From Niabella ginsenosidivorans (lineage in GTDB: Bacteria; Bacteroidota; Bacteroidia; Chitinophagales; Chitinophagaceae), in contig NZ_CP015772.1 of NCBI RefSeq assembly GCF_001654455.1, positions 5,456,001 through 5,520,000 of the forward strand: a stretch of DNA of 64,000 nt, in the 5' to 3' direction. The position numbers and the translations under genes were made by a program. A model generated the notes under the pieces. The model was given only the letters and a program-made list of their open reading frames with translations, did no database searches and was not told the DNA's origin. Positions within the stretch are counted from its first letter, which is position 1. The number at the start of each line of letters is the position of its first letter. This document shows positions 1 to 64,000 of this stretch, one piece after another.

Positions 1-1
1 T

Positions 2-1567
2 AGGCGTTTGCCCGGATCATCTTATCAGCTGCGGCATGATCAGTTGCTGAAGCAGTTTAAAGAACGCAGGAATAATATCCCTGCCGCCATGGCTACCTAT
101 TACCGTTTCTTCAATCGTATTGTTGACATACAGACGTCTGATAAGAACGAGCTGGTGCAGATTACGGATGCAGATAACGGAGGCTTGCTGGTTGCTATTT
201 ATAAAATAAGCCAGTCAGGCAAAACAGAACAGCAGCTGTTCCGCCGGGTGTTTGACCCCTCCGTTACCAGGGAACTGCGGTTATTTATCCATGACGGCAA
301 TGACAGTGTAGTGATCCATAACACCACGTCGGTAAAGCTACGCATCATCGGACAGAAAGGTTCAAAAAGCTACCTGGTTGAAGAAAGTAAAAGGCATATC
401 CGTATTTATGGAAAAGATACAGCGGTAGCCATAAACGGGGCAACCGGAAAAGTTTGGGCACGTTTGCGAAAGGATAGCGCCAATACGTCTTATATGCCTA
501 CCAACCTGTACAACCGGGTACAGTACCTGCCAGATGCGGCCATTAACCGCGATGACGGGTTTATGCTGGGGCTGAGCGTTCGTTTTATCAACCAGAGCTT
601 CAGAAAAGCTCCTTATGGCAACATGCAGGAGCTCTCCTTCAGGCATTCCTTTACTACCGGTGCTTTTCATTTTGGGTTAAAGAGCGAATGGCTGCATGCG
701 CTGGGCAATGCAGATATTGTGGTAGATGCCGATCTTTATGCGCCGGATAATACGCAGAACTTTTTTGGCCTGGGCAATAATACGGAATATGATAAAGACA
801 ATCACATTACCTATTACCGCAGCCGGTTTACATTGCTGAATGTAACACCGAAGCTACGCTGGAGAAAAGGAGAAAAAACAACGTTCAGCCTAGCGCCGCT
901 TTTCCAGATGTATTCATTTGATACAAAAGACAACACCGGCCGTTTAATAATGAGCCCGTCTTTGGTTCATTCTTATGACAGCAGCACCGTTGTTAATACA
1001 AAATACTTTACAGGCATTTCTGCGGCATACACAAGGGATGGACGTAACAGCCGTTTACTGCCCAGTTCCGGCGGCTATTTTAATATAACTGTTCTTGGCT
1101 TTAAAGGGCTGAACCATTATTCCGGCAACTTTGCGCAGGCGCTTACAGAAGCATCTGTCTACAAAAAATTAGATCCCCGGGGTGTTTTTGTTATTTCAGA
1201 CCGTATTGGAGGTGGAGCTACTTTTGGCAATGCGCCTTTTTACCAGTCACTGTTCCTGGGTGGTCAGGACAATTTATTAGGTTTTCGCCAGTATCGTTTT
1301 GCCGGTGAGCAAATGCTTTATAACAACTTCAGGGTAAGAATAAAATTAATGGACGTTGCCAGTTATATATTGCCCGGGCAATTGGGTGTGACCGGTTTTT
1401 TTGATGCGGGCAAGGTTTGGGCAAAAGGATACAATAGTGATGAGATTCATACCGGTGTGGGTGGTGGTATCTATTTTTCACCGGCGCAGTTGTTTGTGGT
1501 ACAGGCTCTGGCCGGCTATTCAAAAGAGGGGTGGCTCCCTTATGTTACTTTAGGATTTAGATTTTAA
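2..1567 (+). CDS. C-terminal part of an outer-membrane beta-barrel protein (surface-antigen / BamA-TamA-like), cut by the window edge
   Basis: The reading frame is open from the first bases and carries codons before the first possible start (TTG at 8), so the gene begins outside the window. About 520 residues are visible. The first ~170 form a soluble part. From about residue 190 there are alternating aromatic/polar strands, a glycine-rich segment near 400-430 (GGGATFGNAPFYQSLFLGGQDNLLGFRQYRF) split here only as a description of a surface-antigen-type barrel, and a C-terminus ending in aromatic strand residues (LGFRF), as expected for an outer-membrane barrel recognised by the BAM machinery. 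Related Bacteroidota proteins often carry an N-terminal metallophosphoesterase; that part would lie upstream and cannot be seen. The next gene starts 4 bp after the stop, so the two are probably co-transcribed. Confidence 0.7.
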   Translation, partial: RRLPGSSYQLRHDQLLKQFKERRNNIPAAMATYYRFFNRIVDIQTSDKNELVQITDADNGGLLVAIYKISQSGKTEQQLFRRVFDPSVTRELRLFIHDGNDSVVIHNTTSVKLRIIGQKGSKSYLVEESKRHIRIYGKDTAVAINGATGKVWARLRKDSANTSYMPTNLYNRVQYLPDAAINRDDGFMLGLSVRFINQSFRKAPYGNMQELSFRHSFTTGAFHFGLKSEWLHALGNADIVVDADLYAPDNTQNFFGLGNNTEYDKDNHITYYRSRFTLLNVTPKLRWRKGEKTTFSLAPLFQMYSFDTKDNTGRLIMSPSLVHSYDSSTVVNTKYFTGISAAYTRDGRNSRLLPSSGGYFNITVLGFKGLNHYSGNFAQALTEASVYKKLDPRGVFVISDRIGGGATFGNAPFYQSLFLGGQDNLLGFRQYRFAGEQMLYNNFRVRIKLMDVASYILPGQLGVTGFFDAGKVWAKGYNSDEIHTGVGGGIYFSPAQLFVVQALAGYSKEGWLPYVTLGFRF

Positions 1568-1571
1568 TAAA

Positions 1572-3935
1572 ATGTATTACGAATTATTTGACCTTGCGGA
1601 AAAGAGTGGTAAGAGAATAGGCAACCTGGATATACGGCTTTCCTTTAACCGTTTTCTGAGTTACCTGGAGCAGAGGATTGCTGCAACCGGGTCAGTAAAA
1701 AAAGGGTTCTTTGAGTATGTGTTGAATAAATTTTTATCCAACAAACATCTAAAGGATGAGATTCCTGTTGAGGAAATAAAATATTTCCGGGAAGAGCTGG
1801 AATTAATGTATAACCTCTTACAACCTCCGCTTGATGACGAAAAAACCAACCTTTGGGGGCTTTGCATACCTATAGATCCGGTTATCTTTTTTGGTACAAA
1901 AGCGTTTTATGACCTGGTAAAGAAAAGCGCAGCAAAAGCAGACCATTGTGAAGAAGGAATGATCCCTACGGATGAAATGATGCAGCGGCGGCTGCAGTTC
2001 ATTTATACGATCATTTTTTCCAAGGTATATAATCAGCCTTTTTCAGCAAATCTTGAGCTGACGCATTCTGTGGACTTTCAGGAAGAAGGGCTTGCAAAAT
2101 ATTTCCGGATCAATATTGACACCCGCTTTGTAGACGTGCAGGTGAAGGGCACACTGCCCGAATTTAAAATGTCTGTATGGGCCAATGAGATCCGTAATGA
2201 AGATTTTGACTGGAAAAAGGGCTTGCGTGAGCTGCCGTTGGACCTGTTTTCATTCAGGGGCTTTGGAATTATCACTGTAGAGGATGTAACCGAGGAGCAA
2301 TCCGTTGAAAATATTAAAAGCCTTACCTTAAACAGGAACGGACATACGGATTCAGGCTATAATGATCAGGTGATTGCCTCATTAAAATCCCTCCTGGGCT
2401 CCTCAAAAATTGAGTTTGGGCTGCTGCCTAATTTACGGGTAAACGACCGCCTTGTTTTTTCAGGGGAAGAAGGCGCTACTACAGTAATGTGGGATGTGAA
2501 AAACGGGAAAGCCCAGGAACAAACATTGCTCACTTTTGCTGAAAGCTATCTGAACCATCCCAAAACAGTGATCTTTGGCGAAAATGAGTTTTCCGGAAAA
2601 TATAAATTTATAGAAGGCTACCTGCAAAAGGCGGGTATACAGTCGTATGCCTTGTTACCGGTCTATCACAGCAATAAAGTAGCGGGCGCACTGGAAGTGT
2701 ACAGCATGGAAAAAGATCAGCTGACGCACAGCCGGCTGCTGAAGCTGCGGCCGATACTGCCGATCATTTCACAATTGCTTCAGAACACCGTTGACGAGTT
2801 CAATACTTCTATTGACGGCGTCATTATGGATAAGTTTACCGCTTTACAGCCCGCGGTACAATGGAAGTTCAAGGAAGTGGCCTGGCATTATTTAAGAGAT
2901 ACCCACCATGTATCCGGGAAACCTGTCATTGAAAAGATCCGGTTTACGCACGTATACCCTTTGTATGGGGCTATAGATATCCGCAATTCAACGGTTGAGC
3001 GGAATAAGGCATTGGTGCTGGACCTGGATTATCAGCTGGAACTGATACTGGATCTGCTGACCAGGGCAAAAAATAAAACCGGCATCCTGCTGATTGACGA
3101 AATGATCTTTAAGTGCAAAAAATGGCTGAGCGCTATTGACGGTCATTTCAATGATTACGATGCAGTGCTGTTAAGTGAATTTCTGGAGCAGGAAGCAGAA
3201 CCGCTGCTGAAGCATGTTGCGATCAGCCATCCGGATCTGAAGGAGGCGATCGATTACTATTTTTCTACAATCAATGAAGCAGACGGGGCGGCATTCAGGA
3301 ACCGCCGTGCCCTGGAAAATTCAATGAAAGCGATCAACACGGTCATCAGCCAGCAACTGGAAGATTTTAATACAGAGCTGCAGAAGCTATACCCCGCGTA
3401 TTTTGAGAAGTTCCGTACAGATGGTCTGGAATATGATATCTATATCGGGCAATCGATAGCACCCCACCTCCCTTTCAACCCGTTGTATTTAAAAAATATC
3501 CGGCTTTGGCAGTTACGTACCATGGCGGAGATCGCGCGTCTTACAGGTTCTCTTTGCCCGGCGATGGAGCATGAACTGGAAACCACCCAGCTGATTTTTA
3601 TACGGTCTGTACCCATTGACATCGCCTTCAGACCGGATGAAAGAAAATTTGATGTGGAGGGAAGCTATAACATCCGTTACCAGATTGTAAAGAAACGCAT
3701 TGACAAAGTGCATTTAAAAAATTCAACCGAGCGGTTAACTCAGCCTGGTAAGATTGCATTGGTGTATTTTAACCGGGTTGAGGCCGATGAATACAAAGGG
3801 TATATCAGCTATCTGCAAAATGAAGGCCTTCTAAACGATGACCTTGAGTTTTTAGAGTTGGAGGATCTGCAGGGCATTTCCGGTTTGCGGGCAATGCGCG
3901 TAGGAGTAGCAGCGGACGCCAGGGCAAACGCATAG
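1572..3935 (+). CDS. GAF-domain-containing cytoplasmic protein, function unknown
   Basis: A 787-residue protein with no signal peptide or membrane segment. A region at about residues 255-410 has the pattern of a GAF sensory domain (the LLPVYHSNKVAGALEVYS strand-turn-strand is typical). The flanking N- and C-terminal regions are long, mostly helical and not assignable to a family by eye; no kinase, cyclase or output domain is visible. ATG at 1572 follows the barrel gene's stop by 4 bp, suggesting translational coupling. Proteins of this size and architecture are found in Chitinophagaceae annotated only as GAF proteins, so a role in sensing is inference. Confidence 0.7.
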   Translation: MYYELFDLAEKSGKRIGNLDIRLSFNRFLSYLEQRIAATGSVKKGFFEYVLNKFLSNKHLKDEIPVEEIKYFREELELMYNLLQPPLDDEKTNLWGLCIPIDPVIFFGTKAFYDLVKKSAAKADHCEEGMIPTDEMMQRRLQFIYTIIFSKVYNQPFSANLELTHSVDFQEEGLAKYFRINIDTRFVDVQVKGTLPEFKMSVWANEIRNEDFDWKKGLRELPLDLFSFRGFGIITVEDVTEEQSVENIKSLTLNRNGHTDSGYNDQVIASLKSLLGSSKIEFGLLPNLRVNDRLVFSGEEGATTVMWDVKNGKAQEQTLLTFAESYLNHPKTVIFGENEFSGKYKFIEGYLQKAGIQSYALLPVYHSNKVAGALEVYSMEKDQLTHSRLLKLRPILPIISQLLQNTVDEFNTSIDGVIMDKFTALQPAVQWKFKEVAWHYLRDTHHVSGKPVIEKIRFTHVYPLYGAIDIRNSTVERNKALVLDLDYQLELILDLLTRAKNKTGILLIDEMIFKCKKWLSAIDGHFNDYDAVLLSEFLEQEAEPLLKHVAISHPDLKEAIDYYFSTINEADGAAFRNRRALENSMKAINTVISQQLEDFNTELQKLYPAYFEKFRTDGLEYDIYIGQSIAPHLPFNPLYLKNIRLWQLRTMAEIARLTGSLCPAMEHELETTQLIFIRSVPIDIAFRPDERKFDVEGSYNIRYQIVKKRIDKVHLKNSTERLTQPGKIALVYFNRVEADEYKGYISYLQNEGLLNDDLEFLELEDLQGISGLRAMRVGVAADARANA

Positions 3936-4015
3936 ATCTGATGTGTAATACAGCTATGAGTGCGTTTTTGGTGCAGGTTCGTGTTTATGTGACAGGCCGG
4001 ATCCTCTCTTTCCTG

Positions 4016-4023
4016 TATCTTTA
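4016..4023 (+). promoter_or_regulatory. Imperfect Bacteroidota -7 element upstream of the Crp/Fnr gene
   Basis: TATCTTTA matches TAnnTTTG at seven of eight positions. It ends 5 bp before the ATG at 4029, which would give a nearly leaderless mRNA. No TTTG -33 element at the usual spacing was found. Confidence 0.35.
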
Positions 4024-4028
4024 TAGCT

Positions 4029-4607
4029 ATGAGCAACGCATTGATACAGAATATTGAAAAACTGGTTGCACTGGATGCGGATGCGGCCGCCAGGATCCTT
4101 GCTGTTTGTAAATACAGGACCCTGAAGAAGAAGGACTTTCTGTTGCAGGAGGGAGACATACTGAAGCACTATATTTTTGTAGAGCAGGGGTGCCTGCGGA
4201 GCTATTCTGTTGATGATAACGGCTTTGAGCACATCCTGCAGTTTGCCCCGCCCGGATGGTGGATCAGTGACATGCGTAGCCTTCTGGAACTGGTACCGGC
4301 CTCCCTGAACATAGATGCTGTTGATGATAGTGAGGTGGTGCTGATTGCTGCTACAGATATGCAAAAATTATATAATACAGTTCCGGTTCTGGACCGTTTT
4401 TTCCGCATCCTTTCAGAGCGCGCCCTGGCAACACAGCAGCACCGCGTTATTGATTCACTAAGCCTTAGCGCCAGGGAGCGCTATAACAATTTCTGCCGCC
4501 AGTATCCTTCATTAATAACCTGTCTTCCTCAAAAATATGTGGCATCCTATATTGGCATTACTCCTGAATTTCTGAGCAAGATGCTGAAGCAGCCGGTTAA
4601 GGGATAA
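4029..4607 (+). CDS. Crp/Fnr-family transcriptional regulator
   Basis: A 192-residue protein with an N-terminal cyclic-nucleotide-binding-like beta-roll (about residues 10-120) and a short C-terminal winged-helix region whose recognition segment reads LPQKYVASYIGITPEFLSKMLK. No cysteine cluster for an Fe-S centre is evident, so it is not an FNR-type oxygen sensor by this criterion. Proteins of this length and ending are very common in Bacteroidota, where ligand and targets are usually unknown. It stands alone; the neighbour on the right is convergent and only 14 bp away. Confidence 0.9.
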   Translation: MSNALIQNIEKLVALDADAAARILAVCKYRTLKKKDFLLQEGDILKHYIFVEQGCLRSYSVDDNGFEHILQFAPPGWWISDMRSLLELVPASLNIDAVDDSEVVLIAATDMQKLYNTVPVLDRFFRILSERALATQQHRVIDSLSLSARERYNNFCRQYPSLITCLPQKYVASYIGITPEFLSKMLKQPVKG

Positions 4608-4621
4608 GAGCGTATTAAACT

Positions 4622-5440
4622 TTAATACCTTATCTCCTCTTCCCTGTACAACCCTTCGCGCCACATGGGAGAAGGCGGCAGCCCCCGCTGAAACCGTTCA
4701 TAAGATCTTTTAATGTACTCCTGGAATGTATAATCATTGGTTCTTTGTGCAAAAAGATAACTGGGCGCATACAATGCAATGAACTCATTGATCAGGCTGT
4801 CATTGGTCATACCGGTAATACGGCGGATGAGCGCTTTATTAAAACGGTAACGCACATACCCTTCCTGCTCGTCACCCACAAGTTTATCCCTGAAACGGGT
4901 CAGCTTCCGGGTCCTTTTAAAACGAAATACATTGATCAGTTCATCCAGGTCTACCCCTGCATTGCCATCTGCGCTGCTAAAGGCCAGTCCGGGCTTTTCA
5001 AAATCAAAATATTTCCGGTAATCTTCCCGGTTCTGGAGCGAGTCCTGATGATAATCCCGGTTTCTGATCTTTACCTCAGGCAGATCAGGAATATTTACAC
5101 GCAGCGAAATGTCAAAAGCATAAGGTGTGCTGATCTTATCAACCGGGAATTTGCGGGTGGGTTTGTTCAGATAGCTGAACCAGATAGAATCCTGCTTATC
5201 CGTAATAATGCTGTAGCTGCCATCTGCTGCAGTGGTAGTGCCCCGCCCGGAACTGGTGAGCACAGATACTGAAGGAACCGGTGTCCTGCCCAGGCTATCA
5301 TATACATTACCCTTGACCTGGATCTGTGCCCGTGTGCCCCCGCAAATCACAAGCAGGCCAACAGCGAATATGATTTTAAGTACCCTCAATTTTCTATGAT
5401 GCTCAATAAAATACGACTTTACAGGCATGTTGGACGGCAA
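4622..5440 (-). CDS. Secreted protein with a carboxypeptidase-regulatory-like (CarboxypepD_reg) domain
   Basis: A 272-residue protein with an N-terminal hydrophobic segment (about residues 18-38) compatible with a signal peptide ending near ARAQ, followed at about 38-110 by a beta-sandwich domain of the CarboxypepD_reg type (VKGNVYDSLGRTPVPSVSVL and a TTTAADGSYSI turn). The rest is charged and unassigned. In Bacteroidota this domain usually sits at the front of TonB-dependent receptors; here no barrel or plug follows, so it is a short stand-alone version. An internal ATG at residue 5 is an alternative start. It follows the serine hydrolase on the same strand after 44 bp. Confidence 0.7.
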   Translation of the reverse strand: MPSNMPVKSYFIEHHRKLRVLKIIFAVGLLVICGGTRAQIQVKGNVYDSLGRTPVPSVSVLTSSGRGTTTAADGSYSIITDKQDSIWFSYLNKPTRKFPVDKISTPYAFDISLRVNIPDLPEVKIRNRDYHQDSLQNREDYRKYFDFEKPGLAFSSADGNAGVDLDELINVFRFKRTRKLTRFRDKLVGDEQEGYVRYRFNKALIRRITGMTNDSLINEFIALYAPSYLFAQRTNDYTFQEYIKRSYERFQRGLPPSPMWREGLYREEEIRY

Positions 5441-5484
5441 AGCAATGAAACAATTTGCAAAAACTATGATAAAGTAGCAACAGC

Positions 5485-7011
5485 CTAATCGCGCTTATAA
5501 AAATAATACGGTGTATATTCTACAAAATCAGCTACATATAATTTCAGATAACTTACTTTCCCGTTCTGGACAGTAAACTCCAGTACCTGCTTGCCATAGA
5601 GCGGATCATTATAATTGCAGTAAAACCGATTGCCTCCCAGCGGATAAAGATCCGCCTTCAGGCGGCTGTGATGCTCAAAGGTCATTGACAGGTGCCGGCC
5701 ATTGATCTGAATGTTTGCCCGTCCGTAATTACTGTCTGCATAACTTCCTGCATATGCTTTCAGCTCCAGCGCCGGCTGCAGGTTCCCTGCAACCGAATCG
5801 GCCATTTTTTTATCAAAAACAGCCTGCTTCGCTTCCTGTTCCTTATTTTTTGAAAAATACAGGTCGCTGTAGCCCCGGTAAGGCAGCCCCAGTTCCGCAT
5901 CCAGGAGTTCCCATTTTAAGGCTTCATAAAAAGCATTGGCATCTGTATTGGTCAGCACAATAATGCCCAGGTGCTCTTCAGGAACAAGGGTAATACCGGT
6001 AACAAAACCGTTTACCCCACCTGTATGTGCTACAATTTCCCGGTTTTCATACTCGCTAAGCATCCAGCCAAGGCCATACAATAAAAAATGGCCACGGTTA
6101 AACAAGGTGCCCCCGTTGCCAATGATTGATTGGGGCATTCTTGTTTTTTTAATGGCAGATGAGGGTATTACCTGTTTGCCCTCGTATTTCCCGTTGTTTA
6201 ACAGCATCAGTACCCAATGCGACAGATCGTTGACAGAAGAGGAAATACTGCCGGCAGGCGCAAGATTGTCTATTTTTCCGTAAGGGATTTTTATTAACCT
6301 GCCTTCTGCTATTGTATGGGCTGACGCCTTATCAGCTGCCCCGGCAATAGCTGCCGACAGTGCCAGTGAATGGTTCATACCTAATGGCTTAAAAATAGAA
6401 TCGGTAATAAAACGGTTCCAACTGACGCCGGTAGCCTTGGGGATCACCTCGCCGGCAGTTAAGAAGGCGGAGTTGGTATAGCCCCATTTACTGCGGAAGC
6501 TGTACACTGGTTTCAATTTGCCCAGCTTTTCCCGCACTTCTGCTACAGTTAAATCAGAAGCAAAGAACATAAAATCTCCCTGGAAGGTCTCAAATCCCAA
6601 ACGATGGCACAGCAGATCGGTAATAGTAGCTTCTTTTGTCACCCAGGGATCATATAGTGTAAAATCGGGCAGCCATTTCTGCACAGGATCATCCAGGCTC
6701 AGTAAGCCCTCTGCATCCAGCTTAGCCAGGGCCGTTGCGGTAAATGCTTTGGTATTACTGCCAATCATAAACAGGGTGTTTACGTCAACAGACTCTTTTG
6801 TGCCGGTTTCTTTTATACCATAACCCTTCATCAGCACTATGCTGCCATCTTTTACCACGCAAACGGCTGCGCCCGGTATCTGCCAGTCTTTCAATGCCTT
6901 ATTTACATATGCATCAAGGCTGTCTTTCAGAAAATGGCTTCTGGAAGCCTGCTGTGCTTTCAGAAAAGCAGCATTAAGACAAAGCAACAGCAATAAAAGG
7001 GCCCTCTTCAT
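5485..7011 (-). CDS. Secreted class C beta-lactamase-fold serine hydrolase with C-terminal DUF3471
   Basis: A 508-residue protein with a clear signal peptide (first ~19 residues, leucine-rich, ending KAQ). The catalytic motifs of the penicillin-binding/beta-lactamase class C fold are all present: SxxK at Ser85-Lys88 (SNTK), YxN at Tyr178-Asn180 and HTG at 329-331 in place of KTG. A C-terminal beta-rich domain at about 405-505 resembles DUF3471. Such proteins act as periplasmic or exported D-aminopeptidases, esterases or peptidases; true beta-lactam hydrolysis cannot be inferred. It lies 88 bp downstream of purN on the same strand. Confidence 0.88.
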   Translation of the reverse strand: MKRALLLLLLCLNAAFLKAQQASRSHFLKDSLDAYVNKALKDWQIPGAAVCVVKDGSIVLMKGYGIKETGTKESVDVNTLFMIGSNTKAFTATALAKLDAEGLLSLDDPVQKWLPDFTLYDPWVTKEATITDLLCHRLGFETFQGDFMFFASDLTVAEVREKLGKLKPVYSFRSKWGYTNSAFLTAGEVIPKATGVSWNRFITDSIFKPLGMNHSLALSAAIAGAADKASAHTIAEGRLIKIPYGKIDNLAPAGSISSSVNDLSHWVLMLLNNGKYEGKQVIPSSAIKKTRMPQSIIGNGGTLFNRGHFLLYGLGWMLSEYENREIVAHTGGVNGFVTGITLVPEEHLGIIVLTNTDANAFYEALKWELLDAELGLPYRGYSDLYFSKNKEQEAKQAVFDKKMADSVAGNLQPALELKAYAGSYADSNYGRANIQINGRHLSMTFEHHSRLKADLYPLGGNRFYCNYNDPLYGKQVLEFTVQNGKVSYLKLYVADFVEYTPYYFYKRD

Positions 7012-7099
7012 AAAATATATTAACAGGTATTGTAAAAGCGGATGAATAATTCAGGTGGCAGAACTCCCGGGAAAAATAGTGCAATGGTTCGTCTGGTTT

Positions 7100-7678
7100 T
7101 CAGGAAACTTCTTTTAATACCAGCCGCTCCACTACCGGGGCAAAATGCTGATGTTCCAGAAACTGCACCTTACGGGCCAGTGATTCCGGCGTGTCGGAGG
7201 CGGAAACAGGACAGGTGGTCTGAAAGATCGTAGCACCGTGGTCATATTGCTCATCTACATAATGAATGGTAATACCGCTTTCTTTCTCCCGGGCGTTGAT
7301 CACCGCTTCGTGCACATAATGGCCATACATTCCTTTCCCTCCGTATTTGGGCAGGAGGGCAGGATGGATATTAATAATATGCCTGGGAAATGCTTCAATA
7401 AGCGTTGCCGGTATTTTTAATAAAAAACCGGCAAGAATAATGAAGTCTGTTCCTTTTTCAAGCAGTATTTTGGCAAAATCAGGCGACTGCAACCGGTGCT
7501 TATCAATCAGCATCAGCTCAATGCCTTCTCTTTCAGCAATTTTTGTAACACCGGCGCCCGGTTTGTTGCAAACAATCAGTGAAACAGTAACAGAAGCATG
7601 ATCTTTAAAATAATGGATCAGTTGGCGGGCATTGGAGCCGGCACCGCTGGCAAATAAGACTATTTTCTTTTTTTTCAT
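7100..7678 (-). CDS. purN: Phosphoribosylglycinamide formyltransferase (GART)
   Basis: A 192-residue enzyme of purine synthesis that transfers a formyl group from 10-formyl-THF to GAR. The phosphate-binding loop (FASGAGSNA) is at the N-terminus, and the family core NIHPALLPKYGGKGMYG with catalytic Asn and His follows at about 105-122; a downstream GATIFQ segment closes the folate site. An earlier in-frame start at 7693 exists, but the ATG at 7678 (MKKKKIVLFA) fits the family start better. Purine genes are not clustered here. Confidence 0.95.
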   Translation of the reverse strand: MKKKKIVLFASGAGSNARQLIHYFKDHASVTVSLIVCNKPGAGVTKIAEREGIELMLIDKHRLQSPDFAKILLEKGTDFIILAGFLLKIPATLIEAFPRHIINIHPALLPKYGGKGMYGHYVHEAVINAREKESGITIHYVDEQYDHGATIFQTTCPVSASDTPESLARKVQFLEHQHFAPVVERLVLKEVS

Positions 7679-8034
7679 AAAACCCTGCAGCAAAGGTTTT
7701 ATAAAATACCCAGCCGGCCAAAAAACCTCGGTGATTTTTCAGATAAATACAAAATAGCGCAAGCCCATCCAAAAGTGTTGGAAACTAATAATTGACGCTG
7801 ATCAAGAATACAGATAAAAAGTAAGATGTTAACAACTATTCGTAATTTGAAAATGAATGACTTTTTAATGACAAATATTTTCAGAAATGCTTTTTTTAGC
7901 GTTCAAAATCGGCTGAAACGCAGTCTGGTAGCGGGTTTAAAAAATTTTTAAAATGTTGCTGTTTTGTTAAGCCCGAACCTTATTTTTGCATCTGATCAGA
8001 GACATTTATCCACACTTTTAGATTTAATGTGTTT
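7679..8034. other. Intergenic region between divergent purN and the respiratory operon
   Basis: About 356 bp, AT-rich, without a credible gene. It must hold the purN promoter (not recognised) and the operon promoter at 7981-7988. A run of A/T around 7937-7955 precedes that promoter and may act as an UP-like element. Confidence 0.6.
7981..7988 (+). promoter_or_regulatory. Bacteroidota -7 promoter element for the act-cox operon
   Basis: TATTTTTG is an exact match to TAnnTTTG. A weak -33 candidate (GTTG at 7955-7958) lies 22 bp upstream. The predicted start is near 7995, giving a 5' leader of about 40 nt before the ATG at 8035. It is the only matching element found ahead of the operon. Confidence 0.6.
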
Positions 8035-9327
8035 ATGACTATTTCTAAGTATATAATTAACAGGCTCTTATTAATTATACTAACGCTTTTCTCTCTTTCC
8101 AAGTTTAACATTACGGTAGCCCAGGATGATGCAGAAGGTAAACAATTGTTTATCAGCAAGTGCCAGAGTTGTCACGCACCGGATATGAAGACGATGGCTA
8201 CAGGGCCTGGTCTTTTTGGAGTACAGGGGCAATGGCCTGATCAGGGAAAACTGCATGAGTGGATCCGCAACAACCAAAAACTGATTGCATCCGGTTATCC
8301 GCAGGCGGTGGAAACGTCAAAACTGACGCCCAATGTAATGTCTACCTTTCCCGATCTTACTGATGATCAGATAAATGCAATCTTAAAATATATTGATGAT
8401 AAAGGAAGTGGCAAGCTGGATACCGGCAAGGGCGGCGCTCCGGCTGCAGGCGAGGGCGCCGAGGAAGACAGCACCAGGCAGCACCCTTTATTATATGGTA
8501 TCATTACCCTCATCCTTGCCCTGGGTGCAGTGATCCTGATCTATGTAAACAGCAACCTGAAAAAGATCGCCAATGAGGCAGACGGTAAAAAAACACCGGA
8601 AGGGGTTCCGTTTCTGAGAAATAAAGTATACCTGGCTACTATTGCTATTATATTATTTATTGTAAGTGGCTATTTCAATACAAAGGCGATGATCAATATG
8701 AACCGCCAGAAAGATTACGAGCCGAGACAACCTATTTTCTATTCGCACAAAGTGCATGCGGGCATCAACCAGATCAATTGCCTGTACTGTCATGGTAATG
8801 CCTGGGAAAGTAAAACCGCGGCAATTCCTTCCGTAAACGTATGTATGAACTGTCATAAAACCATCCAGAAATATAATGGCCCTGAGCTGAAGGATAAATA
8901 TGGTAATGTGATTGACGGTTCGGCGGAAATTGCGAAACTCTATCAATATGCAGGCTTTAACCCGCAGGCACCGGATTCCTGGGATCCCAACAAGGCCAAG
9001 CCCATAGAGTGGGTTAAGATCCATAACCTTCCGGATCATGTTTACTTTAATCACAGCCAGCACGTAAGAGTGGGTAATGTACAATGCCAGACCTGTCATG
9101 GTGAAATTACAGCAATGGATGAAGTGCACCAGTTTGCTGAACTGAGCATGGGATGGTGCGTAAACTGCCACAGGAATACCAAAGTAAACTTTAATGTAGA
9201 TTCAACAACCGGTAATAAATTTTACAGCATATACGAAAAATTCCATGAGGATATCAAATCCGGCAAAATGGATAGCGTAACTGTAAAAGACATTGGAGGT
9301 ATTGAGTGTCAGAAATGCCACTATTAA
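8035..9327 (+). CDS. actA: Alternative complex III subunit A, multihaem cytochrome c with an extra N-terminal monohaem domain
   Basis: A 430-residue protein with a signal peptide and six CxxCH haem sites: CQSCH at about residue 43, then CLYCH, CMNCH, CQTCH, CVNCH and CQKCH from residue 249 to the C-terminus. The layout is monohaem cytochrome domain (35-125), two hydrophobic segments (about 150-172 and 200-218), then a five-haem domain. ActA relays electrons from the quinol-oxidising part of ACIII towards the oxidase. The first possible codon is GTG at 8029, but ATG at 8035 gives a cleaner signal peptide. It opens the act-cox operon. Confidence 0.93.
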   Translation: MTISKYIINRLLLIILTLFSLSKFNITVAQDDAEGKQLFISKCQSCHAPDMKTMATGPGLFGVQGQWPDQGKLHEWIRNNQKLIASGYPQAVETSKLTPNVMSTFPDLTDDQINAILKYIDDKGSGKLDTGKGGAPAAGEGAEEDSTRQHPLLYGIITLILALGAVILIYVNSNLKKIANEADGKKTPEGVPFLRNKVYLATIAIILFIVSGYFNTKAMINMNRQKDYEPRQPIFYSHKVHAGINQINCLYCHGNAWESKTAAIPSVNVCMNCHKTIQKYNGPELKDKYGNVIDGSAEIAKLYQYAGFNPQAPDSWDPNKAKPIEWVKIHNLPDHVYFNHSQHVRVGNVQCQTCHGEITAMDEVHQFAELSMGWCVNCHRNTKVNFNVDSTTGNKFYSIYEKFHEDIKSGKMDSVTVKDIGGIECQKCHY

Positions 9328-9460
9328 AAAAATTAGGAAGTATGTAAATGTGCAAGTATGAAAATGTAAAAAATTATTGGCGTCATTCACATTTCCCGGA
9401 TTTTTCACATTTTCATATTTCCAGGTTTTTCACATTCTCACATTAGTATATTAACAAATT
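9328..9460. repeat. AT-rich word repeat between actA and actB, partly inverted
   Basis: The word TATGAAAATGTAAAAAA at 9357-9373 has a near-perfect inverted copy at 9401-9417 (one mismatch in 17) and a direct partial copy at 9426-9440. The inverted pair could fold in the operon mRNA. There is no T-run of the terminator kind directly after it, and transcription must continue into actB. Confidence 0.6.
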
Positions 9461-12400
9461 ATGAATAATAAGTACTGGCAGGGTTTCGGAGAATTTAATA
9501 AATCCGAACAATTTCAAAAGAGAGTTCAGGATGAGTTTCGAGACGAACTTCCCTTTGAAGATTTTGACAGTAAAGGTTTACTGGATGCAAAAGCTCCAAG
9601 AAGAGATTTCTTAAAATATTTAGGGTTCAGTACAGCCGCCGCCACACTGGCAGCAAGCTGTAAGACAAAGATCCGCGAAGCGATCCCCTATGGCAGCAAG
9701 CCGGATAATATCATTCCGGGCGAAGCCAAATATTATGCAACAACTTTTGTTCAGGGCGGGGAAGCTGTTCCTGTTGTTGCCAAAGTAAGGGACGGACGGC
9801 CTATAAAGATTGAGGGGAACGATTATCTTTCCACAACCAACGGAGGTACTTCTGCAAGGGTACAGGCTTCTGTGCTGGATCTGTATGATATGCACCGCCT
9901 TCGCTTTCCTCAGAGACAGGTTGGCGGCAAATTTGAAGAAAGCACTTTTGATTTTATAGATAAAGCAATTGCCGCGGAACTGGCGGCGGCAGGCACTGTG
10001 GTACTGTTAACAAGTTCCATCAATTCTCCCACCACTCTGGACATTATTGCTAAAAACCCGAAGATCCGCCACGTACAATATGACGCCATTAGTTATAATG
10101 GTATTCTTTTGGCAAACGAAGCGTCTGGTTTTGGAAAAAAGATCCCTACCTACCGGTTTGATCAGGCATCTGTAATTGTTGGCCTGGGCGCCGACTTCCT
10201 GGGCACCTGGCTGAATAGTGAAGAAAATGCAGCAGGATATGCTGTAGGGCGGCGGATCAATGAGGCCAACCCGGTAATGAGCAAACATTACCAGTTTGAA
10301 TCATTCCTGAGCGTAACCGGTTCCAATGCAGATGAGCGTTTTACGCACCGCCCGTCAGAGACCGGTGCTGTAGCACTGGCGCTGCTGGCTGCTTTAGGTG
10401 GGGCCGTTGCCGCGCCGGCATTAAAAGATGCCAAACTGAGTGCCGGTATTGCCAAAGTAGCTGCTGAGCTAAAGGCTGCTTCAGGTAAGGCCCTGGTAGT
10501 TTGCGGCAGCAATGATATAAATACCCAGGTAATTGTAAATGCCATCAACAACGCTATTGGCGCTTACGGTACCACAATAGACTGGTCAAGGGCGGATAAC
10601 TCCCGCAAAGGAACGGATAAAGAATTTGCAGACCTGCTTGCCCAGATGGAAGGCGGACAGGTGGACGCATTATTGATTTATGATGCCAACCCTGCTTATG
10701 ATTATTTTGATGCGGCACGTTTTGCAAATGCCTTAAAAAAGATAAAAACCACGGTTTCCTTCGGCTACCGCATGGACGAAACCACGCAATTGTGTAAATA
10801 CATTATTCCCTCGCATCATTACCTGGAAAGCTGGGGCGATGCAGAGCCAAAAACAGGCGTTTACAGCTTTATTCAGCCTACTATTTTCCCCTTGTTCAAG
10901 ACCCGCAATTTCCAGACCTCTTTATTGAAATGGTTTGGGAACGCGCAGGACTATGAAGCATATACAAGAAACTTCTGGATACAGAAAACCGGCAGCGAGG
11001 TAGCGTATCATAAAGCGCTTGAGAACGGGATACTGGAAGAGGCTGCATCCGGCTCCGGTGCCTATAATGCTGGCGCGGTAGCTGCAGCAGCAACGTCCAT
11101 TGCCGGAGCGCCGGTTGGTGCTAAAGATGAACTGGTATTATATGAAACCGTAGCTATTGGCCCTGGTTATGGGGCGGTAAACCCCTGGTTGCAGGAATTA
11201 CCGGACCCGATATCCAAAGCCTGCTGGGGTAACTATGCCCTGATTTCTATTCCCAAGGCAAAGGAACTGGGAATAGATACCGGTGTGGATTATGAGTATT
11301 ACCCGGACAAGCCGGTTATTAAGATCAGCAACGGTAAAACAACCGTGGAGCTTCCCATATTGGTGATTCCCGGTATGAATGCCAATACAATAGCAGTACA
11401 GGTAGGGTACGGCCGTAGTGAAAAATTAGGAAGAACGGCAGCAGGCGTTGGAAAAAATATGTTCCCGTTTGCATCCCTCTTTCCAAGTGGCAGCATCAGC
11501 TATTTTGTTCCCAATATCACCGTTGAAAGTGCCGGAAAAAAGGAAAAGATTGCACAAATGCAGATCCACAACTCTTACGAGGGCCGTGTTGAGGTATTGC
11601 GCGAAACCACTTTGGCCACTTACCGCAAAACCCCCAACGAGGTGCTGGATTTCAGAAAAAAACTGGCTGAAACGTATGCAAAAACTACCGGTGACTTCAG
11701 GACAGAGGCTACGTTGTACGGTGATCATGAGAAACCTGGTATTAAATGGGGGATGAATATTGATATGAACGCATGTACGGGTTGCAGCGCCTGTGTGGTA
11801 GCCTGTCATGCTGAAAATAACGTTCCCGTTGTAGGAAAAAGCGAGGTATTGCGCTTCCATGATATGCACTGGCTGCGCATTGACCGTTACTTTGTGAGCG
11901 ATGAGGCCAACCCCGATAATTTAAAAGGAGTGGTATTCCAGCCCATGCTCTGCCAGCATTGCGATAATGCGCCTTGTGAGAACGTTTGTCCGGTAGCAGC
12001 AACCAACCATAGCACAGAGGGACTGAACCAGATGGCTTATAACCGTTGTATCGGTACAAGATATTGTGCCAATAACTGTCCCTTTAAAGTACGCCGTTTT
12101 AACTGGGCTGATTATACAGGCGCAGATTCCTTCCCGAACAATCAGGATCAGAAACTGGTAGGGGTACTGGATCCGGTGGTGCATCAGATGAATGATGCGG
12201 TAAGCCGGATGGTACTGAACCCGGATGTTACAGTGCGTTCAAGAGGTGTTATGGAAAAATGCTCCTTCTGTGTTCAGCGTTTGCAGCATGCCAAGCTGGA
12301 TGCAAAGAAAGCCGGCCGTCCGTTAAAGGATGGTGAAGCAAAAACAGCCTGCCAGCAGGCCTGCTCCACCAATGCCATTGTTTTTGGGGATGCAAGAGAT

Positions 12401-12613
12401 AAAGAAAGTGCTATCAGCCAGGTTCGGTTAAACAACCCGCAGCGTTTGTTCTATTCATTAGAACAACTGCATGTGCTGCCCAACGTAAGCTATTTTTCCA
12501 AGATCAGGAACACAGATGAAATTGTTCTTGCCGGGGAGCATGAAGTTAGAGACCCGGAAGATGAAAAAAGAGGGATTGTGGAAGAGCCGGTAAAAGAGGG
12601 CGCGCATCATTAA
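9461..12613 (+). CDS. actB: Alternative complex III subunit B, molybdopterin-oxidoreductase-like / ferredoxin-like fusion
   Basis: A 1050-residue subunit. Residues 47-48 are the twin arginines of a Tat signal (RRDFLKYLGF) followed by a LAASC lipobox-like site at Cys67. Residues ~75-740 resemble the molybdopterin oxidoreductase fold, which in ACIII holds no molybdenum cofactor. From about 765 there is an iron-sulfur domain with four cysteine clusters: CTGCSACVVAC, CQHCDNAPCENVCP, CIGTRYCANNCP, and CSFC with a later CQQAC. In known ACIII these carry the [4Fe-4S]/[3Fe-4S] clusters that pass electrons from quinol to the ActA haems. It is full length and in frame. Confidence 0.95.
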   Translation: MNNKYWQGFGEFNKSEQFQKRVQDEFRDELPFEDFDSKGLLDAKAPRRDFLKYLGFSTAAATLAASCKTKIREAIPYGSKPDNIIPGEAKYYATTFVQGGEAVPVVAKVRDGRPIKIEGNDYLSTTNGGTSARVQASVLDLYDMHRLRFPQRQVGGKFEESTFDFIDKAIAAELAAAGTVVLLTSSINSPTTLDIIAKNPKIRHVQYDAISYNGILLANEASGFGKKIPTYRFDQASVIVGLGADFLGTWLNSEENAAGYAVGRRINEANPVMSKHYQFESFLSVTGSNADERFTHRPSETGAVALALLAALGGAVAAPALKDAKLSAGIAKVAAELKAASGKALVVCGSNDINTQVIVNAINNAIGAYGTTIDWSRADNSRKGTDKEFADLLAQMEGGQVDALLIYDANPAYDYFDAARFANALKKIKTTVSFGYRMDETTQLCKYIIPSHHYLESWGDAEPKTGVYSFIQPTIFPLFKTRNFQTSLLKWFGNAQDYEAYTRNFWIQKTGSEVAYHKALENGILEEAASGSGAYNAGAVAAAATSIAGAPVGAKDELVLYETVAIGPGYGAVNPWLQELPDPISKACWGNYALISIPKAKELGIDTGVDYEYYPDKPVIKISNGKTTVELPILVIPGMNANTIAVQVGYGRSEKLGRTAAGVGKNMFPFASLFPSGSISYFVPNITVESAGKKEKIAQMQIHNSYEGRVEVLRETTLATYRKTPNEVLDFRKKLAETYAKTTGDFRTEATLYGDHEKPGIKWGMNIDMNACTGCSACVVACHAENNVPVVGKSEVLRFHDMHWLRIDRYFVSDEANPDNLKGVVFQPMLCQHCDNAPCENVCPVAATNHSTEGLNQMAYNRCIGTRYCANNCPFKVRRFNWADYTGADSFPNNQDQKLVGVLDPVVHQMNDAVSRMVLNPDVTVRSRGVMEKCSFCVQRLQHAKLDAKKAGRPLKDGEAKTACQQACSTNAIVFGDARDKESAISQVRLNNPQRLFYSLEQLHVLPNVSYFSKIRNTDEIVLAGEHEVRDPEDEKRGIVEEPVKEGAHH

Positions 12614-12758
12614 GGTCCCGGATGCGGATCAGGGAACCATTAATGAGGAGCACTATATAAGAAGAACTGAAAAGTTAAAAAAGTTAATAGGTTGAAGCGT
12701 TTAAGGGTTGTTTATTAATGACAATTCATAAACATCAGGCCATAAACTATAAACAGAT
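12614..12758. repeat. AT-rich word-repeat spacer between actB and actC
   Basis: A 145-bp spacer in a tightly packed operon. It contains short repeated words (AAGTTAAAAAAGTTAATAGG-like and CATAAACTATAAACA-like runs) and no open frame of note. Confidence 0.45.
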
Positions 12759-14204
12759 ATGTCATTAAACAGATACGAATCGCAAGTACGGGGGCCGTTG
12801 GTTGTAGGAGATAAAGACTATCACCAGATCACAGAAGATATATGCCGCCCTGTAGAAGCCAGGCCAAGTAAATTATGGTGGGTAGGGTTTATTATTTCTT
12901 TAGGGCTCTTGCTGTTTGGTGTGGTATCCATTTATATGGACGTTACGTATGGTATCGGCCAGTGGAACCTGAACAAAACGATCGGCTGGGGATGGGATAT
13001 CACCAACTTCGTATGGTGGGTAGGTATTGGTCACGCCGGAACGCTGATCTCTGCTATCCTGCTGTTGTTCCGCCAGGGTTGGAGAACCGGGGTGAACCGT
13101 GCGGCTGAAGCGATGACCATCTTTGCGGTAATGTGCGCCGGCCAGTTTCCTATCTGGCACATGGGCCGGGTATGGAATGCATTTTTTGTGGCACCTTACC
13201 CCAATACCCGCGGTCCGTTATGGGTAAACTTTAACTCCCCGTTGTTGTGGGACGTGTTTGCGATCTCTACTTATTTTACTGTGTCTTTATTGTTCTGGTA
13301 TTCCGGTTTATTACCGGATCTGGCTACTCTGCGCGATCGGGCCAAGCTGAAATGGCGGAAACTGTTTTACGGGGTTGCTTCTTTTGGCTGGACGGGCAGT
13401 ACCAAGCACTGGCAGCGGCATGAAGCGTTATCGCTGGTATTGGCCGGTTTGGCAACACCGCTGGTACTTTCGGTGCATACCATCGTATCTTTCGACTTTG
13501 CTACTTCGGTAATTCCCGGTTGGCATACCACTATCTTCCCTCCTTACTTCGTTGCGGGTGCGGTATTTTCCGGTTTTGCTATGGTGCAAACGCTGTTGCT
13601 GGTAACAAGGAAGGTATTGAATCTGGAAGAATACATCACTATAGAGCACATTGATGTAATGAATAAGATCATTGTACTAACCGGCTCTATTGTGGGTATT
13701 GCATATTTAACGGAATTATTTATTGCCTGGTACAGCCACGTGGAATATGAATGGTTCGCGTTTAAGGAAAACAGGGTGAACCTTACCAGTCCTTATGGGT
13801 GGGCCTATTATTTAATGATGGGGTGTAACGTACTGTCTCCCCAGATATTCTGGTTCCGCAAAATGCGCAGGAACCTGCTGGTTACCTTCTTTATGAGCAT
13901 TCTGGTGAACATCGGTATGTGGTTTGAGCGTTTTGTAATTATCGTTACCTCTATTTACCGCGATTACTTACCGAGCTCCTGGAGCACCTATTATTCTCCT
14001 TCTATCTGGGAGATCGGATTCTATATGGGCACTTTTGGTTTGTTCTTTACCTGTTATTTCCTGTTCTCAAAATTCTTCCCGGTAATTGCTATGGCGGAAA
14101 TCAAACATATCCTCAAGCGGAGCGGGGATAACTTTAAGGAAGGAATGACGAAGGATGAGAACGAAACACTGGAGGAATTTGAGCATGAAAATGCGCATCA
14201 TTAA
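12759..14204 (+). CDS. actC: Alternative complex III subunit C, NrfD-like quinol-binding membrane protein
   Basis: A 481-residue integral membrane protein of the NrfD/PsrC family with about ten predicted helices, beginning with a short cytoplasmic N-terminus. ActC contacts the ActB iron-sulfur domain and carries the quinol site near the periplasmic face in ACIII structures. Recognisable family stretches include the WWVGIGHAGTLISAILLLFRQ helix region described here only in part and the conserved IWHMGR segment at about 129-134. The C-terminus is acidic and histidine-rich. It lies in the actABCDEF order seen across Bacteroidota. Confidence 0.95.
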   Translation: MSLNRYESQVRGPLVVGDKDYHQITEDICRPVEARPSKLWWVGFIISLGLLLFGVVSIYMDVTYGIGQWNLNKTIGWGWDITNFVWWVGIGHAGTLISAILLLFRQGWRTGVNRAAEAMTIFAVMCAGQFPIWHMGRVWNAFFVAPYPNTRGPLWVNFNSPLLWDVFAISTYFTVSLLFWYSGLLPDLATLRDRAKLKWRKLFYGVASFGWTGSTKHWQRHEALSLVLAGLATPLVLSVHTIVSFDFATSVIPGWHTTIFPPYFVAGAVFSGFAMVQTLLLVTRKVLNLEEYITIEHIDVMNKIIVLTGSIVGIAYLTELFIAWYSHVEYEWFAFKENRVNLTSPYGWAYYLMMGCNVLSPQIFWFRKMRRNLLVTFFMSILVNIGMWFERFVIIVTSIYRDYLPSSWSTYYSPSIWEIGFYMGTFGLFFTCYFLFSKFFPVIAMAEIKHILKRSGDNFKEGMTKDENETLEEFEHENAHH

Positions 14205-14282
14205 AAAATAATTTAAAGTTTAACGTTTAAGGTTTGAAAAACAATATCAAGCTATAAACATCAAACATCAAACAAGATATAA
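14205..14282. repeat. Short AT-rich word repeat between actC and actD
   Basis: A 78-bp spacer built of reiterated words (GTTTAACGTTTAAGGTTTG and AAACATCAAACATCAAACA). The same GTTTAA word recurs after the second subunit III gene near 22353. Confidence 0.5.
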
Positions 14283-14870
14283 ATGGCAATCAAGAAGTTT
14301 ATAACCGGCAATTTTTACGATGAAGCAGTGCTTTTCCCGGCGGTGAAAAAAGTGCGTCGTGCCGGTTACAAGATACATGATGTATATACGCCGTTCCCTA
14401 TTCACGGATTAGATAAGGAGCTGGGCATGAAAGATACGGATCTGCACATTGCCGGGTTCATATACGGGATTACCGGAACAACAGTGGCCATAAGCTTTAT
14501 TGGCTGGGCGCTGGCGCTTGACTGGCAGATCAACTTCGGAGGCAAGCCCTTCTTTTCATTGCCTGCATGGATCCCTATTATGTTTGAGCTTACGGTATTG
14601 TTTTCTGCTGTAGGAATGGTGCTTACTTTTTGCTGGTTATGCCAGCTGGCTCCTTTTGTAAAAAAGGATCACTTTAATCCCCGCAGTACAGATGACACTT
14701 TTGTAATGGCCATTGAATGTACCGACAAGACAAACGAAGCGGAAGCAATAGCTTTTCTGGAAAGTGCCGGCGCTAAGGATGTACAGGTTCAGAACAGGGA
14801 AACCGGCTGGTGGTTTGGCCGTTATGACAGGGATTCTGTTGTGTTTGGTAAAAAAGTAGCGGCGGTTTAA
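14283..14870 (+). CDS. actD: Alternative complex III subunit D (DUF3341)
   Basis: A 195-residue protein with two transmembrane helices at about residues 60-82 and 100-125, flanked by soluble parts. The N-terminal YTPFPIHGLDKELG segment (about 38-51) is the hallmark of DUF3341. In ACIII structures ActD packs beside ActC on the cytoplasmic side and has no cofactor. Its position after actC confirms the assignment. Confidence 0.93.
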   Translation: MAIKKFITGNFYDEAVLFPAVKKVRRAGYKIHDVYTPFPIHGLDKELGMKDTDLHIAGFIYGITGTTVAISFIGWALALDWQINFGGKPFFSLPAWIPIMFELTVLFSAVGMVLTFCWLCQLAPFVKKDHFNPRSTDDTFVMAIECTDKTNEAEAIAFLESAGAKDVQVQNRETGWWFGRYDRDSVVFGKKVAAV

Positions 14871-14903
14871 AAATAAGTTTTGTATTTATTATTAATAAGT
14901 AAT

Positions 14904-15560
14904 ATGAAGAAATATTTGATCATAGGTGTTGTAGCGGCAGGAATGCTGGCCGGCTGCGGTGCAGGCGATAAACCGGGTTACTCCTATATGCCGGATATGA
15001 CCTACAGCCAGGCTGTTGAAACCTACGCTTCTACAGGTGATCTTGCTAAGGAAGGTGTTTTTTACAATCGTAAACCCGTGCCGGGTACTGTTGCAAGGGG
15101 GGAAGATGCTGAGTTTATGTTTACTTTAGCACATGATTCTGCCGGATATGCACAGGCTGCACAGCTTAAAAATCCTTTAGACACAGCAGGGGCTGCTATT
15201 GATATGAAAGAGGCTGAACGGTTATATCTCATCAATTGTGGTATCTGTCATGGCGATAAGCTGGATGGTAACGGCCCGTTGTTCAAAGGAGGCGAGGGAC
15301 CATTTACAGCTGCGCCTAAAAACTTTATGGATGCGGAAATGAAGGCAATGGCAGAAGGCACCATGTTTTATTCAGTTACTTATGGCAAAGGGCAAATGGG
15401 TAGCTATGCTTCTCAGCTAAGTCCCAAACAGCGCTGGGAAATTATCGCCTTCATAAAATCCAAGCAGGGGGGCAGCGCACCGGCAGGTGCCGCAAAGACG
15501 GATAGTACGGCAGCAAAGCCGGAAACAAAGGTTGATGAAAAGGCGACTGCAAAAAAATAA
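14904..15560 (+). CDS. actE: Alternative complex III subunit E, monohaem cytochrome c lipoprotein
   Basis: A 218-residue protein starting at the ATG at 14904 (an upstream TTG at 14880 is in frame but would weaken the signal). It has a type II signal peptide with lipobox LAGC at about residue 18 and one CxxCH haem site (CGICH, near residue 112) followed by the GPxF and late Met-containing loops of a class I cytochrome c. ActE is the likely electron exit to the oxidase. The last ~35 residues are Ala/Lys/Thr-rich and low complexity. Confidence 0.93.
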   Translation: MKKYLIIGVVAAGMLAGCGAGDKPGYSYMPDMTYSQAVETYASTGDLAKEGVFYNRKPVPGTVARGEDAEFMFTLAHDSAGYAQAAQLKNPLDTAGAAIDMKEAERLYLINCGICHGDKLDGNGPLFKGGEGPFTAAPKNFMDAEMKAMAEGTMFYSVTYGKGQMGSYASQLSPKQRWEIIAFIKSKQGGSAPAGAAKTDSTAAKPETKVDEKATAKK

Positions 15561-15599
15561 GGAATAACTAATTCACAGAACTATTAATAAAAGATTCGA

Positions 15600-16847
15600 A
15601 TGTCAACTACGGAAAAATTCATACCTACCAAAAAGTATAACACAATAGCGTTTGCGTTAATGATTGTGGGTGTTATTGCTGCTATTTCGTTATATGCAGT
15701 AACAGGGGGTGAAGGTAATCATGATAACCGTGCCCGTTTTTGGGCCAGCCTGCTGCAAAACAGCGTTTATTTTTTATTAGTAGTGAACGCAGCCATGTTT
15801 TTTATGTGCGCTACTACGTTGGCATGGGGTGGTTGGCAAATTGCTTTTACCCGCGTTACCGAGGCCATTGCTTCCTGCGTTCCGGTAATAGGTATTATTG
15901 CAGTGGTAATCCTGTTAGCGCTTTGTTTCGGAGACCATCATACCATTTATCACTGGACAGATGCAGAGCATGTGGCACATGACCCTGCGCTCCAGCATAA
16001 AAGTGGTTTTCTAAGTAAAGGTTTTTTTGCAACAGTAACCATATTAACCTATATATTATGGTCGTTCCTGGGCTGGAAAATGAGGCAGATGTCGTTAAAA
16101 ACAGATGATGGCGAAGTTGTAAGCACCCTTGAAAAAAGAAAGAAGTTTGTATGGAACAATACGGTAATGGCTGCATTATATATTGTAGTATTTGCCTTAA
16201 CCGTTATGTCTTCCATACCCTGGCTGTGGATCATGAGCATTGATGCCCATTGGTACAGCACCATGTTCAGCTGGTACAACTTTGCAAGCACTTTTGTTGC
16301 AGGCCTGTCCCTGATAGCACTTTATGTAGTGTTTCTGAAAAATAACGGGGCATTGCCCATAGTGAATAAGGAACACCTGCACGATCTGGGTAAGTTCATC
16401 TTTGCGTTTTCCATTTTCTGGACCTATTTATGGTTTGCCCAGTTTATGCTCATCTGGTATAGTAACCAGCCGGAGGAGACCATTTATTTTATTAACAGGA
16501 TCGGCAACAATTATCATCCGAGCCCATACGCAGGAGTGTTCTGGATCATGCTGGTCATCAACTTTGTGGCGCCGATATTGATTTTCATGAGCCGTGATTC
16601 AAAGAGAAACTATACTATTGTGACCGTTGTATCTATTATTGTTTTGTTTGGTCACTGGCTGGATTATTTCCAGATGGTTTTCCCCGGCGTTTCCCCGGAT
16701 AAGATGCCGATGATCCTGTTTGATATGGGTATCGGTCTGGGATTTGTGGGTATCATCATGTTTGTAACAGGGAAAACATTGAGCAAATATCCGTTAACGG
16801 CAAAAAATCACCCTTTTGTAAAAGAGGCCGTTATTCATCATACGTAA
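15600..16847 (+). CDS. actF: Alternative complex III subunit F, NrfD-related membrane protein
   Basis: A 415-residue polytopic membrane protein with about ten helices, of the ActF/quinol:cytochrome c oxidoreductase family. It is distantly related to ActC; the two NrfD-like subunits lie side by side in the complex, and ActF has been proposed as a second proton path. It closes the act set; the first oxidase gene starts 66 bp downstream with no terminator in between. Confidence 0.93.
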   Translation: MSTTEKFIPTKKYNTIAFALMIVGVIAAISLYAVTGGEGNHDNRARFWASLLQNSVYFLLVVNAAMFFMCATTLAWGGWQIAFTRVTEAIASCVPVIGIIAVVILLALCFGDHHTIYHWTDAEHVAHDPALQHKSGFLSKGFFATVTILTYILWSFLGWKMRQMSLKTDDGEVVSTLEKRKKFVWNNTVMAALYIVVFALTVMSSIPWLWIMSIDAHWYSTMFSWYNFASTFVAGLSLIALYVVFLKNNGALPIVNKEHLHDLGKFIFAFSIFWTYLWFAQFMLIWYSNQPEETIYFINRIGNNYHPSPYAGVFWIMLVINFVAPILIFMSRDSKRNYTIVTVVSIIVLFGHWLDYFQMVFPGVSPDKMPMILFDMGIGLGFVGIIMFVTGKTLSKYPLTAKNHPFVKEAVIHHT

Positions 16848-16913
16848 TAATCAGGAGGGGAAGTAAGATATTCATAATATAAGTAGTTGAAATAAATATT
16901 AGAACAACATCGT

Positions 16914-18044
16914 ATGCAAAACTTTTTAATATTCGCCATTTTGATTTTGGGTTTTATCATCACCTTTCAGATTGCACGGGCAAGTGAATTTGTGTCAGTA
17001 ATCAGGGGAGAAGAAAAAACCAGGAAGCAGTCTAATAAAATCAATGGGTTTTTACTGCTGGTTTTTTTGGTTGTAGGGCTGTTTGGTGTCTATTGGACAC
17101 ATCATACATTGGGCGACAAAATTTTGAAATTCGGGTCTTCTGCTTCAGATCATGGCCGCCTGGTTGACAATATGATGTTGTATACGTTGATAGCAACCGG
17201 TATCGTGTTTTTTGCAACGCAGATATTGTTGTTCTGGTATTCTTTTAAATACCAGGAGTCTGATAAAAGAACGGCCTATTATTTTCCGCATAATAATAAA
17301 CTGGAGCTGCTTTGGACCGTGGTACCTGCAATTGTGTTAACTATTCTCATAGGATTTGGTTTGGTTTACTGGTACAGGATTACCGGTGCGGCGCCGCAGA
17401 ATGCCATGCAGGTTGAAATTACTGCCAGCCAGTTTAAGTGGGAATTCCGTTACCCGGGCAAGGATGGGGTTTTTGGTAAGAAATATTATAAATATATTGA
17501 TGAGGCACATGATAACCCGCTGGGCCAGATCTGGGATGATGAGGCCAACCATGATGATGTTTTCCTGCCCGCAGGGCAGGCATTGCACCTGGTGGTGGGC
17601 AAGCCTGTAAAACTGGTCATTGGTTCTAAAGACGTTATACATAGTGTGGGTTTGCCTCATTTCCGTTTAAAGATGGATGCGGTACCGGGCACACCCACCA
17701 CTTTGTGGTTCACGCCAATAAAAACCACAAAACAGATGCAGGAAGAAACAGGAAATAGTAAATTTGTATATGAAATAGCCTGTGATCAGATGTGTGGGCA
17801 GGGGCATACAGGAATGAGGGGTGAGATCGTTGTGGAAACACAGGAAGAATTTGATCAATGGATGGCTTCCCAAAAGCCCAAGTACGCGCAAATGAAGGAA
17901 GATCTGGAAGGCGCTGCACCTACTGCCGCGCCGGCAACCGGTGCAGCGGCAAAGGATTCAGCCGCTTCCGGTACAGCAGGAAAAGATTCTGCAAAGGTTA
18001 CTATTGATGCTGCTGCCGGAAAGAAGGATTCTACAGGTAAATAG
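16914..18044 (+). CDS. coxB: Cytochrome c oxidase subunit II (CuA-containing)
   Basis: A 376-residue subunit with N-terminal hydrophobic segment, a second helix pair around residues 40-60 and 85-110 plus a helix near 140-155, then the cupredoxin domain. CuA ligands are visible: His243 (DVIHS), Cys290, Cys294, His298 and Met301 within CDQMCGQGHTGM. The residue between the two cysteines that is usually Glu is Gln292, whose backbone carbonyl would ligate. No cytochrome c domain is fused at the C-terminus; the tail (~340-376) is an Ala/Lys/Asp low-complexity stretch. Confidence 0.95.
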   Translation: MQNFLIFAILILGFIITFQIARASEFVSVIRGEEKTRKQSNKINGFLLLVFLVVGLFGVYWTHHTLGDKILKFGSSASDHGRLVDNMMLYTLIATGIVFFATQILLFWYSFKYQESDKRTAYYFPHNNKLELLWTVVPAIVLTILIGFGLVYWYRITGAAPQNAMQVEITASQFKWEFRYPGKDGVFGKKYYKYIDEAHDNPLGQIWDDEANHDDVFLPAGQALHLVVGKPVKLVIGSKDVIHSVGLPHFRLKMDAVPGTPTTLWFTPIKTTKQMQEETGNSKFVYEIACDQMCGQGHTGMRGEIVVETQEEFDQWMASQKPKYAQMKEDLEGAAPTAAPATGAAAKDSAASGTAGKDSAKVTIDAAAGKKDSTGK

Positions 18045-18079
18045 TTTTTGATTAAGGGGCAGTTTAAAAAAAATTTATT

Positions 18080-19885
18080 ATGAGCGATACTTTACATATT
18101 CAGCATGAGGTTGCAAGCCATGGCCACTCCGGTGAGCCACATGTGCATCATCACAAAGAAACATTTATTTCCAAGTACATTTTCAGCATGGATCATAAAA
18201 TGATAGCCAAGCAGTTCCTGGTAACAGGGATCATCTGGGCAATTATTGGTGGTTTATTTTCGGTGCTGTTTCGCTTACAATTAGGATTCCCTGACCAGAG
18301 CTTTCCCATCCTGGAAACATTTTTCGGGCATTGGGCCGAAGGGGGCAAGATAAAACCGGAATTCTATTACGCCTTAACTACCATGCACGGAACGGTGCTC
18401 ATCTTCTTTGTGTTAACAGCAGGCCTTAGCGGAACCTTTGCCAACCTCCTCATTCCTTTGCAGGTGGGCGCCAGGGATATGGCCTCTCCGTTTATGAACA
18501 TGCTTTCCTACTGGATGTTCTTTGCTGCAAGTATCGTAATGATCTCTTCCCTGTTCACTCAAACAGGCCCTGCAGCAGGCGGGTGGACGGTTTATCCTCC
18601 GCTTAGCGCATTAGGTCAGGCTTCCCAGGGCTCCAAAAGCGGTATGGATCTGTGGATCATTGCCATGACACTTTTTGTGGCTTCTCAGCTCTTAGGCGGT
18701 CTGAATTATATTTCCACTATCTTAAATATGCGCACCAAGGGTATGGCTATGACACGGATGCCGCTCACCATCTGGGCGCTGCTGTTCACAGCTATATTAG
18801 GTGTATTGTCATTCCCCGTTTTATTATCCGGTCTGGTATTACTGATGTTCGACCGTCACCTGGGTACCAGCTTTTACCTGAGCGATATTTATATTGCCGG
18901 CCAGGCACTGCCTAATGAAGGGGGAAGCGCCATCCTTTATCAGCACCTGTTCTGGTTCCTGGGCCACCCCGAAGTGTATATCATCATTATGCCAACCATG
19001 GGGCTGGCATCAGAGATACTGGCCATCAATGCACGCAAACCGATCTTTGGTTATATGGCCATGATTGCATCATTAATGGCGATCTGTGTGCTGGCCTTCC
19101 TTGTATGGGCGCACCATATGTTTGTTACAGGTATGAACCCCTTCCTGGGATCGGTGTTTGTATTACTGACCCTGTTAATTGCCATTCCTTCTGCAATAAA
19201 GGTATTTAACTGGATCACCACCATCTGGCGGGGAAACCTGCGTTTTACACCGGCGATGCTCTTTGCAATAGGGTTTGTAAGCATCTTTATTTCCGGCGGT
19301 TTAACCGGTATCTGGTTAGGAAACTCTACTATCGATATTCACCTGCATGATACTATGTTCGTGATCGCGCACTTCCATATTGTAATGGGGGTATCTGCCT
19401 TCTTTGGCATGTTTGCAGGTATTTATCACTGGTACCCCAAATTGTTTGGCCGTTATATGAACAGTACATTAGGGTACATCCATTTTTGGGTAACACTGGT
19501 ATGTGCCTACCTTATTTTCTGGCCAATGCACTACCAGGGGCTGGCAGGTATGCCAAGGCGTTATCTTGACAAGAGCAGTTGGGCAAGTTTCAGCCAGTTT
19601 CATGGTTTGGATGCCATGATCACCGTGGTTACCATCATCGCTTTTTCTGTACAGTTAATGTTTGTATTCAACTATTTCTATTCCATGTACAAAGGAAAAA
19701 GAGTGCGGTCTCAGAATCCATGGGGCGCAACTACACTGGAGTGGACCACTCCTATTCATCCCGGCCATGGTAACTGGGAAGGAGAAATTCCTGAAGTGCA
19801 CCGCTGGGCTTATGATTACGGTAAGGATGGAAGAGATTTTATTCCCCAGACAGAACCGGTGGGTGAAAATGAATCAGAACATTAG
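18080..19885 (+). CDS. coxA: Cytochrome c oxidase subunit I (haem-copper catalytic subunit)
   Basis: A 601-residue A-type haem-copper oxidase core with 12 helices. Ligands seen: His103 and His433 for the low-spin haem, His431 for the high-spin haem, and CuB ligands His296, His345 and His346; the His296-Tyr300 pair (HPEVY) forms the usual cross-link. The N-terminal ~25 residues are His-rich. It reduces oxygen to water and pumps protons. It sits 35 bp after subunit II. Confidence 0.97.
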   Translation: MSDTLHIQHEVASHGHSGEPHVHHHKETFISKYIFSMDHKMIAKQFLVTGIIWAIIGGLFSVLFRLQLGFPDQSFPILETFFGHWAEGGKIKPEFYYALTTMHGTVLIFFVLTAGLSGTFANLLIPLQVGARDMASPFMNMLSYWMFFAASIVMISSLFTQTGPAAGGWTVYPPLSALGQASQGSKSGMDLWIIAMTLFVASQLLGGLNYISTILNMRTKGMAMTRMPLTIWALLFTAILGVLSFPVLLSGLVLLMFDRHLGTSFYLSDIYIAGQALPNEGGSAILYQHLFWFLGHPEVYIIIMPTMGLASEILAINARKPIFGYMAMIASLMAICVLAFLVWAHHMFVTGMNPFLGSVFVLLTLLIAIPSAIKVFNWITTIWRGNLRFTPAMLFAIGFVSIFISGGLTGIWLGNSTIDIHLHDTMFVIAHFHIVMGVSAFFGMFAGIYHWYPKLFGRYMNSTLGYIHFWVTLVCAYLIFWPMHYQGLAGMPRRYLDKSSWASFSQFHGLDAMITVVTIIAFSVQLMFVFNYFYSMYKGKRVRSQNPWGATTLEWTTPIHPGHGNWEGEIPEVHRWAYDYGKDGRDFIPQTEPVGENESEH

Positions 19886-19923
19886 TTAATGGTGAATAGT
19901 CAAGAGTAAATGTCCATTGGCTA

Positions 19924-20841
19924 TTGACTAAATATAAAAAATTGAAAAGATCAGGAGAGGGTGGAGTAAGGGATTTTCTCCAGTTAATGAAGCCCTCATT
20001 AAGTATAATGGTGGTTTTCAGCAGTGTGATCAGTTACCTGCTGGTGCCCGATGTGATGTATGACTGGTGGAGGATTGTTTTGCTCTTTGCAGGTGGAATG
20101 CTGGTAACCGGCAGCGCTAATACCATCAACCAGGTTGTGGAAAAGGATACAGATGCTCAAATGAAAAGAACTGCAAAACGGCCTGTTGCTTCAGGAAGAT
20201 TAAGCCCTGAACAGGGTTGGGGATTTGCAATTTTTACAGGAGCATTGGGCATTTTTGTCCTGGGCTATTATTTTAACTGGACGGCAGCTACTCTTGCAGC
20301 CTTTAGCCTGTTTTTATATGCCTTTGTTTATACACCGCTGAAAAAAGTTAATTCAGTAGCTGTTTTAGTAGGTGCTTTTCCCGGCGCGCTGCCCTGTTTA
20401 ATTGGCTGGGTAGCCGGGTATGTTCCGGGACAGCCCATCAACTGGTTAGGCGGTATTATTATGTTCGGCATCCAGTTCCTTTGGCAGTTTCCCCATTTCT
20501 GGGCTATTGCATGGGTAGCGCATAAGGACTACAGCAACGTGGGGTTTAAATTACTGCCCAGTGAAAAAGGGCCTACAAAATTTACGGCCCTGCAAACAGT
20601 AGTATATGCGCTTTTGATGTTGCCCATTACCGTTGCGCCTTTTTTTGTGGGAATTTGCAGCTACAACAATGTAAAAGGAATGACAGGGCTTGGGTTGATC
20701 ATACTTGCGAATATTTTTTTAATAGCAAGGGCGGTAGCGCTTTATTCCCGGATGGATGTGCCTGCTGCACGCAGGGTAATGTTTGGCAGCTATATTCATT
20801 TACCCGTGGTATTGCTGGCCTTGTTGCTGGCAAAATCCTGA
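19924..20841 (+). CDS. ctaB: Protohaem IX farnesyltransferase (haem O synthase)
   Basis: A 305-residue UbiA-type membrane prenyltransferase that makes haem O for the oxidase. The first Asp-rich motif NQVVEKDTDAQMKRT is followed by AKRPVASG, and the second region NVGFKLLP lies near 200. There is no ATG before the conserved first helix, so translation must start at TTG: either 19924 or 19942; the latter lies outside the word repeat (19890-19930) that precedes the gene. ctaA (haem A synthase) is not in the window. Confidence 0.92.
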   Translation: MTKYKKLKRSGEGGVRDFLQLMKPSLSIMVVFSSVISYLLVPDVMYDWWRIVLLFAGGMLVTGSANTINQVVEKDTDAQMKRTAKRPVASGRLSPEQGWGFAIFTGALGIFVLGYYFNWTAATLAAFSLFLYAFVYTPLKKVNSVAVLVGAFPGALPCLIGWVAGYVPGQPINWLGGIIMFGIQFLWQFPHFWAIAWVAHKDYSNVGFKLLPSEKGPTKFTALQTVVYALLMLPITVAPFFVGICSYNNVKGMTGLGLIILANIFLIARAVALYSRMDVPAARRVMFGSYIHLPVVLLALLLAKS

Positions 20842-20867
20842 TTTTTGAAAGATTTTGATTGGTTTAT

Positions 20868-21443
20868 ATGAGTACGATTATAGTGAGTGAACAACAAAAT
20901 AAAAGACTGCACCCGCATAAATTTGCCTTGTGGGTGGCTATGGCCAGTATTATAATGATGTTTGTAGGGTTTACAAGCGCATTCATTGTTAAAAGTAATC
21001 AGACCGGCTGGAGAACTTTTGTATTACCTAAAATATTCTGGGTATCTACCATTATCATTATGGTAAGCAGCATAACCATACAGATGGCTGTAAAAACATT
21101 CAGAAACCGGAATATGCAGCAATACCGGCTGTTGCTGGGTATTACTCTTATTTTGGGTATTGGCTTTGTCATTTCCCAGATACTGGGTTTTACAGAGCTC
21201 TGGAACAACAATGTACGTTTTAGAGGAGCATCCGGTGCAGGTCAGTTCTTCTATCCTATTGCAGGGTTGCATGCGGTGCATGTAATAGGAGGAATAATCG
21301 CATTGCTGATCATATTCTTTAGATCAATAGCAGGAAGCACAAAGATCTATAATGCAGTGCCTGTAGAAGTAATGAGCACGTACTGGCATTTTGTAGACGG
21401 GCTTTGGATTTATTTGATGATCTTTTTCTTAATTCTGGGATAA
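20868..21443 (+). CDS. Haem-copper oxidase subunit III-like protein (first copy)
   Basis: A 191-residue membrane protein of the subunit III family with five helices. The conserved late motifs HAVHVIGG and YWHFVDGLWIYL are present. ATG at 20868 was chosen over the TTG at 20859 because it starts a compact N-terminus. Two consecutive subunit III-like genes are the normal arrangement in Bacteroidota act-cox operons; the short form is usually the less conserved one. Confidence 0.9.
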   Translation: MSTIIVSEQQNKRLHPHKFALWVAMASIIMMFVGFTSAFIVKSNQTGWRTFVLPKIFWVSTIIIMVSSITIQMAVKTFRNRNMQQYRLLLGITLILGIGFVISQILGFTELWNNNVRFRGASGAGQFFYPIAGLHAVHVIGGIIALLIIFFRSIAGSTKIYNAVPVEVMSTYWHFVDGLWIYLMIFFLILG

Positions 21444-21472
21444 ACAACTTATAAAAAATTGATTCAATCAAT

Positions 21473-22345
21473 ATGGAACAAACAGTAACACATAAAACCA
21501 AATGGTGGAGCGGCGGAAAAAGCCCGTTTAATATAGAGTATGGGAAGATAATGATGTGGTACTTCTTATTGAGTGACTCCTTTACTTTTGGAGCATTCCT
21601 TATTTCTTTAGGTACCGTTCGTTTTGGTTTGAACTATTGGCCGGAGCCCAGCATTGTGTTTAACACATTCCCTTTTGCAGGGCATGCCAACCTCCCGCTT
21701 GCTTTTGTGAGCGTGATGACCTTTGTGTTAATCATCAGTTCCGTTACCATGGTGCTGGCCGTGCACGCCGGCCATAACCGCGATAAAAAAGGTGTAGAAA
21801 AATACCTGATATTTACTATTATAGGCGGTTTGATCTTTTTGAGCTGCCAGGCCTGGGAATGGCACCACCTGCTTACAGAAGGTCATCCTGCACTGGTGGG
21901 TGATCATATTGAACTATTAACACAAAGAAATGGTTCCAATCCCTGGGGTGAGATCGTGCTTCCACAGGAAGTAACTCCTGCTCTTTTAAAGTCCTCTCCC
22001 GAAACCCTGGCCAGGCTGGTGCAGGAAGAGCATGCTTCTCATCTTTCATTTGCGCAATTGGTTCAAACACCAAAAGAGCAACTGGTGCAAATGCTGTCCA
22101 GCAGCGAAATGGTGGTACGTAAAGCAGGGCCCACTGCATTTGGTGGTTTCTTCTACGGCATTACCGGCTTCCACGGTTTTCACGTATCTGTAGGAGTTAT
22201 TTTGCTGATCATTATGCTGATCCAGACAAAAACAGGTGTTTTTGAACGCAGGGGCCATTACCTGATGATTGAGAAGATAGGATTATACTGGCACTTTGTA
22301 GATCTTGTATGGGTATTTGTATTCCTTGCTTTTTACCTCATCTGA
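21473..22345 (+). CDS. coxC: Cytochrome c oxidase subunit III (second copy, with long insertion)
   Basis: A 290-residue subunit III. Helical core motifs are GFHGFHVSVGV (232-242) and YWHFVDLVWVFVF at the C-terminus. Between helices, residues ~136-218 form an extra hydrophilic segment rich in Glu, Gln and Leu, which accounts for the length compared with the ~190-residue neighbour. Subunit III stabilises the proton pump of subunit I. Confidence 0.93.
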   Translation: MEQTVTHKTKWWSGGKSPFNIEYGKIMMWYFLLSDSFTFGAFLISLGTVRFGLNYWPEPSIVFNTFPFAGHANLPLAFVSVMTFVLIISSVTMVLAVHAGHNRDKKGVEKYLIFTIIGGLIFLSCQAWEWHHLLTEGHPALVGDHIELLTQRNGSNPWGEIVLPQEVTPALLKSSPETLARLVQEEHASHLSFAQLVQTPKEQLVQMLSSSEMVVRKAGPTAFGGFFYGITGFHGFHVSVGVILLIIMLIQTKTGVFERRGHYLMIEKIGLYWHFVDLVWVFVFLAFYLI

Positions 22346-22381
22346 TTTTAAAACGTTTAACTGACTTCTAAAGAAATAATA

Positions 22382-22858
22382 ATGAGCCACGATACACACG
22401 CACCCGCTTCATCCGAGGTTACTTTTGAACATCATATGGATGACACTACTTTTAAACAACGCGTAAAAAGAACAACGCTGATCCTTTCCGTTTTTACGAT
22501 CATAGAATTGGCGCTGGGATTTACCATCTATAGTTTGCATAAAGGCGAGCCCAGCCATGGATTGCTGCTTTTAATAAAAGGCGTTATCTGTATTTTAACC
22601 CTGGGAAAGGCTTTTTATATTGTTTCTGTATTTATGCACCTGGGCGATGAGATACGTAATTTTACGATGACTATCCTGTTGCCCTTATTGTTATTTATCT
22701 GGTTCATTATCGCTTTCCTTGCAGATGGAAATTCCTACAAGAACCTGCGGAATAAATACGACCCTTATTTTAAGGAATCAACCACTCCTTCTGGTCATCC
22801 GGTCATTCCTACGGAAACGCACCGGTATAATTCCAATCAGAAAGGGCAAAGACAATAA
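22382..22858 (+). CDS. Cytochrome c oxidase subunit IV (prokaryotic COX4 type)
   Basis: A 158-residue membrane protein with three helices (about 30-50, 60-80 and 95-115) and hydrophilic ends. It corresponds to the caa3-type subunit IV that closes such operons. The motif YIVSVFMHLGDE between helices 2 and 3 is typical. A terminator follows 26 bp after the stop. Confidence 0.9.
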   Translation: MSHDTHAPASSEVTFEHHMDDTTFKQRVKRTTLILSVFTIIELALGFTIYSLHKGEPSHGLLLLIKGVICILTLGKAFYIVSVFMHLGDEIRNFTMTILLPLLLFIWFIIAFLADGNSYKNLRNKYDPYFKESTTPSGHPVIPTETHRYNSNQKGQRQ

Positions 22859-22884
22859 ATCATTACTGGATTTTTATAGAGAAT

Positions 22885-22909
22885 GGGGCGCCTTAAAGTG
22901 CCCCGTTTT
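22885..22909 (+). terminator. Rho-independent terminator of the act-cox operon
   Basis: Seven-bp stem GGGGCGC / GTGCCCC (one G-U pair) with loop CTTAAA, followed by GTTTTG. It is located 26 bp after the last oxidase gene. Confidence 0.75.
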
Positions 22910-23066
22910 GTTGTGGTAATAAAACGGAATTCAATTTTATTAAAAAGATTCAAAAAAAGAACTGATTTGCCATTTCTTAAAAGGCGCATGAGTTCTGCCC
23001 TACACAGGTATTACTGTAAGAAACCGGGTCTGGTAAAAGTTTCATTAGATATAAATAAATTGTGCA

Positions 23067-23588
23067 ATGAAAATAGTTTGCTTTCTCCTTTTCTTCCTGG
23101 CACCATCATGTATCATCGCGCAAAAACTAACCATTATTCAATCACCCGCATTGATCCCGGAGCAGGATAAAAGGGTGAAAATATTTCTGGCGGGGAGCAT
23201 TGATATGGGCAGATCTGAGAACTGGCAGAAAAAAGTAATACAACAACTGGCCGGTGTAGAAGGAATTATTCTGAATCCCCGCAGGGACGACTGGGATAAG
23301 AGCTGGAAACCGGTAAGCACCGATACCAATTTCCGGAGACAGGTAGAATGGGAGCTGGATGCTCTTGAAAAAGCAGATATGATCCTGATGTATTTTGAAC
23401 CTGCTTCCCAAAGCCCCATAACGCTGCTGGAACTGGGGCTGTATGCAAGATCAAAAAAAATAATGGTGGTCTGCCCTGAAGGGTTCTGGCGGAAAGGAAA
23501 TGTGGATATTGTTTGTGAGCGATATGGGATTAAACAATATAAAACAGTGGACGAAATGCTGGGGCAGCTAAAAAAGCAATTGCAATAG
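23067..23588 (+). CDS. Nucleoside 2-deoxyribosyltransferase-like protein with a signal peptide
   Basis: A 173-residue protein. Residues ~1-19 form a hydrophobic signal peptide (FLLFFLAPSCIIAQ). From ~22 the sequence is a nucleoside 2-deoxyribosyltransferase-like fold: FLAGSIDMG (nucleotide loop), NPRRDDW, FRRQVEWELDALEKADMIL and the SPITLLELGLYA segment with the probable catalytic Glu. This family is normally cytoplasmic, so the signal peptide is odd. A GTG at 23175 would give a shorter cytoplasmic start but would drop the family-like QSPALIPEQ segment. A function in nucleoside salvage or modification is inference. Confidence 0.75.
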   Translation: MKIVCFLLFFLAPSCIIAQKLTIIQSPALIPEQDKRVKIFLAGSIDMGRSENWQKKVIQQLAGVEGIILNPRRDDWDKSWKPVSTDTNFRRQVEWELDALEKADMILMYFEPASQSPITLLELGLYARSKKIMVVCPEGFWRKGNVDIVCERYGIKQYKTVDEMLGQLKKQLQ

Positions 23589-23630
23589 TTAGTTATCCAG
23601 GCTTACCGGCTCTGTAAAAAAGGAACCTTC

Positions 23631-24185
23631 TTATTTGCCTTTTGTGCGGATCCTTTTATAAATGCGGATGGCCAGCATCAGAATAAAGATCAGCAGCAGC
23701 ATCCCTACCAGGCCCCAGACAACGCTCATCTCCCTTTTTACCACAACAAGCAGTACAATGGCTATCAGAAAAACGGTGGCTACCTCATTCCACATCCGGA
23801 GCTGGTCGGAGGTATATTTATAAATACCATTCATTTGTTGTTTGAAAATGCGGTGTAAGGAATAATGATACCCGTAAAGGAGCAGTACCAGCATCAGCTT
23901 CAGCAATAGCCAGAAACCTTCGGGTTTAAAAAGGATTGCATAAAAACCACTGCTGATCAAAACGGAGAGCCCCAGGATCAGCGTAAGAATGGCCGAAGGC
24001 CAGGTAATGCCATACCAAAGGGGCCGCATCATTTTTTTGAACTGCGCATGCAGGAGATCCTGCTCCGGTTGCGGTTTTTCATTGGCCTCCACATTATAAA
24101 TAAATAACCGGGGCATATAAAATAAACCTGCGAACCAGGTTACTACAAAAATGATGTGAACAGCTTTTAAATATAAATACGCCAA
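23631..24185 (-). CDS. hemJ: Protoporphyrinogen IX oxidase, HemJ type
   Basis: A 184-residue membrane protein with about five helices. The first helix carries the conserved His (VHIIFVVTWFAGLFYMPRLF) and residues 45-60 match the family FKKMMRPLWYGITWP segment. HemJ oxidises protoporphyrinogen IX to protoporphyrin IX and replaces HemG/HemY. It is convergent with the preceding gene and fits with the haem genes at 28-39 kb, which otherwise lack a protoporphyrinogen oxidase. Confidence 0.92.
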   Translation of the reverse strand: MAYLYLKAVHIIFVVTWFAGLFYMPRLFIYNVEANEKPQPEQDLLHAQFKKMMRPLWYGITWPSAILTLILGLSVLISSGFYAILFKPEGFWLLLKLMLVLLLYGYHYSLHRIFKQQMNGIYKYTSDQLRMWNEVATVFLIAIVLLVVVKREMSVVWGLVGMLLLIFILMLAIRIYKRIRTKGK

Positions 24186-24501
24186 AACTTAAAATTTATT
24201 AAAATGAGCTGGTACAGGTAAGGAAGATCCTGCCCGGTTTTTTATCAAAAGTATAGAATTTCAGATTAGAACCGGAAAGATGAGTAATACAGGCAACCGC
24301 CTTAAGTACCTGTTCCCTGTTACTCAATGGGTTATAGCCATAAAACGGAACAGACCGCGATAGACGGAGAACGGTTGCCTGCAGTACTTCTTTTGAAACA
24401 ATAAAAAATGATTTTTCTGACTGAACAGCAAAAGACGAAGTAGTGTATAAACTATATAAAGGCTGACAGAAAATTCTGTTTTTAAATACAATAAGAATGT
24501 C

Positions 24502-24509
24502 TAATTTTG
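24502..24509 (+). promoter_or_regulatory. -7 promoter element for the hybrid kinase operon
   Basis: TAATTTTG is an exact TAnnTTTG match. The predicted transcript start (~24516) would place a hairpin at the extreme 5' end of a ~104-nt leader. No clear -33 TTTG. Confidence 0.45.
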
Positions 24510-24519
24510 GCCCGCCTGA

Positions 24520-24551
24520 GCCGGTAATCATTGTTACCGGCTATTATTTTT
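24520..24551 (+). terminator. Hairpin with T-rich tail in the kinase leader (possible attenuator)
   Basis: Perfect 8-bp stem GCCGGTAA / TTACCGGC with a 6-nt loop, followed by TATTATTTTTATTT. It looks like an intrinsic terminator on the plus strand, but no plus-strand gene ends here. It may be an attenuator or a 5'-protective hairpin of the downstream mRNA, or may end an unrecognised small RNA. Confidence 0.55.
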
Positions 24552-24619
24552 ATTTAAAGGTGTTATGCTTCGGAAAGAAAGTCGAAACCTGGTTGATCAC
24601 TTAAATTCAAAACAGCAGT

Positions 24620-26776
24620 ATGCAAAAGGGATATAGTTATTTTCTGCTTATCTTTTTCGCTTTCATACTGGTTGTAAGCATTGTATTTACGCAGAACCTT
24701 ACAGGAAGAGCTACCAGCGCATTGCAGAACGGGAATGTGGAGGCTGTGGAAACGTTCAAAAATAATAACGGTATGCAGCAACTGGTGAACCTTTCTTTTT
24801 CACTGCAGTCGCGTTTACAGCAGGCAGGCAGTCTGAATAAAGAAGCAATAGGCATTTTGGAAGATTCCCTTACCTTGTTGGGTTATAACGCAAACGTGCT
24901 GAGCGATGCCATTGCACGGAAAGGGGCTGTTCCCGATCTGCGCAGCCTGATAGACGCGGTTAATACCCAGCTCAATCTTTCCTATGCTATTTTAGATGCC
25001 CGTCAGAAGAATAATATTCCCTTGCTGGGAACGCTTATTGATTCGCTCAGCAGGTCAAAGCCGGGAGAAGATGTATACCATTATGGTGTGCTGGTTGAAA
25101 AATCCCTGGAAAACCAGCTGCAGCAAACACTGGTAACCAATTCTGCGCATTCCAACAGGCTTTCTGTTTATAACCGCATTTTGGCAATAGCAGCTATTAT
25201 TGCCGTACTTGTTTTTACAACAATTATTATAATGCGGCAGTGGCAGCAGTTGATATTGATCAGGGAATTAAAGGTAGCCCGGGAGGCTGCGGTTAAAAGC
25301 AAGAATGCAAAGGATGAATTCCTGGCCAATATGAGCCATGAACTACGCACTCCTTTAAACTCGCTGATCGGTTTTGGAAACCTGTTATCAGATACACCGC
25401 TCACAAACAAGCAAAAAGAATATATCAATACAATTATTTCCAATGGTTACAATTTGCTGCATATTGTAAATGACATACTGGACTTTTCCTCTATTGAAGC
25501 CGGTAAGCTGCGCATTAAGCGAATCCCGTTTGACCTGCAGGAGCTTTTTAAAGACCTGAAGTGTATGTTTGCCGCCATTGTAGGGGAAAAAAAGCTTACC
25601 TACCAATGGGAAATTGATCCGGAAATCCCGCAAATGGTAAAAGGAGACCCGCAACGGCTAAAACAGGTATTGGTAAACCTTATCAATAACGCCATTAAAT
25701 TTACGGCTCACGGTGGCGTATCTGTTCATGTGGGTACACAGCCTTCTGAAAAGGAGCATACATATCAGCTGATATTCAGTGTAAAAGATACCGGGGAAGG
25801 GATCCCTGAAGAAAAAATAGGTCTTATTTTTGAACGGTTTGAACAACTGGAGCATTCCACTACCCGGCAGCATGGAGGCACCGGGCTTGGGTTAAGCATT
25901 GTAAAAAGTATTGTTGAGCGAATGGGCGGATCCGTTTCTGTAAACAGTGAAATAGGAGTAGGCTCCGAATTTACCTTCACAGGTATTTTTGAAAAAGTAG
26001 CGGTTCCTGCAAAAACAGTTAGCAAAGAGGCTCAGGTCTTTACCGCCGATTTTTCAGGGTATACGGCATTGGTGGTAGAAGATAATGCCGCAAACCGCCT
26101 GCTGATAAAGCACCTGTTAAAAAAACACCGGCTGAACATTGAAGTGGCTGAAAATGGACGGCAGGCCCTGGAAAAAGCCCGGCAAAAGACCTATGATCTC
26201 ATTCTGATGGATATTCAGATGCCGCAAATGAATGGATATGATGCCATATCTGTGATGCGGGAAGAACTACAAATTTATACACCTGCTATTGCAATGACCG
26301 CCTATGTAATGGAAAATGAAATTAAGCGTTGTTTTGCTGCGGGGTTTAATGATTATATCGGAAAACCGATCGAAGAAAAAGAGATCATTGCAAAAATTGC
26401 CAGGTATCTTTCAGATGCCCACACTGGCAGCCAGCCGGCTGATGCCGGTGCAGCCGGTAAAGACCTGGATTTTTTCCGGGAGCTTACAGGAGGGGATGAA
26501 GCGGTAATGCAGGAAGTGCTTGCTGAAATAAAAAAACAATGGGCGCAGGATAAGACAGCGCTGAAAGCTGCTGCCAAAGCCGGTAATGCAGGTGAAGTAG
26601 CCCGCATCCTGCATCGTGCCAGGTCCACTTTTTCCGCCCTGGGGCCAAACCATATGATCTTTAAGCTGTTAGGTGATAATACGATTACAGATGGTACGTT
26701 GGAAAATATAGTTAAAGATTGTGACCATATCATTCACCAGATTGATAAAGAGGGGCGTTTCGTATTTCAATCCTGA
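24620..26776 (+). CDS. Membrane hybrid sensor histidine kinase (HisKA-HATPase-REC-HPt)
   Basis: A 718-residue protein. Order: transmembrane helix ~6-24, extracytoplasmic sensor domain ~25-183, helix ~185-205, coiled-coil linker, HisKA with phospho-accepting His240 (NMSHELRTPLN), HATPase_c with N box ~352-360 (NLINNAIKF), G1 DTGEGIP and G2 GGTGLGLSI, receiver domain ~480-598 with phospho-acceptor Asp531 (MDIQMPQMNGY), then a C-terminal HPt-like domain with His665 (LHRARSTFSALG). The protein thus holds a full phosphorelay in one chain. The input signal is unknown. Two small envelope genes follow directly and are probably co-transcribed. Confidence 0.93.
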   Translation: MQKGYSYFLLIFFAFILVVSIVFTQNLTGRATSALQNGNVEAVETFKNNNGMQQLVNLSFSLQSRLQQAGSLNKEAIGILEDSLTLLGYNANVLSDAIARKGAVPDLRSLIDAVNTQLNLSYAILDARQKNNIPLLGTLIDSLSRSKPGEDVYHYGVLVEKSLENQLQQTLVTNSAHSNRLSVYNRILAIAAIIAVLVFTTIIIMRQWQQLILIRELKVAREAAVKSKNAKDEFLANMSHELRTPLNSLIGFGNLLSDTPLTNKQKEYINTIISNGYNLLHIVNDILDFSSIEAGKLRIKRIPFDLQELFKDLKCMFAAIVGEKKLTYQWEIDPEIPQMVKGDPQRLKQVLVNLINNAIKFTAHGGVSVHVGTQPSEKEHTYQLIFSVKDTGEGIPEEKIGLIFERFEQLEHSTTRQHGGTGLGLSIVKSIVERMGGSVSVNSEIGVGSEFTFTGIFEKVAVPAKTVSKEAQVFTADFSGYTALVVEDNAANRLLIKHLLKKHRLNIEVAENGRQALEKARQKTYDLILMDIQMPQMNGYDAISVMREELQIYTPAIAMTAYVMENEIKRCFAAGFNDYIGKPIEEKEIIAKIARYLSDAHTGSQPADAGAAGKDLDFFRELTGGDEAVMQEVLAEIKKQWAQDKTALKAAAKAGNAGEVARILHRARSTFSALGPNHMIFKLLGDNTITDGTLENIVKDCDHIIHQIDKEGRFVFQS

Positions 26777-26780
26777 CAGT

Positions 26781-27173
26781 ATGCACCGGCAGCTCATAAA
26801 AAATACGTTAAAACAGGGACGGCCGTATAAGACAATATTGCTGGCATTGGTGCTTTTATGGCTGGTATCCGTTGTATTGATGGTGTGGATGCTTTTTTGC
26901 GCACAACCGGAAGGGAAATATGACAAAAAACTGTCAATGAAACATCTTTCTTTGGATGACATGCTATTATCTTTTAATGAACTAAAACTGGACAGTAATG
27001 CTACGCTCATTAATTTACAGCTAAAGGAAATTTCCCGGAAAAACAGTACCTCGGATGAGGGGAAACGCCTGATCGCAGATAGCAGGAAAAAGATTTATAA
27101 CAATATACTGGCACAAAAAATAAAACAACCTGCTAAACCAACCGGCTTTACCATTAAACCGGTTCCTCAATAG
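26781..27173 (+). CDS. Small single-pass membrane protein, unknown function
   Basis: A 130-residue protein starting at ATG 26781, 4 bp after the kinase stop (a longer frame from 26721 overlaps the kinase and is unlikely). One transmembrane helix at about residues 18-38 (TILLALVLLWLVSVVLMVWML) described here as a long Leu/Val run, then a charged, helix-prone tail of ~90 residues that would be periplasmic or cytoplasmic. I do not recognise a family. Spacing of 6 bp to the next gene suggests an operon with the OmpA-like lipoprotein. Confidence 0.65.
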   Translation: MHRQLIKNTLKQGRPYKTILLALVLLWLVSVVLMVWMLFCAQPEGKYDKKLSMKHLSLDDMLLSFNELKLDSNATLINLQLKEISRKNSTSDEGKRLIADSRKKIYNNILAQKIKQPAKPTGFTIKPVPQ

Positions 27174-27179
27174 TGAAGT

Positions 27180-28091
27180 ATGAAATTGTATCTGTTTATT
27201 TTTAGTCTGCTTCTTCTGGCATCCTGCGGTTTCCAAAAACAACTGGCTACTGCAAAAGCAACCAGTGAAAAAACAAAAAGAATGATCCAGGAGGAAGCTG
27301 CCCGGCTGGATTCTGTAAAAGTGATCCTGAATGCCAGGGCAGAAGACCGCACGATTGACAGTGTTTTAAATAAAGGAGTACAGGATATATTAGACAAACT
27401 GAACAGCAGGCTGAACAGTGTGGAGCAACTGGCGCTAATTATAGACGCAGCTGCCCGGAACAGGGCCTCATTCCGAAAAGGGATCGCTACAAAAGATATC
27501 TTAGCCAAACTCATCCTGCTGGACTCTTTTAATAATACGCAACAGCGGCGGGAGGAGGTCTATAGCATGCTAAATGAGTCGGTACGCCTTTCAAAATATA
27601 AGATGTTTCACCTGGCTGCCTTCTTTGACCGGGGTGTTTATCGTATTCCGCAATCGGCTATGGGTACTATTATTTCCAATTTTACACCTATTGTTGACTC
27701 TTTATCAGTAATCGCCAATAAATATGCGGCTATTGAGCGTGAGGCCCGCATTGTGTTTGTGGGGTATTCAGATAACACCCGCGTAGCGGAAACAGGGCCT
27801 CTTTATAAAGAGCTGACGCAGATACTCCATAAGGAGCTCCCTTCCCAGTCCGAGCTGAACCAGCTCCTTTCCGATCTGCGGGCAAAGGAAATGGCACAGA
27901 AGGTAAAGATCGTATTAGATACCAATGCTTCCAGGTTTAAGAATTTCAATTCGCTCAAAATAGGGTACATTGCCTATGGTAAAGGAGAGGAATATCCCTC
28001 TCCCAGGATCAAAGATTACAAGCCTACTGATGAGCGAAGACGGATCGTTGTATGCTACTGGACGGTATTACCAAAGATTTCGGACCTGTAA
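27180..28091 (+). CDS. Lipoprotein with a degenerate OmpA-like C-terminal domain
   Basis: A 303-residue protein with a type II signal peptide and lipobox LLASC (Cys17). The middle (20-100) is charged and coiled-coil-like. The C-terminal ~120 residues follow the OmpA peptidoglycan-binding pattern in outline: VGYSDNTRV, then LLSDLRAKEMAQ in the place of LSxxRAxxV, IAYGKGEEYPSP in the place of the GxGxxxP turn, and DERRRIVV in the place of NRRVEI. An insertion separates the first two elements. It probably anchors to peptidoglycan from the outer or inner membrane; this is inference. Confidence 0.6.
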   Translation: MKLYLFIFSLLLLASCGFQKQLATAKATSEKTKRMIQEEAARLDSVKVILNARAEDRTIDSVLNKGVQDILDKLNSRLNSVEQLALIIDAAARNRASFRKGIATKDILAKLILLDSFNNTQQRREEVYSMLNESVRLSKYKMFHLAAFFDRGVYRIPQSAMGTIISNFTPIVDSLSVIANKYAAIEREARIVFVGYSDNTRVAETGPLYKELTQILHKELPSQSELNQLLSDLRAKEMAQKVKIVLDTNASRFKNFNSLKIGYIAYGKGEEYPSPRIKDYKPTDERRRIVVCYWTVLPKISDL

Positions 28092-28127
28092 TTCAGGAAA
28101 GACTCCCGGTCTTTAACCACTCCAGTA

Positions 28128-29162
28128 TTATCCGGCGCTTGTTGCCGTCTCTTCAATTAATTGTAACAACGCGTCTATCCAGGGTTCGCAAGTATTCATA
28201 CAGGGAATATAAGTATATTTTTCACCGCCATGCTTTAGAAAATCTTCCTTGCCACGCATTTCTATTTCTTCCAGCGTTTCAAGGCAATCACTTACAAACG
28301 AAGGACAAGCAACCACCAGTTTTTTTATATGTTCCCCGGGCAGTTCCGGTAGTCGTACCTGTGTATTGGGCAATAGCCAGGGATCGCGCCCCAGGCGGCT
28401 TTGGTAGCTGATTTGCCACTGCTTTTTGCTTAGCCCCAGTGCTTTTGCAACCAGCCTGCTAGTAGTCATTACCTGGTAACGGTAACAGGTGGCCTGTGCC
28501 GCTTCATGGGTGCAGCATTCTTCAGGAGAATTCAGATTATGGAAACTATTGGTTGTATCAGTTTTGTAAATATGAGAAACAGGAATGCCATGATAGCTAA
28601 AGAGCAACTGGTCAAAGTCTTCCTGCAGGTAAGGGCGCATACTTTCAGACAGTGCATTGATGTAGGCAGGATGCTTGTAATACGGGGGAACTACTTTGAG
28701 TGCAAAGGAATAATTATTCTTTTTATGTGCTTTCTTCATGTGCTCCACAGCCGTTTCAAAGCTGCTCATAGCATAGTGCGGATATAGAGGAACCAGAATG
28801 ACTTCTTCTACATCCGGCATACGTTTTAGCAGGGCATTATACGATGCTTCCGGAGTTGGATTGCCATAGCGCATAGAAAGTTCCACAGGAAGATCTGTTT
28901 TTTTCTGAATGGCCTCCCGCAGCCGTTCGGATAAAACAATCAGCGGGGAGCCCTCTTTCCACCAGATGGTACTGTAAGCTTCTGCGGATTTAGGCGCCCG
29001 GAAAGGGGTAATGATCCCTTTCACTAATAAGAAACGCAGCCAAAAGGGTTTGTCAATAACCCGTTTGTCCATCAGGAACTCGTTAAGATATTTTCTTACG
29101 TCTCTGACTTCAGTAGAATCCGGAGAGCCCAGATTCATTAAAATTACTCCGGTTTTACGCAT
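28128..29162 (-). CDS. hemH: Ferrochelatase
   Basis: A 344-residue enzyme that inserts Fe2+ into protoporphyrin IX. Signature parts: N-terminal GVILMNLGSPDS, the metal-site His in LLFSYHGIPVSH (~195-206) and the CPSFVSDCLETLEEIEMRG region with the acidic cluster near 270-288 seen as FVSDCLETLEEI. The sequence is full length. It is divergent from hemA and shares a 293-bp intergenic region with it. Confidence 0.96.
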   Translation of the reverse strand: MRKTGVILMNLGSPDSTEVRDVRKYLNEFLMDKRVIDKPFWLRFLLVKGIITPFRAPKSAEAYSTIWWKEGSPLIVLSERLREAIQKKTDLPVELSMRYGNPTPEASYNALLKRMPDVEEVILVPLYPHYAMSSFETAVEHMKKAHKKNNYSFALKVVPPYYKHPAYINALSESMRPYLQEDFDQLLFSYHGIPVSHIYKTDTTNSFHNLNSPEECCTHEAAQATCYRYQVMTTSRLVAKALGLSKKQWQISYQSRLGRDPWLLPNTQVRLPELPGEHIKKLVVACPSFVSDCLETLEEIEMRGKEDFLKHGGEKYTYIPCMNTCEPWIDALLQLIEETATSAG

Positions 29163-29248
29163 TACAGAACTAATATTCGTTTATTTTTTCGGGATGATGA
29201 CCGCTTTGAGGTCAGTTTTTTATAATGAACCATAGAAATAACAACCGG

Positions 29249-29256
29249 CAAAGATA
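29249..29256 (-). promoter_or_regulatory. -7 promoter element for hemH
   Basis: On the minus strand TATCTTTG, an exact TAnnTTTG match. Predicted start near 29243, leaving a leader of about 80 nt that contains a small TGACC/GGTCA hairpin (29198-29214). Confidence 0.45.
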
Positions 29257-29437
29257 TAAGTTATACAAAAGTGATCCTGTTTTATACAGCCTTCTTTCTG
29301 TAAAAGATGAGCAGGGTCATGCGATTGCAGGCAGCGGAAAGAATGCCTGGCTGCAAGCATCTGGAACTCATGATAAAAATCATATTTTTTTTGGCTGCCA
29401 GTGACAAAAATATGACGATACTCCAACTTATCCTTTA

Positions 29438-29445
29438 TACATTTG
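29438..29445 (+). promoter_or_regulatory. -7 promoter element for the hemACDE operon
   Basis: TACATTTG, an exact TAnnTTTG match, ending 10 bp before the hemA ATG at 29456. The leader would be only a few nucleotides long. No -33 TTTG at standard spacing. Confidence 0.5.
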
Positions 29446-29455
29446 CGCAGTTATC

Positions 29456-30706
29456 ATGGCAATAGAGGAGTTCCATATTTCAAAACAGGTGTTAGATCGT
29501 TTTTGTATTGCTGGTATTAACTATCACAAAGCTGATGCTGCAACAAGAGGCCTTTTTTCTTTAAGCAATGACGCTTTTGCCGCATTGGGCAAAAATGCTA
29601 AAATTGATGGACTAAAAAGCGTCTTTGTTCTTTCAACTTGTAACCGTACTGAAATTTATGGTTTTGCTGAATCCGTAATGCAGCTGGTAGAGTTGCTGGT
29701 GTCACATACAAATGGCGATAAGACCGGTTTTTATGAATGTGGTTATTTTAAGAACGGAGATGAAGCGCTGCAGCACCTGTTTAAGGTTTCCGCAGGGCTG
29801 GACTCCCAGATATTGGGCGATTATGAAATTCTTGGCCAGCTGAAAAGAGCTGTGGATACAGCACGGGGACAACAGTTAATTGGCCCGGTGATGGATCGGT
29901 TGCTCAATTTTGCCTTTCAGGCCTCAAAAAAAATAAAAACAGAGACCAATCTGAGCGACGGAACGGTTTCTGTATCATTTGCAGCAATTGAATTATTGCA
30001 GAATATAAAGGATATTGCCCAAAAGAAGATCCTGATCATAGGGGCTGGTAAGTTTGGTGTAAATGTTTGTAAGAACCTGAACACATATCTGCCGGGCACT
30101 GCTGTTACCATTATAAACCGTACGGATGAAGTAGCTAAAGCAATAGCGGAGGAAAACCGCGTTCATTTTGCCGCTTATAAGGATAAAGCGGCAGCTATTG
30201 AGGCAGCAGACATCATTATTGTTTGCACCAATTCCAAGGAGCCAACAGTGCTGCCGGAACACATCCGGCCCGGCAAACAGCAATTGTTACTGGACCTTTC
30301 TGTTCCTGTAAATGTGCATCCGCTGGTAAAAAAAATGGAGGATATTACAGTGATTGATGTGGATGAGATCTCCAGCTCTATTCTTGACAAAACCCTTACC
30401 CGGCGCAAGGCTGAAGTGCCTAAGGCGAATGTGATCATCGATCACTTTAAAAAAGAATTCCTGAACTGGTTAAGGGAGCATCATTATGCGCACCACCTGA
30501 AAACATGGAAAAATAAGCTCTGCGAAATTGATTTAACGCAAACATCCGTTTGTGAATTTTATAAAGATAAAGAATTGATCAGCGAAACTGAGCGTGTGCT
30601 GCGTGCACAGAAAGCAGTAAAACAGCTGGCAGTAAACCTGAAGATAAAGCATGATAAAGGTTGCCAGTTCATCAGCAGCATTAATGATTATCTGCAAATA
30701 CCCTAA
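29456..30706 (+). CDS. hemA: Glutamyl-tRNA reductase
   Basis: A 416-residue enzyme that reduces Glu-tRNA(Glu) to glutamate-1-semialdehyde, the first step of C5 haem synthesis. The catalytic Cys62 lies in STCNRTEIYG; a Rossmann NADPH site (IIGAGKFGVNVCKNL) is at about 195-210, and the C-terminal helical dimerisation domain is present. hemL, the next enzyme, is not in the window. It heads the haem operon; hemC starts 13 bp downstream. Confidence 0.96.
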   Translation: MAIEEFHISKQVLDRFCIAGINYHKADAATRGLFSLSNDAFAALGKNAKIDGLKSVFVLSTCNRTEIYGFAESVMQLVELLVSHTNGDKTGFYECGYFKNGDEALQHLFKVSAGLDSQILGDYEILGQLKRAVDTARGQQLIGPVMDRLLNFAFQASKKIKTETNLSDGTVSVSFAAIELLQNIKDIAQKKILIIGAGKFGVNVCKNLNTYLPGTAVTIINRTDEVAKAIAEENRVHFAAYKDKAAAIEAADIIIVCTNSKEPTVLPEHIRPGKQQLLLDLSVPVNVHPLVKKMEDITVIDVDEISSSILDKTLTRRKAEVPKANVIIDHFKKEFLNWLREHHYAHHLKTWKNKLCEIDLTQTSVCEFYKDKELISETERVLRAQKAVKQLAVNLKIKHDKGCQFISSINDYLQIP

Positions 30707-30719
30707 GTGGGTGTAGAAT

Positions 30720-31712
30720 ATGATCCGTATTGGTACCAGAGACAGTCAGCTGGCCGTATGGCAGGCCACCCAGGTAAAAAATCTATTAGAAAATTTTGGA
30801 GTTCCCGCGCAGTTAGAGCCCATCAAAAGTGAAGGGGATCTTGACCTGACAACGCCCCTGTATGCAATGGGGGTACAGGGAGTATTTACAAGGGCGCTGG
30901 ATGCTGCTTTGCTGAGTAATAAAATTGATGTAGCGGTGCACAGCATGAAGGACGTGCCGGTACAATTACCGGAAGGAATTGTGGAAGCGGCTGTTCTGGA
31001 ACGTGCTTCTTATAAAGACATCCTGGTTTTGAACGAAAACTGGAAGCCTCCTTTCCCCGGCCGGGACCTTAATAGGATCAAAGAGGCTGTTTCCGGCAGG
31101 ACCCCGGATCTCATATCTCAGACCCCGGATCTCATATCTCAGATCCCGGATCTGGCAATTGCTACCAGCAGTGTACGTCGTAAGGCCCAATGGTTGCACC
31201 GTTTTCCGGGGTGCACTATTGAAAATATCCGGGGAAATGTAAATACCCGTTTACGCAGGCTTGCAGAAAGTAACTGGCTGGGGGCCATCTTTGCTGCGGC
31301 CGGTCTGGAGCGCATTGGTTTAAGACCAGCCAACAGTATAGATCTTAACTGGATGCTCCCGGCTCCGGCACAGGGAGCCATTATGGTTACGGCAAGAGGC
31401 AGCGATATAAGAACATTAAGAGCCTGTAACCGCATCAATCATGTGCAGACTGCATTTTGTGTAAAAGCGGAGCGCGATTTTTTAAGTGAGCTGATGGGCG
31501 GATGCGCTACTCCTATAAGCGCACTGGCAATACTGGAAAAAGACCATCTTCATTTTAGAGGAAGCGTGGTAAGCCCGGACGGTACAGAAAAAGCAGAGGT
31601 TGATGAAATCTATTCTCTTAATGATATAAAAACACCGGGTAAACAGGCTGCGGCGGTTATTTTAAATAAGGGAGCAAAAGCCATTATTGCAAAGATGAAT
31701 AATGAAAAATGA
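30720..31712 (+). CDS. hemC: Hydroxymethylbilane synthase (porphobilinogen deaminase), with a repeat insertion
   Basis: A 330-residue enzyme that condenses four porphobilinogens. N-terminal IRIGTRDSQLAVWQA, HSMKDVP (~82-88), TSSVRRKAQ (~148-156) and the dipyrromethane attachment Cys262 (GGCATPISAL) are all present. Just before TSSVRR the protein carries a reiterated PDLISQ heptad (about residues 128-146), encoded by 21-bp tandem repeats, in a loop where most HemC proteins are shorter. The frame is kept, so activity is probably retained. The end overlaps hemD by 11 bp. Confidence 0.95.
   Translation: MIRIGTRDSQLAVWQATQVKNLLENFGVPAQLEPIKSEGDLDLTTPLYAMGVQGVFTRALDAALLSNKIDVAVHSMKDVPVQLPEGIVEAAVLERASYKDILVLNENWKPPFPGRDLNRIKEAVSGRTPDLISQTPDLISQIPDLAIATSSVRRKAQWLHRFPGCTIENIRGNVNTRLRRLAESNWLGAIFAAAGLERIGLRPANSIDLNWMLPAPAQGAIMVTARGSDIRTLRACNRINHVQTAFCVKAERDFLSELMGGCATPISALAILEKDHLHFRGSVVSPDGTEKAEVDEIYSLNDIKTPGKQAAAVILNKGAKAIIAKMNNEK
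31100..31153 (+). repeat. 21-bp tandem repeat inside hemC
   Basis: Two perfect 21-bp copies (31100-31120 and 31121-31141) and a degenerate third start (31142-31153). Each copy encodes seven residues with core PDLISQ. The copies contain the 12-mer TCTCATATCTCA at 31109-31120 and 31130-31141; the same 12-mer occurs in the intergenic repeat at 42225-42236. Confidence 0.9.
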
Positions 31713-32388
31713 ACGGTTTCATATTTTAAGCACCAAAATCCTTGATGAAGCACTGGTAGATTTGGTTAGTGACCGGGTACAGTTGGATAGTATCCCTTTT
31801 ATTGAAACCTATGCTGTTCCTCCTGCTGAAATTGCCCAGCAACTGGCAGCTGTTCCAATCAAAAACGGACTGGCGATCTTTACCAGCGTCAATGCAGTAA
31901 ATGCAGTAGCAGCGGCTGGTATGCTTCAGCCTGGTTGGAGTATAGCCTGCATAGAACCCACTACAAAAAAGAGGATGCAGGAAGCATTTCCTCAATCAGC
32001 AATAGTGGCAACCGCGCCCACTGCTGCAGCATTGGCAGAGCAAATCGTTAGAATCGCACCGGAAAATTGCATCTTTTTTTGTGGTAATAAACGGCTGGGC
32101 ATCATCCCGTCTGCATTAAAAAAGAAAGGAATTCCTTATAGGGAAATCATGGTATACAATACCATCAAAACGCCGCAGGTCATCAATAAAGAATATGATG
32201 GCATTATTTTTTACAGCCCAAGCGGGGTGGAAAGCTTTTTTGAATTGAACAAAATTCCGGCTACAGTAAAAGCTTACTCCATAGGGCCATCCACCACAAA
32301 AGCATTGCAGCAATACACAGAAAATATTGTGCAGAGCAAGGTGCCGGACACAAAACAAATGATCGCGTGGATCAGCAATAGTATTTAA
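31702..32388 (+). CDS. hemD: Uroporphyrinogen-III synthase
   Basis: A 228-residue HemD. The family is poorly conserved; the assignment rests on length, two-domain alpha/beta pattern, the FTSVNAV segment (~55-61), the [13 protein letters not shown] segment (~165-177) and [12 protein letters not shown] (~190-201), together with position after hemC. It closes hydroxymethylbilane with inversion of ring D. Overlaps the hemC end by 11 bp. Confidence 0.93.
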
Positions 32389-32420
32389 GAACAGATCAAC
32401 GATCACAGGGAAAAGACATT

Positions 32421-33464
32421 ATGCAACAGGAACTAAAGAATGATTTGATCTTAAGAACGCTCCGCGGGGAAACTACAGAACGCACACCGGTCTGGATGAT
32501 GCGTCAGGCAGGAAGGTACCTGCCGGAATATATAGAGCTGCGGGAAAAATATTCTTTCTTTGAAAGGTGCCGGACCCCGGAGCTTGCCTGTGAAATTACG
32601 TTGCAGCCGGTGGATCTTATAGGTGTAGATGCCGCTATTTTATTTTCAGACATCCTGGTAGTGCCACAGGCTATGGGGCTTGAGGTACAGCTGGTAGAGA
32701 AGCTTGGCCCTTATTTACCGCAACCGGTAAAAACAGGTAAAGACCTGCAAAGGGTTCATGTTCCGGATGTAAATGAAACTTTAGGGTATGTGTTTGATGC
32801 CATCAGGCTCATTAAAAAAGAGCTGAATGGCCGGGTACCGCTGATCGGCTTTGCCGGTGCACCATGGACCCTTCTTTGTTACATGGTGCAGGGGAAAGGA
32901 AGTAAAACTTTTGATGAAGCCAAAGCCTTTTGTTATCAGCAGCCCAATACAGCCCGTGCCTTGTTGCAAATGATCACCGATGCCACCATTGAATATTTAA
33001 AGGGGCAGATAGCAGCCGGCGCTGATCTTGTACAGGTATTTGATAGTTGGGGCGGTTTGTTAAGTAAACGGGATTTTGAAACGTATTCCCTGAATTATAT
33101 CCGGCAGATTGTAACAGCGCTGAAAGACCAGGTACCGGTTATTGTTTTTGCAAAAGGAGCCTGGGGCTCTTTAACAGAAATGGCAGCCACAGGTGCCACG
33201 GGCCTGGGAATAGACTGGTGCATTGAACCGGAAACCGCCCGTGAACTGGCCGGTAATCATGTAACTTTGCAGGGGAATTTTGATCCCGCGAAATTACTGG
33301 CGCCGGTTCCGCAGATAATAAAAGAAACAAAGGAAATGCTGAAGGCTTTTGGAAAAGGAAGACATATTGCAAACCTGGGGCACGGCATTTTGCCCAATGT
33401 TCCGGTAGACCATGCAAAAGCGTTTGTTAATACGGTCAAAGAATACTCATTTTCTAACATTTAA
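32421..33464 (+). CDS. hemE: Uroporphyrinogen decarboxylase
   Basis: A 347-residue enzyme that removes four acetate carboxyls to give coproporphyrinogen III. N-terminal [16 protein letters not shown] with the substrate-binding Arg pair, the [12 protein letters not shown] segment with the catalytic Asp (~75), [13 protein letters not shown] (~143) and the C-terminal [13 protein letters not shown] (~323) are classic. Complete and in frame. An M1 peptidase gene starts 11 bp after it. Confidence 0.97.
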
Positions 33465-33475
33465 AACAGAATACC

Positions 33476-35341
33476 TTGAAGAAACTGCCATTTTTAACTG
33501 CCCTCCTTATTCTTCTATGCGGCGCTGTTGCCGCCCAGGAACTGTATATGCCCCGCAATATTCAAAAAGCGATTGCCAAAGGCACCCGTGCCACTACCGG
33601 GCTTCCCGGGGCAAAGTACTGGCAGAACAGGGGCAGCTATGAGATCAGCGCCACAGTAAATACGGCCCAAAAAACGGTTTCAGGAAAAGAGCGGATCGTA
33701 TATGCCAATAACAGCCCCGATACATTGCATACCGTTTTTATCCGCTTTGTAAATAATATCCATAAACCGGAAGCACCAAGAGCCGGTCCCGTATCAAAAG
33801 ACTTTCTAACAACCGGCCTGCACATCCTTTCCTTTGCAGTGGATGGAGCTGCTTATACGGTCAATAGTGATGATTGGAGTACTATAAACTCCGTAAAGCT
33901 GCAAACCCCCATTGCGCCGGGCACCCGGGCAACGTTTGATATTGAATGGGATTATCCTTTGTCAAAGCTGAGCGGAAGAGAAGGGCAAATTGATCCCAAT
34001 ACCTTTTTCTGTGCGTATTTTTATCCGCGTATTTCCGTATATGACGATTACAACGGGTGGGATCGCCTGCCCCATACCGACGGAGGTGAATTTTACAACG
34101 ATTTTAATGACTATACCGTTTCCGTAAAAGTGCCCACTAATTATATTGTTTGGGCCACCGGTACCTTAGAGAACGCGAAAGAGGTATTACAGCCCGGCGC
34201 ATTTAAGCGCTTCCGGGAATCCTTAAACAGCAACCGGATTGTTCATGTGGCAACCGCCAAAGACATAGAGCAGGGGGCAGTGACCAGCTCCAGCGAATGG
34301 AATGAATGGAAATTTACTGCAAAAAATATTACTGACTTTACATTTGCAGCCAGCAATCATTTTATATGGGATGCCGGCAGCGTTGCGCTGGCTGATAAAA
34401 GGGTAAGTGTGCAGGCGGCATATAAAGACACCGCGGCGGATTTCAGGAATGCAGTTGAATGGGCCAAGTCTGCGATCAGCTGGTTTTCCAATAATTTACC
34501 GGGAGTTAACTATCCCTATCCCACAATGACCGCGGTACAGGGATTTGCAGATATGGAATATCCCATGATGGTGAATGATGCCACCACTCCGGATCCTGAT
34601 TTTTCAAGGCTGGTACTGGATCATGAAATTGCGCATACCTATTTCCCGTTCTATATGGGCATTAACGAAACCCGCTATGCTTATATGGATGAAGGCTGGG
34701 CTACAACGTTCGAATATCTGATAGGCACGGCAGAGCGTGGCAAAGCGGCAGCTGATGAAGCCTATAAGAACTTCAGGGTGAAAGGCTGGATTTATAGCCC
34801 TGCTGCGGAAAACGATCAGCCTTTAATAACCATGTCTTCACAACTAAGCGGCGCAGGCTACGGCAACAACTCGTATGTAAAAGCGTCACTCTCCTATCTT
34901 GCTTTAAAAGATTTGCTGGGTGATGCGGCCTTTAAAAAAGCACTGATCGCCTACATGAATACCTGGAGCGGCAAACATCCCACTCCCTGGGATTATTTCT
35001 ATGCCTTCAATGCAGCTATCAAACAGGATCTTACATGGTTTTGGAAGAACTGGTTCTTTAGCAATAATTATATTGACCTGAAAGTGACCGACGTACAGTA
35101 TGGTAATAACAACACGACCATAACCCTTGAAAATGTTGGCGGGTTTGCCGTGCCCTTTGATGTGATTGTACGGCCTGAAAATGGAAAAGAAAAAAAATAC
35201 CACTACACACCCGATATCTGGAAGAAAGGCACGGCAAAAGTAACCTTCACTGTTCCCAGTAGCGGTAAGATAGAAAGCGTAACTATTGATGGGGGCATTT
35301 TTATGGATGCTGCTCCGGATGATAATGTGTTCAAATTATGA
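33476..35341 (+). CDS. Secreted M1-family zinc metallopeptidase (aminopeptidase N-like), TTG start
   Basis: A 621-residue protein with signal peptide (first ~20 residues, ending VAAQ). The zinc site is HEIAH at 383-387 with the third ligand Glu406 in YMDEGWA, giving the M1 spacing HExxH-x18-E. A GxMEN-like motif is replaced by ADMEYP (~358). The only codon that yields the signal peptide is TTG at 33476. Short spacing from hemE and a 4-bp ATGA overlap with hemF place it inside the haem operon although no haem role is known for this family. Confidence 0.92.
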   Translation: MKKLPFLTALLILLCGAVAAQELYMPRNIQKAIAKGTRATTGLPGAKYWQNRGSYEISATVNTAQKTVSGKERIVYANNSPDTLHTVFIRFVNNIHKPEAPRAGPVSKDFLTTGLHILSFAVDGAAYTVNSDDWSTINSVKLQTPIAPGTRATFDIEWDYPLSKLSGREGQIDPNTFFCAYFYPRISVYDDYNGWDRLPHTDGGEFYNDFNDYTVSVKVPTNYIVWATGTLENAKEVLQPGAFKRFRESLNSNRIVHVATAKDIEQGAVTSSSEWNEWKFTAKNITDFTFAASNHFIWDAGSVALADKRVSVQAAYKDTAADFRNAVEWAKSAISWFSNNLPGVNYPYPTMTAVQGFADMEYPMMVNDATTPDPDFSRLVLDHEIAHTYFPFYMGINETRYAYMDEGWATTFEYLIGTAERGKAAADEAYKNFRVKGWIYSPAAENDQPLITMSSQLSGAGYGNNSYVKASLSYLALKDLLGDAAFKKALIAYMNTWSGKHPTPWDYFYAFNAAIKQDLTWFWKNWFFSNNYIDLKVTDVQYGNNNTTITLENVGGFAVPFDVIVRPENGKEKKYHYTPDIWKKGTAKVTFTVPSSGKIESVTIDGGIFMDAAPDDNVFKL

Positions 35342-36306
35342 AAGCTGAACTAACAAAAGAATTTCGCCAGGAATGGATTGAGTATGTTTACGGACTGCAG
35401 GATACCATTTGTAAGGCGCTTGAAGCTGAAGACGGCAGGGCCTTGTTTAAGGAAGACGTATGGCAGCGTGGCGAAAACGGAAAAGGAGGCGGTGGCCGCT
35501 CCCGTGTTATGGAAAATGGAAACGTATTTGAAAAAGCAGGAGTGAACGTATCCGCTGTTTACGGCCATATAACAGAAGAAATGCGCAGGGTATTGAACCT
35601 TGCGGCTCCTGAGGCGGCAGCAGCAACCGGTGGTACCTGGTTTGCATGTGGCATCAGCCTGGTATTACACCCTTATAATCCCTTTGTACCAACCACACAT
35701 GCTAACTGGCGTTATTTTGAAGCCCATGATAATGAAGGGAATGTGTCCCGCCGCTGGTTTGGTGGCGGTGCGGATCTGACGCCCTGTTATTTATTTGAGG
35801 AAGATGTAGTGCATTTTCATTCTACCCTCAAAAAAGCAATAGATCCTTTTGGTGCACATCTTTATCCGTTGTACAAAAAGCAGTGTGATGCTTATTTTAC
35901 CAATACCCACCGCAGTAATGAAATGCGCGGGGTAGGCGGGGTTTTCTATGATCATCTTTATCTGAACGATGAAGAGGAAGTAAAAAGATTAACTGCTTTT
36001 CAAAAAGCAAACGGGGATGCCTTCCTGGAAGCCTATCTTCCGATTGTAAAAAAAAGAAAGAACACTTCCTTTGACCGGGAAAATAAAATATGGCAGGAGA
36101 TCAGGCGGGGCCGGTATGTGGAGTTCAACCTGATCCATGATCGCGGAACGCTCTTTGGCTTAAAGACTAATGGCCGCACAGAAAGCATTTTAATGAGCCT
36201 GCCTCCAACAGTACGTTTTGTTTATAATTACGAACCGGAGCCCGGTAGCCTGGAAGACCAGTTATTGCAGGTCTGTAAACACCCGAGAGAGTGGATTGAT
36301 TTATGA
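35338..36306 (+). CDS. hemF: Aerobic (oxygen-dependent) coproporphyrinogen III oxidase
   Basis: A 322-residue enzyme that converts coproporphyrinogen III to protoporphyrinogen IX using O2. Signatures are HANWRYFEAHD (~119-129), RRWFGGGADLTPCYL (~135-149) and GRYVEFNLIHDRGTLFGL (~259-276). The ATG overlaps the preceding TGA, so translation is coupled to the peptidase gene. With hemN broken nearby, this would be the only working enzyme for the step in the window. Confidence 0.96.
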   Translation: MKAELTKEFRQEWIEYVYGLQDTICKALEAEDGRALFKEDVWQRGENGKGGGGRSRVMENGNVFEKAGVNVSAVYGHITEEMRRVLNLAAPEAAAATGGTWFACGISLVLHPYNPFVPTTHANWRYFEAHDNEGNVSRRWFGGGADLTPCYLFEEDVVHFHSTLKKAIDPFGAHLYPLYKKQCDAYFTNTHRSNEMRGVGGVFYDHLYLNDEEEVKRLTAFQKANGDAFLEAYLPIVKKRKNTSFDRENKIWQEIRRGRYVEFNLIHDRGTLFGLKTNGRTESILMSLPPTVRFVYNYEPEPGSLEDQLLQVCKHPREWIDL

Positions 36307-36356
36307 TGTCTGATATAATTTGCTCGCCTCATAGTTCATAACCTAAATGATAATAT

Positions 36357-36718
36357 ATGGTTCGAAATGAATTACAACAAAGAACAAAAAGATTTCATGT
36401 GGATATTATTAGACTCTGCGGGGATTTTCCTAAGAATGCGGCAGGCTTTGAGACTGCAAAACAGTTGATTCGTTCAGCTGGGAGCGTTGGTGCAAATTAC
36501 AGAGCAACGGTAAGGGCCAAATCTGACGCAGATTTTATTTATAAAGTTGAGATCGTTTTAGAAGAGGCAGATGAGAGCCATTATTGGTTGGAGGCGGTTA
36601 AAGAAGCAGGATGAATGCAGGGAAAAGACTTGATCGTTTAATAGATGAAGCGAATCAGTTGACTGCAATATTCGCGGCAACAGATAAAACGGCAAAATGG
36701 AACCGCAACAAATCATAA
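36357..36718 (+). pseudogene. Four-helix-bundle protein (S23/IVP-like) gene, interrupted by a frameshift
   Basis: The first 85 codons (36357-36614) encode a typical four-helix-bundle start: DIIRLCGDFPKNAAGFETAKQLIRSAGSVGANYRA, described here as the first helices, then EIVLEEADESHYWLEAVKEAG and a premature TGA. The expected C-terminal helices continue in the -1 frame from 36611: RLDRLIDEANQLTAIFAA, stop at 36718. Together they match the usual ~120-residue length. A single-base loss near 36600-36620 explains it. The gene is inserted between hemF and hemB and is flanked by AT-rich repeat words. Function of the family in bacteria is unclear. Confidence 0.85.
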
Positions 36719-36751
36719 ATCAGAGATCAACAAATCAGAAATAATAAAACT

Positions 36752-37738
36752 ATGATCTTACAAAGACGAAACAGAATAATACGAAGATCCGCAGCTATAA
36801 GAGCGATGGTAGCTGAAACCCGGTTGCACCCGGATGATTTTATTTTGCCTGTTTTTATTACAGAGGGCAAAGATGTAGTGGAAGCCATCAGCTCTATGCC
36901 CGGGTATTTCCGCCGGTCAGTGAATAAAACCATCGAAGAGGTAAAAGAGCTGTGGAGCATGGGCATTAAAAGTGTTCTGCTGTTTATCAAATGCAATGAT
37001 TCATTAAAGGATAATACCGGCAGGGAAAGCTGGAACCCCGCTGGCCTGATGCAGCAATCCATAAAAGCCATTAAGGATGCTGTCCCTGAGATGATTGTAA
37101 TGACAGATGTGGCGCTCGATCCCTATTCAGAATATGGCCATGACGGGATTGTAGATGTGCAAAGCGGTTATATTTTAAACGATGAAACGGTAGAGGCGCT
37201 CACAAAAATGAGCCTTTCACATGCCGCTGCCGGTGCCGATTTTATTGCACCGAGTGATATGATGGACGGCCGTATTGGTGTATTCAGAAAGGCTTTGGAA
37301 GAAAATAATTACCCGAATGTGGGAATTATGAGCTATTCCGCAAAATATGCCAGCTGTTTCTATGGCCCTTTCCGCGATGCATTGGACAGTGCCCCCGGTT
37401 TTGGCGATAAGAAGACCTACCAGATGAATTATGCCAACCGGCTTGAAGCAATAAATGAAACATTGCAGGATGTGGAGGAAGGTGCAGATATCGTAATGGT
37501 AAAGCCTGCCATGGCTTACCTTGATATCATCCGGGAAGTAAGGAATGCCGTAACGGTACCGGTAAGTGCCTATCATGTAAGCGGGGAATATGCAATGATA
37601 AAAGCCGCAGCAGAGCGGGGCTGGTTGGATGAGGATAAAGCCATTATAGAAAGCCTTACTGCTATTAAGCGGGCAGGTGCCGACCTGATAGCGACCTATT
37701 TTGCAAAGGATGCTGTACGGTTATTACAGGCATCATGA
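36752..37738 (+). CDS. hemB: Delta-aminolevulinic acid dehydratase (porphobilinogen synthase)
   Basis: A 328-residue enzyme that joins two ALA into porphobilinogen. The two active-site lysines are in SYSAKYASCFYGPFR (~195) and VMVKPAMAYLDI (~250). The metal region reads DVALDPYSEYGHDG, where zinc-type enzymes have three cysteines; the Asp/Ala pattern matches the magnesium-type class. Start at ATG 36752. Its TGA overlaps the hemN ATG. Confidence 0.96.
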   Translation: MILQRRNRIIRRSAAIRAMVAETRLHPDDFILPVFITEGKDVVEAISSMPGYFRRSVNKTIEEVKELWSMGIKSVLLFIKCNDSLKDNTGRESWNPAGLMQQSIKAIKDAVPEMIVMTDVALDPYSEYGHDGIVDVQSGYILNDETVEALTKMSLSHAAAGADFIAPSDMMDGRIGVFRKALEENNYPNVGIMSYSAKYASCFYGPFRDALDSAPGFGDKKTYQMNYANRLEAINETLQDVEEGADIVMVKPAMAYLDIIREVRNAVTVPVSAYHVSGEYAMIKAAAERGWLDEDKAIIESLTAIKRAGADLIATYFAKDAVRLLQAS

Positions 37739-39099
37739 AAAACCTGGTTCAGAAATATAACACCCCCGGTCCAAGGTATACGAGCTATCCAACAGTACCT
37801 TACCTGGGAGCAGGGCTCTTTTCCTGTTCAGCTATGGAAAGATACATTGATAAAGCATTTCAGCGAAAGTAATGCCACCCAGGGTATTAGTGTGTACATT
37901 CATTTACCGTTTTGTGAAAGCCTTTGTACATTTTGTGCCTGCCATAAGCGCATTACCAAACGGCATGATGTGGAGCTGCCTTATATTCAGGCGGTATTAA
38001 AGGAATGGGAACTGTACAGGCGGCTGCTTGCGGAATTGCCGGTAATCAGGGAATTACATTTAGGTGGGGGAACGCCCACTTTTTTTAGTCCGCAGCATTT
38101 ACAACTGCTGTTAGAGGACATTTTCGCAACTGCCCGCGTTGTCCCCGATGCTGAATCTAGTTTTGAAGGGCATCCCAATAGTACCACACAGGAGCACCTG
38201 GAGGTATTGTACAACCTGGGTTTTCGCAGGGTAAGTTTTGGTTTGCAGGACTATGATCCCAAAGTGCAAAAGGCCATTCATCGGCTTCAGCCGTTTGAGC
38301 GGGTAGCCGCGGCAACAGATCAGGCGCGTAGCGCAGGATATAAGAGCGTAAGTCATGACCTGGTATTTGGTCTTCCTTTTCAGACCTGGGAGTCGATGCA
38401 GCAGACCATTGCTCAAACCATTCAGCTCAAACCGGATCGCATTGCTTTTTATTCTTATGCCCATGTGCCCTGGATAAAGGGCGTGGGGCAGCGGGGGGTT
38501 AAAGATGAAGATCTGCCGGCGCCGGCGCTGAAACGGCAACTTTATGAAGAAGGAAAAAAATGCTGGAGCTGCCGGGTTATGTGGAAATAGGCATGGATCA
38601 TCCTCCTTTGCCGGAGGACAGCCTCAATAGGGCATTACAGAACGGAACACTGCACCGGAACTTTATGGGATACTCATCTTCGTTCACACAGGTAATGATT
38701 GGCCTGGGGGTTTCTTCAATCAGCGACGCATGGTACGCATTTGCACAGAACGAAAAATCTGTAGAGATCTATACGCAAAAAGTTATGCAGGAGCAGGAGC
38801 TTCCTGTGGTAAAAGGCCATTTACTGAACACTGAAGACCTGGCAGTCCGGCAGCATATTTTAAATATTATGTGTCGTATGAATAGCACCTGGAGCAACAA
38901 CGGAATGCAGCTGCCGGAAATAAAGGCGATCCGCAGGCGGCTGCAGGAAATGCAGCGGGACGGATTATTGATATTGCATGAAGACGGGTTGACAGTAACT
39001 GAAAAGGGGCGGCCTTTTGTACGCAATATTGCAATGGCTTTTGATTTAAGGCTTTTACGGAACCAGCCGGATACCCGTATTTTTTCGATGACAGTGTGA
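37735..39099 (+). pseudogene. hemN: Oxygen-independent coproporphyrinogen III oxidase (HemN), two frameshifts
   Basis: Three consecutive pieces in different frames make one HemN of about 454 residues. Piece 1 (37735-~37803) gives KNLVQKYNTPGPRYTSYPTV. An extra C at 37803/37804 shifts the frame. Piece 2 (to ~38560) holds the radical-SAM cluster CESLCTFCAC (Cx3Cx2CxC), GGGTPTFF and RVSFGLQDYD. A7 at 38554-38560 (A8 expected) shifts again. Piece 3 has IGMDHPPLPED and GLGVSSISD. All HemN landmarks are present and no stop lies inside a piece, so the damage is recent or is sequence error. The A7 lies in the phase of an A-AAA-AAA slippery heptamer, but the first shift cannot be explained that way. 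Confidence 0.9.
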
Positions 39100-39117
39100 G
39101 CGGGAGGAAGAACAAAC

Positions 39118-39140
39118 AGCAGCCCTTTGCTGCTTTCATA
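39118..39140 (+). terminator. Probable terminator of the haem operon
   Basis: Six-bp stem AGCAGC / GCTGCT with loop CCTTT and a tail TTCATAATTTC, 18 bp after hemN. The T tail is short, so confidence is moderate. Confidence 0.5.
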
Positions 39141-39182
39141 ATTTCTTAGATCCCCTGCCGTTGCTGCGCGAAGCTCTTTTTG

Positions 39183-39190
39183 TACCTTCG
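39183..39190 (+). promoter_or_regulatory. -7 promoter element for the STM3941-like gene
   Basis: TACCTTCG (one mismatch to TAnnTTTG), 16 bp before the ATG at 39207. A weak -33 (GTTG at 39160-39163) lies 19 bp upstream, the standard spacing. Confidence 0.5.
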
Positions 39191-39206
39191 GGCAAATGAT
39201 TTATTA

Positions 39207-39734
39207 ATGCAGCCGGTCTTCATTCCTGTCAGCAAAAGAAAATCCCTGCGCAACCTGGCAGGCGCCATCCTGCTTGTTGTGCTGGGGGTGCTTTTTATCA
39301 TAAAGCCTTACCTTTTTATAAAAAGCGACGACCCTGCCGTAATCAGGATCATTGGATATATATGTGTTGCCTTCTTTGGTATCTGCGCTATAGCCATAGG
39401 AAGAATGCTGGCCAATAAAAAAGACGGAATATGGATCAGCCATGAGGGGGTCAATGATCAGTCCAGCGGTATAGCCGCAGGTAAGATTCTCTGGAAAGAT
39501 GTTAAAAGCATCCGTGTTGAATCAGTGCCGGGTCAGCGATTTATTCTGTTAGAGGTTTACAATCCTGAAGAATATATCCGGCAGCAGCACAACCCGCTGA
39601 AAAAACAGGCGATGGGCATGAACTATCAGCTTTATAAGACGCCTGTATGCATCACTGCAAACTTTATCACTATAGAGTTTGAAAAGTTGCTGGAGCTGTT
39701 GCAGGCAGGCTTCCATCAGGCTGAAAGGGAATAG
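39207..39734 (+). CDS. STM3941-like small membrane protein
   Basis: A 175-residue protein with two transmembrane helices (~18-38 and ~50-70) followed by a ~100-residue beta-rich cytoplasmic domain with WISHEGVNDQSSGIAAGKILWKDVKSI in the style of PH-like STM3941 proteins. ATG 39207 is preferred to an upstream TTG at 39180 because the promoter lies between them. Function unknown. Confidence 0.7.
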   Translation: MQPVFIPVSKRKSLRNLAGAILLVVLGVLFIIKPYLFIKSDDPAVIRIIGYICVAFFGICAIAIGRMLANKKDGIWISHEGVNDQSSGIAAGKILWKDVKSIRVESVPGQRFILLEVYNPEEYIRQQHNPLKKQAMGMNYQLYKTPVCITANFITIEFEKLLELLQAGFHQAERE

Positions 39735-39861
39735 AAGCTGCATAATATTTTGCGGATTGACCGGCGTGTAAACAGCCTCTTTATTTCACAAACCGGAAAA
39801 TGTTCATACCGGAAAGCCTGTTTTTAATAAGTTTCTCTATTTTTATAAAAACAAATACTGC

Positions 39862-41189
39862 ATGCAAACGGCATCTAAAAAAGTAGTGAACGGATGGGCA
39901 ATGTATGACTGGGCCAATTCTGTTTACAACCTGGTCATCACTACCACCTTTTTCCCTATCTACTTTTTAGCCGTTACAGGCGGTGGCGCAGATGATGGCC
40001 ACCGGATTGCCTTTTTGGGAAGGCAATTTGTCAATTCTTCCTTATATGATTACGTATTATCTGTTGCCTATCTTTTTATAGCATTGTTATACCCCATCCT
40101 CACATCCATTGCAGACACACGCGGAAATAAGAAAAGTTTTATGCAGTTCTTTTGTTATATGGGCGCACTGGGCTCAGGTCTGTTGTTCTTTTTTACAAAA
40201 GATACATTGGGGTTGGGGGTAGTGGCTTTTATGCTGGCAGCAATGGGTTATGTAGGTAGCCTTGTTTTTTATAATGCGTACCTTCCGGAAATAGCAGCAC
40301 CGGAAGACCGGGACCGGATCAGCGCTAAAGGATTTTCTTATGGTTATATCGGCAGTGTTATTATGCAGGTGGTTGGCTTTGTTTTAGTAACAGTAATGGA
40401 AGACAGGGGGCTTGCTACCCGGTTAACCTTCCTGCTGGTAGGGATCTGGTGGCTGGGGTTTGCTCAAATTACGTTTGCCCGTTTGCCAAAAACGGCTTAT
40501 GCGGCGCCTGCAAAAGGCAATGTGATCCGGGACGGCTTTACTGAGATCAAAAAAGTATACCTGCAGGTAAAACGAATGCCTGTTTTAAAAAGATACCTGC
40601 GTGGTTTCTTTTTTACAGCATGGGGGTGCAGACCGTTATGCTGGCCGCCACTTTGTTTGGCAGTAAATTATTAAAGTTACCGGATGAACGACTGATCATT
40701 TCTGTAGTAATGATCCAGTTGGTGGCCATACTGGGCGCCTGGTATATGTCAAAATTATCCGCCCGGTACGGAAACATAAAAGTGCTGATGGGGGTAATTA
40801 TTTTCTGGATCCTGATCTGTATTGCAGCCTATGGTACCGCCATCGTAGCCGAACAGGGTGGAGATGCGGAATACCTGTTTTATGGACTGGCCGTTGCTGT
40901 GGGTCTTGTAATGGGGGGCATCCAATCGCTCAGCAGGTCTACTTATGCCAAGCTGATGCCCAGCACAAAAGATACAGCCTCTTTTTTCAGCTACTACGAT
41001 TTTACGGAAAAGCTGGCCATTGTAATCGGTATCTTTGTGTTTGGTTTTATAGAAGAACAAACCGGCAGCATGAAAAATTCGGTGTTGTCCCTGGTTCTTT
41101 TTTTTGCTGTTGGTTTTTTTTGGCTCTATTCAGCACTGGTTAAACAAAGAGGATCCGGTATCAGTGATCAGGCATCGGCCATTGGTTGA
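39862..41189 (+). pseudogene. MFS transporter, UMF1 (Atg22-like) family, interrupted by one frameshift
   Basis: N-terminal part 39862-40614 begins with the family signature WAMYDWANSVYNLVI and contains helices 1-6. The frame is lost at T6 (40609-40614); one more T would restore FFFYSMGVQTVML and the C-terminal half, which continues to 41189 with helices 7-12 (GGIQSLSRSTYAKLMP at the usual place). Joined length is about 442 residues, normal for UMF1 transporters. Substrate unknown. As given, it would yield a truncated protein. Confidence 0.88.
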
Positions 41190-41258
41190 AAGCTGATCAC
41201 GGACTGATTACTGAAATCTGATCTCTCAATTCTCAACACTCAAATCTTAATTCTTACC
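41190..41258. repeat. Word-like intergenic repeat
   Basis: 69 bp dominated by related words: TGATCTCTCAATTCTCAACA and CTCAAATCTTAATTCTTACC. CTCAATTCT is shared with the repeat at 42120-42247. Confidence 0.5.
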
Positions 41259-42119
41259 ATGAACCTGTATACGATTCATTGCGGGCATTTTAAGTTAGAT
41301 GGCGGTGCTATGTTTGGTGTAGTGCCTAAAAGTATCTGGATGGAATTAAACCCTGCAGATGAAAACAACATGTGCAGCTGGGCCACCCGGAGTCTCCTGA
41401 TTGAAACAGAAGGAAGACTGATACTGGTAGATTGCGGTATGGGCGATAAACAAAGCGAAAAATTTTTCGGATATTATTACCTGCATGGCGAAGATAACCT
41501 GGATCGATCCCTGGCTGCATATGGTTTTCACCGGGATGATATTACCGATGTGTTCTTAACGCACCTGCACTTTGATCACTGCGGCGGCGCTATAAAAAAA
41601 GACGGGGATAAGCTGGTTCCGGCATTTAAAAATGCGCTTTACTGGAGCAATGAAGACCATTGGAACTGGGCAGTGCATCCCAATCCCAGGGAGAAAGCTT
41701 CTTTTTTGAAGGAGAATATTTTTCCGATACAGGAAAGCGGAAAGCTGCATTTCATAACCAATAAAAGCAGCCGGGAACCTGACCTGGCAACAGCTCCTTT
41801 TCTTAACGGGTTTACCATCCGTTTTGCCAATGGCCATACAGATGCAATGATGCTGCCGCAACTGCAGTATAAAGGCAAGACCCTAGTATTTATGGCCGAC
41901 CTGCTGCCCTCTCCCGGGCATATTCCCCTGCCCTATGTAATGGCTTACGATACCCGCCCGTTAATAACCATGACGGAGAAAGAAGCCTTCCTGAAGGAAG
42001 CCCTGGAAAACGATTACATCCTATTTTTTGAACATGACCCGTATATAGAATGCTGTACGCTTAAGGAAACACCAAGAGGTATACGGGCCGACCGCTTTTT
42101 TAAGCTGAGCGAGCTGTAA
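41259..42119 (+). CDS. MBL-fold metallo-hydrolase
   Basis: A 286-residue cytoplasmic protein of the metallo-beta-lactamase superfamily. The metal-binding motif HLHFDHCGG is at about 104-112; further ligands follow in FANGHTDAM (His ~194), MADLLPSP (Asp ~215) and FEHDP near 260. It resembles general hydrolases such as quorum-quenching lactonase-like proteins, but the substrate cannot be told from sequence. Confidence 0.9.
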   Translation: MNLYTIHCGHFKLDGGAMFGVVPKSIWMELNPADENNMCSWATRSLLIETEGRLILVDCGMGDKQSEKFFGYYYLHGEDNLDRSLAAYGFHRDDITDVFLTHLHFDHCGGAIKKDGDKLVPAFKNALYWSNEDHWNWAVHPNPREKASFLKENIFPIQESGKLHFITNKSSREPDLATAPFLNGFTIRFANGHTDAMMLPQLQYKGKTLVFMADLLPSPGHIPLPYVMAYDTRPLITMTEKEAFLKEALENDYILFFEHDPYIECCTLKETPRGIRADRFFKLSEL

Positions 42120-42247
42120 GGAGTTATCAGCGGTCAGAGATCAGTTTTCAGTAAGCAGCGCCTGATAACTAGGAACTGAACACCTGTCTGACGTTGCTTC
42201 AGCATCCGGGCCTGATGTCTGACGTCTCATATCTCATTCCTGATATC
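42120..42247. repeat. Word-like intergenic repeat with TCTCATATCTCA
   Basis: 128 bp between convergent genes, made of degenerate words: GGTCAGAGATCAGTTTTCAG, CTGATAACTAGGAACTGA, GTCTGACGTCTCATATCTCA, CTGATATCTCAATTCTTCC. The 12-mer at 42225-42236 is identical to the one repeated in hemC. Confidence 0.6.
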
Positions 42248-43072
42248 TCAATTCTTCCTGATCAACGCAGTCATAGGATTTTTCAGGTTGTCAAAGCTGG
42301 TCATTTCTATTTTTACCTTTCCTACTATGATCGGGCTTTCCACGCGTACCGGCACTTTATTAGCATCATCTGTAACCCATACCGTCATTTTTTCACCACC
42401 TTCAAAGATGGTGCCCTTAATGGTGAGGGGCTTAATTTTTATAGTTTTGAACTTTCCGTATTTGGTGGTAATGGTTTCTTTACCCATATACCGTATATAC
42501 ATATCATAAATTTCATTATCCAGGAACAGGCTAAAAGCAATACGGTCGCCCGGTTTCAGGGCATTGTAATCAATATTGCGGGCATAAAAAACAGCGCTCA
42601 CCACATCCTGCATACAGGCCGGTGTTTTAAACACCCCTTCGCTGCTGATGGCTGTATTGGCCGATTTATTAAAGCTTACATTCTGGTATTTCTTATAGCC
42701 ACCTTCACTGATGTTCCGTATGAACTTAAGCGGTTGCATGGTTTCTATATCAACATACGTTTCATAGGTATCATTTACCTTGTAGGCCCATTCATAGGAA
42801 GATAAGGTGCGTCCTGTGCCTTTGATATGATAAACCGTGCGGCCATTCAGTTTCTCAAGCGTGGTGGCGAAAGAGCCGGTACCGGCAGGTACAAAAACAC
42901 CTCCCACACTATAGCCCACAGTAAAGCCTACTTTTTCACCAGGCTGAAAGGCAGAATTGGGAATGGCGCATCCTGACTGTAGAGTTGCAACAGAAGGTTT
43001 TTCAGCCGGGGTCTTTTCTCCGGCAGCAAACAGCATAAAAAATGGAACCAGAAATAAACTAAGCGTTTTCAT
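42248..43072 (-). CDS. DUF3108-containing secreted protein
   Basis: A 274-residue protein with a signal peptide (first ~20 residues). From about residue 30 it follows the DUF3108 pattern: FQPGEKVGFTVGYSVGGVFVPAGTGSF, a middle YETYVDIETMQPLKFIRNISEGGY, and FYARNIDYNALKPGDRIAFS then a GKFKTIKIKPL strand and WVTDDANKVPVRVE. The family is periplasmic and of unknown function. It overlaps the upstream flippase-like gene by 14 bp, so the two are coupled. Confidence 0.88.
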   Translation of the reverse strand: MKTLSLFLVPFFMLFAAGEKTPAEKPSVATLQSGCAIPNSAFQPGEKVGFTVGYSVGGVFVPAGTGSFATTLEKLNGRTVYHIKGTGRTLSSYEWAYKVNDTYETYVDIETMQPLKFIRNISEGGYKKYQNVSFNKSANTAISSEGVFKTPACMQDVVSAVFYARNIDYNALKPGDRIAFSLFLDNEIYDMYIRYMGKETITTKYGKFKTIKIKPLTIKGTIFEGGEKMTVWVTDDANKVPVRVESPIIVGKVKIEMTSFDNLKNPMTALIRKN

Positions 43073-44060
43073 TTTTGCTTTTAAATATTTTTTTAATTCC
43101 CAAAACCATCACACTTCCTATCAGCGCTGGTAGAATCATGTTGATCAGCCAAATACCTACCGAAGTTAAGCTAATCCCCAATTGATTATTGCTAAATAAT
43201 CCTAATATTGTTAAACTTACCGTACCTCTTACGCTCAGATCTGTAAAAATGGCAATTGTAGGAATGATGGCCAGGATCAGAAACAGCACACTCACACCCA
43301 TCCATGTTTGCCAGAAGCTTATATCCACTTCAAATAACTCAAACAGCAAATAATATTGTATAATAAATATAAAAAACCTTATTACTGATAAAGACAATAA
43401 TCGTACAAGTATCGTTGCATTAAAGTGCTCCAGTGCCTCAATTGACCAGGAAAATTTCCTGCTGGCAGGGATCCGGTCAATCCATTGTACCATCCAGGAA
43501 ACGCGGAAATAAAAGAACAATAATAATGCCGTTCCCAGCCCCGTACCATAAAATACCGTTTCGAACCATATAGGCGAAACCATATGGGAATCAATAATAG
43601 CATCCTTCAGAAAATAAAGCGCAGTTAACCCCATTACCAGGGATACAAGCAGTTGACTAAGGTTATTGATCACTGTAATAGTGGCGGCTTTAATGCGTTT
43701 TCCTTCGTCAATATACAGGACCCTGCCTACATAATCTCCAATGCTGTTAGGGGTAGACACGGAAAAAGATACCCCGGATAACACAGCTTTAAAAGAACGT
43801 ATAATAGAAATTTTCTGCACATCCTTTATAGCCAGCCGCCATTTATAGGCCTCTGCCAGCCAGTTTGCCAGCATCAGCAGCACTACAACAATAAAATATA
43901 CAATTTTGGAGCTGCCAAAAGAATCTTTGATCTGTAACCAGGATGCGGCCAGATCATCCTGGTTACGTACCTGGTTATATATGGACCAGCAAAGCCATAG
44001 AAACAACAGCGGTCCTAAAAAATAATTGAAGAATATTTTGATATTTTTGTTGATCTTCAT
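43059..44060 (-). CDS. Lysylphosphatidylglycerol synthase-type transmembrane protein (UPF0104/YbhN-like)
   Basis: A 333-residue integral membrane protein with about eight helices. Features of the family include SFSVSTPNSIGDYVGR (~102-117) and VSLTILGLFS near the end. Upstream in-frame codons exist, but ATG at 44060 (MKINKNIKIFFN) begins the first amphipathic segment and gives the usual length. Its start codon interlocks with that of ruvC. Role in lipid transport or isoprenoid handling is not decided by sequence. Confidence 0.85.
   Translation of the reverse strand: MKINKNIKIFFNYFLGPLLFLWLCWSIYNQVRNQDDLAASWLQIKDSFGSSKIVYFIVVVLLMLANWLAEAYKWRLAIKDVQKISIIRSFKAVLSGVSFSVSTPNSIGDYVGRVLYIDEGKRIKAATITVINNLSQLLVSLVMGLTALYFLKDAIIDSHMVSPIWFETVFYGTGLGTALLLFFYFRVSWMVQWIDRIPASRKFSWSIEALEHFNATILVRLLSLSVIRFFIFIIQYYLLFELFEVDISFWQTWMGVSVLFLILAIIPTIAIFTDLSVRGTVSLTILGLFSNNQLGISLTSVGIWLINMILPALIGSVMVLGIKKIFKSKNENA
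44042..44049 (+). promoter_or_regulatory. -7 promoter element for ruvC, inside the divergent gene
   Basis: TATTTTTG, an exact TAnnTTTG match. Predicted start about 44056, i.e. 3 nt before the ATG at 44059 or 33 nt before a possible TTG start at 44089. Confidence 0.4.
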
Positions 44061-44649
44061 GGATTCGCAGGTAAAATTAATATCCAGTTTGCAAACAACC
44101 GCTAAAATAATATTGGGCATTGACCCCGGTACTCTTATTATGGGATACAGCATTATTGAATGTAACCGTAATAAAGTGCATTTGCACGAGATGCATGCTA
44201 TAAAGTTTTCCACCCGGCTGGATCATTATGAACGGTTGAGCCAGATACATGAAAAAGTAATGATGTTGATCCATCAGTATCGTCCACATGAATTTGCTAT
44301 TGAAGCCCCTTTCTTTGGCAAGAATGTGCAGAGTATGTTAAAGTTGGGCCGGGCGCAGGGAGTGGCCATTGCTGCGGCTATACAATCCGGTATACCGGTT
44401 ACTGAATATTCTCCGCGCAAGGTAAAACAGTCTGTTACAGGAAACGGGAATGCTGCTAAGCAACAGGTATGGAAGATGCTGCAGCAGATCCTGTCGCTGA
44501 AAGAAGAACCACAGTATTTTGATGCTACCGATGCGCTGGCGGTAGCGCTTTGCCATCATTACCAGATCAGTGCCCCTGTAAGAAAAGGTACAGGATTTAA
44601 AGACTGGGATGATTTTTTAAAAAAGAACCCGGGAAAAATAAAAAAATAG
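44059..44649 (+). CDS. ruvC: Crossover junction endodeoxyribonuclease RuvC
   Basis: A 196-residue Holliday-junction resolvase. Catalytic acidic residues appear in ILGIDPGT (Asp ~22), FAIEAPFFGKN (Glu ~82) and YFDATDALAVALCHH (Asp ~155 and ~158). The ATG at 44059 adds ~20 residues before the conserved core; TTG at 44089 would start closer to the family norm. The C-terminus is Lys-rich. No ruvA or ruvB nearby. Confidence 0.93.
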   Translation: MDSQVKLISSLQTTAKIILGIDPGTLIMGYSIIECNRNKVHLHEMHAIKFSTRLDHYERLSQIHEKVMMLIHQYRPHEFAIEAPFFGKNVQSMLKLGRAQGVAIAAAIQSGIPVTEYSPRKVKQSVTGNGNAAKQQVWKMLQQILSLKEEPQYFDATDALAVALCHHYQISAPVRKGTGFKDWDDFLKKNPGKIKK

Positions 44650-44702
44650 TTTCTGATGCCCTGCCTGGGCGCTGGTTGCTGATGGAGCGCATGGGTAAGC
44701 AG

Positions 44703-44741
44703 TTGAAAAAAACGCTGATGGCTGATTCCGGTAGCCATCGG
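44703..44741 (-). terminator. Strong intrinsic terminator on the minus strand with no annotated gene upstream
   Basis: On the minus strand the arms GATGGCT / AGCCATC (extended to 9 pairs with one wobble) close a 9-nt loop and are followed by CG and seven T. It lies between two plus-strand genes, so it must serve a minus-strand transcript, or be accidental. Confidence 0.6.
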
Positions 44742-44807
44742 AGCTGATTGCATATAGCTAAAAAAGAATGCATTTGCTACTGACATACACCTGTCACTAT
44801 GCCTGTT

Positions 44808-44815
44808 TAGTTTTG
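44808..44815 (+). promoter_or_regulatory. -7 promoter element for the dinB-family gene
   Basis: TAGTTTTG, an exact TAnnTTTG match, 21 bp before the ATG at 44837. It overlaps the predicted start of the minus-strand candidate RNA. Confidence 0.5.
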
Positions 44816-44836
44816 TACAAACAAAAATAATCAGCA

Positions 44837-45331
44837 ATGAACAAAGTTGAAGTTTTCCAACGTGATTTTGAAAAAGAAATAGTAATTACCCGTAAATTCC
44901 TGGCCATTGTACCAGAGGATAAGTTTGACTGGAAGCCGCATCCTAAAAGCATGACCCTCCGCCAGCTGGCAACACATATTGCAGAGTTGCCCTCCTGGAT
45001 CAGCATGGCTTTAAATACGGATGGGCTTGATTTTGCCACGATGGATTATAAACCTACACCGATCAATGATACAAAATCATTGATGGAGCTTTTTGAAAAA
45101 AGTGTTGTGGACGGCCGGAAAAACCTGGCGAAGGCAACAGATGAAGCGCTGGATGAACCCTGGACGCTCCGTGAGGGAGAGAAGATTTACAGCACTGATC
45201 CTAAAGCAGACGTGATCCGCATGTCCCTATCGCAGATCATTCATCACCGGGCGCAGCTGGGCGTATTTCTCCGTTTACTGGATATACCGATTCCCGGAAG
45301 CTATGGGCCAAGCGCAGATGAGCAATTTTAA
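44837..45331 (+). CDS. DinB-family protein
   Basis: A 164-residue four-helix DinB/YfiT-like protein. The metal-binding His triad is plausible at His ~50 (LATHIAELP) and His ~135-136 (QIIHHRAQLGVFLRLL). The C-terminal GVFLRLLDIPIPGSYGPSADE ending is typical of Bacteroidota members. These are often thiol-dependent S-transferases or detoxification enzymes; the exact reaction is unknown. Confidence 0.9.
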   Translation: MNKVEVFQRDFEKEIVITRKFLAIVPEDKFDWKPHPKSMTLRQLATHIAELPSWISMALNTDGLDFATMDYKPTPINDTKSLMELFEKSVVDGRKNLAKATDEALDEPWTLREGEKIYSTDPKADVIRMSLSQIIHHRAQLGVFLRLLDIPIPGSYGPSADEQF

Positions 45332-45336
45332 TATAC

Positions 45337-45375
45337 AAGACCTGTAAGGTTTGCTGACTTTACAGGTCTTTTTTA
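45337..45375. terminator. Bidirectional terminator between dinB and the SecD-P1-like gene
   Basis: Perfect 11-bp stem AAGACCTGTAA / TTACAGGTCTT with a 12-nt loop, followed by five T on the plus strand. It separates convergent genes and can serve the plus strand best. Confidence 0.8.
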
Positions 45376-46224
45376 CTGGCGTATGGCAGCGTTCAGTTTT
45401 TTAACGATGCCGGTTGCTTCAGCAACACTGAATGCGCCTGCAATCTGTAACCGGCCGCCGGCAATTTCACCATTAATGACCGGTGCCATTATAATTTTTT
45501 TGTCTACTAAAACTGCAAGTTGTTTACCTGTATTATTATGTGTAAGCAGTTGAAAAGCTTTTGCTCCATCAGTAGTCAGTTCCAGCCTGATTACGGGCTG
45601 GGCGGTATGATCGTCAAAATATAAGATGGCCTTTTCCAAGGCTTTAAAGGTTAATACAGGTCTTTTTCCAGGCATTTTTAGAGCGGTATTGTTCGCCGGT
45701 TCTGTCAGCAAATAAAATCCGTCTGCCCGGTTCACTGCTCCGGCCGGATAGTTGGCATATCCGGTTGTTTGGGATGAAGCACTATCAGGGGTTACAACAT
45801 CCGGAGCCTTGTTTGCGGAAGAGCCGTTCCGGGTATGTTGAATCTTTCCGGTCAAATCAACAAACTGTTCTTCAATCTTTGCGTCCAGCATGTGTTGTTG
45901 CTGAAAGAATTTTTTTCCTGCAGGCGTTTTCAGAAACCGGTAAATACTGTCCGTTTCCGGTTCTGTAAAAACAGCCAGAAAAGCCCTGGACATTTTAGCA
46001 GAAACTGCTGTATCTGACAGTTCCCTTTCCAGCGCTTCAATTTTGCGGATATCAGCTGTATCAGCATGCTGCTTTACCTGATCCAGCTTCAGCAATACGG
46101 CACTGCTGTTGTATCTTTGGTTATACCCCACTACGTGAATAATGGAATCTATTTTTACAGCCGTGGTCTGAGACCATCCGGCTGCTGTCATAAAAAGACC
46201 GCTGAAAAAAAGTAATCGTTTCAT
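45373..46224 (-). CDS. Secreted protein joining a DUF2059-like region to a SecDF P1-head-like domain
   Basis: A 283-residue protein with a signal peptide (first ~18 residues, ending GWSQ). Residues ~60-130 have the FLKTPAGKKFFQQ style of DUF2059. After a low-complexity linker (~130-160), residues ~165-280 resemble the P1 head of SecD: VIRLELTTDGAKAFQLLTHNNTGKQLAVLVDKKIIMAPVI seen in outline, then a GRLQIAGAFSVAEATGI strand-helix. No transmembrane SecD body follows. A stand-alone P1 head suggests a periplasmic binding or folding role, which is inference. Confidence 0.65.
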   Translation of the reverse strand: MKRLLFFSGLFMTAAGWSQTTAVKIDSIIHVVGYNQRYNSSAVLLKLDQVKQHADTADIRKIEALERELSDTAVSAKMSRAFLAVFTEPETDSIYRFLKTPAGKKFFQQQHMLDAKIEEQFVDLTGKIQHTRNGSSANKAPDVVTPDSASSQTTGYANYPAGAVNRADGFYLLTEPANNTALKMPGKRPVLTFKALEKAILYFDDHTAQPVIRLELTTDGAKAFQLLTHNNTGKQLAVLVDKKIIMAPVINGEIAGGRLQIAGAFSVAEATGIVKKLNAAIRQ

Positions 46225-46266
46225 GGTGTATGGTTAAAAAACAGGTTGCAACATTTTAGCAGTATA

Positions 46267-46656
46267 TTACAGGTTGCCTACGATCAATTCCTGTATTTCC
46301 TTCATTTCGGAATCTGTTAATTGCAGCTTGGGCTGAAGGAAATTAACGTCATTGGCACTGTTTAAAGGGATCAGGTGCACATGGGCGTGCGGCACTTCAA
46401 TGCCTACCACACTTACGCCGCAACGGTTACAATCGAAGCTTTTTTCAATGGCCTTGGCAACAGGTTTTGCAAATACCAGTAATCCGGAAAGGTACTCGTC
46501 CGGAACATCAAACAGCTTGTCTACTTCAATTTTTGGAATGACCAGCGTATGGCCTTTGCGCAGGGGCATAATATCTAAAAAGGCAATGAAGTGATCATTT
46601 TCTGCGATCTTATAGGAAGGAATTTCCCCTGATATGATTTTTGAAAAGATGGTCAT
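46267..46656 (-). CDS. HIT-family nucleotide hydrolase/transferase
   Basis: A 129-residue HIT protein of the HinT/Hit branch. The active-site triad HAHVHLIPL is at about 89-97, and the N-terminal IFSKIISGEIPSYKIAEND is the family start. The substrate is probably an AMP-linked compound. It lies 45 bp downstream of the next gene's 3' end on the same strand. Confidence 0.95.
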   Translation of the reverse strand: MTIFSKIISGEIPSYKIAENDHFIAFLDIMPLRKGHTLVIPKIEVDKLFDVPDEYLSGLLVFAKPVAKAIEKSFDCNRCGVSVVGIEVPHAHVHLIPLNSANDVNFLQPKLQLTDSEMKEIQELIVGNL

Positions 46657-46700
46657 GAAATCTTCTTTTAAGTGGAAGATACGAAAAAAGAAACTACATG

Positions 46701-47932
46701 TTATTTCCTTTTCCTTCGTCCGGGTTCGCCGGCCATCAGATGACTTAACAGCTCCATCATGTTGGAGAGATCTGCTTCATCTCTATGAACTGCTTTGTAT
46801 TCTTTAATAATTGCTTGTATTACTGGTAGCACTTTTTTTTCATCGGCAAGATCTGTTAACGTATGCTCTATGCTTTCTTTTACTTCCTTTAGTTGCCGTA
46901 ATTCCTTTTCCAGTCGCAGTTGTTTTAGCTGCCAGGGTGCCTGAACAAATTTTTGAAGGGCAAGGTATGGGGGTGCTCATATATTCCTGCTATTTCATCT
47001 TCCAGGCCATCCACCTGCTCTTTCAGGATCTGATTATATATGGACAGTTGTTCATTGGAAGCGGTATTGCCCGCATTTTCTTCTTTTTGTACCCATTGCA
47101 GCTCAAGCCGTAAGAGCGTAGGCAGGTCGTTATTTTCGTATGCAATTGTAAGCTGCTTCATTAGTTCTTCTTTTTGCATTTTCAGATCCGGATCCTGTTC
47201 CAGATCCGGGTGAAAAATTTTTGCCAGCTGCTTATAAATACTACTGACGTTTTTGGCTTTAGCTGCTTCTACCTGCTTTTCTTTTTCTTCCCGCTCCAGT
47301 TGTTTCTTGGTTTTTTTACGCAGTGCTTTTTCTTTCTCCCCGGTTTGCCTGTAAAACTCTTCTTCCATCTTTTTAGCCCTCTCGATAATTTCTTCGGGCG
47401 TCATGCCGTTATGCAGGTCATCAAAGTTCATTGAGAAACCGGCCTCTTCAAACATCGTTTCCATATTGCTTTTTATGTCTTCCAGATAGTCGTCCATTTC
47501 TTCTTTTAAAGCGGCATCATAGCTTTTGTTAAACAGCTCTTTGAAAATGGATTTTATTTCATCGTCCGGTTGCTGCTCTTCTTCCAGATAGGTTTCCATC
47601 TGGGATTTTATGAGCTCCTTTAAGAATTTTCGCTGATCAAACAAGCGTATTGCTTTATTTTTATATATGGCATAAAGCTTTTTTAACAATTGCTTCCGTG
47701 CCCCGGCCAGTTCAATGTTAAGCGGGTAAATGTGTTTGGCATAAAAGATCAGTTTACCGTCAAGCTCACTGGTCGTTGTTCTTAGTTCCGTTTGCAGTTT
47801 TTCTATTTTTTTAATCAGGCGGTTAAAGGTTTGCTGCGGTTTACTAAGCACCTGTTGATTGTTCTTTTTTGTGATGATCAGCGCTTTTTTGTCCGCTGCA
47901 TTTTTATCATTGTTAAATAAGAATTGCTGCAT
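46701..47932 (-). pseudogene. J-domain-containing protein, interrupted by a frameshift
   Basis: The first ~336 codons (47932-~46973) encode a highly charged, coiled-coil-rich protein with a C-terminal J-domain-like core IYKQLAKIFHPDLEQD (HPD motif) and ELMKQLTIAYENNDLPTLLRLEL. At a run of five G (46969-46973; C on the coding strand) the frame is lost. With six, the protein continues PYLALQKFVQAPWQLKQLRLEKEL to a Lys/Arg-rich end at 46701, about 410 residues. The downstream piece has no start codon of its own and coding-like composition. Start ATG 47932 is preferred to 47956. Function: probable co-chaperone, inference. Confidence 0.75.
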
Positions 47933-48025
47933 ATTATAGGAATTACGGACCGGCACAATTTAAAACAATGAAAGATAAGGTAGAGGGTACGTTATGCACA
48001 TTCAGTTCATACACCATTGCCAGGA

Positions 48026-48060
48026 TTAAAAAAGCCGTTCTGGTTTGACCGGAACGGCTT
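48026..48060 (-). terminator. Terminator of greA
   Basis: Minus-strand stem AAGCCGTTC / GAACGGCTT (9 bp, extended inward by GG/CC across a wobble) followed by TTTTTT. It lies about 70 bp after the greA stop. Confidence 0.8.
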
Positions 48061-48132
48061 GGAAACGGATAGCAGTGCTGAAGTAAAGTAAATGACACCC
48101 GTTTCCTGTGCACCCCAGCCGGCTGCCCGAAA

Positions 48133-48603
48133 TTATATACTGATCTCTTCAATTTTAAACTGGATAACCCCGGCCGGCGCCTGCACATCTGCCACCTCTC
48201 CGGGCTCTTTGCCCAGGATGCCTTTGCCGATAGGCGAGGTAATGGATATTTTTCCGGCTTTAAGATCTGCCTCCTGCTCGCTGACCAATTGGTAGGTTAC
48301 CTGTTTCTTTGTTTTAAGATTGGTGAGCTTGACCTTGGTCAGTATGGAAACCTTGCTGGTATCGATAGTGGATTCATCCACTACCCGTGCGTTAGCCAGT
48401 GCGCCTTCCAGCGCGGCTATCTTTGCTTCCAGTATGCCCTGGGCCTCTTTTGCGGCATCATATTCTGCGTTTTCTTTTAAGTCGCCTTTTTCACGTGCTT
48501 CGGCAATAGCCTTGCTTGCAGCAGGGCGCTCCACACTTTTCATATGCTGCAGCTCTTCCTTCATTTGCTCCAGCGTTTCCTTTGTTACATATTGGATACT
48601 CAT
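48133..48603 (-). CDS. greA: Transcription elongation factor GreA
   Basis: A 156-residue protein with the N-terminal coiled coil (residues ~5-75, with the acidic DLKENAEYDAAKEAQ tip) and a C-terminal FKBP-like domain (SPIGKGILGKEPGEVADVQAP). GreA rescues backtracked RNA polymerase by stimulating transcript cleavage. Own terminator downstream. Confidence 0.97.
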   Translation of the reverse strand: MSIQYVTKETLEQMKEELQHMKSVERPAASKAIAEAREKGDLKENAEYDAAKEAQGILEAKIAALEGALANARVVDESTIDTSKVSILTKVKLTNLKTKKQVTYQLVSEQEADLKAGKISITSPIGKGILGKEPGEVADVQAPAGVIQFKIEEISI

Positions 48604-48627
48604 ATATGTTTTCTTTAGAATAAACAG

Positions 48628-48666
48628 AAAAAAATAACAACGCCTCAGAAGATAACTGAAGCGTTG
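48628..48666 (-). terminator. Terminator of the 2-hydroxyacid dehydrogenase gene
   Basis: On the minus strand CAACGCTTCAG / CTGAGGCGTTG (11 pairs, one wobble) with a 7-nt loop, then TTATTTTTTT. It sits in the leader of greA, so it also separates the two co-directional genes. Confidence 0.8.
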
Positions 48667-48707
48667 CTCATTTTAATAACTCTTGTTACAAATATAACTA
48701 AAAAGGA

Positions 48708-49643
48708 TTAAATTTCCTTTATGCCTAATTTTTTTAACAGAACTGTTGCCATTCTTAAAAAAGCTTCATGACTATAGCCGGCAATATGGGGTGTAATAAT
48801 TACATTTGGTTGATTTAGAAGCCATTGTAATTGCTCTTTTTCTTCAGCTGTATAGGTGTTCAGTTTTTCATTTTCTAAAACATCTAAACAGGCACCGGAA
48901 ATAAGCCCTTGTTTAAGTCCCTCGGTCAAAACAGGCAGATGAATGACTTTGCCACGGCTGGCATTGATGATGATGGGCTTTTGCTGCATGGTTTGCATAA
49001 GCTCCAGTGTAAGCATGCCCTTTGTGTCTGCCGTAAGAGGAACATTAAAGCTGATCACATCAGCATATTTACAAACCTGCTCCAGAGATGCTTCTTTGAT
49101 ATAGCCCCGCGCAAAATCCATTTTAAACTTATCATAGGCCAGCACAGTAACGCCAAAGGCTTCCAGCAGCTTTGCAAAGGCACCACCGGTATTGCCAAAG
49201 CCGATGATGCCCACTGTTTTCCCGGAAAGCTCTGTGCCCCGGTTCTCCTCCCTTTTCCAGATCAACTCCCGGACTTCTGTTGTGGCGATGTTCATCTTAT
49301 TAAGCAGCATCAGCAGCAGCCCGAGGCTATGCTCTGCCACCGCATTCCGGTTACCTTCCGGGCTGCTTACGCAAACGATACCTTTGCTTTGCGCATAAGG
49401 AACGTCTACCAGCTCCATACCGCTGCCCAGGCGGCCGATCCATTTAAGAGCAGGAGCAGCGTCTATCAGGTTTTTGTCTACTGTAATGCGCGTGGTCAGC
49501 ACCAGGCCGGTTACGTCATTGACCCGGCTGTAAAGCTCTTCATAAGAGATCTGTGGCTGATAAGAAACCTCAAACCCTTTTTCGGTAAGCGTTTTTTGTA
49601 AGATGGGATGCGCATTACCTGTAATAATCACTTTCTCTTTCAT
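48708..49643 (-). CDS. D-isomer-specific 2-hydroxyacid dehydrogenase
   Basis: A 311-residue NAD(P)-dependent enzyme. The Rossmann motif GFGNTGGAFAKLLEAFG is at ~148-164. Catalytic residues fit the family: Arg in NASRGKVIHL (~233), Glu in DVLENEKLN (~262) and His in ITPHIAGYS (~285). The sequence is near the length of 3-phosphoglycerate dehydrogenase without a regulatory domain, but no serine-pathway neighbour is present, so the substrate is open. Confidence 0.9.
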   Translation of the reverse strand: MKEKVIITGNAHPILQKTLTEKGFEVSYQPQISYEELYSRVNDVTGLVLTTRITVDKNLIDAAPALKWIGRLGSGMELVDVPYAQSKGIVCVSSPEGNRNAVAEHSLGLLLMLLNKMNIATTEVRELIWKREENRGTELSGKTVGIIGFGNTGGAFAKLLEAFGVTVLAYDKFKMDFARGYIKEASLEQVCKYADVISFNVPLTADTKGMLTLELMQTMQQKPIIINASRGKVIHLPVLTEGLKQGLISGACLDVLENEKLNTYTAEEKEQLQWLLNQPNVIITPHIAGYSHEAFLRMATVLLKKLGIKEI

Positions 49644-49758
49644 CTGTATATTTTTATAGTTTCTATAGTCTCATGAACAATTTTTCTAAGATAGATGGAA
49701 ATTTTTGAATTGGGATCAATGAGAGCTGATTATGGAATGTTATAAGAGGAACCTCTGC

Positions 49759-50514
49759 TCAGGATTGCATTTTAAAGCTGAGCGCTGCAAAGTCGGCTAC
49801 CGATAACTGTTCTGCACGCCTGCCAAAGATTTCGTTTTTTAAAATGGCTTCCGGGAAAAGCGGCTTAACGGCATTCCGCAGGGTTTTTCTGCGCTGGTTA
49901 AAAGCCGTCTTTACCAGGACCGTAAAGGTTTTTACTGATTTCATTGCAATAACCGTTTCTTTTCTTTTTAGCCGGATGACGCCACTTTTTACCTTTGGTG
50001 GCGGGGTAAAGGATTGTTCGCTTACATCAAATAGATACGCTACTTCATAAAAAGCCTGGATGAGCACACTGGTTACACCATAGATCTTTGACCCGGGAGG
50101 AGCCGCTACGCGTTGCGCCACCTCTTTTTGGAACATCCCTGTTATCACCGGCACCTGCTCCTTCCATTCCAGTATTTTAAAAAGGATCTGGGTTGAAATG
50201 TTATAAGGGAAATTGCCTACAATGTGAAAAGGGCCTTCAAAAGGAACAGTACTGTCCAGAATGCTTTGGTGAATGATCTTGTCTTTCAAAGCCGGGTAGG
50301 TATTTAAAAGATACTGTACCTTTTCATCATCCAGCTCTATGGCCTTAAATGAAACACCGGGCAGGTCCATCAAATAACGGGTAATAGCACCGCCGCCGGG
50401 ACCTATCTCCAGCAATTGTTGTGGTTTTTCCGATCTTACGGCAGCAACAATTTTCCGGCAGATGTTATCATCTTTTAAAAAATGTTGCCCTAATGATTTT
50501 TTCAGCGTATACAT
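49759..50514 (-). CDS. rsmA: 16S rRNA dimethyladenosine transferase (KsgA)
   Basis: A 251-residue S-adenosylmethionine-dependent enzyme that dimethylates two adenines of helix 45 in 16S rRNA. N-terminal KSLGQHFLKDDNIC, motif I EIGPGGGAIT (~37-46) and motif IV NFPYNIS (~99-105) are clear; FNQRRKTLRNAV lies near the C-terminus. The start overlaps the stop of the CDGSH gene by one base, so the two are coupled. Confidence 0.96.
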   Translation of the reverse strand: MYTLKKSLGQHFLKDDNICRKIVAAVRSEKPQQLLEIGPGGGAITRYLMDLPGVSFKAIELDDEKVQYLLNTYPALKDKIIHQSILDSTVPFEGPFHIVGNFPYNISTQILFKILEWKEQVPVITGMFQKEVAQRVAAPPGSKIYGVTSVLIQAFYEVAYLFDVSEQSFTPPPKVKSGVIRLKRKETVIAMKSVKTFTVLVKTAFNQRRKTLRNAVKPLFPEAILKNEIFGRRAEQLSVADFAALSFKMQS

Positions 50515-50741
50515 TAAACGGTTTTCTTGGGAGGTAGCGCAAAGGCAATGGCCTCGTGCTCAAAATGGCCTTTATGGCTTCCGTCGCAAAAAGGCTTGTT
50601 GGCCGATTTTCCGCAACGGCAAAGGGACACGACGGTTCTGCCACCCAGGTCATACGGGTTGCCTTCCTTATCTACTATTTCAAAATCACCTTCGACTCTT
50701 AAAGAGCCATTGTTATTGACCGTAATTTTTGTAGCTGCCAT
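50514..50741 (-). CDS. CDGSH iron-sulfur domain protein
   Basis: A 75-residue protein with one CDGSH motif: CRCGKSANKPFCDGSH (residues ~43-58), which binds a [2Fe-2S] cluster through three Cys and one His. The N-terminal ~35 residues are a beta-strand cap. Such proteins are small redox or cluster-transfer proteins. Translationally coupled to rsmA. Confidence 0.94.
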   Translation of the reverse strand: MAATKITVNNNGSLRVEGDFEIVDKEGNPYDLGGRTVVSLCRCGKSANKPFCDGSHKGHFEHEAIAFALPPKKTV

Positions 50742-50751
50742 AGTTTAACAA

Positions 50752-50759
50752 CGAAGGTA
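50752..50759 (-). promoter_or_regulatory. -7 promoter element for the CDGSH-rsmA pair
   Basis: Minus-strand TACCTTCG (one mismatch to TAnnTTTG), 10 bp upstream of the ATG at 50741. The leader would be very short. Confidence 0.45.
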
Positions 50760-50808
50760 CTACTTAAGGCCGGCATTTGGAGCAGGTGAAAGTTAGGAAC
50801 AGAGGGGC

Positions 50809-50816
50809 TATCTTTG
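50809..50816 (+). promoter_or_regulatory. -7 promoter element for the HAD phosphatase
   Basis: TATCTTTG, an exact TAnnTTTG match, ending 5 bp before the ATG at 50822; the mRNA would be nearly leaderless. This decides the start against the upstream in-frame codon at 50777. Confidence 0.5.
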
Positions 50817-50821
50817 TTGCT

Positions 50822-51436
50822 ATGATACAAAATGTGATTTTCGATTTTGGTGGAGTGTTTTTGAACCTGGATTTTAACCGCTCATTTTCGGCGTTTGAAG
50901 AATTAGGGTTTAAAAATATCAGGGAGCTGTTTACCCAGTACAGCGCCGCGCCTATTATACGGGAAATAGAAATAGGTGTTATTACTCCTGATGAATTCTA
51001 TGAAGGCATGCGGAAAATAGCAGGACGCCCGGTTACAGATGAGCAGTTAAGAACCGCATGGAACGCCATGTTACTGGATTACCGCAAACCCAGTCTTGAC
51101 TTTCTGATTCCGCTGGCGGATCAGTACAACCTGTTTTTATTAAGCAATACCAACAGGATTCATCATGAACATTTTTCAAAGACACTGCAGGATGAAACGG
51201 GCTATGCATCGCTGGAAAGCTTCTTTACAAAAGCCTGGTTTTCGCACGAAATCCACCGGCGCAAGCCCGATTTAACAACCTACGAATTTGTACTGGACAA
51301 TGCCGGGCTCATAGCGGCCGAAACCCTGTTTATTGACGACAGTTATACCAACCTGCCGCATGCAAAAGAGCTGGGCATGCAAACACATTTACTGCTGCAG
51401 GAAGAGCGGATTGAAAACCTGGAGATCCTTCAATAG
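50822..51436 (+). CDS. HAD-family phosphatase
   Basis: A 204-residue haloacid dehalogenase-like hydrolase. Motif I DFGGVF is near the start with Asp8 (Asp10 is absent, replaced by Gly, as in several Bacteroidota members), motif II LLSNTNRIH (~98-106), motif III Lys in RRKPDLTTYEFVL (~140) and motif IV LFIDDSYTN (~162-170). Similar to YihX-like sugar-phosphatases. The exact substrate is unknown. ATG at 50822 follows the promoter directly. Confidence 0.9.
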   Translation: MIQNVIFDFGGVFLNLDFNRSFSAFEELGFKNIRELFTQYSAAPIIREIEIGVITPDEFYEGMRKIAGRPVTDEQLRTAWNAMLLDYRKPSLDFLIPLADQYNLFLLSNTNRIHHEHFSKTLQDETGYASLESFFTKAWFSHEIHRRKPDLTTYEFVLDNAGLIAAETLFIDDSYTNLPHAKELGMQTHLLLQEERIENLEILQ

Positions 51437-51550
51437 TCATTCCCGGATCTTTATTTTCGTCTCTTTTTCCGTTTATCCAGATTGTTTTTTCCAAAGAAGC
51501 GGCCTTTTATAATAATCAAAGTTGTAAAAGCTCTTTATTAAGAATAAACA

Positions 51551-51581
51551 AAAGCCCCTGCTCTTTTTGAACAGAGGCTTT
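51551..51581 (-). terminator. Terminator after atpH
   Basis: Minus-strand stem AAAGCCTCTG / CAGGGGCTTT (10 pairs with one G-U) with an 11-nt loop and TGTTTATT tail, 18 bp after the atpH stop. It marks the end of this ATP synthase operon. Confidence 0.7.
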
Positions 51582-51598
51582 GCTTTATAAAATAATTT

Positions 51599-52162
51599 TT
51601 ACCGTACCTTATAGATGAAGTCGTTGTTCTTAAACTGCTTGGCGATCGCCTTCAGATCGTAGCTGATGCTGGCATCCACCATTTTGTCGCCCATTTCTAA
51701 AACGAAACCACCAATAATATCCGGATCAACGGTTGACTCCAGCTCAATATTCTGTTCCCCGGTTACTGTTTTTACCTGGTTCATGATATTGTTCTTTACT
51801 TCATCACTTACCGGCACTGCGGTGGTCAGCTTAACGGTATGGATGTTATTGAGCACTTTATATTGCTCAATGAATGCAGGAAGGATCTCTGGCAGAACCG
51901 ATTCCCTGTTCTTGGCAATTAACAGGTTGGTAAATCCTTTTGTAATGGCACCTATATGGTTGCCGGTAATGGCATTTACAATGCTTTTCTTTTTATCAGC
52001 TTTAATAACGGGGCTGCGCAGCAGGTTCACGAAATCTCTGCTTTCTTTGCATACGGCCTGCAACCACTGAATGTCGGCAAATACCTCCTGGACCTGGTTA
52101 CGTTCTTTTGCCAGGTCTAACAAGGCTTTTGCATATCTGGAGGCTAAACGGGGATTCGGCAT
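51599..52162 (-). CDS. atpH: ATP synthase F1 subunit delta
   Basis: A 187-residue delta/OSCP subunit. N-terminal LASRYAKALLDLAKE helix and the C-terminal GGFVLEMGDKMVDASISYDLKAI segment are typical. Delta joins F1 to the peripheral stalk. In most operons atpA follows; here the terminator at 51551-51581 and a plus-strand HAD gene follow instead. Confidence 0.95.
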   Translation of the reverse strand: MPNPRLASRYAKALLDLAKERNQVQEVFADIQWLQAVCKESRDFVNLLRSPVIKADKKKSIVNAITGNHIGAITKGFTNLLIAKNRESVLPEILPAFIEQYKVLNNIHTVKLTTAVPVSDEVKNNIMNQVKTVTGEQNIELESTVDPDIIGGFVLEMGDKMVDASISYDLKAIAKQFKNNDFIYKVR

Positions 52163-52228
52163 ATTGTGAATTAAAATTGAGATTTCAGACAGGAATAGCG
52201 GTTCCCGATCGGAAATGAGTTGAAGGAA

Positions 52229-52723
52229 TTAGTTCAGCTTAATAGATTGCACCAGGCTGTTGATGTATTCTTCCTGTTTTGCCTGGCCGGCCAATTGTTG
52301 CTTCAGCACTTTTTCGCTTACCTCAATAACCATTTTGCCTACTTCGTTCTTTACATCAGTAAGAGCTGCCATTTTTTGTGCATTGATGGCCTGTTGTGCA
52401 TCTGCAATAATTTTACCTGCTTCCTGCTTGGCCTGTTCCTTGGCTTCGTTAATGATCTTATCCTTTGTTTCACGCGCTTCTTTTAAAAGCTGTGCCCGTT
52501 CTTCGCGTGCCTGTGCTAAAAGATTTTCATTTTCACTTTGCAACTGTGCCATTTCTGCTTTTACCTTTTCGGCAGAAGCAATAGCGTCTGCAATATTTTG
52601 TTCCCGGTCGTTCAGGGATTTAATGATCGGCTTCCATGCAAATTTTTTCAATACCAGAAAAACAACAACAAAGGCAACAAAGCCCCATACAAAGTAGCCA
52701 AGATCCGGAATGAGTAAATTCAT
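52229..52723 (-). CDS. atpF: ATP synthase F0 subunit b
   Basis: A 164-residue peripheral-stalk subunit. One N-terminal membrane helix (residues ~7-27), then a long Ala/Lys/Glu-rich coiled coil to the C-terminus. Its start is 168 bp downstream of atpE, the largest gap in the operon, and the gap contains a strong hairpin. Confidence 0.95.
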   Translation of the reverse strand: MNLLIPDLGYFVWGFVAFVVVFLVLKKFAWKPIIKSLNDREQNIADAIASAEKVKAEMAQLQSENENLLAQAREERAQLLKEARETKDKIINEAKEQAKQEAGKIIADAQQAINAQKMAALTDVKNEVGKMVIEVSEKVLKQQLAGQAKQEEYINSLVQSIKLN

Positions 52724-52827
52724 TTTCTTTTTATTTAAGGTCTGTCTGACAGATAGATTTAAGGTTGTATAACTGGTGATAGCCTAAGGCTCAGCAGCTT
52801 TACTCCCTTGAACTGATTTGATTTAAA

Positions 52828-52862
52828 TACTGTACCCATTGCCCTTTGCGCCGGGTACAGTA
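52828..52862. other. Perfect 10-bp hairpin between atpE and atpF
   Basis: Arms TACTGTACCC (52828-52837) and GGGTACAGTA (52853-52862) with a 15-nt loop. On the minus (coding) strand the tail is TTTAAATC, so it is a poor terminator. It is more likely an mRNA stability or processing element behind atpE, whose product is needed in several copies per enzyme. Confidence 0.6.
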
Positions 52863-52891
52863 GTGCTTTTGTTCGTGCAGCAGCTGAGATC

Positions 52892-54294
<1,403 letters not shown>

Positions 54295-54313
54295 ATCGCT
54301 CTGAAATTTGCGG

Positions 54314-54321
54314 CAAAGATA
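54314..54321 (-). promoter_or_regulatory. -7 promoter element for the atpBEFH operon
   Basis: Minus-strand TATCTTTG, an exact TAnnTTTG match, 20 bp before the ATG at 54294. No -33 TTTG at the usual spacing. Confidence 0.55.
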
Positions 54322-54385
54322 AGGCTGAAATGAATAAAAAAAGGAATTTACAGGCGGGTATTTAAAGTTTTTAGCGGTCGATGGA

Positions 54386-54628
54386 TTACTTTCCCGGGAT
54401 TTTTTTGATCCGTCCCGGTTCAATGACATCGATCTGGTCTTTGGCACGGTTTACGGCTTTTTTATCAGCGATGAGATGGTTAATGTGCAGAAAGAGCACT
54501 TTGATGCCATTTTGATCAGTTATTGCAGCCAGTTTAAAGCTAAGGTCTTCCAGCCCTTTCATTTCCGGCTCCCGTAAAACAGGGAGTTTGTCTTTTTCCT
54601 CCGGAAAATAGTTCTTTTTACCTGCCAT
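54386..54628 (-). CDS. Small hypothetical protein
   Basis: An 80-residue hydrophilic protein, Lys-rich at both ends, without signal or membrane helix. It is the only coding candidate in this stretch, keeps a coding-like composition and starts with ATG. I do not recognise a family. It is not the AtpI/AtpZ-type helper often found ahead of atpB, which would be membrane-spanning. Confidence 0.5.
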   Translation of the reverse strand: MAGKKNYFPEEKDKLPVLREPEMKGLEDLSFKLAAITDQNGIKVLFLHINHLIADKKAVNRAKDQIDVIEPGRIKKIPGK

Positions 54629-54725
54629 TATGCGCAGGGTTTTAAAAAGCCAGGAATCTTTATTCGGAAAATGGGAGTGTAGCTGTTTATCAGATTATTT
54701 GATTGTTAATCAACGTGATAGGTTT

Positions 54726-56513
54726 TTAGTCAAAAGGAATTGAGCTTTTCCCCTGATGCTGGAACTGCATCCTGTGCAGGCAGGCATAGAAGCCGTTTTT
54801 CTCCAGCAGTTCATCATGTGTGCCCATTTCTACCAGAATACCTTTATCCAGTACAATGATCTTATCTGCCTTACGGATGGTGCTGAGGCGGTGGGCAATA
54901 ACGATGGAAGTGCGGTCTTTTACCAGTGTTTCAGTAGCTTTCTGTATCAGCAGCTCGCTTTCCGTATCGATGGAGGAGGTGGCTTCGTCCAGAATAAGGA
55001 TGGACGGATTATATAACAAAGCGCGGATAAAAGATAATAACTGCCGTTGGCCCAACGACAGTGTTGCGCCACGCTCTTTCACATTGTAGTCATACCCGCC
55101 CGGCAGCCGCATAATAAAATCATGCATATCGATCATTCCTGCGGCAGCAATCACCTGCTCTTTTGAGATATCCGGGTTACGCAATGTAATATTATCCAGC
55201 ACAGAGCCGGAGAATAAAAACACATCCTGCAGCACCACACCAATATTTTTTCTTAAATAGGCCGGTGAAAGCCGGCGTATATCTGTGGCATCTACCATGA
55301 TTGCTCCTTTCTGAATGGAGTAAAAACGGTTGAGCAGACTGGTGATGGTTGTTTTTCCGCTACCGGTGTGCCCCACTATTGCCACGGTTTCCCCCGGCCG
55401 GATCTGAAAGCTGACATCCTTCAATACCCATTTTTCATCAATGTACGCGAACCAGACATTGCTGAATTCAATGGTACCGGTTACCCTGTGCTCCGGATCC
55501 CTGTACCCTTCAGGAGGAGCCGTTTCCACATCCGGGTTATCCATTACCGTAAAGACGCGCTCGGCGGCAATGACCCCCATCTGCACAGTATTGAATTTGT
55601 CGGCCAGCATTCGCAGGGGCCTGAAGAGTAAATTAAGACAGAGGATAAAGGATACAATAATACCCTGCTGTCCCTGTTTTAAATCCAGTGCTTCGCGGGC
55701 GGTGTACCAGATCACCAGCCCGATGGAAAGCGCCAGCACAATTTCAATAACCGGAAAAAAAACAGAATAGGCAAAAATGGATTTAATATTTGCATTGCGG
55801 TGCTCTTTGTTAATGGCATTGAATTTCTGAAATTCCCTTTTTTCTGCATGAAAAGCCTGCACGATGCTCATCCCGGATAAATGCTCCTGTACAAATGCAT
55901 TCAACGCTGCCACAGCATTGCGTACCTTGAAAAACGATTTATTGATGCTTTCTTTAAAATAATAAGTGGCAATGATCATTATAGGAAAGGGGATCAGCGC
56001 AATGAACGTCAGCCGCCAGTCGATCCAGAACATATAGATCAGTACGCAAAGAATAGAAAGCAGATCCGCAATAATAGGGATCAGGCCATCTGAAAAAATA
56101 TCATTGATCGATTCAATATCATTAATAGTTCTTGTTGTAAGCGTTCCTATCGGCGTACGGTCAAACTGCCGTAAATTAAGATGCAGGATCTTTTTGTAAA
56201 CGGCATCGCGCATATCTTTCACAACCGCCTGTCCCAGCCAGGCAGTAGTAAAGGAAAAGGAAAAGCGCATGGCTGTTTCAATAAGAATAATGACCAGCTG
56301 AATAATGGTTACAAGAATGACCATTTGCGGAATGGAGTGGGTAATATATCGGTCTACCGTAAGCTGAATAAGCATTGGCCGCACAGGTGTGATAACTGCT
56401 AAGAGAATAGCAAGGACGACGGATAGATAGAATTTTCTCTTGTACGGAGCTGCATAATGAAAAACCCGTCTTAACTTGGAAACATCAAAAAGTGATTTTT
56501 TTGCATCGGCCAT
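54726..56513 (-). CDS. ABC exporter half-transporter (MsbA/multidrug-like), permease-ATPase fusion
   Basis: A 595-residue protein with a six-helix type IV exporter domain (~25-320) and a nucleotide-binding domain (~355-590). Walker A GHTGSGKTT (~394), signature LSLGQRQLL (~495) and Walker B ILILDEATSSID (~515) are intact; the switch His follows in VIAHRLSTI. ATG at 56513 is chosen over 56543. Works as a dimer; candidate substrates are lipids or drugs, not decided by sequence. Confidence 0.93.
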   Translation of the reverse strand: MADAKKSLFDVSKLRRVFHYAAPYKRKFYLSVVLAILLAVITPVRPMLIQLTVDRYITHSIPQMVILVTIIQLVIILIETAMRFSFSFTTAWLGQAVVKDMRDAVYKKILHLNLRQFDRTPIGTLTTRTINDIESINDIFSDGLIPIIADLLSILCVLIYMFWIDWRLTFIALIPFPIMIIATYYFKESINKSFFKVRNAVAALNAFVQEHLSGMSIVQAFHAEKREFQKFNAINKEHRNANIKSIFAYSVFFPVIEIVLALSIGLVIWYTAREALDLKQGQQGIIVSFILCLNLLFRPLRMLADKFNTVQMGVIAAERVFTVMDNPDVETAPPEGYRDPEHRVTGTIEFSNVWFAYIDEKWVLKDVSFQIRPGETVAIVGHTGSGKTTITSLLNRFYSIQKGAIMVDATDIRRLSPAYLRKNIGVVLQDVFLFSGSVLDNITLRNPDISKEQVIAAAGMIDMHDFIMRLPGGYDYNVKERGATLSLGQRQLLSFIRALLYNPSILILDEATSSIDTESELLIQKATETLVKDRTSIVIAHRLSTIRKADKIIVLDKGILVEMGTHDELLEKNGFYACLHRMQFQHQGKSSIPFD

Positions 56514-56604
56514 CGGCCTGCAAGATAGGTATTCTGCAAACAAAATTTTTTTAAAAAAGACTCATATTCTTACGTAACTTTCACGAATTGAAAAAATAAT
56601 ATGC

Positions 56605-57297
56605 ATGGCTTTGATAACATTGGCAATTGATATAGGGGGTTCCAAAGTAAAAGCGAGTACCCTAAATGAAAAGGGAGCAATTGTTCAGGATTATATCAAA
56701 CTTCCGACTCCTGACCCTGCTACACCGGGAAATCTTATAAAGACCATAAAGGAACTGGTTAAAGGGTTTCAATACGACAGGATATCTGCCGGATTCCCGG
56801 GTTATGTAAGAGATAATATTGTGCATACGGCGCCCAACCTGGGTTCAGGATACTGGAACAGGATCAACCTTGCAGATTTGCTTACAAAGGCCCTGGGCAA
56901 ACCGGCCAGGGTGGTAAATGACGCCGATATGCTGGGCCTTGGCTGTATGCAGGGAAAGGGATTTGAGATGATGATTACTTTGGGAACAGGCTTTGGCACT
57001 TCGTTTTTTCTGAACGGGAAGCTGCTGCCTCATCTGGAAATTGGCCAGCATCCCTGTCTGGATAATAAAACCTATGATCAGTGCATCGGGCAAAAGGCCT
57101 TTGATCACCTGGGTAAAAAAGACTGGAACAGACGCCTGGAAAAGATCCTAAAGATATTGAAGACCACATTTAACTATGACCACCTGTTTATTGGTGGCGG
57201 CAATGCTAAAAAGATAACATTTGAACTGGGCAATGATATGAGCATTGTTTCCAATGAGGACGGTATTGATGGCGGTGTGCTTTTATGGCGGCAGTAG
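56605..57297 (+). CDS. ROK-family sugar kinase, polyphosphate-glucokinase-like
   Basis: A 230-residue protein. Phosphate-1 loop LAIDIGGSKVK (~6-16), catalytic Asp in VNDADMLGLG (~104-113) and adenosine-like loop TLGTGFGTS (~125-133). It lacks the CxCGxxGC zinc site of classical ROK proteins and has a short KKDWNRRLEKIL tail region, both as in polyphosphate glucokinases. The phosphate donor (polyP or ATP) cannot be settled by sequence. Confidence 0.82.
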   Translation: MALITLAIDIGGSKVKASTLNEKGAIVQDYIKLPTPDPATPGNLIKTIKELVKGFQYDRISAGFPGYVRDNIVHTAPNLGSGYWNRINLADLLTKALGKPARVVNDADMLGLGCMQGKGFEMMITLGTGFGTSFFLNGKLLPHLEIGQHPCLDNKTYDQCIGQKAFDHLGKKDWNRRLEKILKILKTTFNYDHLFIGGGNAKKITFELGNDMSIVSNEDGIDGGVLLWRQ

Positions 57298-57407
57298 CAG
57301 CTCTGATTAATTATTAAGAAGTGGCGGTCTCAAAATAAAGAAAGTCGGCATCCGATAGTTCATCAGATGACGACTGTTATCGCCCGCTCTTTTACAGGAT
57401 TTAACCC

Positions 57408-59609
57408 CTACATATTTTCTTCACCGGTTTCCTTTTTATAGGCTTTGATGAACAGGGCGCCCAGGTTCTTGTAAGGAGGGATATAATCTTCCAGACCGGT
57501 TACATGCGCCTTTTCCCTGAATTCTTTCCAGAACGGCATCCAGTCTATATCCTTATGGTTTCTCAGTGTTTCCAGGAATATGCGGATGAAGGGCAGGTTA
57601 ATATCCCTGTAGCCCGTTTGTTTGGAAGAGATGATGTGCGCATCGCTTGATTTCTTTAGTATGGAATCGATAAGATTGAAGCCACCACAGGAGCCCATGA
57701 ACACCACACGGGAAGTAGGCGTTATGTAGCTGACGCTGGTAGGGGCGTGATAGCTGTGCCCCCGGTGAAAGGTAACGGTAGGCGATAAGTTATTATCTTC
57801 CAGGTATTGCTCCATTACCGACTGTGCCGGATAATCCATATCGTCTTCATTAGGCAACGGCATGTTGGCATATACATATACCGGAACGCCTTTTGTTGAT
57901 TTAGCTACCACAAATTTGCTGTTGCTTTGATCCACTTTCCAGTTGGGATCATTGCTGAAGGTGCGCACGAAAATATCAAAGTCCATTTTACCATCATCAT
58001 CCCCGTAAAAGAACATTTGCGTGATCACTTCTCCTTTTTCGTTACAGAGGTTCTTAAAGGGGACTGTATAAACCGGCGGAATGCCTAATTCTTTTGTCAG
58101 GTTGATATGGCTGTTGGAATCTGCTGAAAGAAATAATTTATACAGGATATTATAAATAGCTATCCCCCTTGTATTATGCTCTCTTCTGTTTGCTTCCAGG
58201 TTCTTTCTGATGTTGGAAAGCATCTGTACGGCCAGATCCGGAAGGGTTTCGTATACGCTGGCATAAGAATCGGCAACGTCTACGCCATCTTCCAGGCCCT
58301 TTGATTTCTCCAGCCCTCTTACAAAGGCCGACATCAGCCCGTTTACATCACTTTTGTCTTTGAAGGTGGTGAAAAAGTTTTGCAGGGTATTGTAAGCTGC
58401 TGCCTGGCTGATGAATTTACGGTAATGATCAAAATGCACAGAAAGTAACAGGGAATCGCCCCGGTTATTGATCTTTTTCATCATGAGGGGGTACACACCG
58501 TGCGTATAGCTGCTGGTATATATTAATCCGTCAGTAAGCACGGCCAGGTAATACAGCTCCTGTGCATTTAAAGGCTGGATGCATTTAAAACGCACGGCAT
58601 CCGGCGATTCATGCAACCCGTTTATTTCAGAAATGAAATCATCTGCGGCTTTTCTTTCCAGCCAGTTTGTAAGCTCCACAGCGCCTATGGCTGTATCCCC
58701 TCTCAAAGCACGGTTTACATAATCCAGTTGCGTTTTTACCAGCAGGCTGTAGTATTTGTAACGGTCGTCTTTGGCGGCGTCCAGTTGTGGGATAGTAATT
58801 TTACCTTTTACGAGGTTATCCAGGAAAGGGAAATACATCTGCCCGCTTTTTTGCTGGGAAAGATCAACCACTGTTTTTACAAATTCATCGTCCTTTATGC
58901 TGCGTATTTTATTGCCCAGCTTATCATAGGCCTGTGAATAGGAATACAACTGCTGAGGATATTGGCGGCCCAGGGCCTTGATCAGGCTGTCTGCGGCGGG
59001 GGCATCAGCGTATTTACGCAGGGCCTCAAAAGTCTTTTCAGGATATTGCCGGGCATATTTAAGCAGCAGAATATCTTTAATTTCCTTATAGCTGGGATTT
59101 TCTCCTAGGATCCTGGGAATTGTTGCTGAATACACAATATCATAAGGAAAATAGGAAACATAAGGCACCAGGGAACCTTTTTCCTGGTTTACCTGTATCA
59201 GCTTTTTATAAAGGGCAATGATCTGGTCAAAATGAGTGGGATTCACTTCTTTTTTAAGCCAGCCTGTGCGCAGATAAGATAAAATATCTGCAAGGCCGGA
59301 AAGGTATCCCAGCTTCAGACGGGTATCAATTTTAGAATCGGTTTCAATTTCGTATTGCAGCCAGTCTACTTTTGAAGTAATGGCATTGGTAGCAATACGG
59401 CTGGCGCTTTCGTTGTTATCAATAACAAAAGCATCATCCGCTTTCCCATCACTCCCCAGCAATAATTTTTGCTGTTTATCAATATTATCATGTTGCAACT
59501 GCCGGGTAATGGGTACGGTATATTCCGGCACAGATCCATTTTCTGTCTGTGCAAAAGCCTGGGTTACGGATGCAATTACCAATCCAAAGGCCAAAGCCGA
59601 TCTTTTCAT
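57408..59609 (-). CDS. Secreted protein with caspase-like His/Cys signature, copy 2 of a tandem pair
   Basis: A 733-residue protein with signal peptide (~1-20, ending AFAQ). The N-terminal ~560 residues are helical and unassigned. The C-terminal ~150 residues hold a clan-CD-like pattern: a hydrophobic strand then HRGHSYH (His615, His618), 20-25 residues on a second hydrophobic strand then MGSCGGF (Cys641). The order strand-His-strand-Cys with flanking Gly is that of caspase/gingipain/CHAT-type peptidases. It is closely related along its whole length to the next gene. Proteolytic function is inference. Own -7 promoter at 59640-59647. Confidence 0.7.
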   Translation of the reverse strand: MKRSALAFGLVIASVTQAFAQTENGSVPEYTVPITRQLQHDNIDKQQKLLLGSDGKADDAFVIDNNESASRIATNAITSKVDWLQYEIETDSKIDTRLKLGYLSGLADILSYLRTGWLKKEVNPTHFDQIIALYKKLIQVNQEKGSLVPYVSYFPYDIVYSATIPRILGENPSYKEIKDILLLKYARQYPEKTFEALRKYADAPAADSLIKALGRQYPQQLYSYSQAYDKLGNKIRSIKDDEFVKTVVDLSQQKSGQMYFPFLDNLVKGKITIPQLDAAKDDRYKYYSLLVKTQLDYVNRALRGDTAIGAVELTNWLERKAADDFISEINGLHESPDAVRFKCIQPLNAQELYYLAVLTDGLIYTSSYTHGVYPLMMKKINNRGDSLLLSVHFDHYRKFISQAAAYNTLQNFFTTFKDKSDVNGLMSAFVRGLEKSKGLEDGVDVADSYASVYETLPDLAVQMLSNIRKNLEANRREHNTRGIAIYNILYKLFLSADSNSHINLTKELGIPPVYTVPFKNLCNEKGEVITQMFFYGDDDGKMDFDIFVRTFSNDPNWKVDQSNSKFVVAKSTKGVPVYVYANMPLPNEDDMDYPAQSVMEQYLEDNNLSPTVTFHRGHSYHAPTSVSYITPTSRVVFMGSCGGFNLIDSILKKSSDAHIISSKQTGYRDINLPFIRIFLETLRNHKDIDWMPFWKEFREKAHVTGLEDYIPPYKNLGALFIKAYKKETGEENM

Positions 59610-59639
59610 ATACTACTTTTCTTAAATGCTTCGAATGCG

Positions 59640-59647
59640 CAAAACTA
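59640..59647 (-). promoter_or_regulatory. -7 promoter element for the second tandem gene
   Basis: Minus-strand TAGTTTTG, an exact TAnnTTTG match, 31 bp before the ATG at 59609. It suggests that this copy can be expressed separately from the upstream copy. Confidence 0.5.
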
Positions 59648-59708
59648 CCGCCTTTTTAGGCAAAAAGCGGCATGACGGTATCTTTTAACAAAACCAAGAC
59701 GCAAAAGA

Positions 59709-61949
59709 TCAGACGTTGGTTTGCCCGGTTTCTCTTTTATAGGCTTTAATGAAAATAGCGCCCAGGTTTTTGTAGGGGGGGATATAATCTTCAAAACCGG
59801 GCACATTGGCGGCTCTCTTAAATTCTTTCCAGAAAGGGATCCATTCAATGTCCTTACCAGTTCTTAATTTTTCGGTCAATAGCAGGAAGAAGGGTTTGTT
59901 GATGGCGGTTTTCCCGATCTGCTTGGAGGCAATAATATGGGCATCTTCAGATTTTCTCAAAATGGAATCAATAAGATTAAACCCCCCGCAGGAACCCATA
60001 AAGACCAGTTTGGAAGTGGGCGACATATAGTCGATGGTTGAAGGGGCCCAATAGCTATGCCCCCTGTGTATGGTTACCGTAGGATAGAGATTGTTCTCTT
60101 CCAGATAGGCATTCAATGCCCGCTGGGCAGCATCATCTTCGCCCTTTGTTTCATCCAGGGGCCGGTTGGCGTATATGGACACCGGGTTGCCTTTTGTTGA
60201 TCGAATAACCACCCACTGCTTATTGCTCCGGTCGATCTTCCAGTTGGAATTAAACATGCCCAGGAAGCCGTTAAAAATGTTCCGCCCGTCCTGGTCGCCG
60301 TAAAAGAATACCTGGCAGATCACTTCGCCCTTCTCATTTGCCAGGCTTTTAAAAGGAACATCGTATACAGGGGGAACGTGCAGCTTTTCAGTAAGATCTA
60401 TATGATTGGAAGAATCAGCTGAGAGAAACAGGTTGTACAGAATGCTGTAAATGGCAACCCCTTTCCTGTTGCCGCTTTGCTGATTCCTGTCGAGGTTTTG
60501 GCTCACATCGCTTAACATCTGTTTGGCAAGGTCGGGCAGTATCTCATAAACACTGGCATAAGAATCGGCCACATCCACACCATCTTCCAGTCCTTCTGAT
60601 TTTTCAAGGTTGCTTACAAAAGTGGTCATCAGGCTTTTGGCATCGTCCTGGTTCTGAAACGTTCCTAAAAAGTTCTTCAGGGTATTATAGGCGGCAGCCT
60701 GCGCAATGAATTTTCGGTAATGGTCAAAGTTCAGTTTCTTCAATAATTCATCTCCTTTATTACCGGCTTTCTTCATCATCAGCGGGTAAACCCCGTCTGT
60801 ATAGCTGCTGGTATAAATAAGCCCGTCTGTAAGCACGGCCACATAGTAAAGGTCTTCAGGCCTCAGCTGCTGTATGGTCCTGAAGCGTATTGCTGCCGGG
60901 CTTTCATGGAGCCCGTTAATAGGAGCCACAAAATCATCTTTTGCCTTTTGCTCCATCTTTGCCAGGAGGCTCCTGTAGCCCATGGCCGTATCTCCATTTG
61001 CCATTCTTGTAGTGTATTCTATTTGTGTGTTGACCAGTAAACGGAAGTATTTTACCGGGTCGTTCTTGGCATCGTCAATGTCCTTGGTGGTAATTTTACC
61101 GTTTACAATATTATCCAGGAACGGAAAATAATACTGTCCGCTTTTATTATCACTGCGTGCCATAGCTACAATGCTGGTGATGAGCGGATCATCTTCTATA
61201 TTCTGGATCCTGTAGCTCAGCTTATTATTTGCCTGGGCATAATCATACAATTGCTGGGGGTATTTATGCGCCATAACACGGATCAGGCTGTCTGCATGGG
61301 GCGACTGGGGGTATACCTTTAATGCGGCAAATGTCCTTTCCGGGTATTTCTCGCTTAATTTGACCAGTAAAAGATCCTTTGTGTCCTCATATCCCGGGTT
61401 TTCTTTAAAAACCCTGGGCAAAATAGCCGTATAGGCCACATCGTAGTTTAAGGGCTGAATAATCGGCGCCACCGATCTTTTATTTCTGTCTGCTTCAATG
61501 CACTGCTTATAGGTTGCAATGATCTGGGGCAGATAGGCAATATCTACCAGATTGCGCTTCCATCCTGTTTTTACGTATTTCAGGATTTCTGAAATACCGG
61601 ACAGGTAATTGGCTTTAAGCCGGTTATCGAGGTTTGGATCGGTTTCTATCTGGTATTGCAACCAGTCCACCCGCTTTGTTGCGGCGTCTGTAACCGCTTC
61701 ATTTACCTTTTTATCTTCAGAAACCTTCAGTATTCCATCAGCATTGCCGTCGCTGCCCATCAGGGCTTTCTGGTCTGCGTCAATCGTTTCATGCATTTTT
61801 AAACGGGTGATCACAGGTTTATAAGCCGGAATGGTGTCTACTACAACGGTAGTTTCCTCCTGATGCTTTTTTTTACGTTTGGATCTTTTTTGGGCGGTTG
61901 CCTGTACAGATAGTAATATCAGTAAAAGGAAAGGGATATATTTCTTCAT
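59709..61949 (-). CDS. Secreted protein with caspase-like His/Cys signature, copy 1 of a tandem pair
   Basis: A 746-residue paralogue of the preceding entry, with signal peptide (~1-20) and a short Lys/Arg-rich stretch (~22-33) absent from the other copy. The HRGHSYW motif (His628, His631) and MGSCGGF (Cys654) keep exactly the same spacing to each other and to the C-terminus (119 residues from the first His in both). The C-terminal tail DYIPPYKNLGAIFIKAY is also shared. The stop is 99 bp from the second copy's start codon. Gene duplication is clear; the biochemical role is not. Confidence 0.7.
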   Translation of the reverse strand: MKKYIPFLLLILLSVQATAQKRSKRKKKHQEETTVVVDTIPAYKPVITRLKMHETIDADQKALMGSDGNADGILKVSEDKKVNEAVTDAATKRVDWLQYQIETDPNLDNRLKANYLSGISEILKYVKTGWKRNLVDIAYLPQIIATYKQCIEADRNKRSVAPIIQPLNYDVAYTAILPRVFKENPGYEDTKDLLLVKLSEKYPERTFAALKVYPQSPHADSLIRVMAHKYPQQLYDYAQANNKLSYRIQNIEDDPLITSIVAMARSDNKSGQYYFPFLDNIVNGKITTKDIDDAKNDPVKYFRLLVNTQIEYTTRMANGDTAMGYRSLLAKMEQKAKDDFVAPINGLHESPAAIRFRTIQQLRPEDLYYVAVLTDGLIYTSSYTDGVYPLMMKKAGNKGDELLKKLNFDHYRKFIAQAAAYNTLKNFLGTFQNQDDAKSLMTTFVSNLEKSEGLEDGVDVADSYASVYEILPDLAKQMLSDVSQNLDRNQQSGNRKGVAIYSILYNLFLSADSSNHIDLTEKLHVPPVYDVPFKSLANEKGEVICQVFFYGDQDGRNIFNGFLGMFNSNWKIDRSNKQWVVIRSTKGNPVSIYANRPLDETKGEDDAAQRALNAYLEENNLYPTVTIHRGHSYWAPSTIDYMSPTSKLVFMGSCGGFNLIDSILRKSEDAHIIASKQIGKTAINKPFFLLLTEKLRTGKDIEWIPFWKEFKRAANVPGFEDYIPPYKNLGAIFIKAYKRETGQTNV

Positions 61950-62252
61950 ATTTCAGTTTTCAAATTACACGGCGGGTTATAAATAATGTGTTAAAAATGA
62001 TGCAAAATTTATACCATCCTGCTTAAATTGTATTTAATCAACCAATTATAAGGCTACTTGCCTTTTTTACCTTGACGAAGGATTTGTAAATGCAAATGAA
62101 GGCTCTGAACCGGTAAATTAAGAGCAGCTGTAAAGAAGACGCCTTCCCAAAGCCCCGGTAAAATTAATTTATTATTAAGTCTGTATGATCAAATTACTAA
62201 AATGGCAGCAGAATAAAAAAATACGGTTAGGTTTGCTTTAAATTTCTGTTAA
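61950..62252. other. 303-bp intergenic region between the tandem pair and the two-component genes
   Basis: AT-rich divergent region without a gene. It has to hold the promoter of the tandem pair (not recognised with confidence) and the plus-strand -7 element at 62228-62235. No operator-like palindrome was convincing. Confidence 0.55.
62228..62235 (+). promoter_or_regulatory. -7 promoter element for the response regulator
   Basis: TAGGTTTG, an exact TAnnTTTG match, 17 bp before the ATG at 62253. Confidence 0.5.
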
Positions 62253-62924
62253 ATGGAGGGCTACAAGATTTTAATTGCAGATGATGAACCGGATATCCTG
62301 GATATTCTATCCTATAACCTTATTAAGGAAGGATATCATGTTATTACAGCAAAGGATGGAGACGAGGCTATTGAAAAAGCAAACCAGGAACGCCCGCATC
62401 TGATCATCCTGGACATGATGATGCCTAAAAAGACCGGTGTGCAGGTTTGCCAGGTCTTAAGAGCGCAAACTGCTTTTAAAGACACGCTTATTATGTTTCT
62501 GACTGCCCTGAATGATGAGTCCACACAGATAAGAGGGCTTGAAACGGGCGCAGATGACTATGTAAGCAAACCCGTAAGCCCCAAAGTATTATCAAGCCGG
62601 GTGGCGGCACTTTTGCGGCGCATACATAAGGAAGATTCTAAATCCATTAAAGCGGGTACCATTACTATTGACCCGGAAAAATTTGTGGTTCAGAACGGAG
62701 AAAAGGAAATCATTCTGGCAAAAAAGGAATTTGAGTTATTGTACCTGCTGGCATTAAAGCCGGGGCGTGTGTTCCTGAGGAATGAGATCTTAAATGCCAT
62801 CTGGGGAAATGACGTTATTGTAGGCGACCGGACCATTGACGTGCACATCAGGAAAATACGGCAAAAGCTGGAAATGGATTGTATCACCACTGTAAAGGGG
62901 GTAGGTTATAAGTTTGAGGTGTAA
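62253..62924 (+). CDS. OmpR/PhoB-family response regulator
   Basis: A 223-residue protein: receiver domain 1-120 with phospho-acceptor Asp54 (LDMMMPKKTG), acidic pair Asp10/Asp11 and the conserved Lys in VSKPV (~106), then a winged-helix DNA-binding domain (~130-223) with RNEILNAIWGNDVIVGDRTIDVHIRKIRQKL described here as the recognition region. Paired with the kinase 26 bp downstream. The PhoB/PhoR likeness is by family; phosphate control is not shown. Confidence 0.95.
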   Translation: MEGYKILIADDEPDILDILSYNLIKEGYHVITAKDGDEAIEKANQERPHLIILDMMMPKKTGVQVCQVLRAQTAFKDTLIMFLTALNDESTQIRGLETGADDYVSKPVSPKVLSSRVAALLRRIHKEDSKSIKAGTITIDPEKFVVQNGEKEIILAKKEFELLYLLALKPGRVFLRNEILNAIWGNDVIVGDRTIDVHIRKIRQKLEMDCITTVKGVGYKFEV

Positions 62925-62950
62925 ATCTCCGGCTGATTAATGAAGCAAAT

Positions 62951-64000
62951 ATGTTTGACCCTAAAAATCTCTCGCCCCGCAAGGTATCTTTCTATACGGC
63001 CCTGGGTCTTGCAGTTCCGATCAGCCTGATCGATTTTATCATTGAACAGAACTGGAAGCCGGCAATAACCTCTTTTGGCATTATTCTGATAGGAGGGTAC
63101 CTGCTGTTCAGTTTTGTGCTGGAACGGTTTATTTACCGTAAGATCAAGGTGATCTACAAATTTATTTACCAGACAAAGGCCACACGCCGCCAGGAAACCT
63201 ATTATAAGTATATCCTGCCAAAGAAAAGCCTGGATGAAGTGGCTGTTGATGTAGAGAGCTGGGCCCAGGAAAACCAGCAAAAGGTAGCTACGCTGCAGGC
63301 AAATGAAGAATTCCGCCGTGAATTTCTGCAAAATCTTTCGCATGAATTTAAAACTCCGGTTTTTGCAATCCAGAGCTATGTGGAGACCCTCCTGAACGGG
63401 GATAGCGTTGATCCGGTGATCGGCAGGAAGTTTCTGGAAAAAACAGCGGCGAATGTAGAGCGCCTGACCACATTGCTGCAGGATTTGGACGAGATCTCCA
63501 GCCTGGAGCGCGGCGAGATCACTATTGTAAAGCGCAACTTTGTGATCCAGGAACTGCTGAAGGATACTTTTGAAAGTATTTCCATTAAAGCCGAGCAAAA
63601 GCAGATCCATTTCAGCATAAAAAAAGGCTGTGAAGCGCCTATTGTTGTAAATGCAGATAAAGAAAAGATCCGCCAGGTATTATTAAACCTGCTGGAGAAT
63701 GCGATTAAATATGGAAAAACAAGAGGGTCCATTAAGGCGGGTATCTATAAAACAGACGATAAACGGATCCTTGTTGAAATAAGTGATGACGGAGTGGGGA
63801 TTGAGGAAAAAAGCCTGCCAAGGATTTTTGAACGTTTTTTCAGAACGCCAACCGGCAGGAGCATGGATGTTACAGGCAGTGGCCTGGGGCTGGCCATTTG
63901 CAAGCACATCATAGAAGCGCACAAGCAAACCATTCATATACGCAGCACCGAAAATGTGGGCACTACAATCGGCTTTACATTAGATGCCAAAAAGGATTAA
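62951..64000 (+). CDS. Membrane sensor histidine kinase, PhoR-like
   Basis: A 349-residue kinase with two N-terminal helices (~13-33 and ~38-60) and only a tiny loop between them, no large sensor domain, a linker, then HisKA with phospho-accepting His (NLSHEFKTPVFAI, ~133) and HATPase_c with N box LLNLLENAIKYG, G1 DDGVGI and G2 GSGLGLAI. The stop codon is the last three bases of the window, so the gene is complete. Cognate partner of the regulator just upstream. Confidence 0.95.
   Translation: MFDPKNLSPRKVSFYTALGLAVPISLIDFIIEQNWKPAITSFGIILIGGYLLFSFVLERFIYRKIKVIYKFIYQTKATRRQETYYKYILPKKSLDEVAVDVESWAQENQQKVATLQANEEFRREFLQNLSHEFKTPVFAIQSYVETLLNGDSVDPVIGRKFLEKTAANVERLTTLLQDLDEISSLERGEITIVKRNFVIQELLKDTFESISIKAEQKQIHFSIKKGCEAPIVVNADKEKIRQVLLNLLENAIKYGKTRGSIKAGIYKTDDKRILVEISDDGVGIEEKSLPRIFERFFRTPTGRSMDVTGSGLGLAICKHIIEAHKQTIHIRSTENVGTTIGFTLDAKKD

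Follow-up and report, generated by a model that had tools for sequence, protein, structure and literature searches.

An in-frame array of heptamer words in hemC of Niabella ginsenosidivorans and lag-7 arrays in HemC, AroA and MetG of related genomes

The hemC gene of Niabella ginsenosidivorans raises the question of how a repeat that belongs mostly to the sequence between genes could come to lie, in frame, inside the gene for an essential enzyme. It seems that a spreading repeat has been accepted again and again inside this vital protein. The gene lies in a stretch of 64,000 nucleotides analysed here as a whole (the window; positions 5,456,001 to 5,520,000 of contig NZ_CP015772.1). Its product matches PF01379 (3.8e-62) and PF03900 (1.5e-13), a glutamyl-tRNA reductase gene precedes it, hemD and hemE follow, and a single match in its own genome marks it as single-copy. 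The features considered below are collected in Table 1.

Table 1 hemC, its array and the intergenic heptamer arrays of the window
Feature	Position	Strand	Basis
hemC, porphobilinogen deaminase / hydroxymethylbilane synthase, 330 aa	30720..31712	+	ORF, Pfam, PDB relatives such as 1pda
In-frame heptamer-word array in hemC, 21-bp unit x2 and partial third; codons 127-145	31100..31153	+	sequence, TRF, lag-7 score
TCTCATATCTCA copy 1 in hemC	31109..31120	+	sequence search
TCTCATATCTCA copy 2 in hemC	31130..31141	+	sequence search
Intergenic heptamer array with TCTCATATCTCA at 42225-42236	42210..42255	+	lag-7 score 15.6
Intergenic heptamer array, CTGA words passing into CTCA words	41203..41256	+	lag-7 score 21.8
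Intergenic degenerate heptamer array, other words	19881..19948	.	lag-7 score 17.8
Intergenic A+T-rich heptamer array	14200..14237	.	lag-7 score 14.8

The initial annotation described two perfect 21-bp copies and a degenerate third, in frame, and both the sequence and TRF agree with this. The same 21 bases, GACCCCGGATCTCATATCTCA, make up both copy 1 (31100-31120) and copy 2 (31121-31141), the partial third copy occupies 31142-31153, and the surrounding reading frame runs ..RTPDLISQTPDLISQIPDLAIATSS.. through the array. TRF reports a period of 21 with 2.6 copies, 96% matches and a score of 101, and also a period of 7 over 31107-31153. Cut into heptamers, the array runs GACCCCG GATCTCA TATCTCA GACCCCG GATCTCA TATCTCA GATCCCG GATCT; its basic unit is 7 nt, and three heptamer words make up the 21. 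The lag-7 score of 20.2 compares with a codon-shuffle maximum of 9.0 (p 0.001). Among 858 overlapping 45-codon segments from the window's ORFs of at least 150 aa, only two reach a lag-7 score of 12 or more, both on the hemC array, with none at control lags 5, 8, 10 and 11 and three at lag 13. A script search of 31091-31165, covering arms of 6 to 8 bp and spacers up to 9, found inverted repeats with arms of at most 7 bp, and TAACTGA and TCAGTTA are absent from the sequence of the array. TRF lists two other tandem repeats in the window, at 48539-48582 (21-bp unit, 2.1 copies) and at 9386-9444 (25-bp unit, 2.3 copies).

A 12-mer in each hemC copy had been matched to one between genes at 42225-42236, and the identity is exact: TCTCATATCTCA starts at 31109, 31130 and 42225, and the window still holds only these three when one mismatch is allowed (0.22 expected). 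In the whole 5,627,734-bp genome, a single contig, it has five exact copies, three of them outside hemC, against 0.19 expected from an order-3 Markov model and none for the reversed control; the excess over chance on which the claim of a family had been made to depend is present. The heptamer repertoire to which this 12-mer belongs is large and degenerate. The pattern CTCAN3CTCAN3CTCA has 43 matches in the same genome, overlapping matches within one array being counted separately, against 2 for the reversed control and 0.12 expected. The location of 30 of the 43 was checked with a simple ORF caller: 24 are intergenic and six fall in the ORFs of four genes, namely metG (two), aroA (one), a glycosidase with family-2 domains (one) and a WYL regulator (two). 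At locus L066 of this genome the CTCA words run over the final codons of the WYL-domain regulator, and at L071 they lie inside the glycosidase ORF.

The preference for intergenic DNA is also seen when no word is chosen beforehand. In a sample from two genomes, divided by a simple ORF caller, the 134.6 kb of intergenic sequence contains 23 lag-7 arrays and the 1,065 kb of coding sequence only 8; some arrays scored as 'coding' in the sampled stretches fall in ORFs that are possibly not genes. Control lags 5, 8, 10, 11 and 13 gave 4, 5, 2, 0 and 1 intergenic and 2, 1, 2, 1 and 0 coding arrays. A grid chosen ahead of all genome-wide array searches shows, taken alone, a small intergenic excess (five at lag 7, two at lag 10); the other sampled stretches, including those of genome G015, were chosen by spacing, but after the genome match lists had been seen. 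An earlier lag-7 tally had taken in the window and stretches chosen once matches were known, and the 23 to 8 tally is used in its place. Owing to the degeneracy of the arrays, plain autocorrelation and a strict array score pick up little at lag 7, and a relaxed score was adopted afterwards. Word families are mixed in single arrays, as at 41203-41256, where CTGA words give way to CTCA words, and TCAGTTA-like words are present in some intergenic arrays. Palindrome-like sites are too few to tie short palindromes to the arrays: two in the sample from the source genome, none near an array, and two in that from G015, one near an array. Short palindromes also lie beside intergenic arrays at L056 and L073.

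Across HemC relatives it is the position of the insert that is conserved, at the loop between the DILV strand and IATSSxRR, and not its peptide heptads, so that these are no constant part of a normal HemC; the length of the loop varies. From 72 loci, less six duplicates and one without an intact ORF, 65 loops were tested; G007 had no hemC match. A lag-7 array is present in 15 of the 16 same-genus (Niabella-group) genomes (p 0.001-0.006 against codon-order shuffles), the sole exception being G009 (p 0.73), and in the HemC loops that score, lag 7 outscores the other lags from 4 to 13. The words differ by genome: AAATCTC in G010, AAACCTG in G011, AAATCAG in G008, AAACGTC in G016, AATTCTC in G015 and CAACTGT in G001. 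The idea that a mostly intergenic family can grow inside an essential gene when its period is a multiple of three stands for the family words, their reading frame and the single-copy hemC, but as worded it is not supported for the period. The repeat steps by 7 nt, and it is the insert as a whole whose length divides by three. The inserts in the nine closest genomes measure 41, 43, 42, 35, 35, 35, 35, 35 and 37 codons and so do not differ in seven-codon steps alone. Stops occur in the other frames of most inserts, but random sequence would have them too, which gives no ground for stop avoidance by choice of word. In the hemC of G008 (L007) a short palindrome of the CCGATAGCTATCGG type lies within the in-frame heptamer array and is translated, and in the assemblies of G002 (hemC at L033) and G003 (hemC at L034) neither hemC nor metG reads through, the genes shifting between frames or meeting stops, perhaps through sequencing error.

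Outside the genus, five of 49 HemC loops reach p 0.001, namely L021, Longitalea luteola (L092), Niastella populi (L093), Lacibacter luteus (L095) and a Chitinophagales MAG (L104), and seven more fall at p 0.01-0.05, where about two are expected. Twelve of the 13 other Chitinophagaceae-family genomes are without a clear lag-7 HemC loop, L021 alone reaching p 0.001, and none of the mostly flavobacterial loops L107-L125 and L127 does so, one (L117) standing at 0.021. The genus of G023 has eight genomes, six with hemC, and four of these six genes, L021 among them, are at p 0.001; L242 has p 0.003 but scores higher at another lag (13.0 against 10.0), and L240 has p 0.45.

Mapped on structure, as the initial annotation had proposed, the array takes up a loop that the HemC model predicts with low confidence. 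The AF2 model has a pLDDT of 87.7 and a pTM of 0.87 and resembles solved HemC structures (1ah5, TM 0.80). In the array loop pLDDT falls to 71 over residues 121-130 and to 56 over 131-140, and short, low-confidence helices are predicted there; a second low region spans residues 41-60 (59 and 69). The corresponding site in E. coli HemC is between chain residues about 111 and 127.

The array is peculiar neither to hemC nor to the source species. In AroA a lag-7 array precedes the VEGDWSGG motif in eight of the 12 genomes tested; nine of the 12 are at p 0.001, G001 being left uncounted since another lag scores higher (8.8 against 8.4), and G004, G007 and G009 have no array. The motif failed in G015, and G002, G003, G012 and G013 offered fragments, so these were left out. 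In MetG the array lies in the linker before the C-terminal tRNA-binding domain in nine of the 13 genomes tested and is missing from G004, G007, G009 and G012; G013 and G014 (motif failed), G002 and G003 were left out. Short palindromes are translated within in-frame arrays at L188 (G000 aroA), L209 (G008 metG) and L234 (G015 metG), all of the CCGATAGCTATCGG type, and at L211 (G006 metG), as CCCCGAGGCTTCGGGG. The AroA loops of L196 (G001) and of L198 and L206 (G002) hold G+C-rich runs in place of heptamers (a CTCCGGAGG-type palindrome, CCCCC/GGGGGG), which look like a different repeat family in this position. In the source genome the minus-strand valS gene (valyl-tRNA synthetase) carries a short array just before the conserved LDTWFSS (L043:5812-5844), whose words CATTGAC-CATTCAC-CAATCAC-CATTGAT encode NIDHSPITIDD; its lag-7 p of 0.0005 was obtained on a segment picked by scanning and is hence not an independent test.

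The words track the genome, recurring more across the three genes of one genome than across genomes. Shared 8-mers number 7.8 within a genome against 3.0 between genomes for the hemC and aroA inserts (p 0.011, n 11), 7.2 against 3.1 for hemC and metG (p 0.002, n 12) and 4.7 against 2.0 for aroA and metG (p 0.033, n 11). Over k from 7 to 10 the p values for these pairs are 0.007-0.023, 0.0007-0.015 and 0.010-0.044, respectively, from tests that overlap one another and without correction for their number. Within the closest genomes alone, hemC and metG are the sole pair staying clear (p 0.004-0.009, n 8); hemC and aroA give 0.037-0.068 (n 8) and aroA and metG 0.056-0.20 (n 7). Counts over whole genomes agree with this for some words. 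(C/T)TGAAAC words occur in the hemC of G005, G010, G014, G011 and G006, and among 17 genomes CCTGAAACYTNAAAC has its highest counts, hemC sites included, in the same five (37, 26, 22, 20 and 19), with none in the source genome, 2 in G015, 6 in G008, 8 in G016 and 13 in G002. The correspondence is not complete: G002 has 13 CCTGAAAC matches despite other words in its hemC, G011 has 36 CTCA triples despite a hemC array of AAACCTG words, and AAATCAG pairs are more frequent in G016 (14) than in G008 (6), though it is the hemC of G008 that uses this word. CTCA triples number 1 in G008 and 0 in G016, both without a CTCA array in hemC, and 31 in G001 against 25 in its control. AAACGTS triples occur in two of the 17 genomes, G016 (four overlapping matches at two sites, one being hemC) and G008 (two overlapping matches at one site).

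How, then, did the array enter hemC? On balance we favour, as rather probable, a species-specific, slippage-driven family of heptamers that spreads within its genome and persists in genes only at tolerant loops, provided that its length as a whole divides by three and it brings in no stop. On this view the hemC array would be one member of a degenerate 7-nt repeat family found throughout the genome, and the repertoire of heptamer words, mostly located between genes, would be particular to each species. The arrays would lengthen and shorten by tandem duplication, through replication slippage in a 7-nt step, and then gather substitutions; we infer this because the substitution patterns fit duplication with uniform substitution, a model rejected in only two of 30 arrays when the spread over the seven positions is examined. 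Words may be spread or exchanged between loci of one genome, perhaps by templated repair or by template switching at short homology, since unrelated genes of one genome share them. In genes, arrays would persist at a free loop or linker, between the DILV strand and IATSSxRR in HemC, before VEGDWSGG in AroA and in the linker of MetG, with selection holding each insert to a whole number of codons and its frame open. Near-neutrality for the enzymes is suggested because every site is a loop or linker and the modelled HemC fold is intact.

Another idea, that each heptamer combines an invariant core with changeable positions, as a templated or protein-bound unit might, was rejected. A naive test is positive in 18 of 32 arrays, but the comparison of adjacent units counts one substitution twice, and the null of tandem duplication with uniform substitution is rejected in only two of 30.

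It is possible, if on the less likely side, that the heptamer words in current use in a genome are actively copied into essential genes, at fixed sites that tolerate them, the HemC, AroA and MetG loops evolving in concert with the intergenic arrays. If so, the loops would be rewritten as the vocabulary of the species changes, and the HemC loop would be a true insertion hot spot and not a place of tolerance only. It is doubtful that slippage acted purely locally, each loop starting a 7-nt repeat out of the bases already there (such as TTCACCATTGC, encoding FTIA before TSS in some relatives) and resembling intergenic words by convergence from a common mutational preference, with no movement at all. 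CATTCAC-type words do merge into the native FTIATSS bases in Niastella populi and genus g8, and the substitution patterns require no template; however, words are common to unrelated genes of one genome more than to the same genes of different genomes, and the 12-mer TCTCATATCTCA is exact in hemC and at three other sites of its genome.

A single ancestral HemC-loop array, inherited and diverging in the family with no later arrivals, is unlikely. G005, G006, G010 and G014 have parts of the loop in common (DPETLN..., ...TFPLTIATSS), so that part of it is inherited, but the words of other members (AAATCAG, AAACGTC, AATTCTC, CAACTGT) are wholly different, and 12 of 13 other family genomes show no clear array. 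Selection on the protein for a flexible or heptad-patterned loop, with the DNA repeat as by-product, fits the finding that all three sites are loops or linkers that stay open; it is very improbable given a 7-nt DNA period that is no codon multiple and exceeds codon-order shuffles, and peptides that differ with no common pattern. An assembly error in the window is scarcely credible: the copy number of a tandem repeat needs reads to check, but lag-7 arrays in the same loop of independent assemblies of other species refute an error in all save the exact number of copies.

A repeat whose unit is not a codon multiple thus stands within three essential enzymes, at fixed interior loops, in many species, and its words follow the host genome. 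These arrays amount to a natural experiment on the spread of simple bacterial repeats, on why the step is seven bases and on the origin of loop insertions in conserved proteins. The loops of HemC, AroA and MetG that bear them are poor characters for alignments and trees.

Long simple sequence repeats (SSRs) of bacteria were reportedly the subject of a study by Mrazek in 2007. Heptameric repeats, and in-frame repeat insertions such as those of Rickettsia, are known already; we did not find the two combined in the literature searched, and a search by title and abstract opening, mostly within papers outside subscription, returned no heptamer arrays in HemC, AroA, MetG or Niabella. Heptameric repeats are described as over-represented in many bacterial genomes, with a polymerase-sized slippage step proposed (PMC4679880, PMC4692102), and they include the heterogeneous (GGGANTN)n of Xanthomonas and GGGGA(T/C)T of Nostoc (PMC4692102). 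The present arrays share with bacterial heptameric SSRs the 7-nt unit, degenerate units, dispersal and over-representation between genes; tandem 7-nt units (TRF periods 7 and 21) and the intergenic excess were both found here. Unlike those of Xanthomonas and Nostoc, they mix many word families in one array, occupy the same interior loops of essential enzymes across species, and do not feature the G runs of G-quadruplexes in their words.

TAACTGA direct repeats occur in Beggiatoaceae, Cyanobacteria and five Bacteroidetes; most lie a short way ahead of start codons, and those inside Beggiatoaceae ORFs are mostly at protein ends (PMC4679880). They too are direct repeats of a heptamer, mostly intergenic with some in ORFs, and some TAACTGA arrays of Bacteroidetes adjoin other heptamers; TAACTGA is, however, one heptamer in that account, whereas the present words differ from one species to the next and are found within HemC, AroA and MetG at interior loops. 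Rickettsia palindromic elements (RPE) are hairpin elements of 105-146 bp found between genes and in frame in conserved protein genes, and a guanylate kinase bearing one is active (PMC2229807). Those elements have terminal inverted repeats, whereas the hemC array is 54 bp of 7-nt words, short of their size, and palindromes of about 14-24 bp occur in only some of the present arrays. What the two have in common is behaviour and not membership: intergenic copies together with in-frame insertion in conserved genes, here hemC, aroA and metG.
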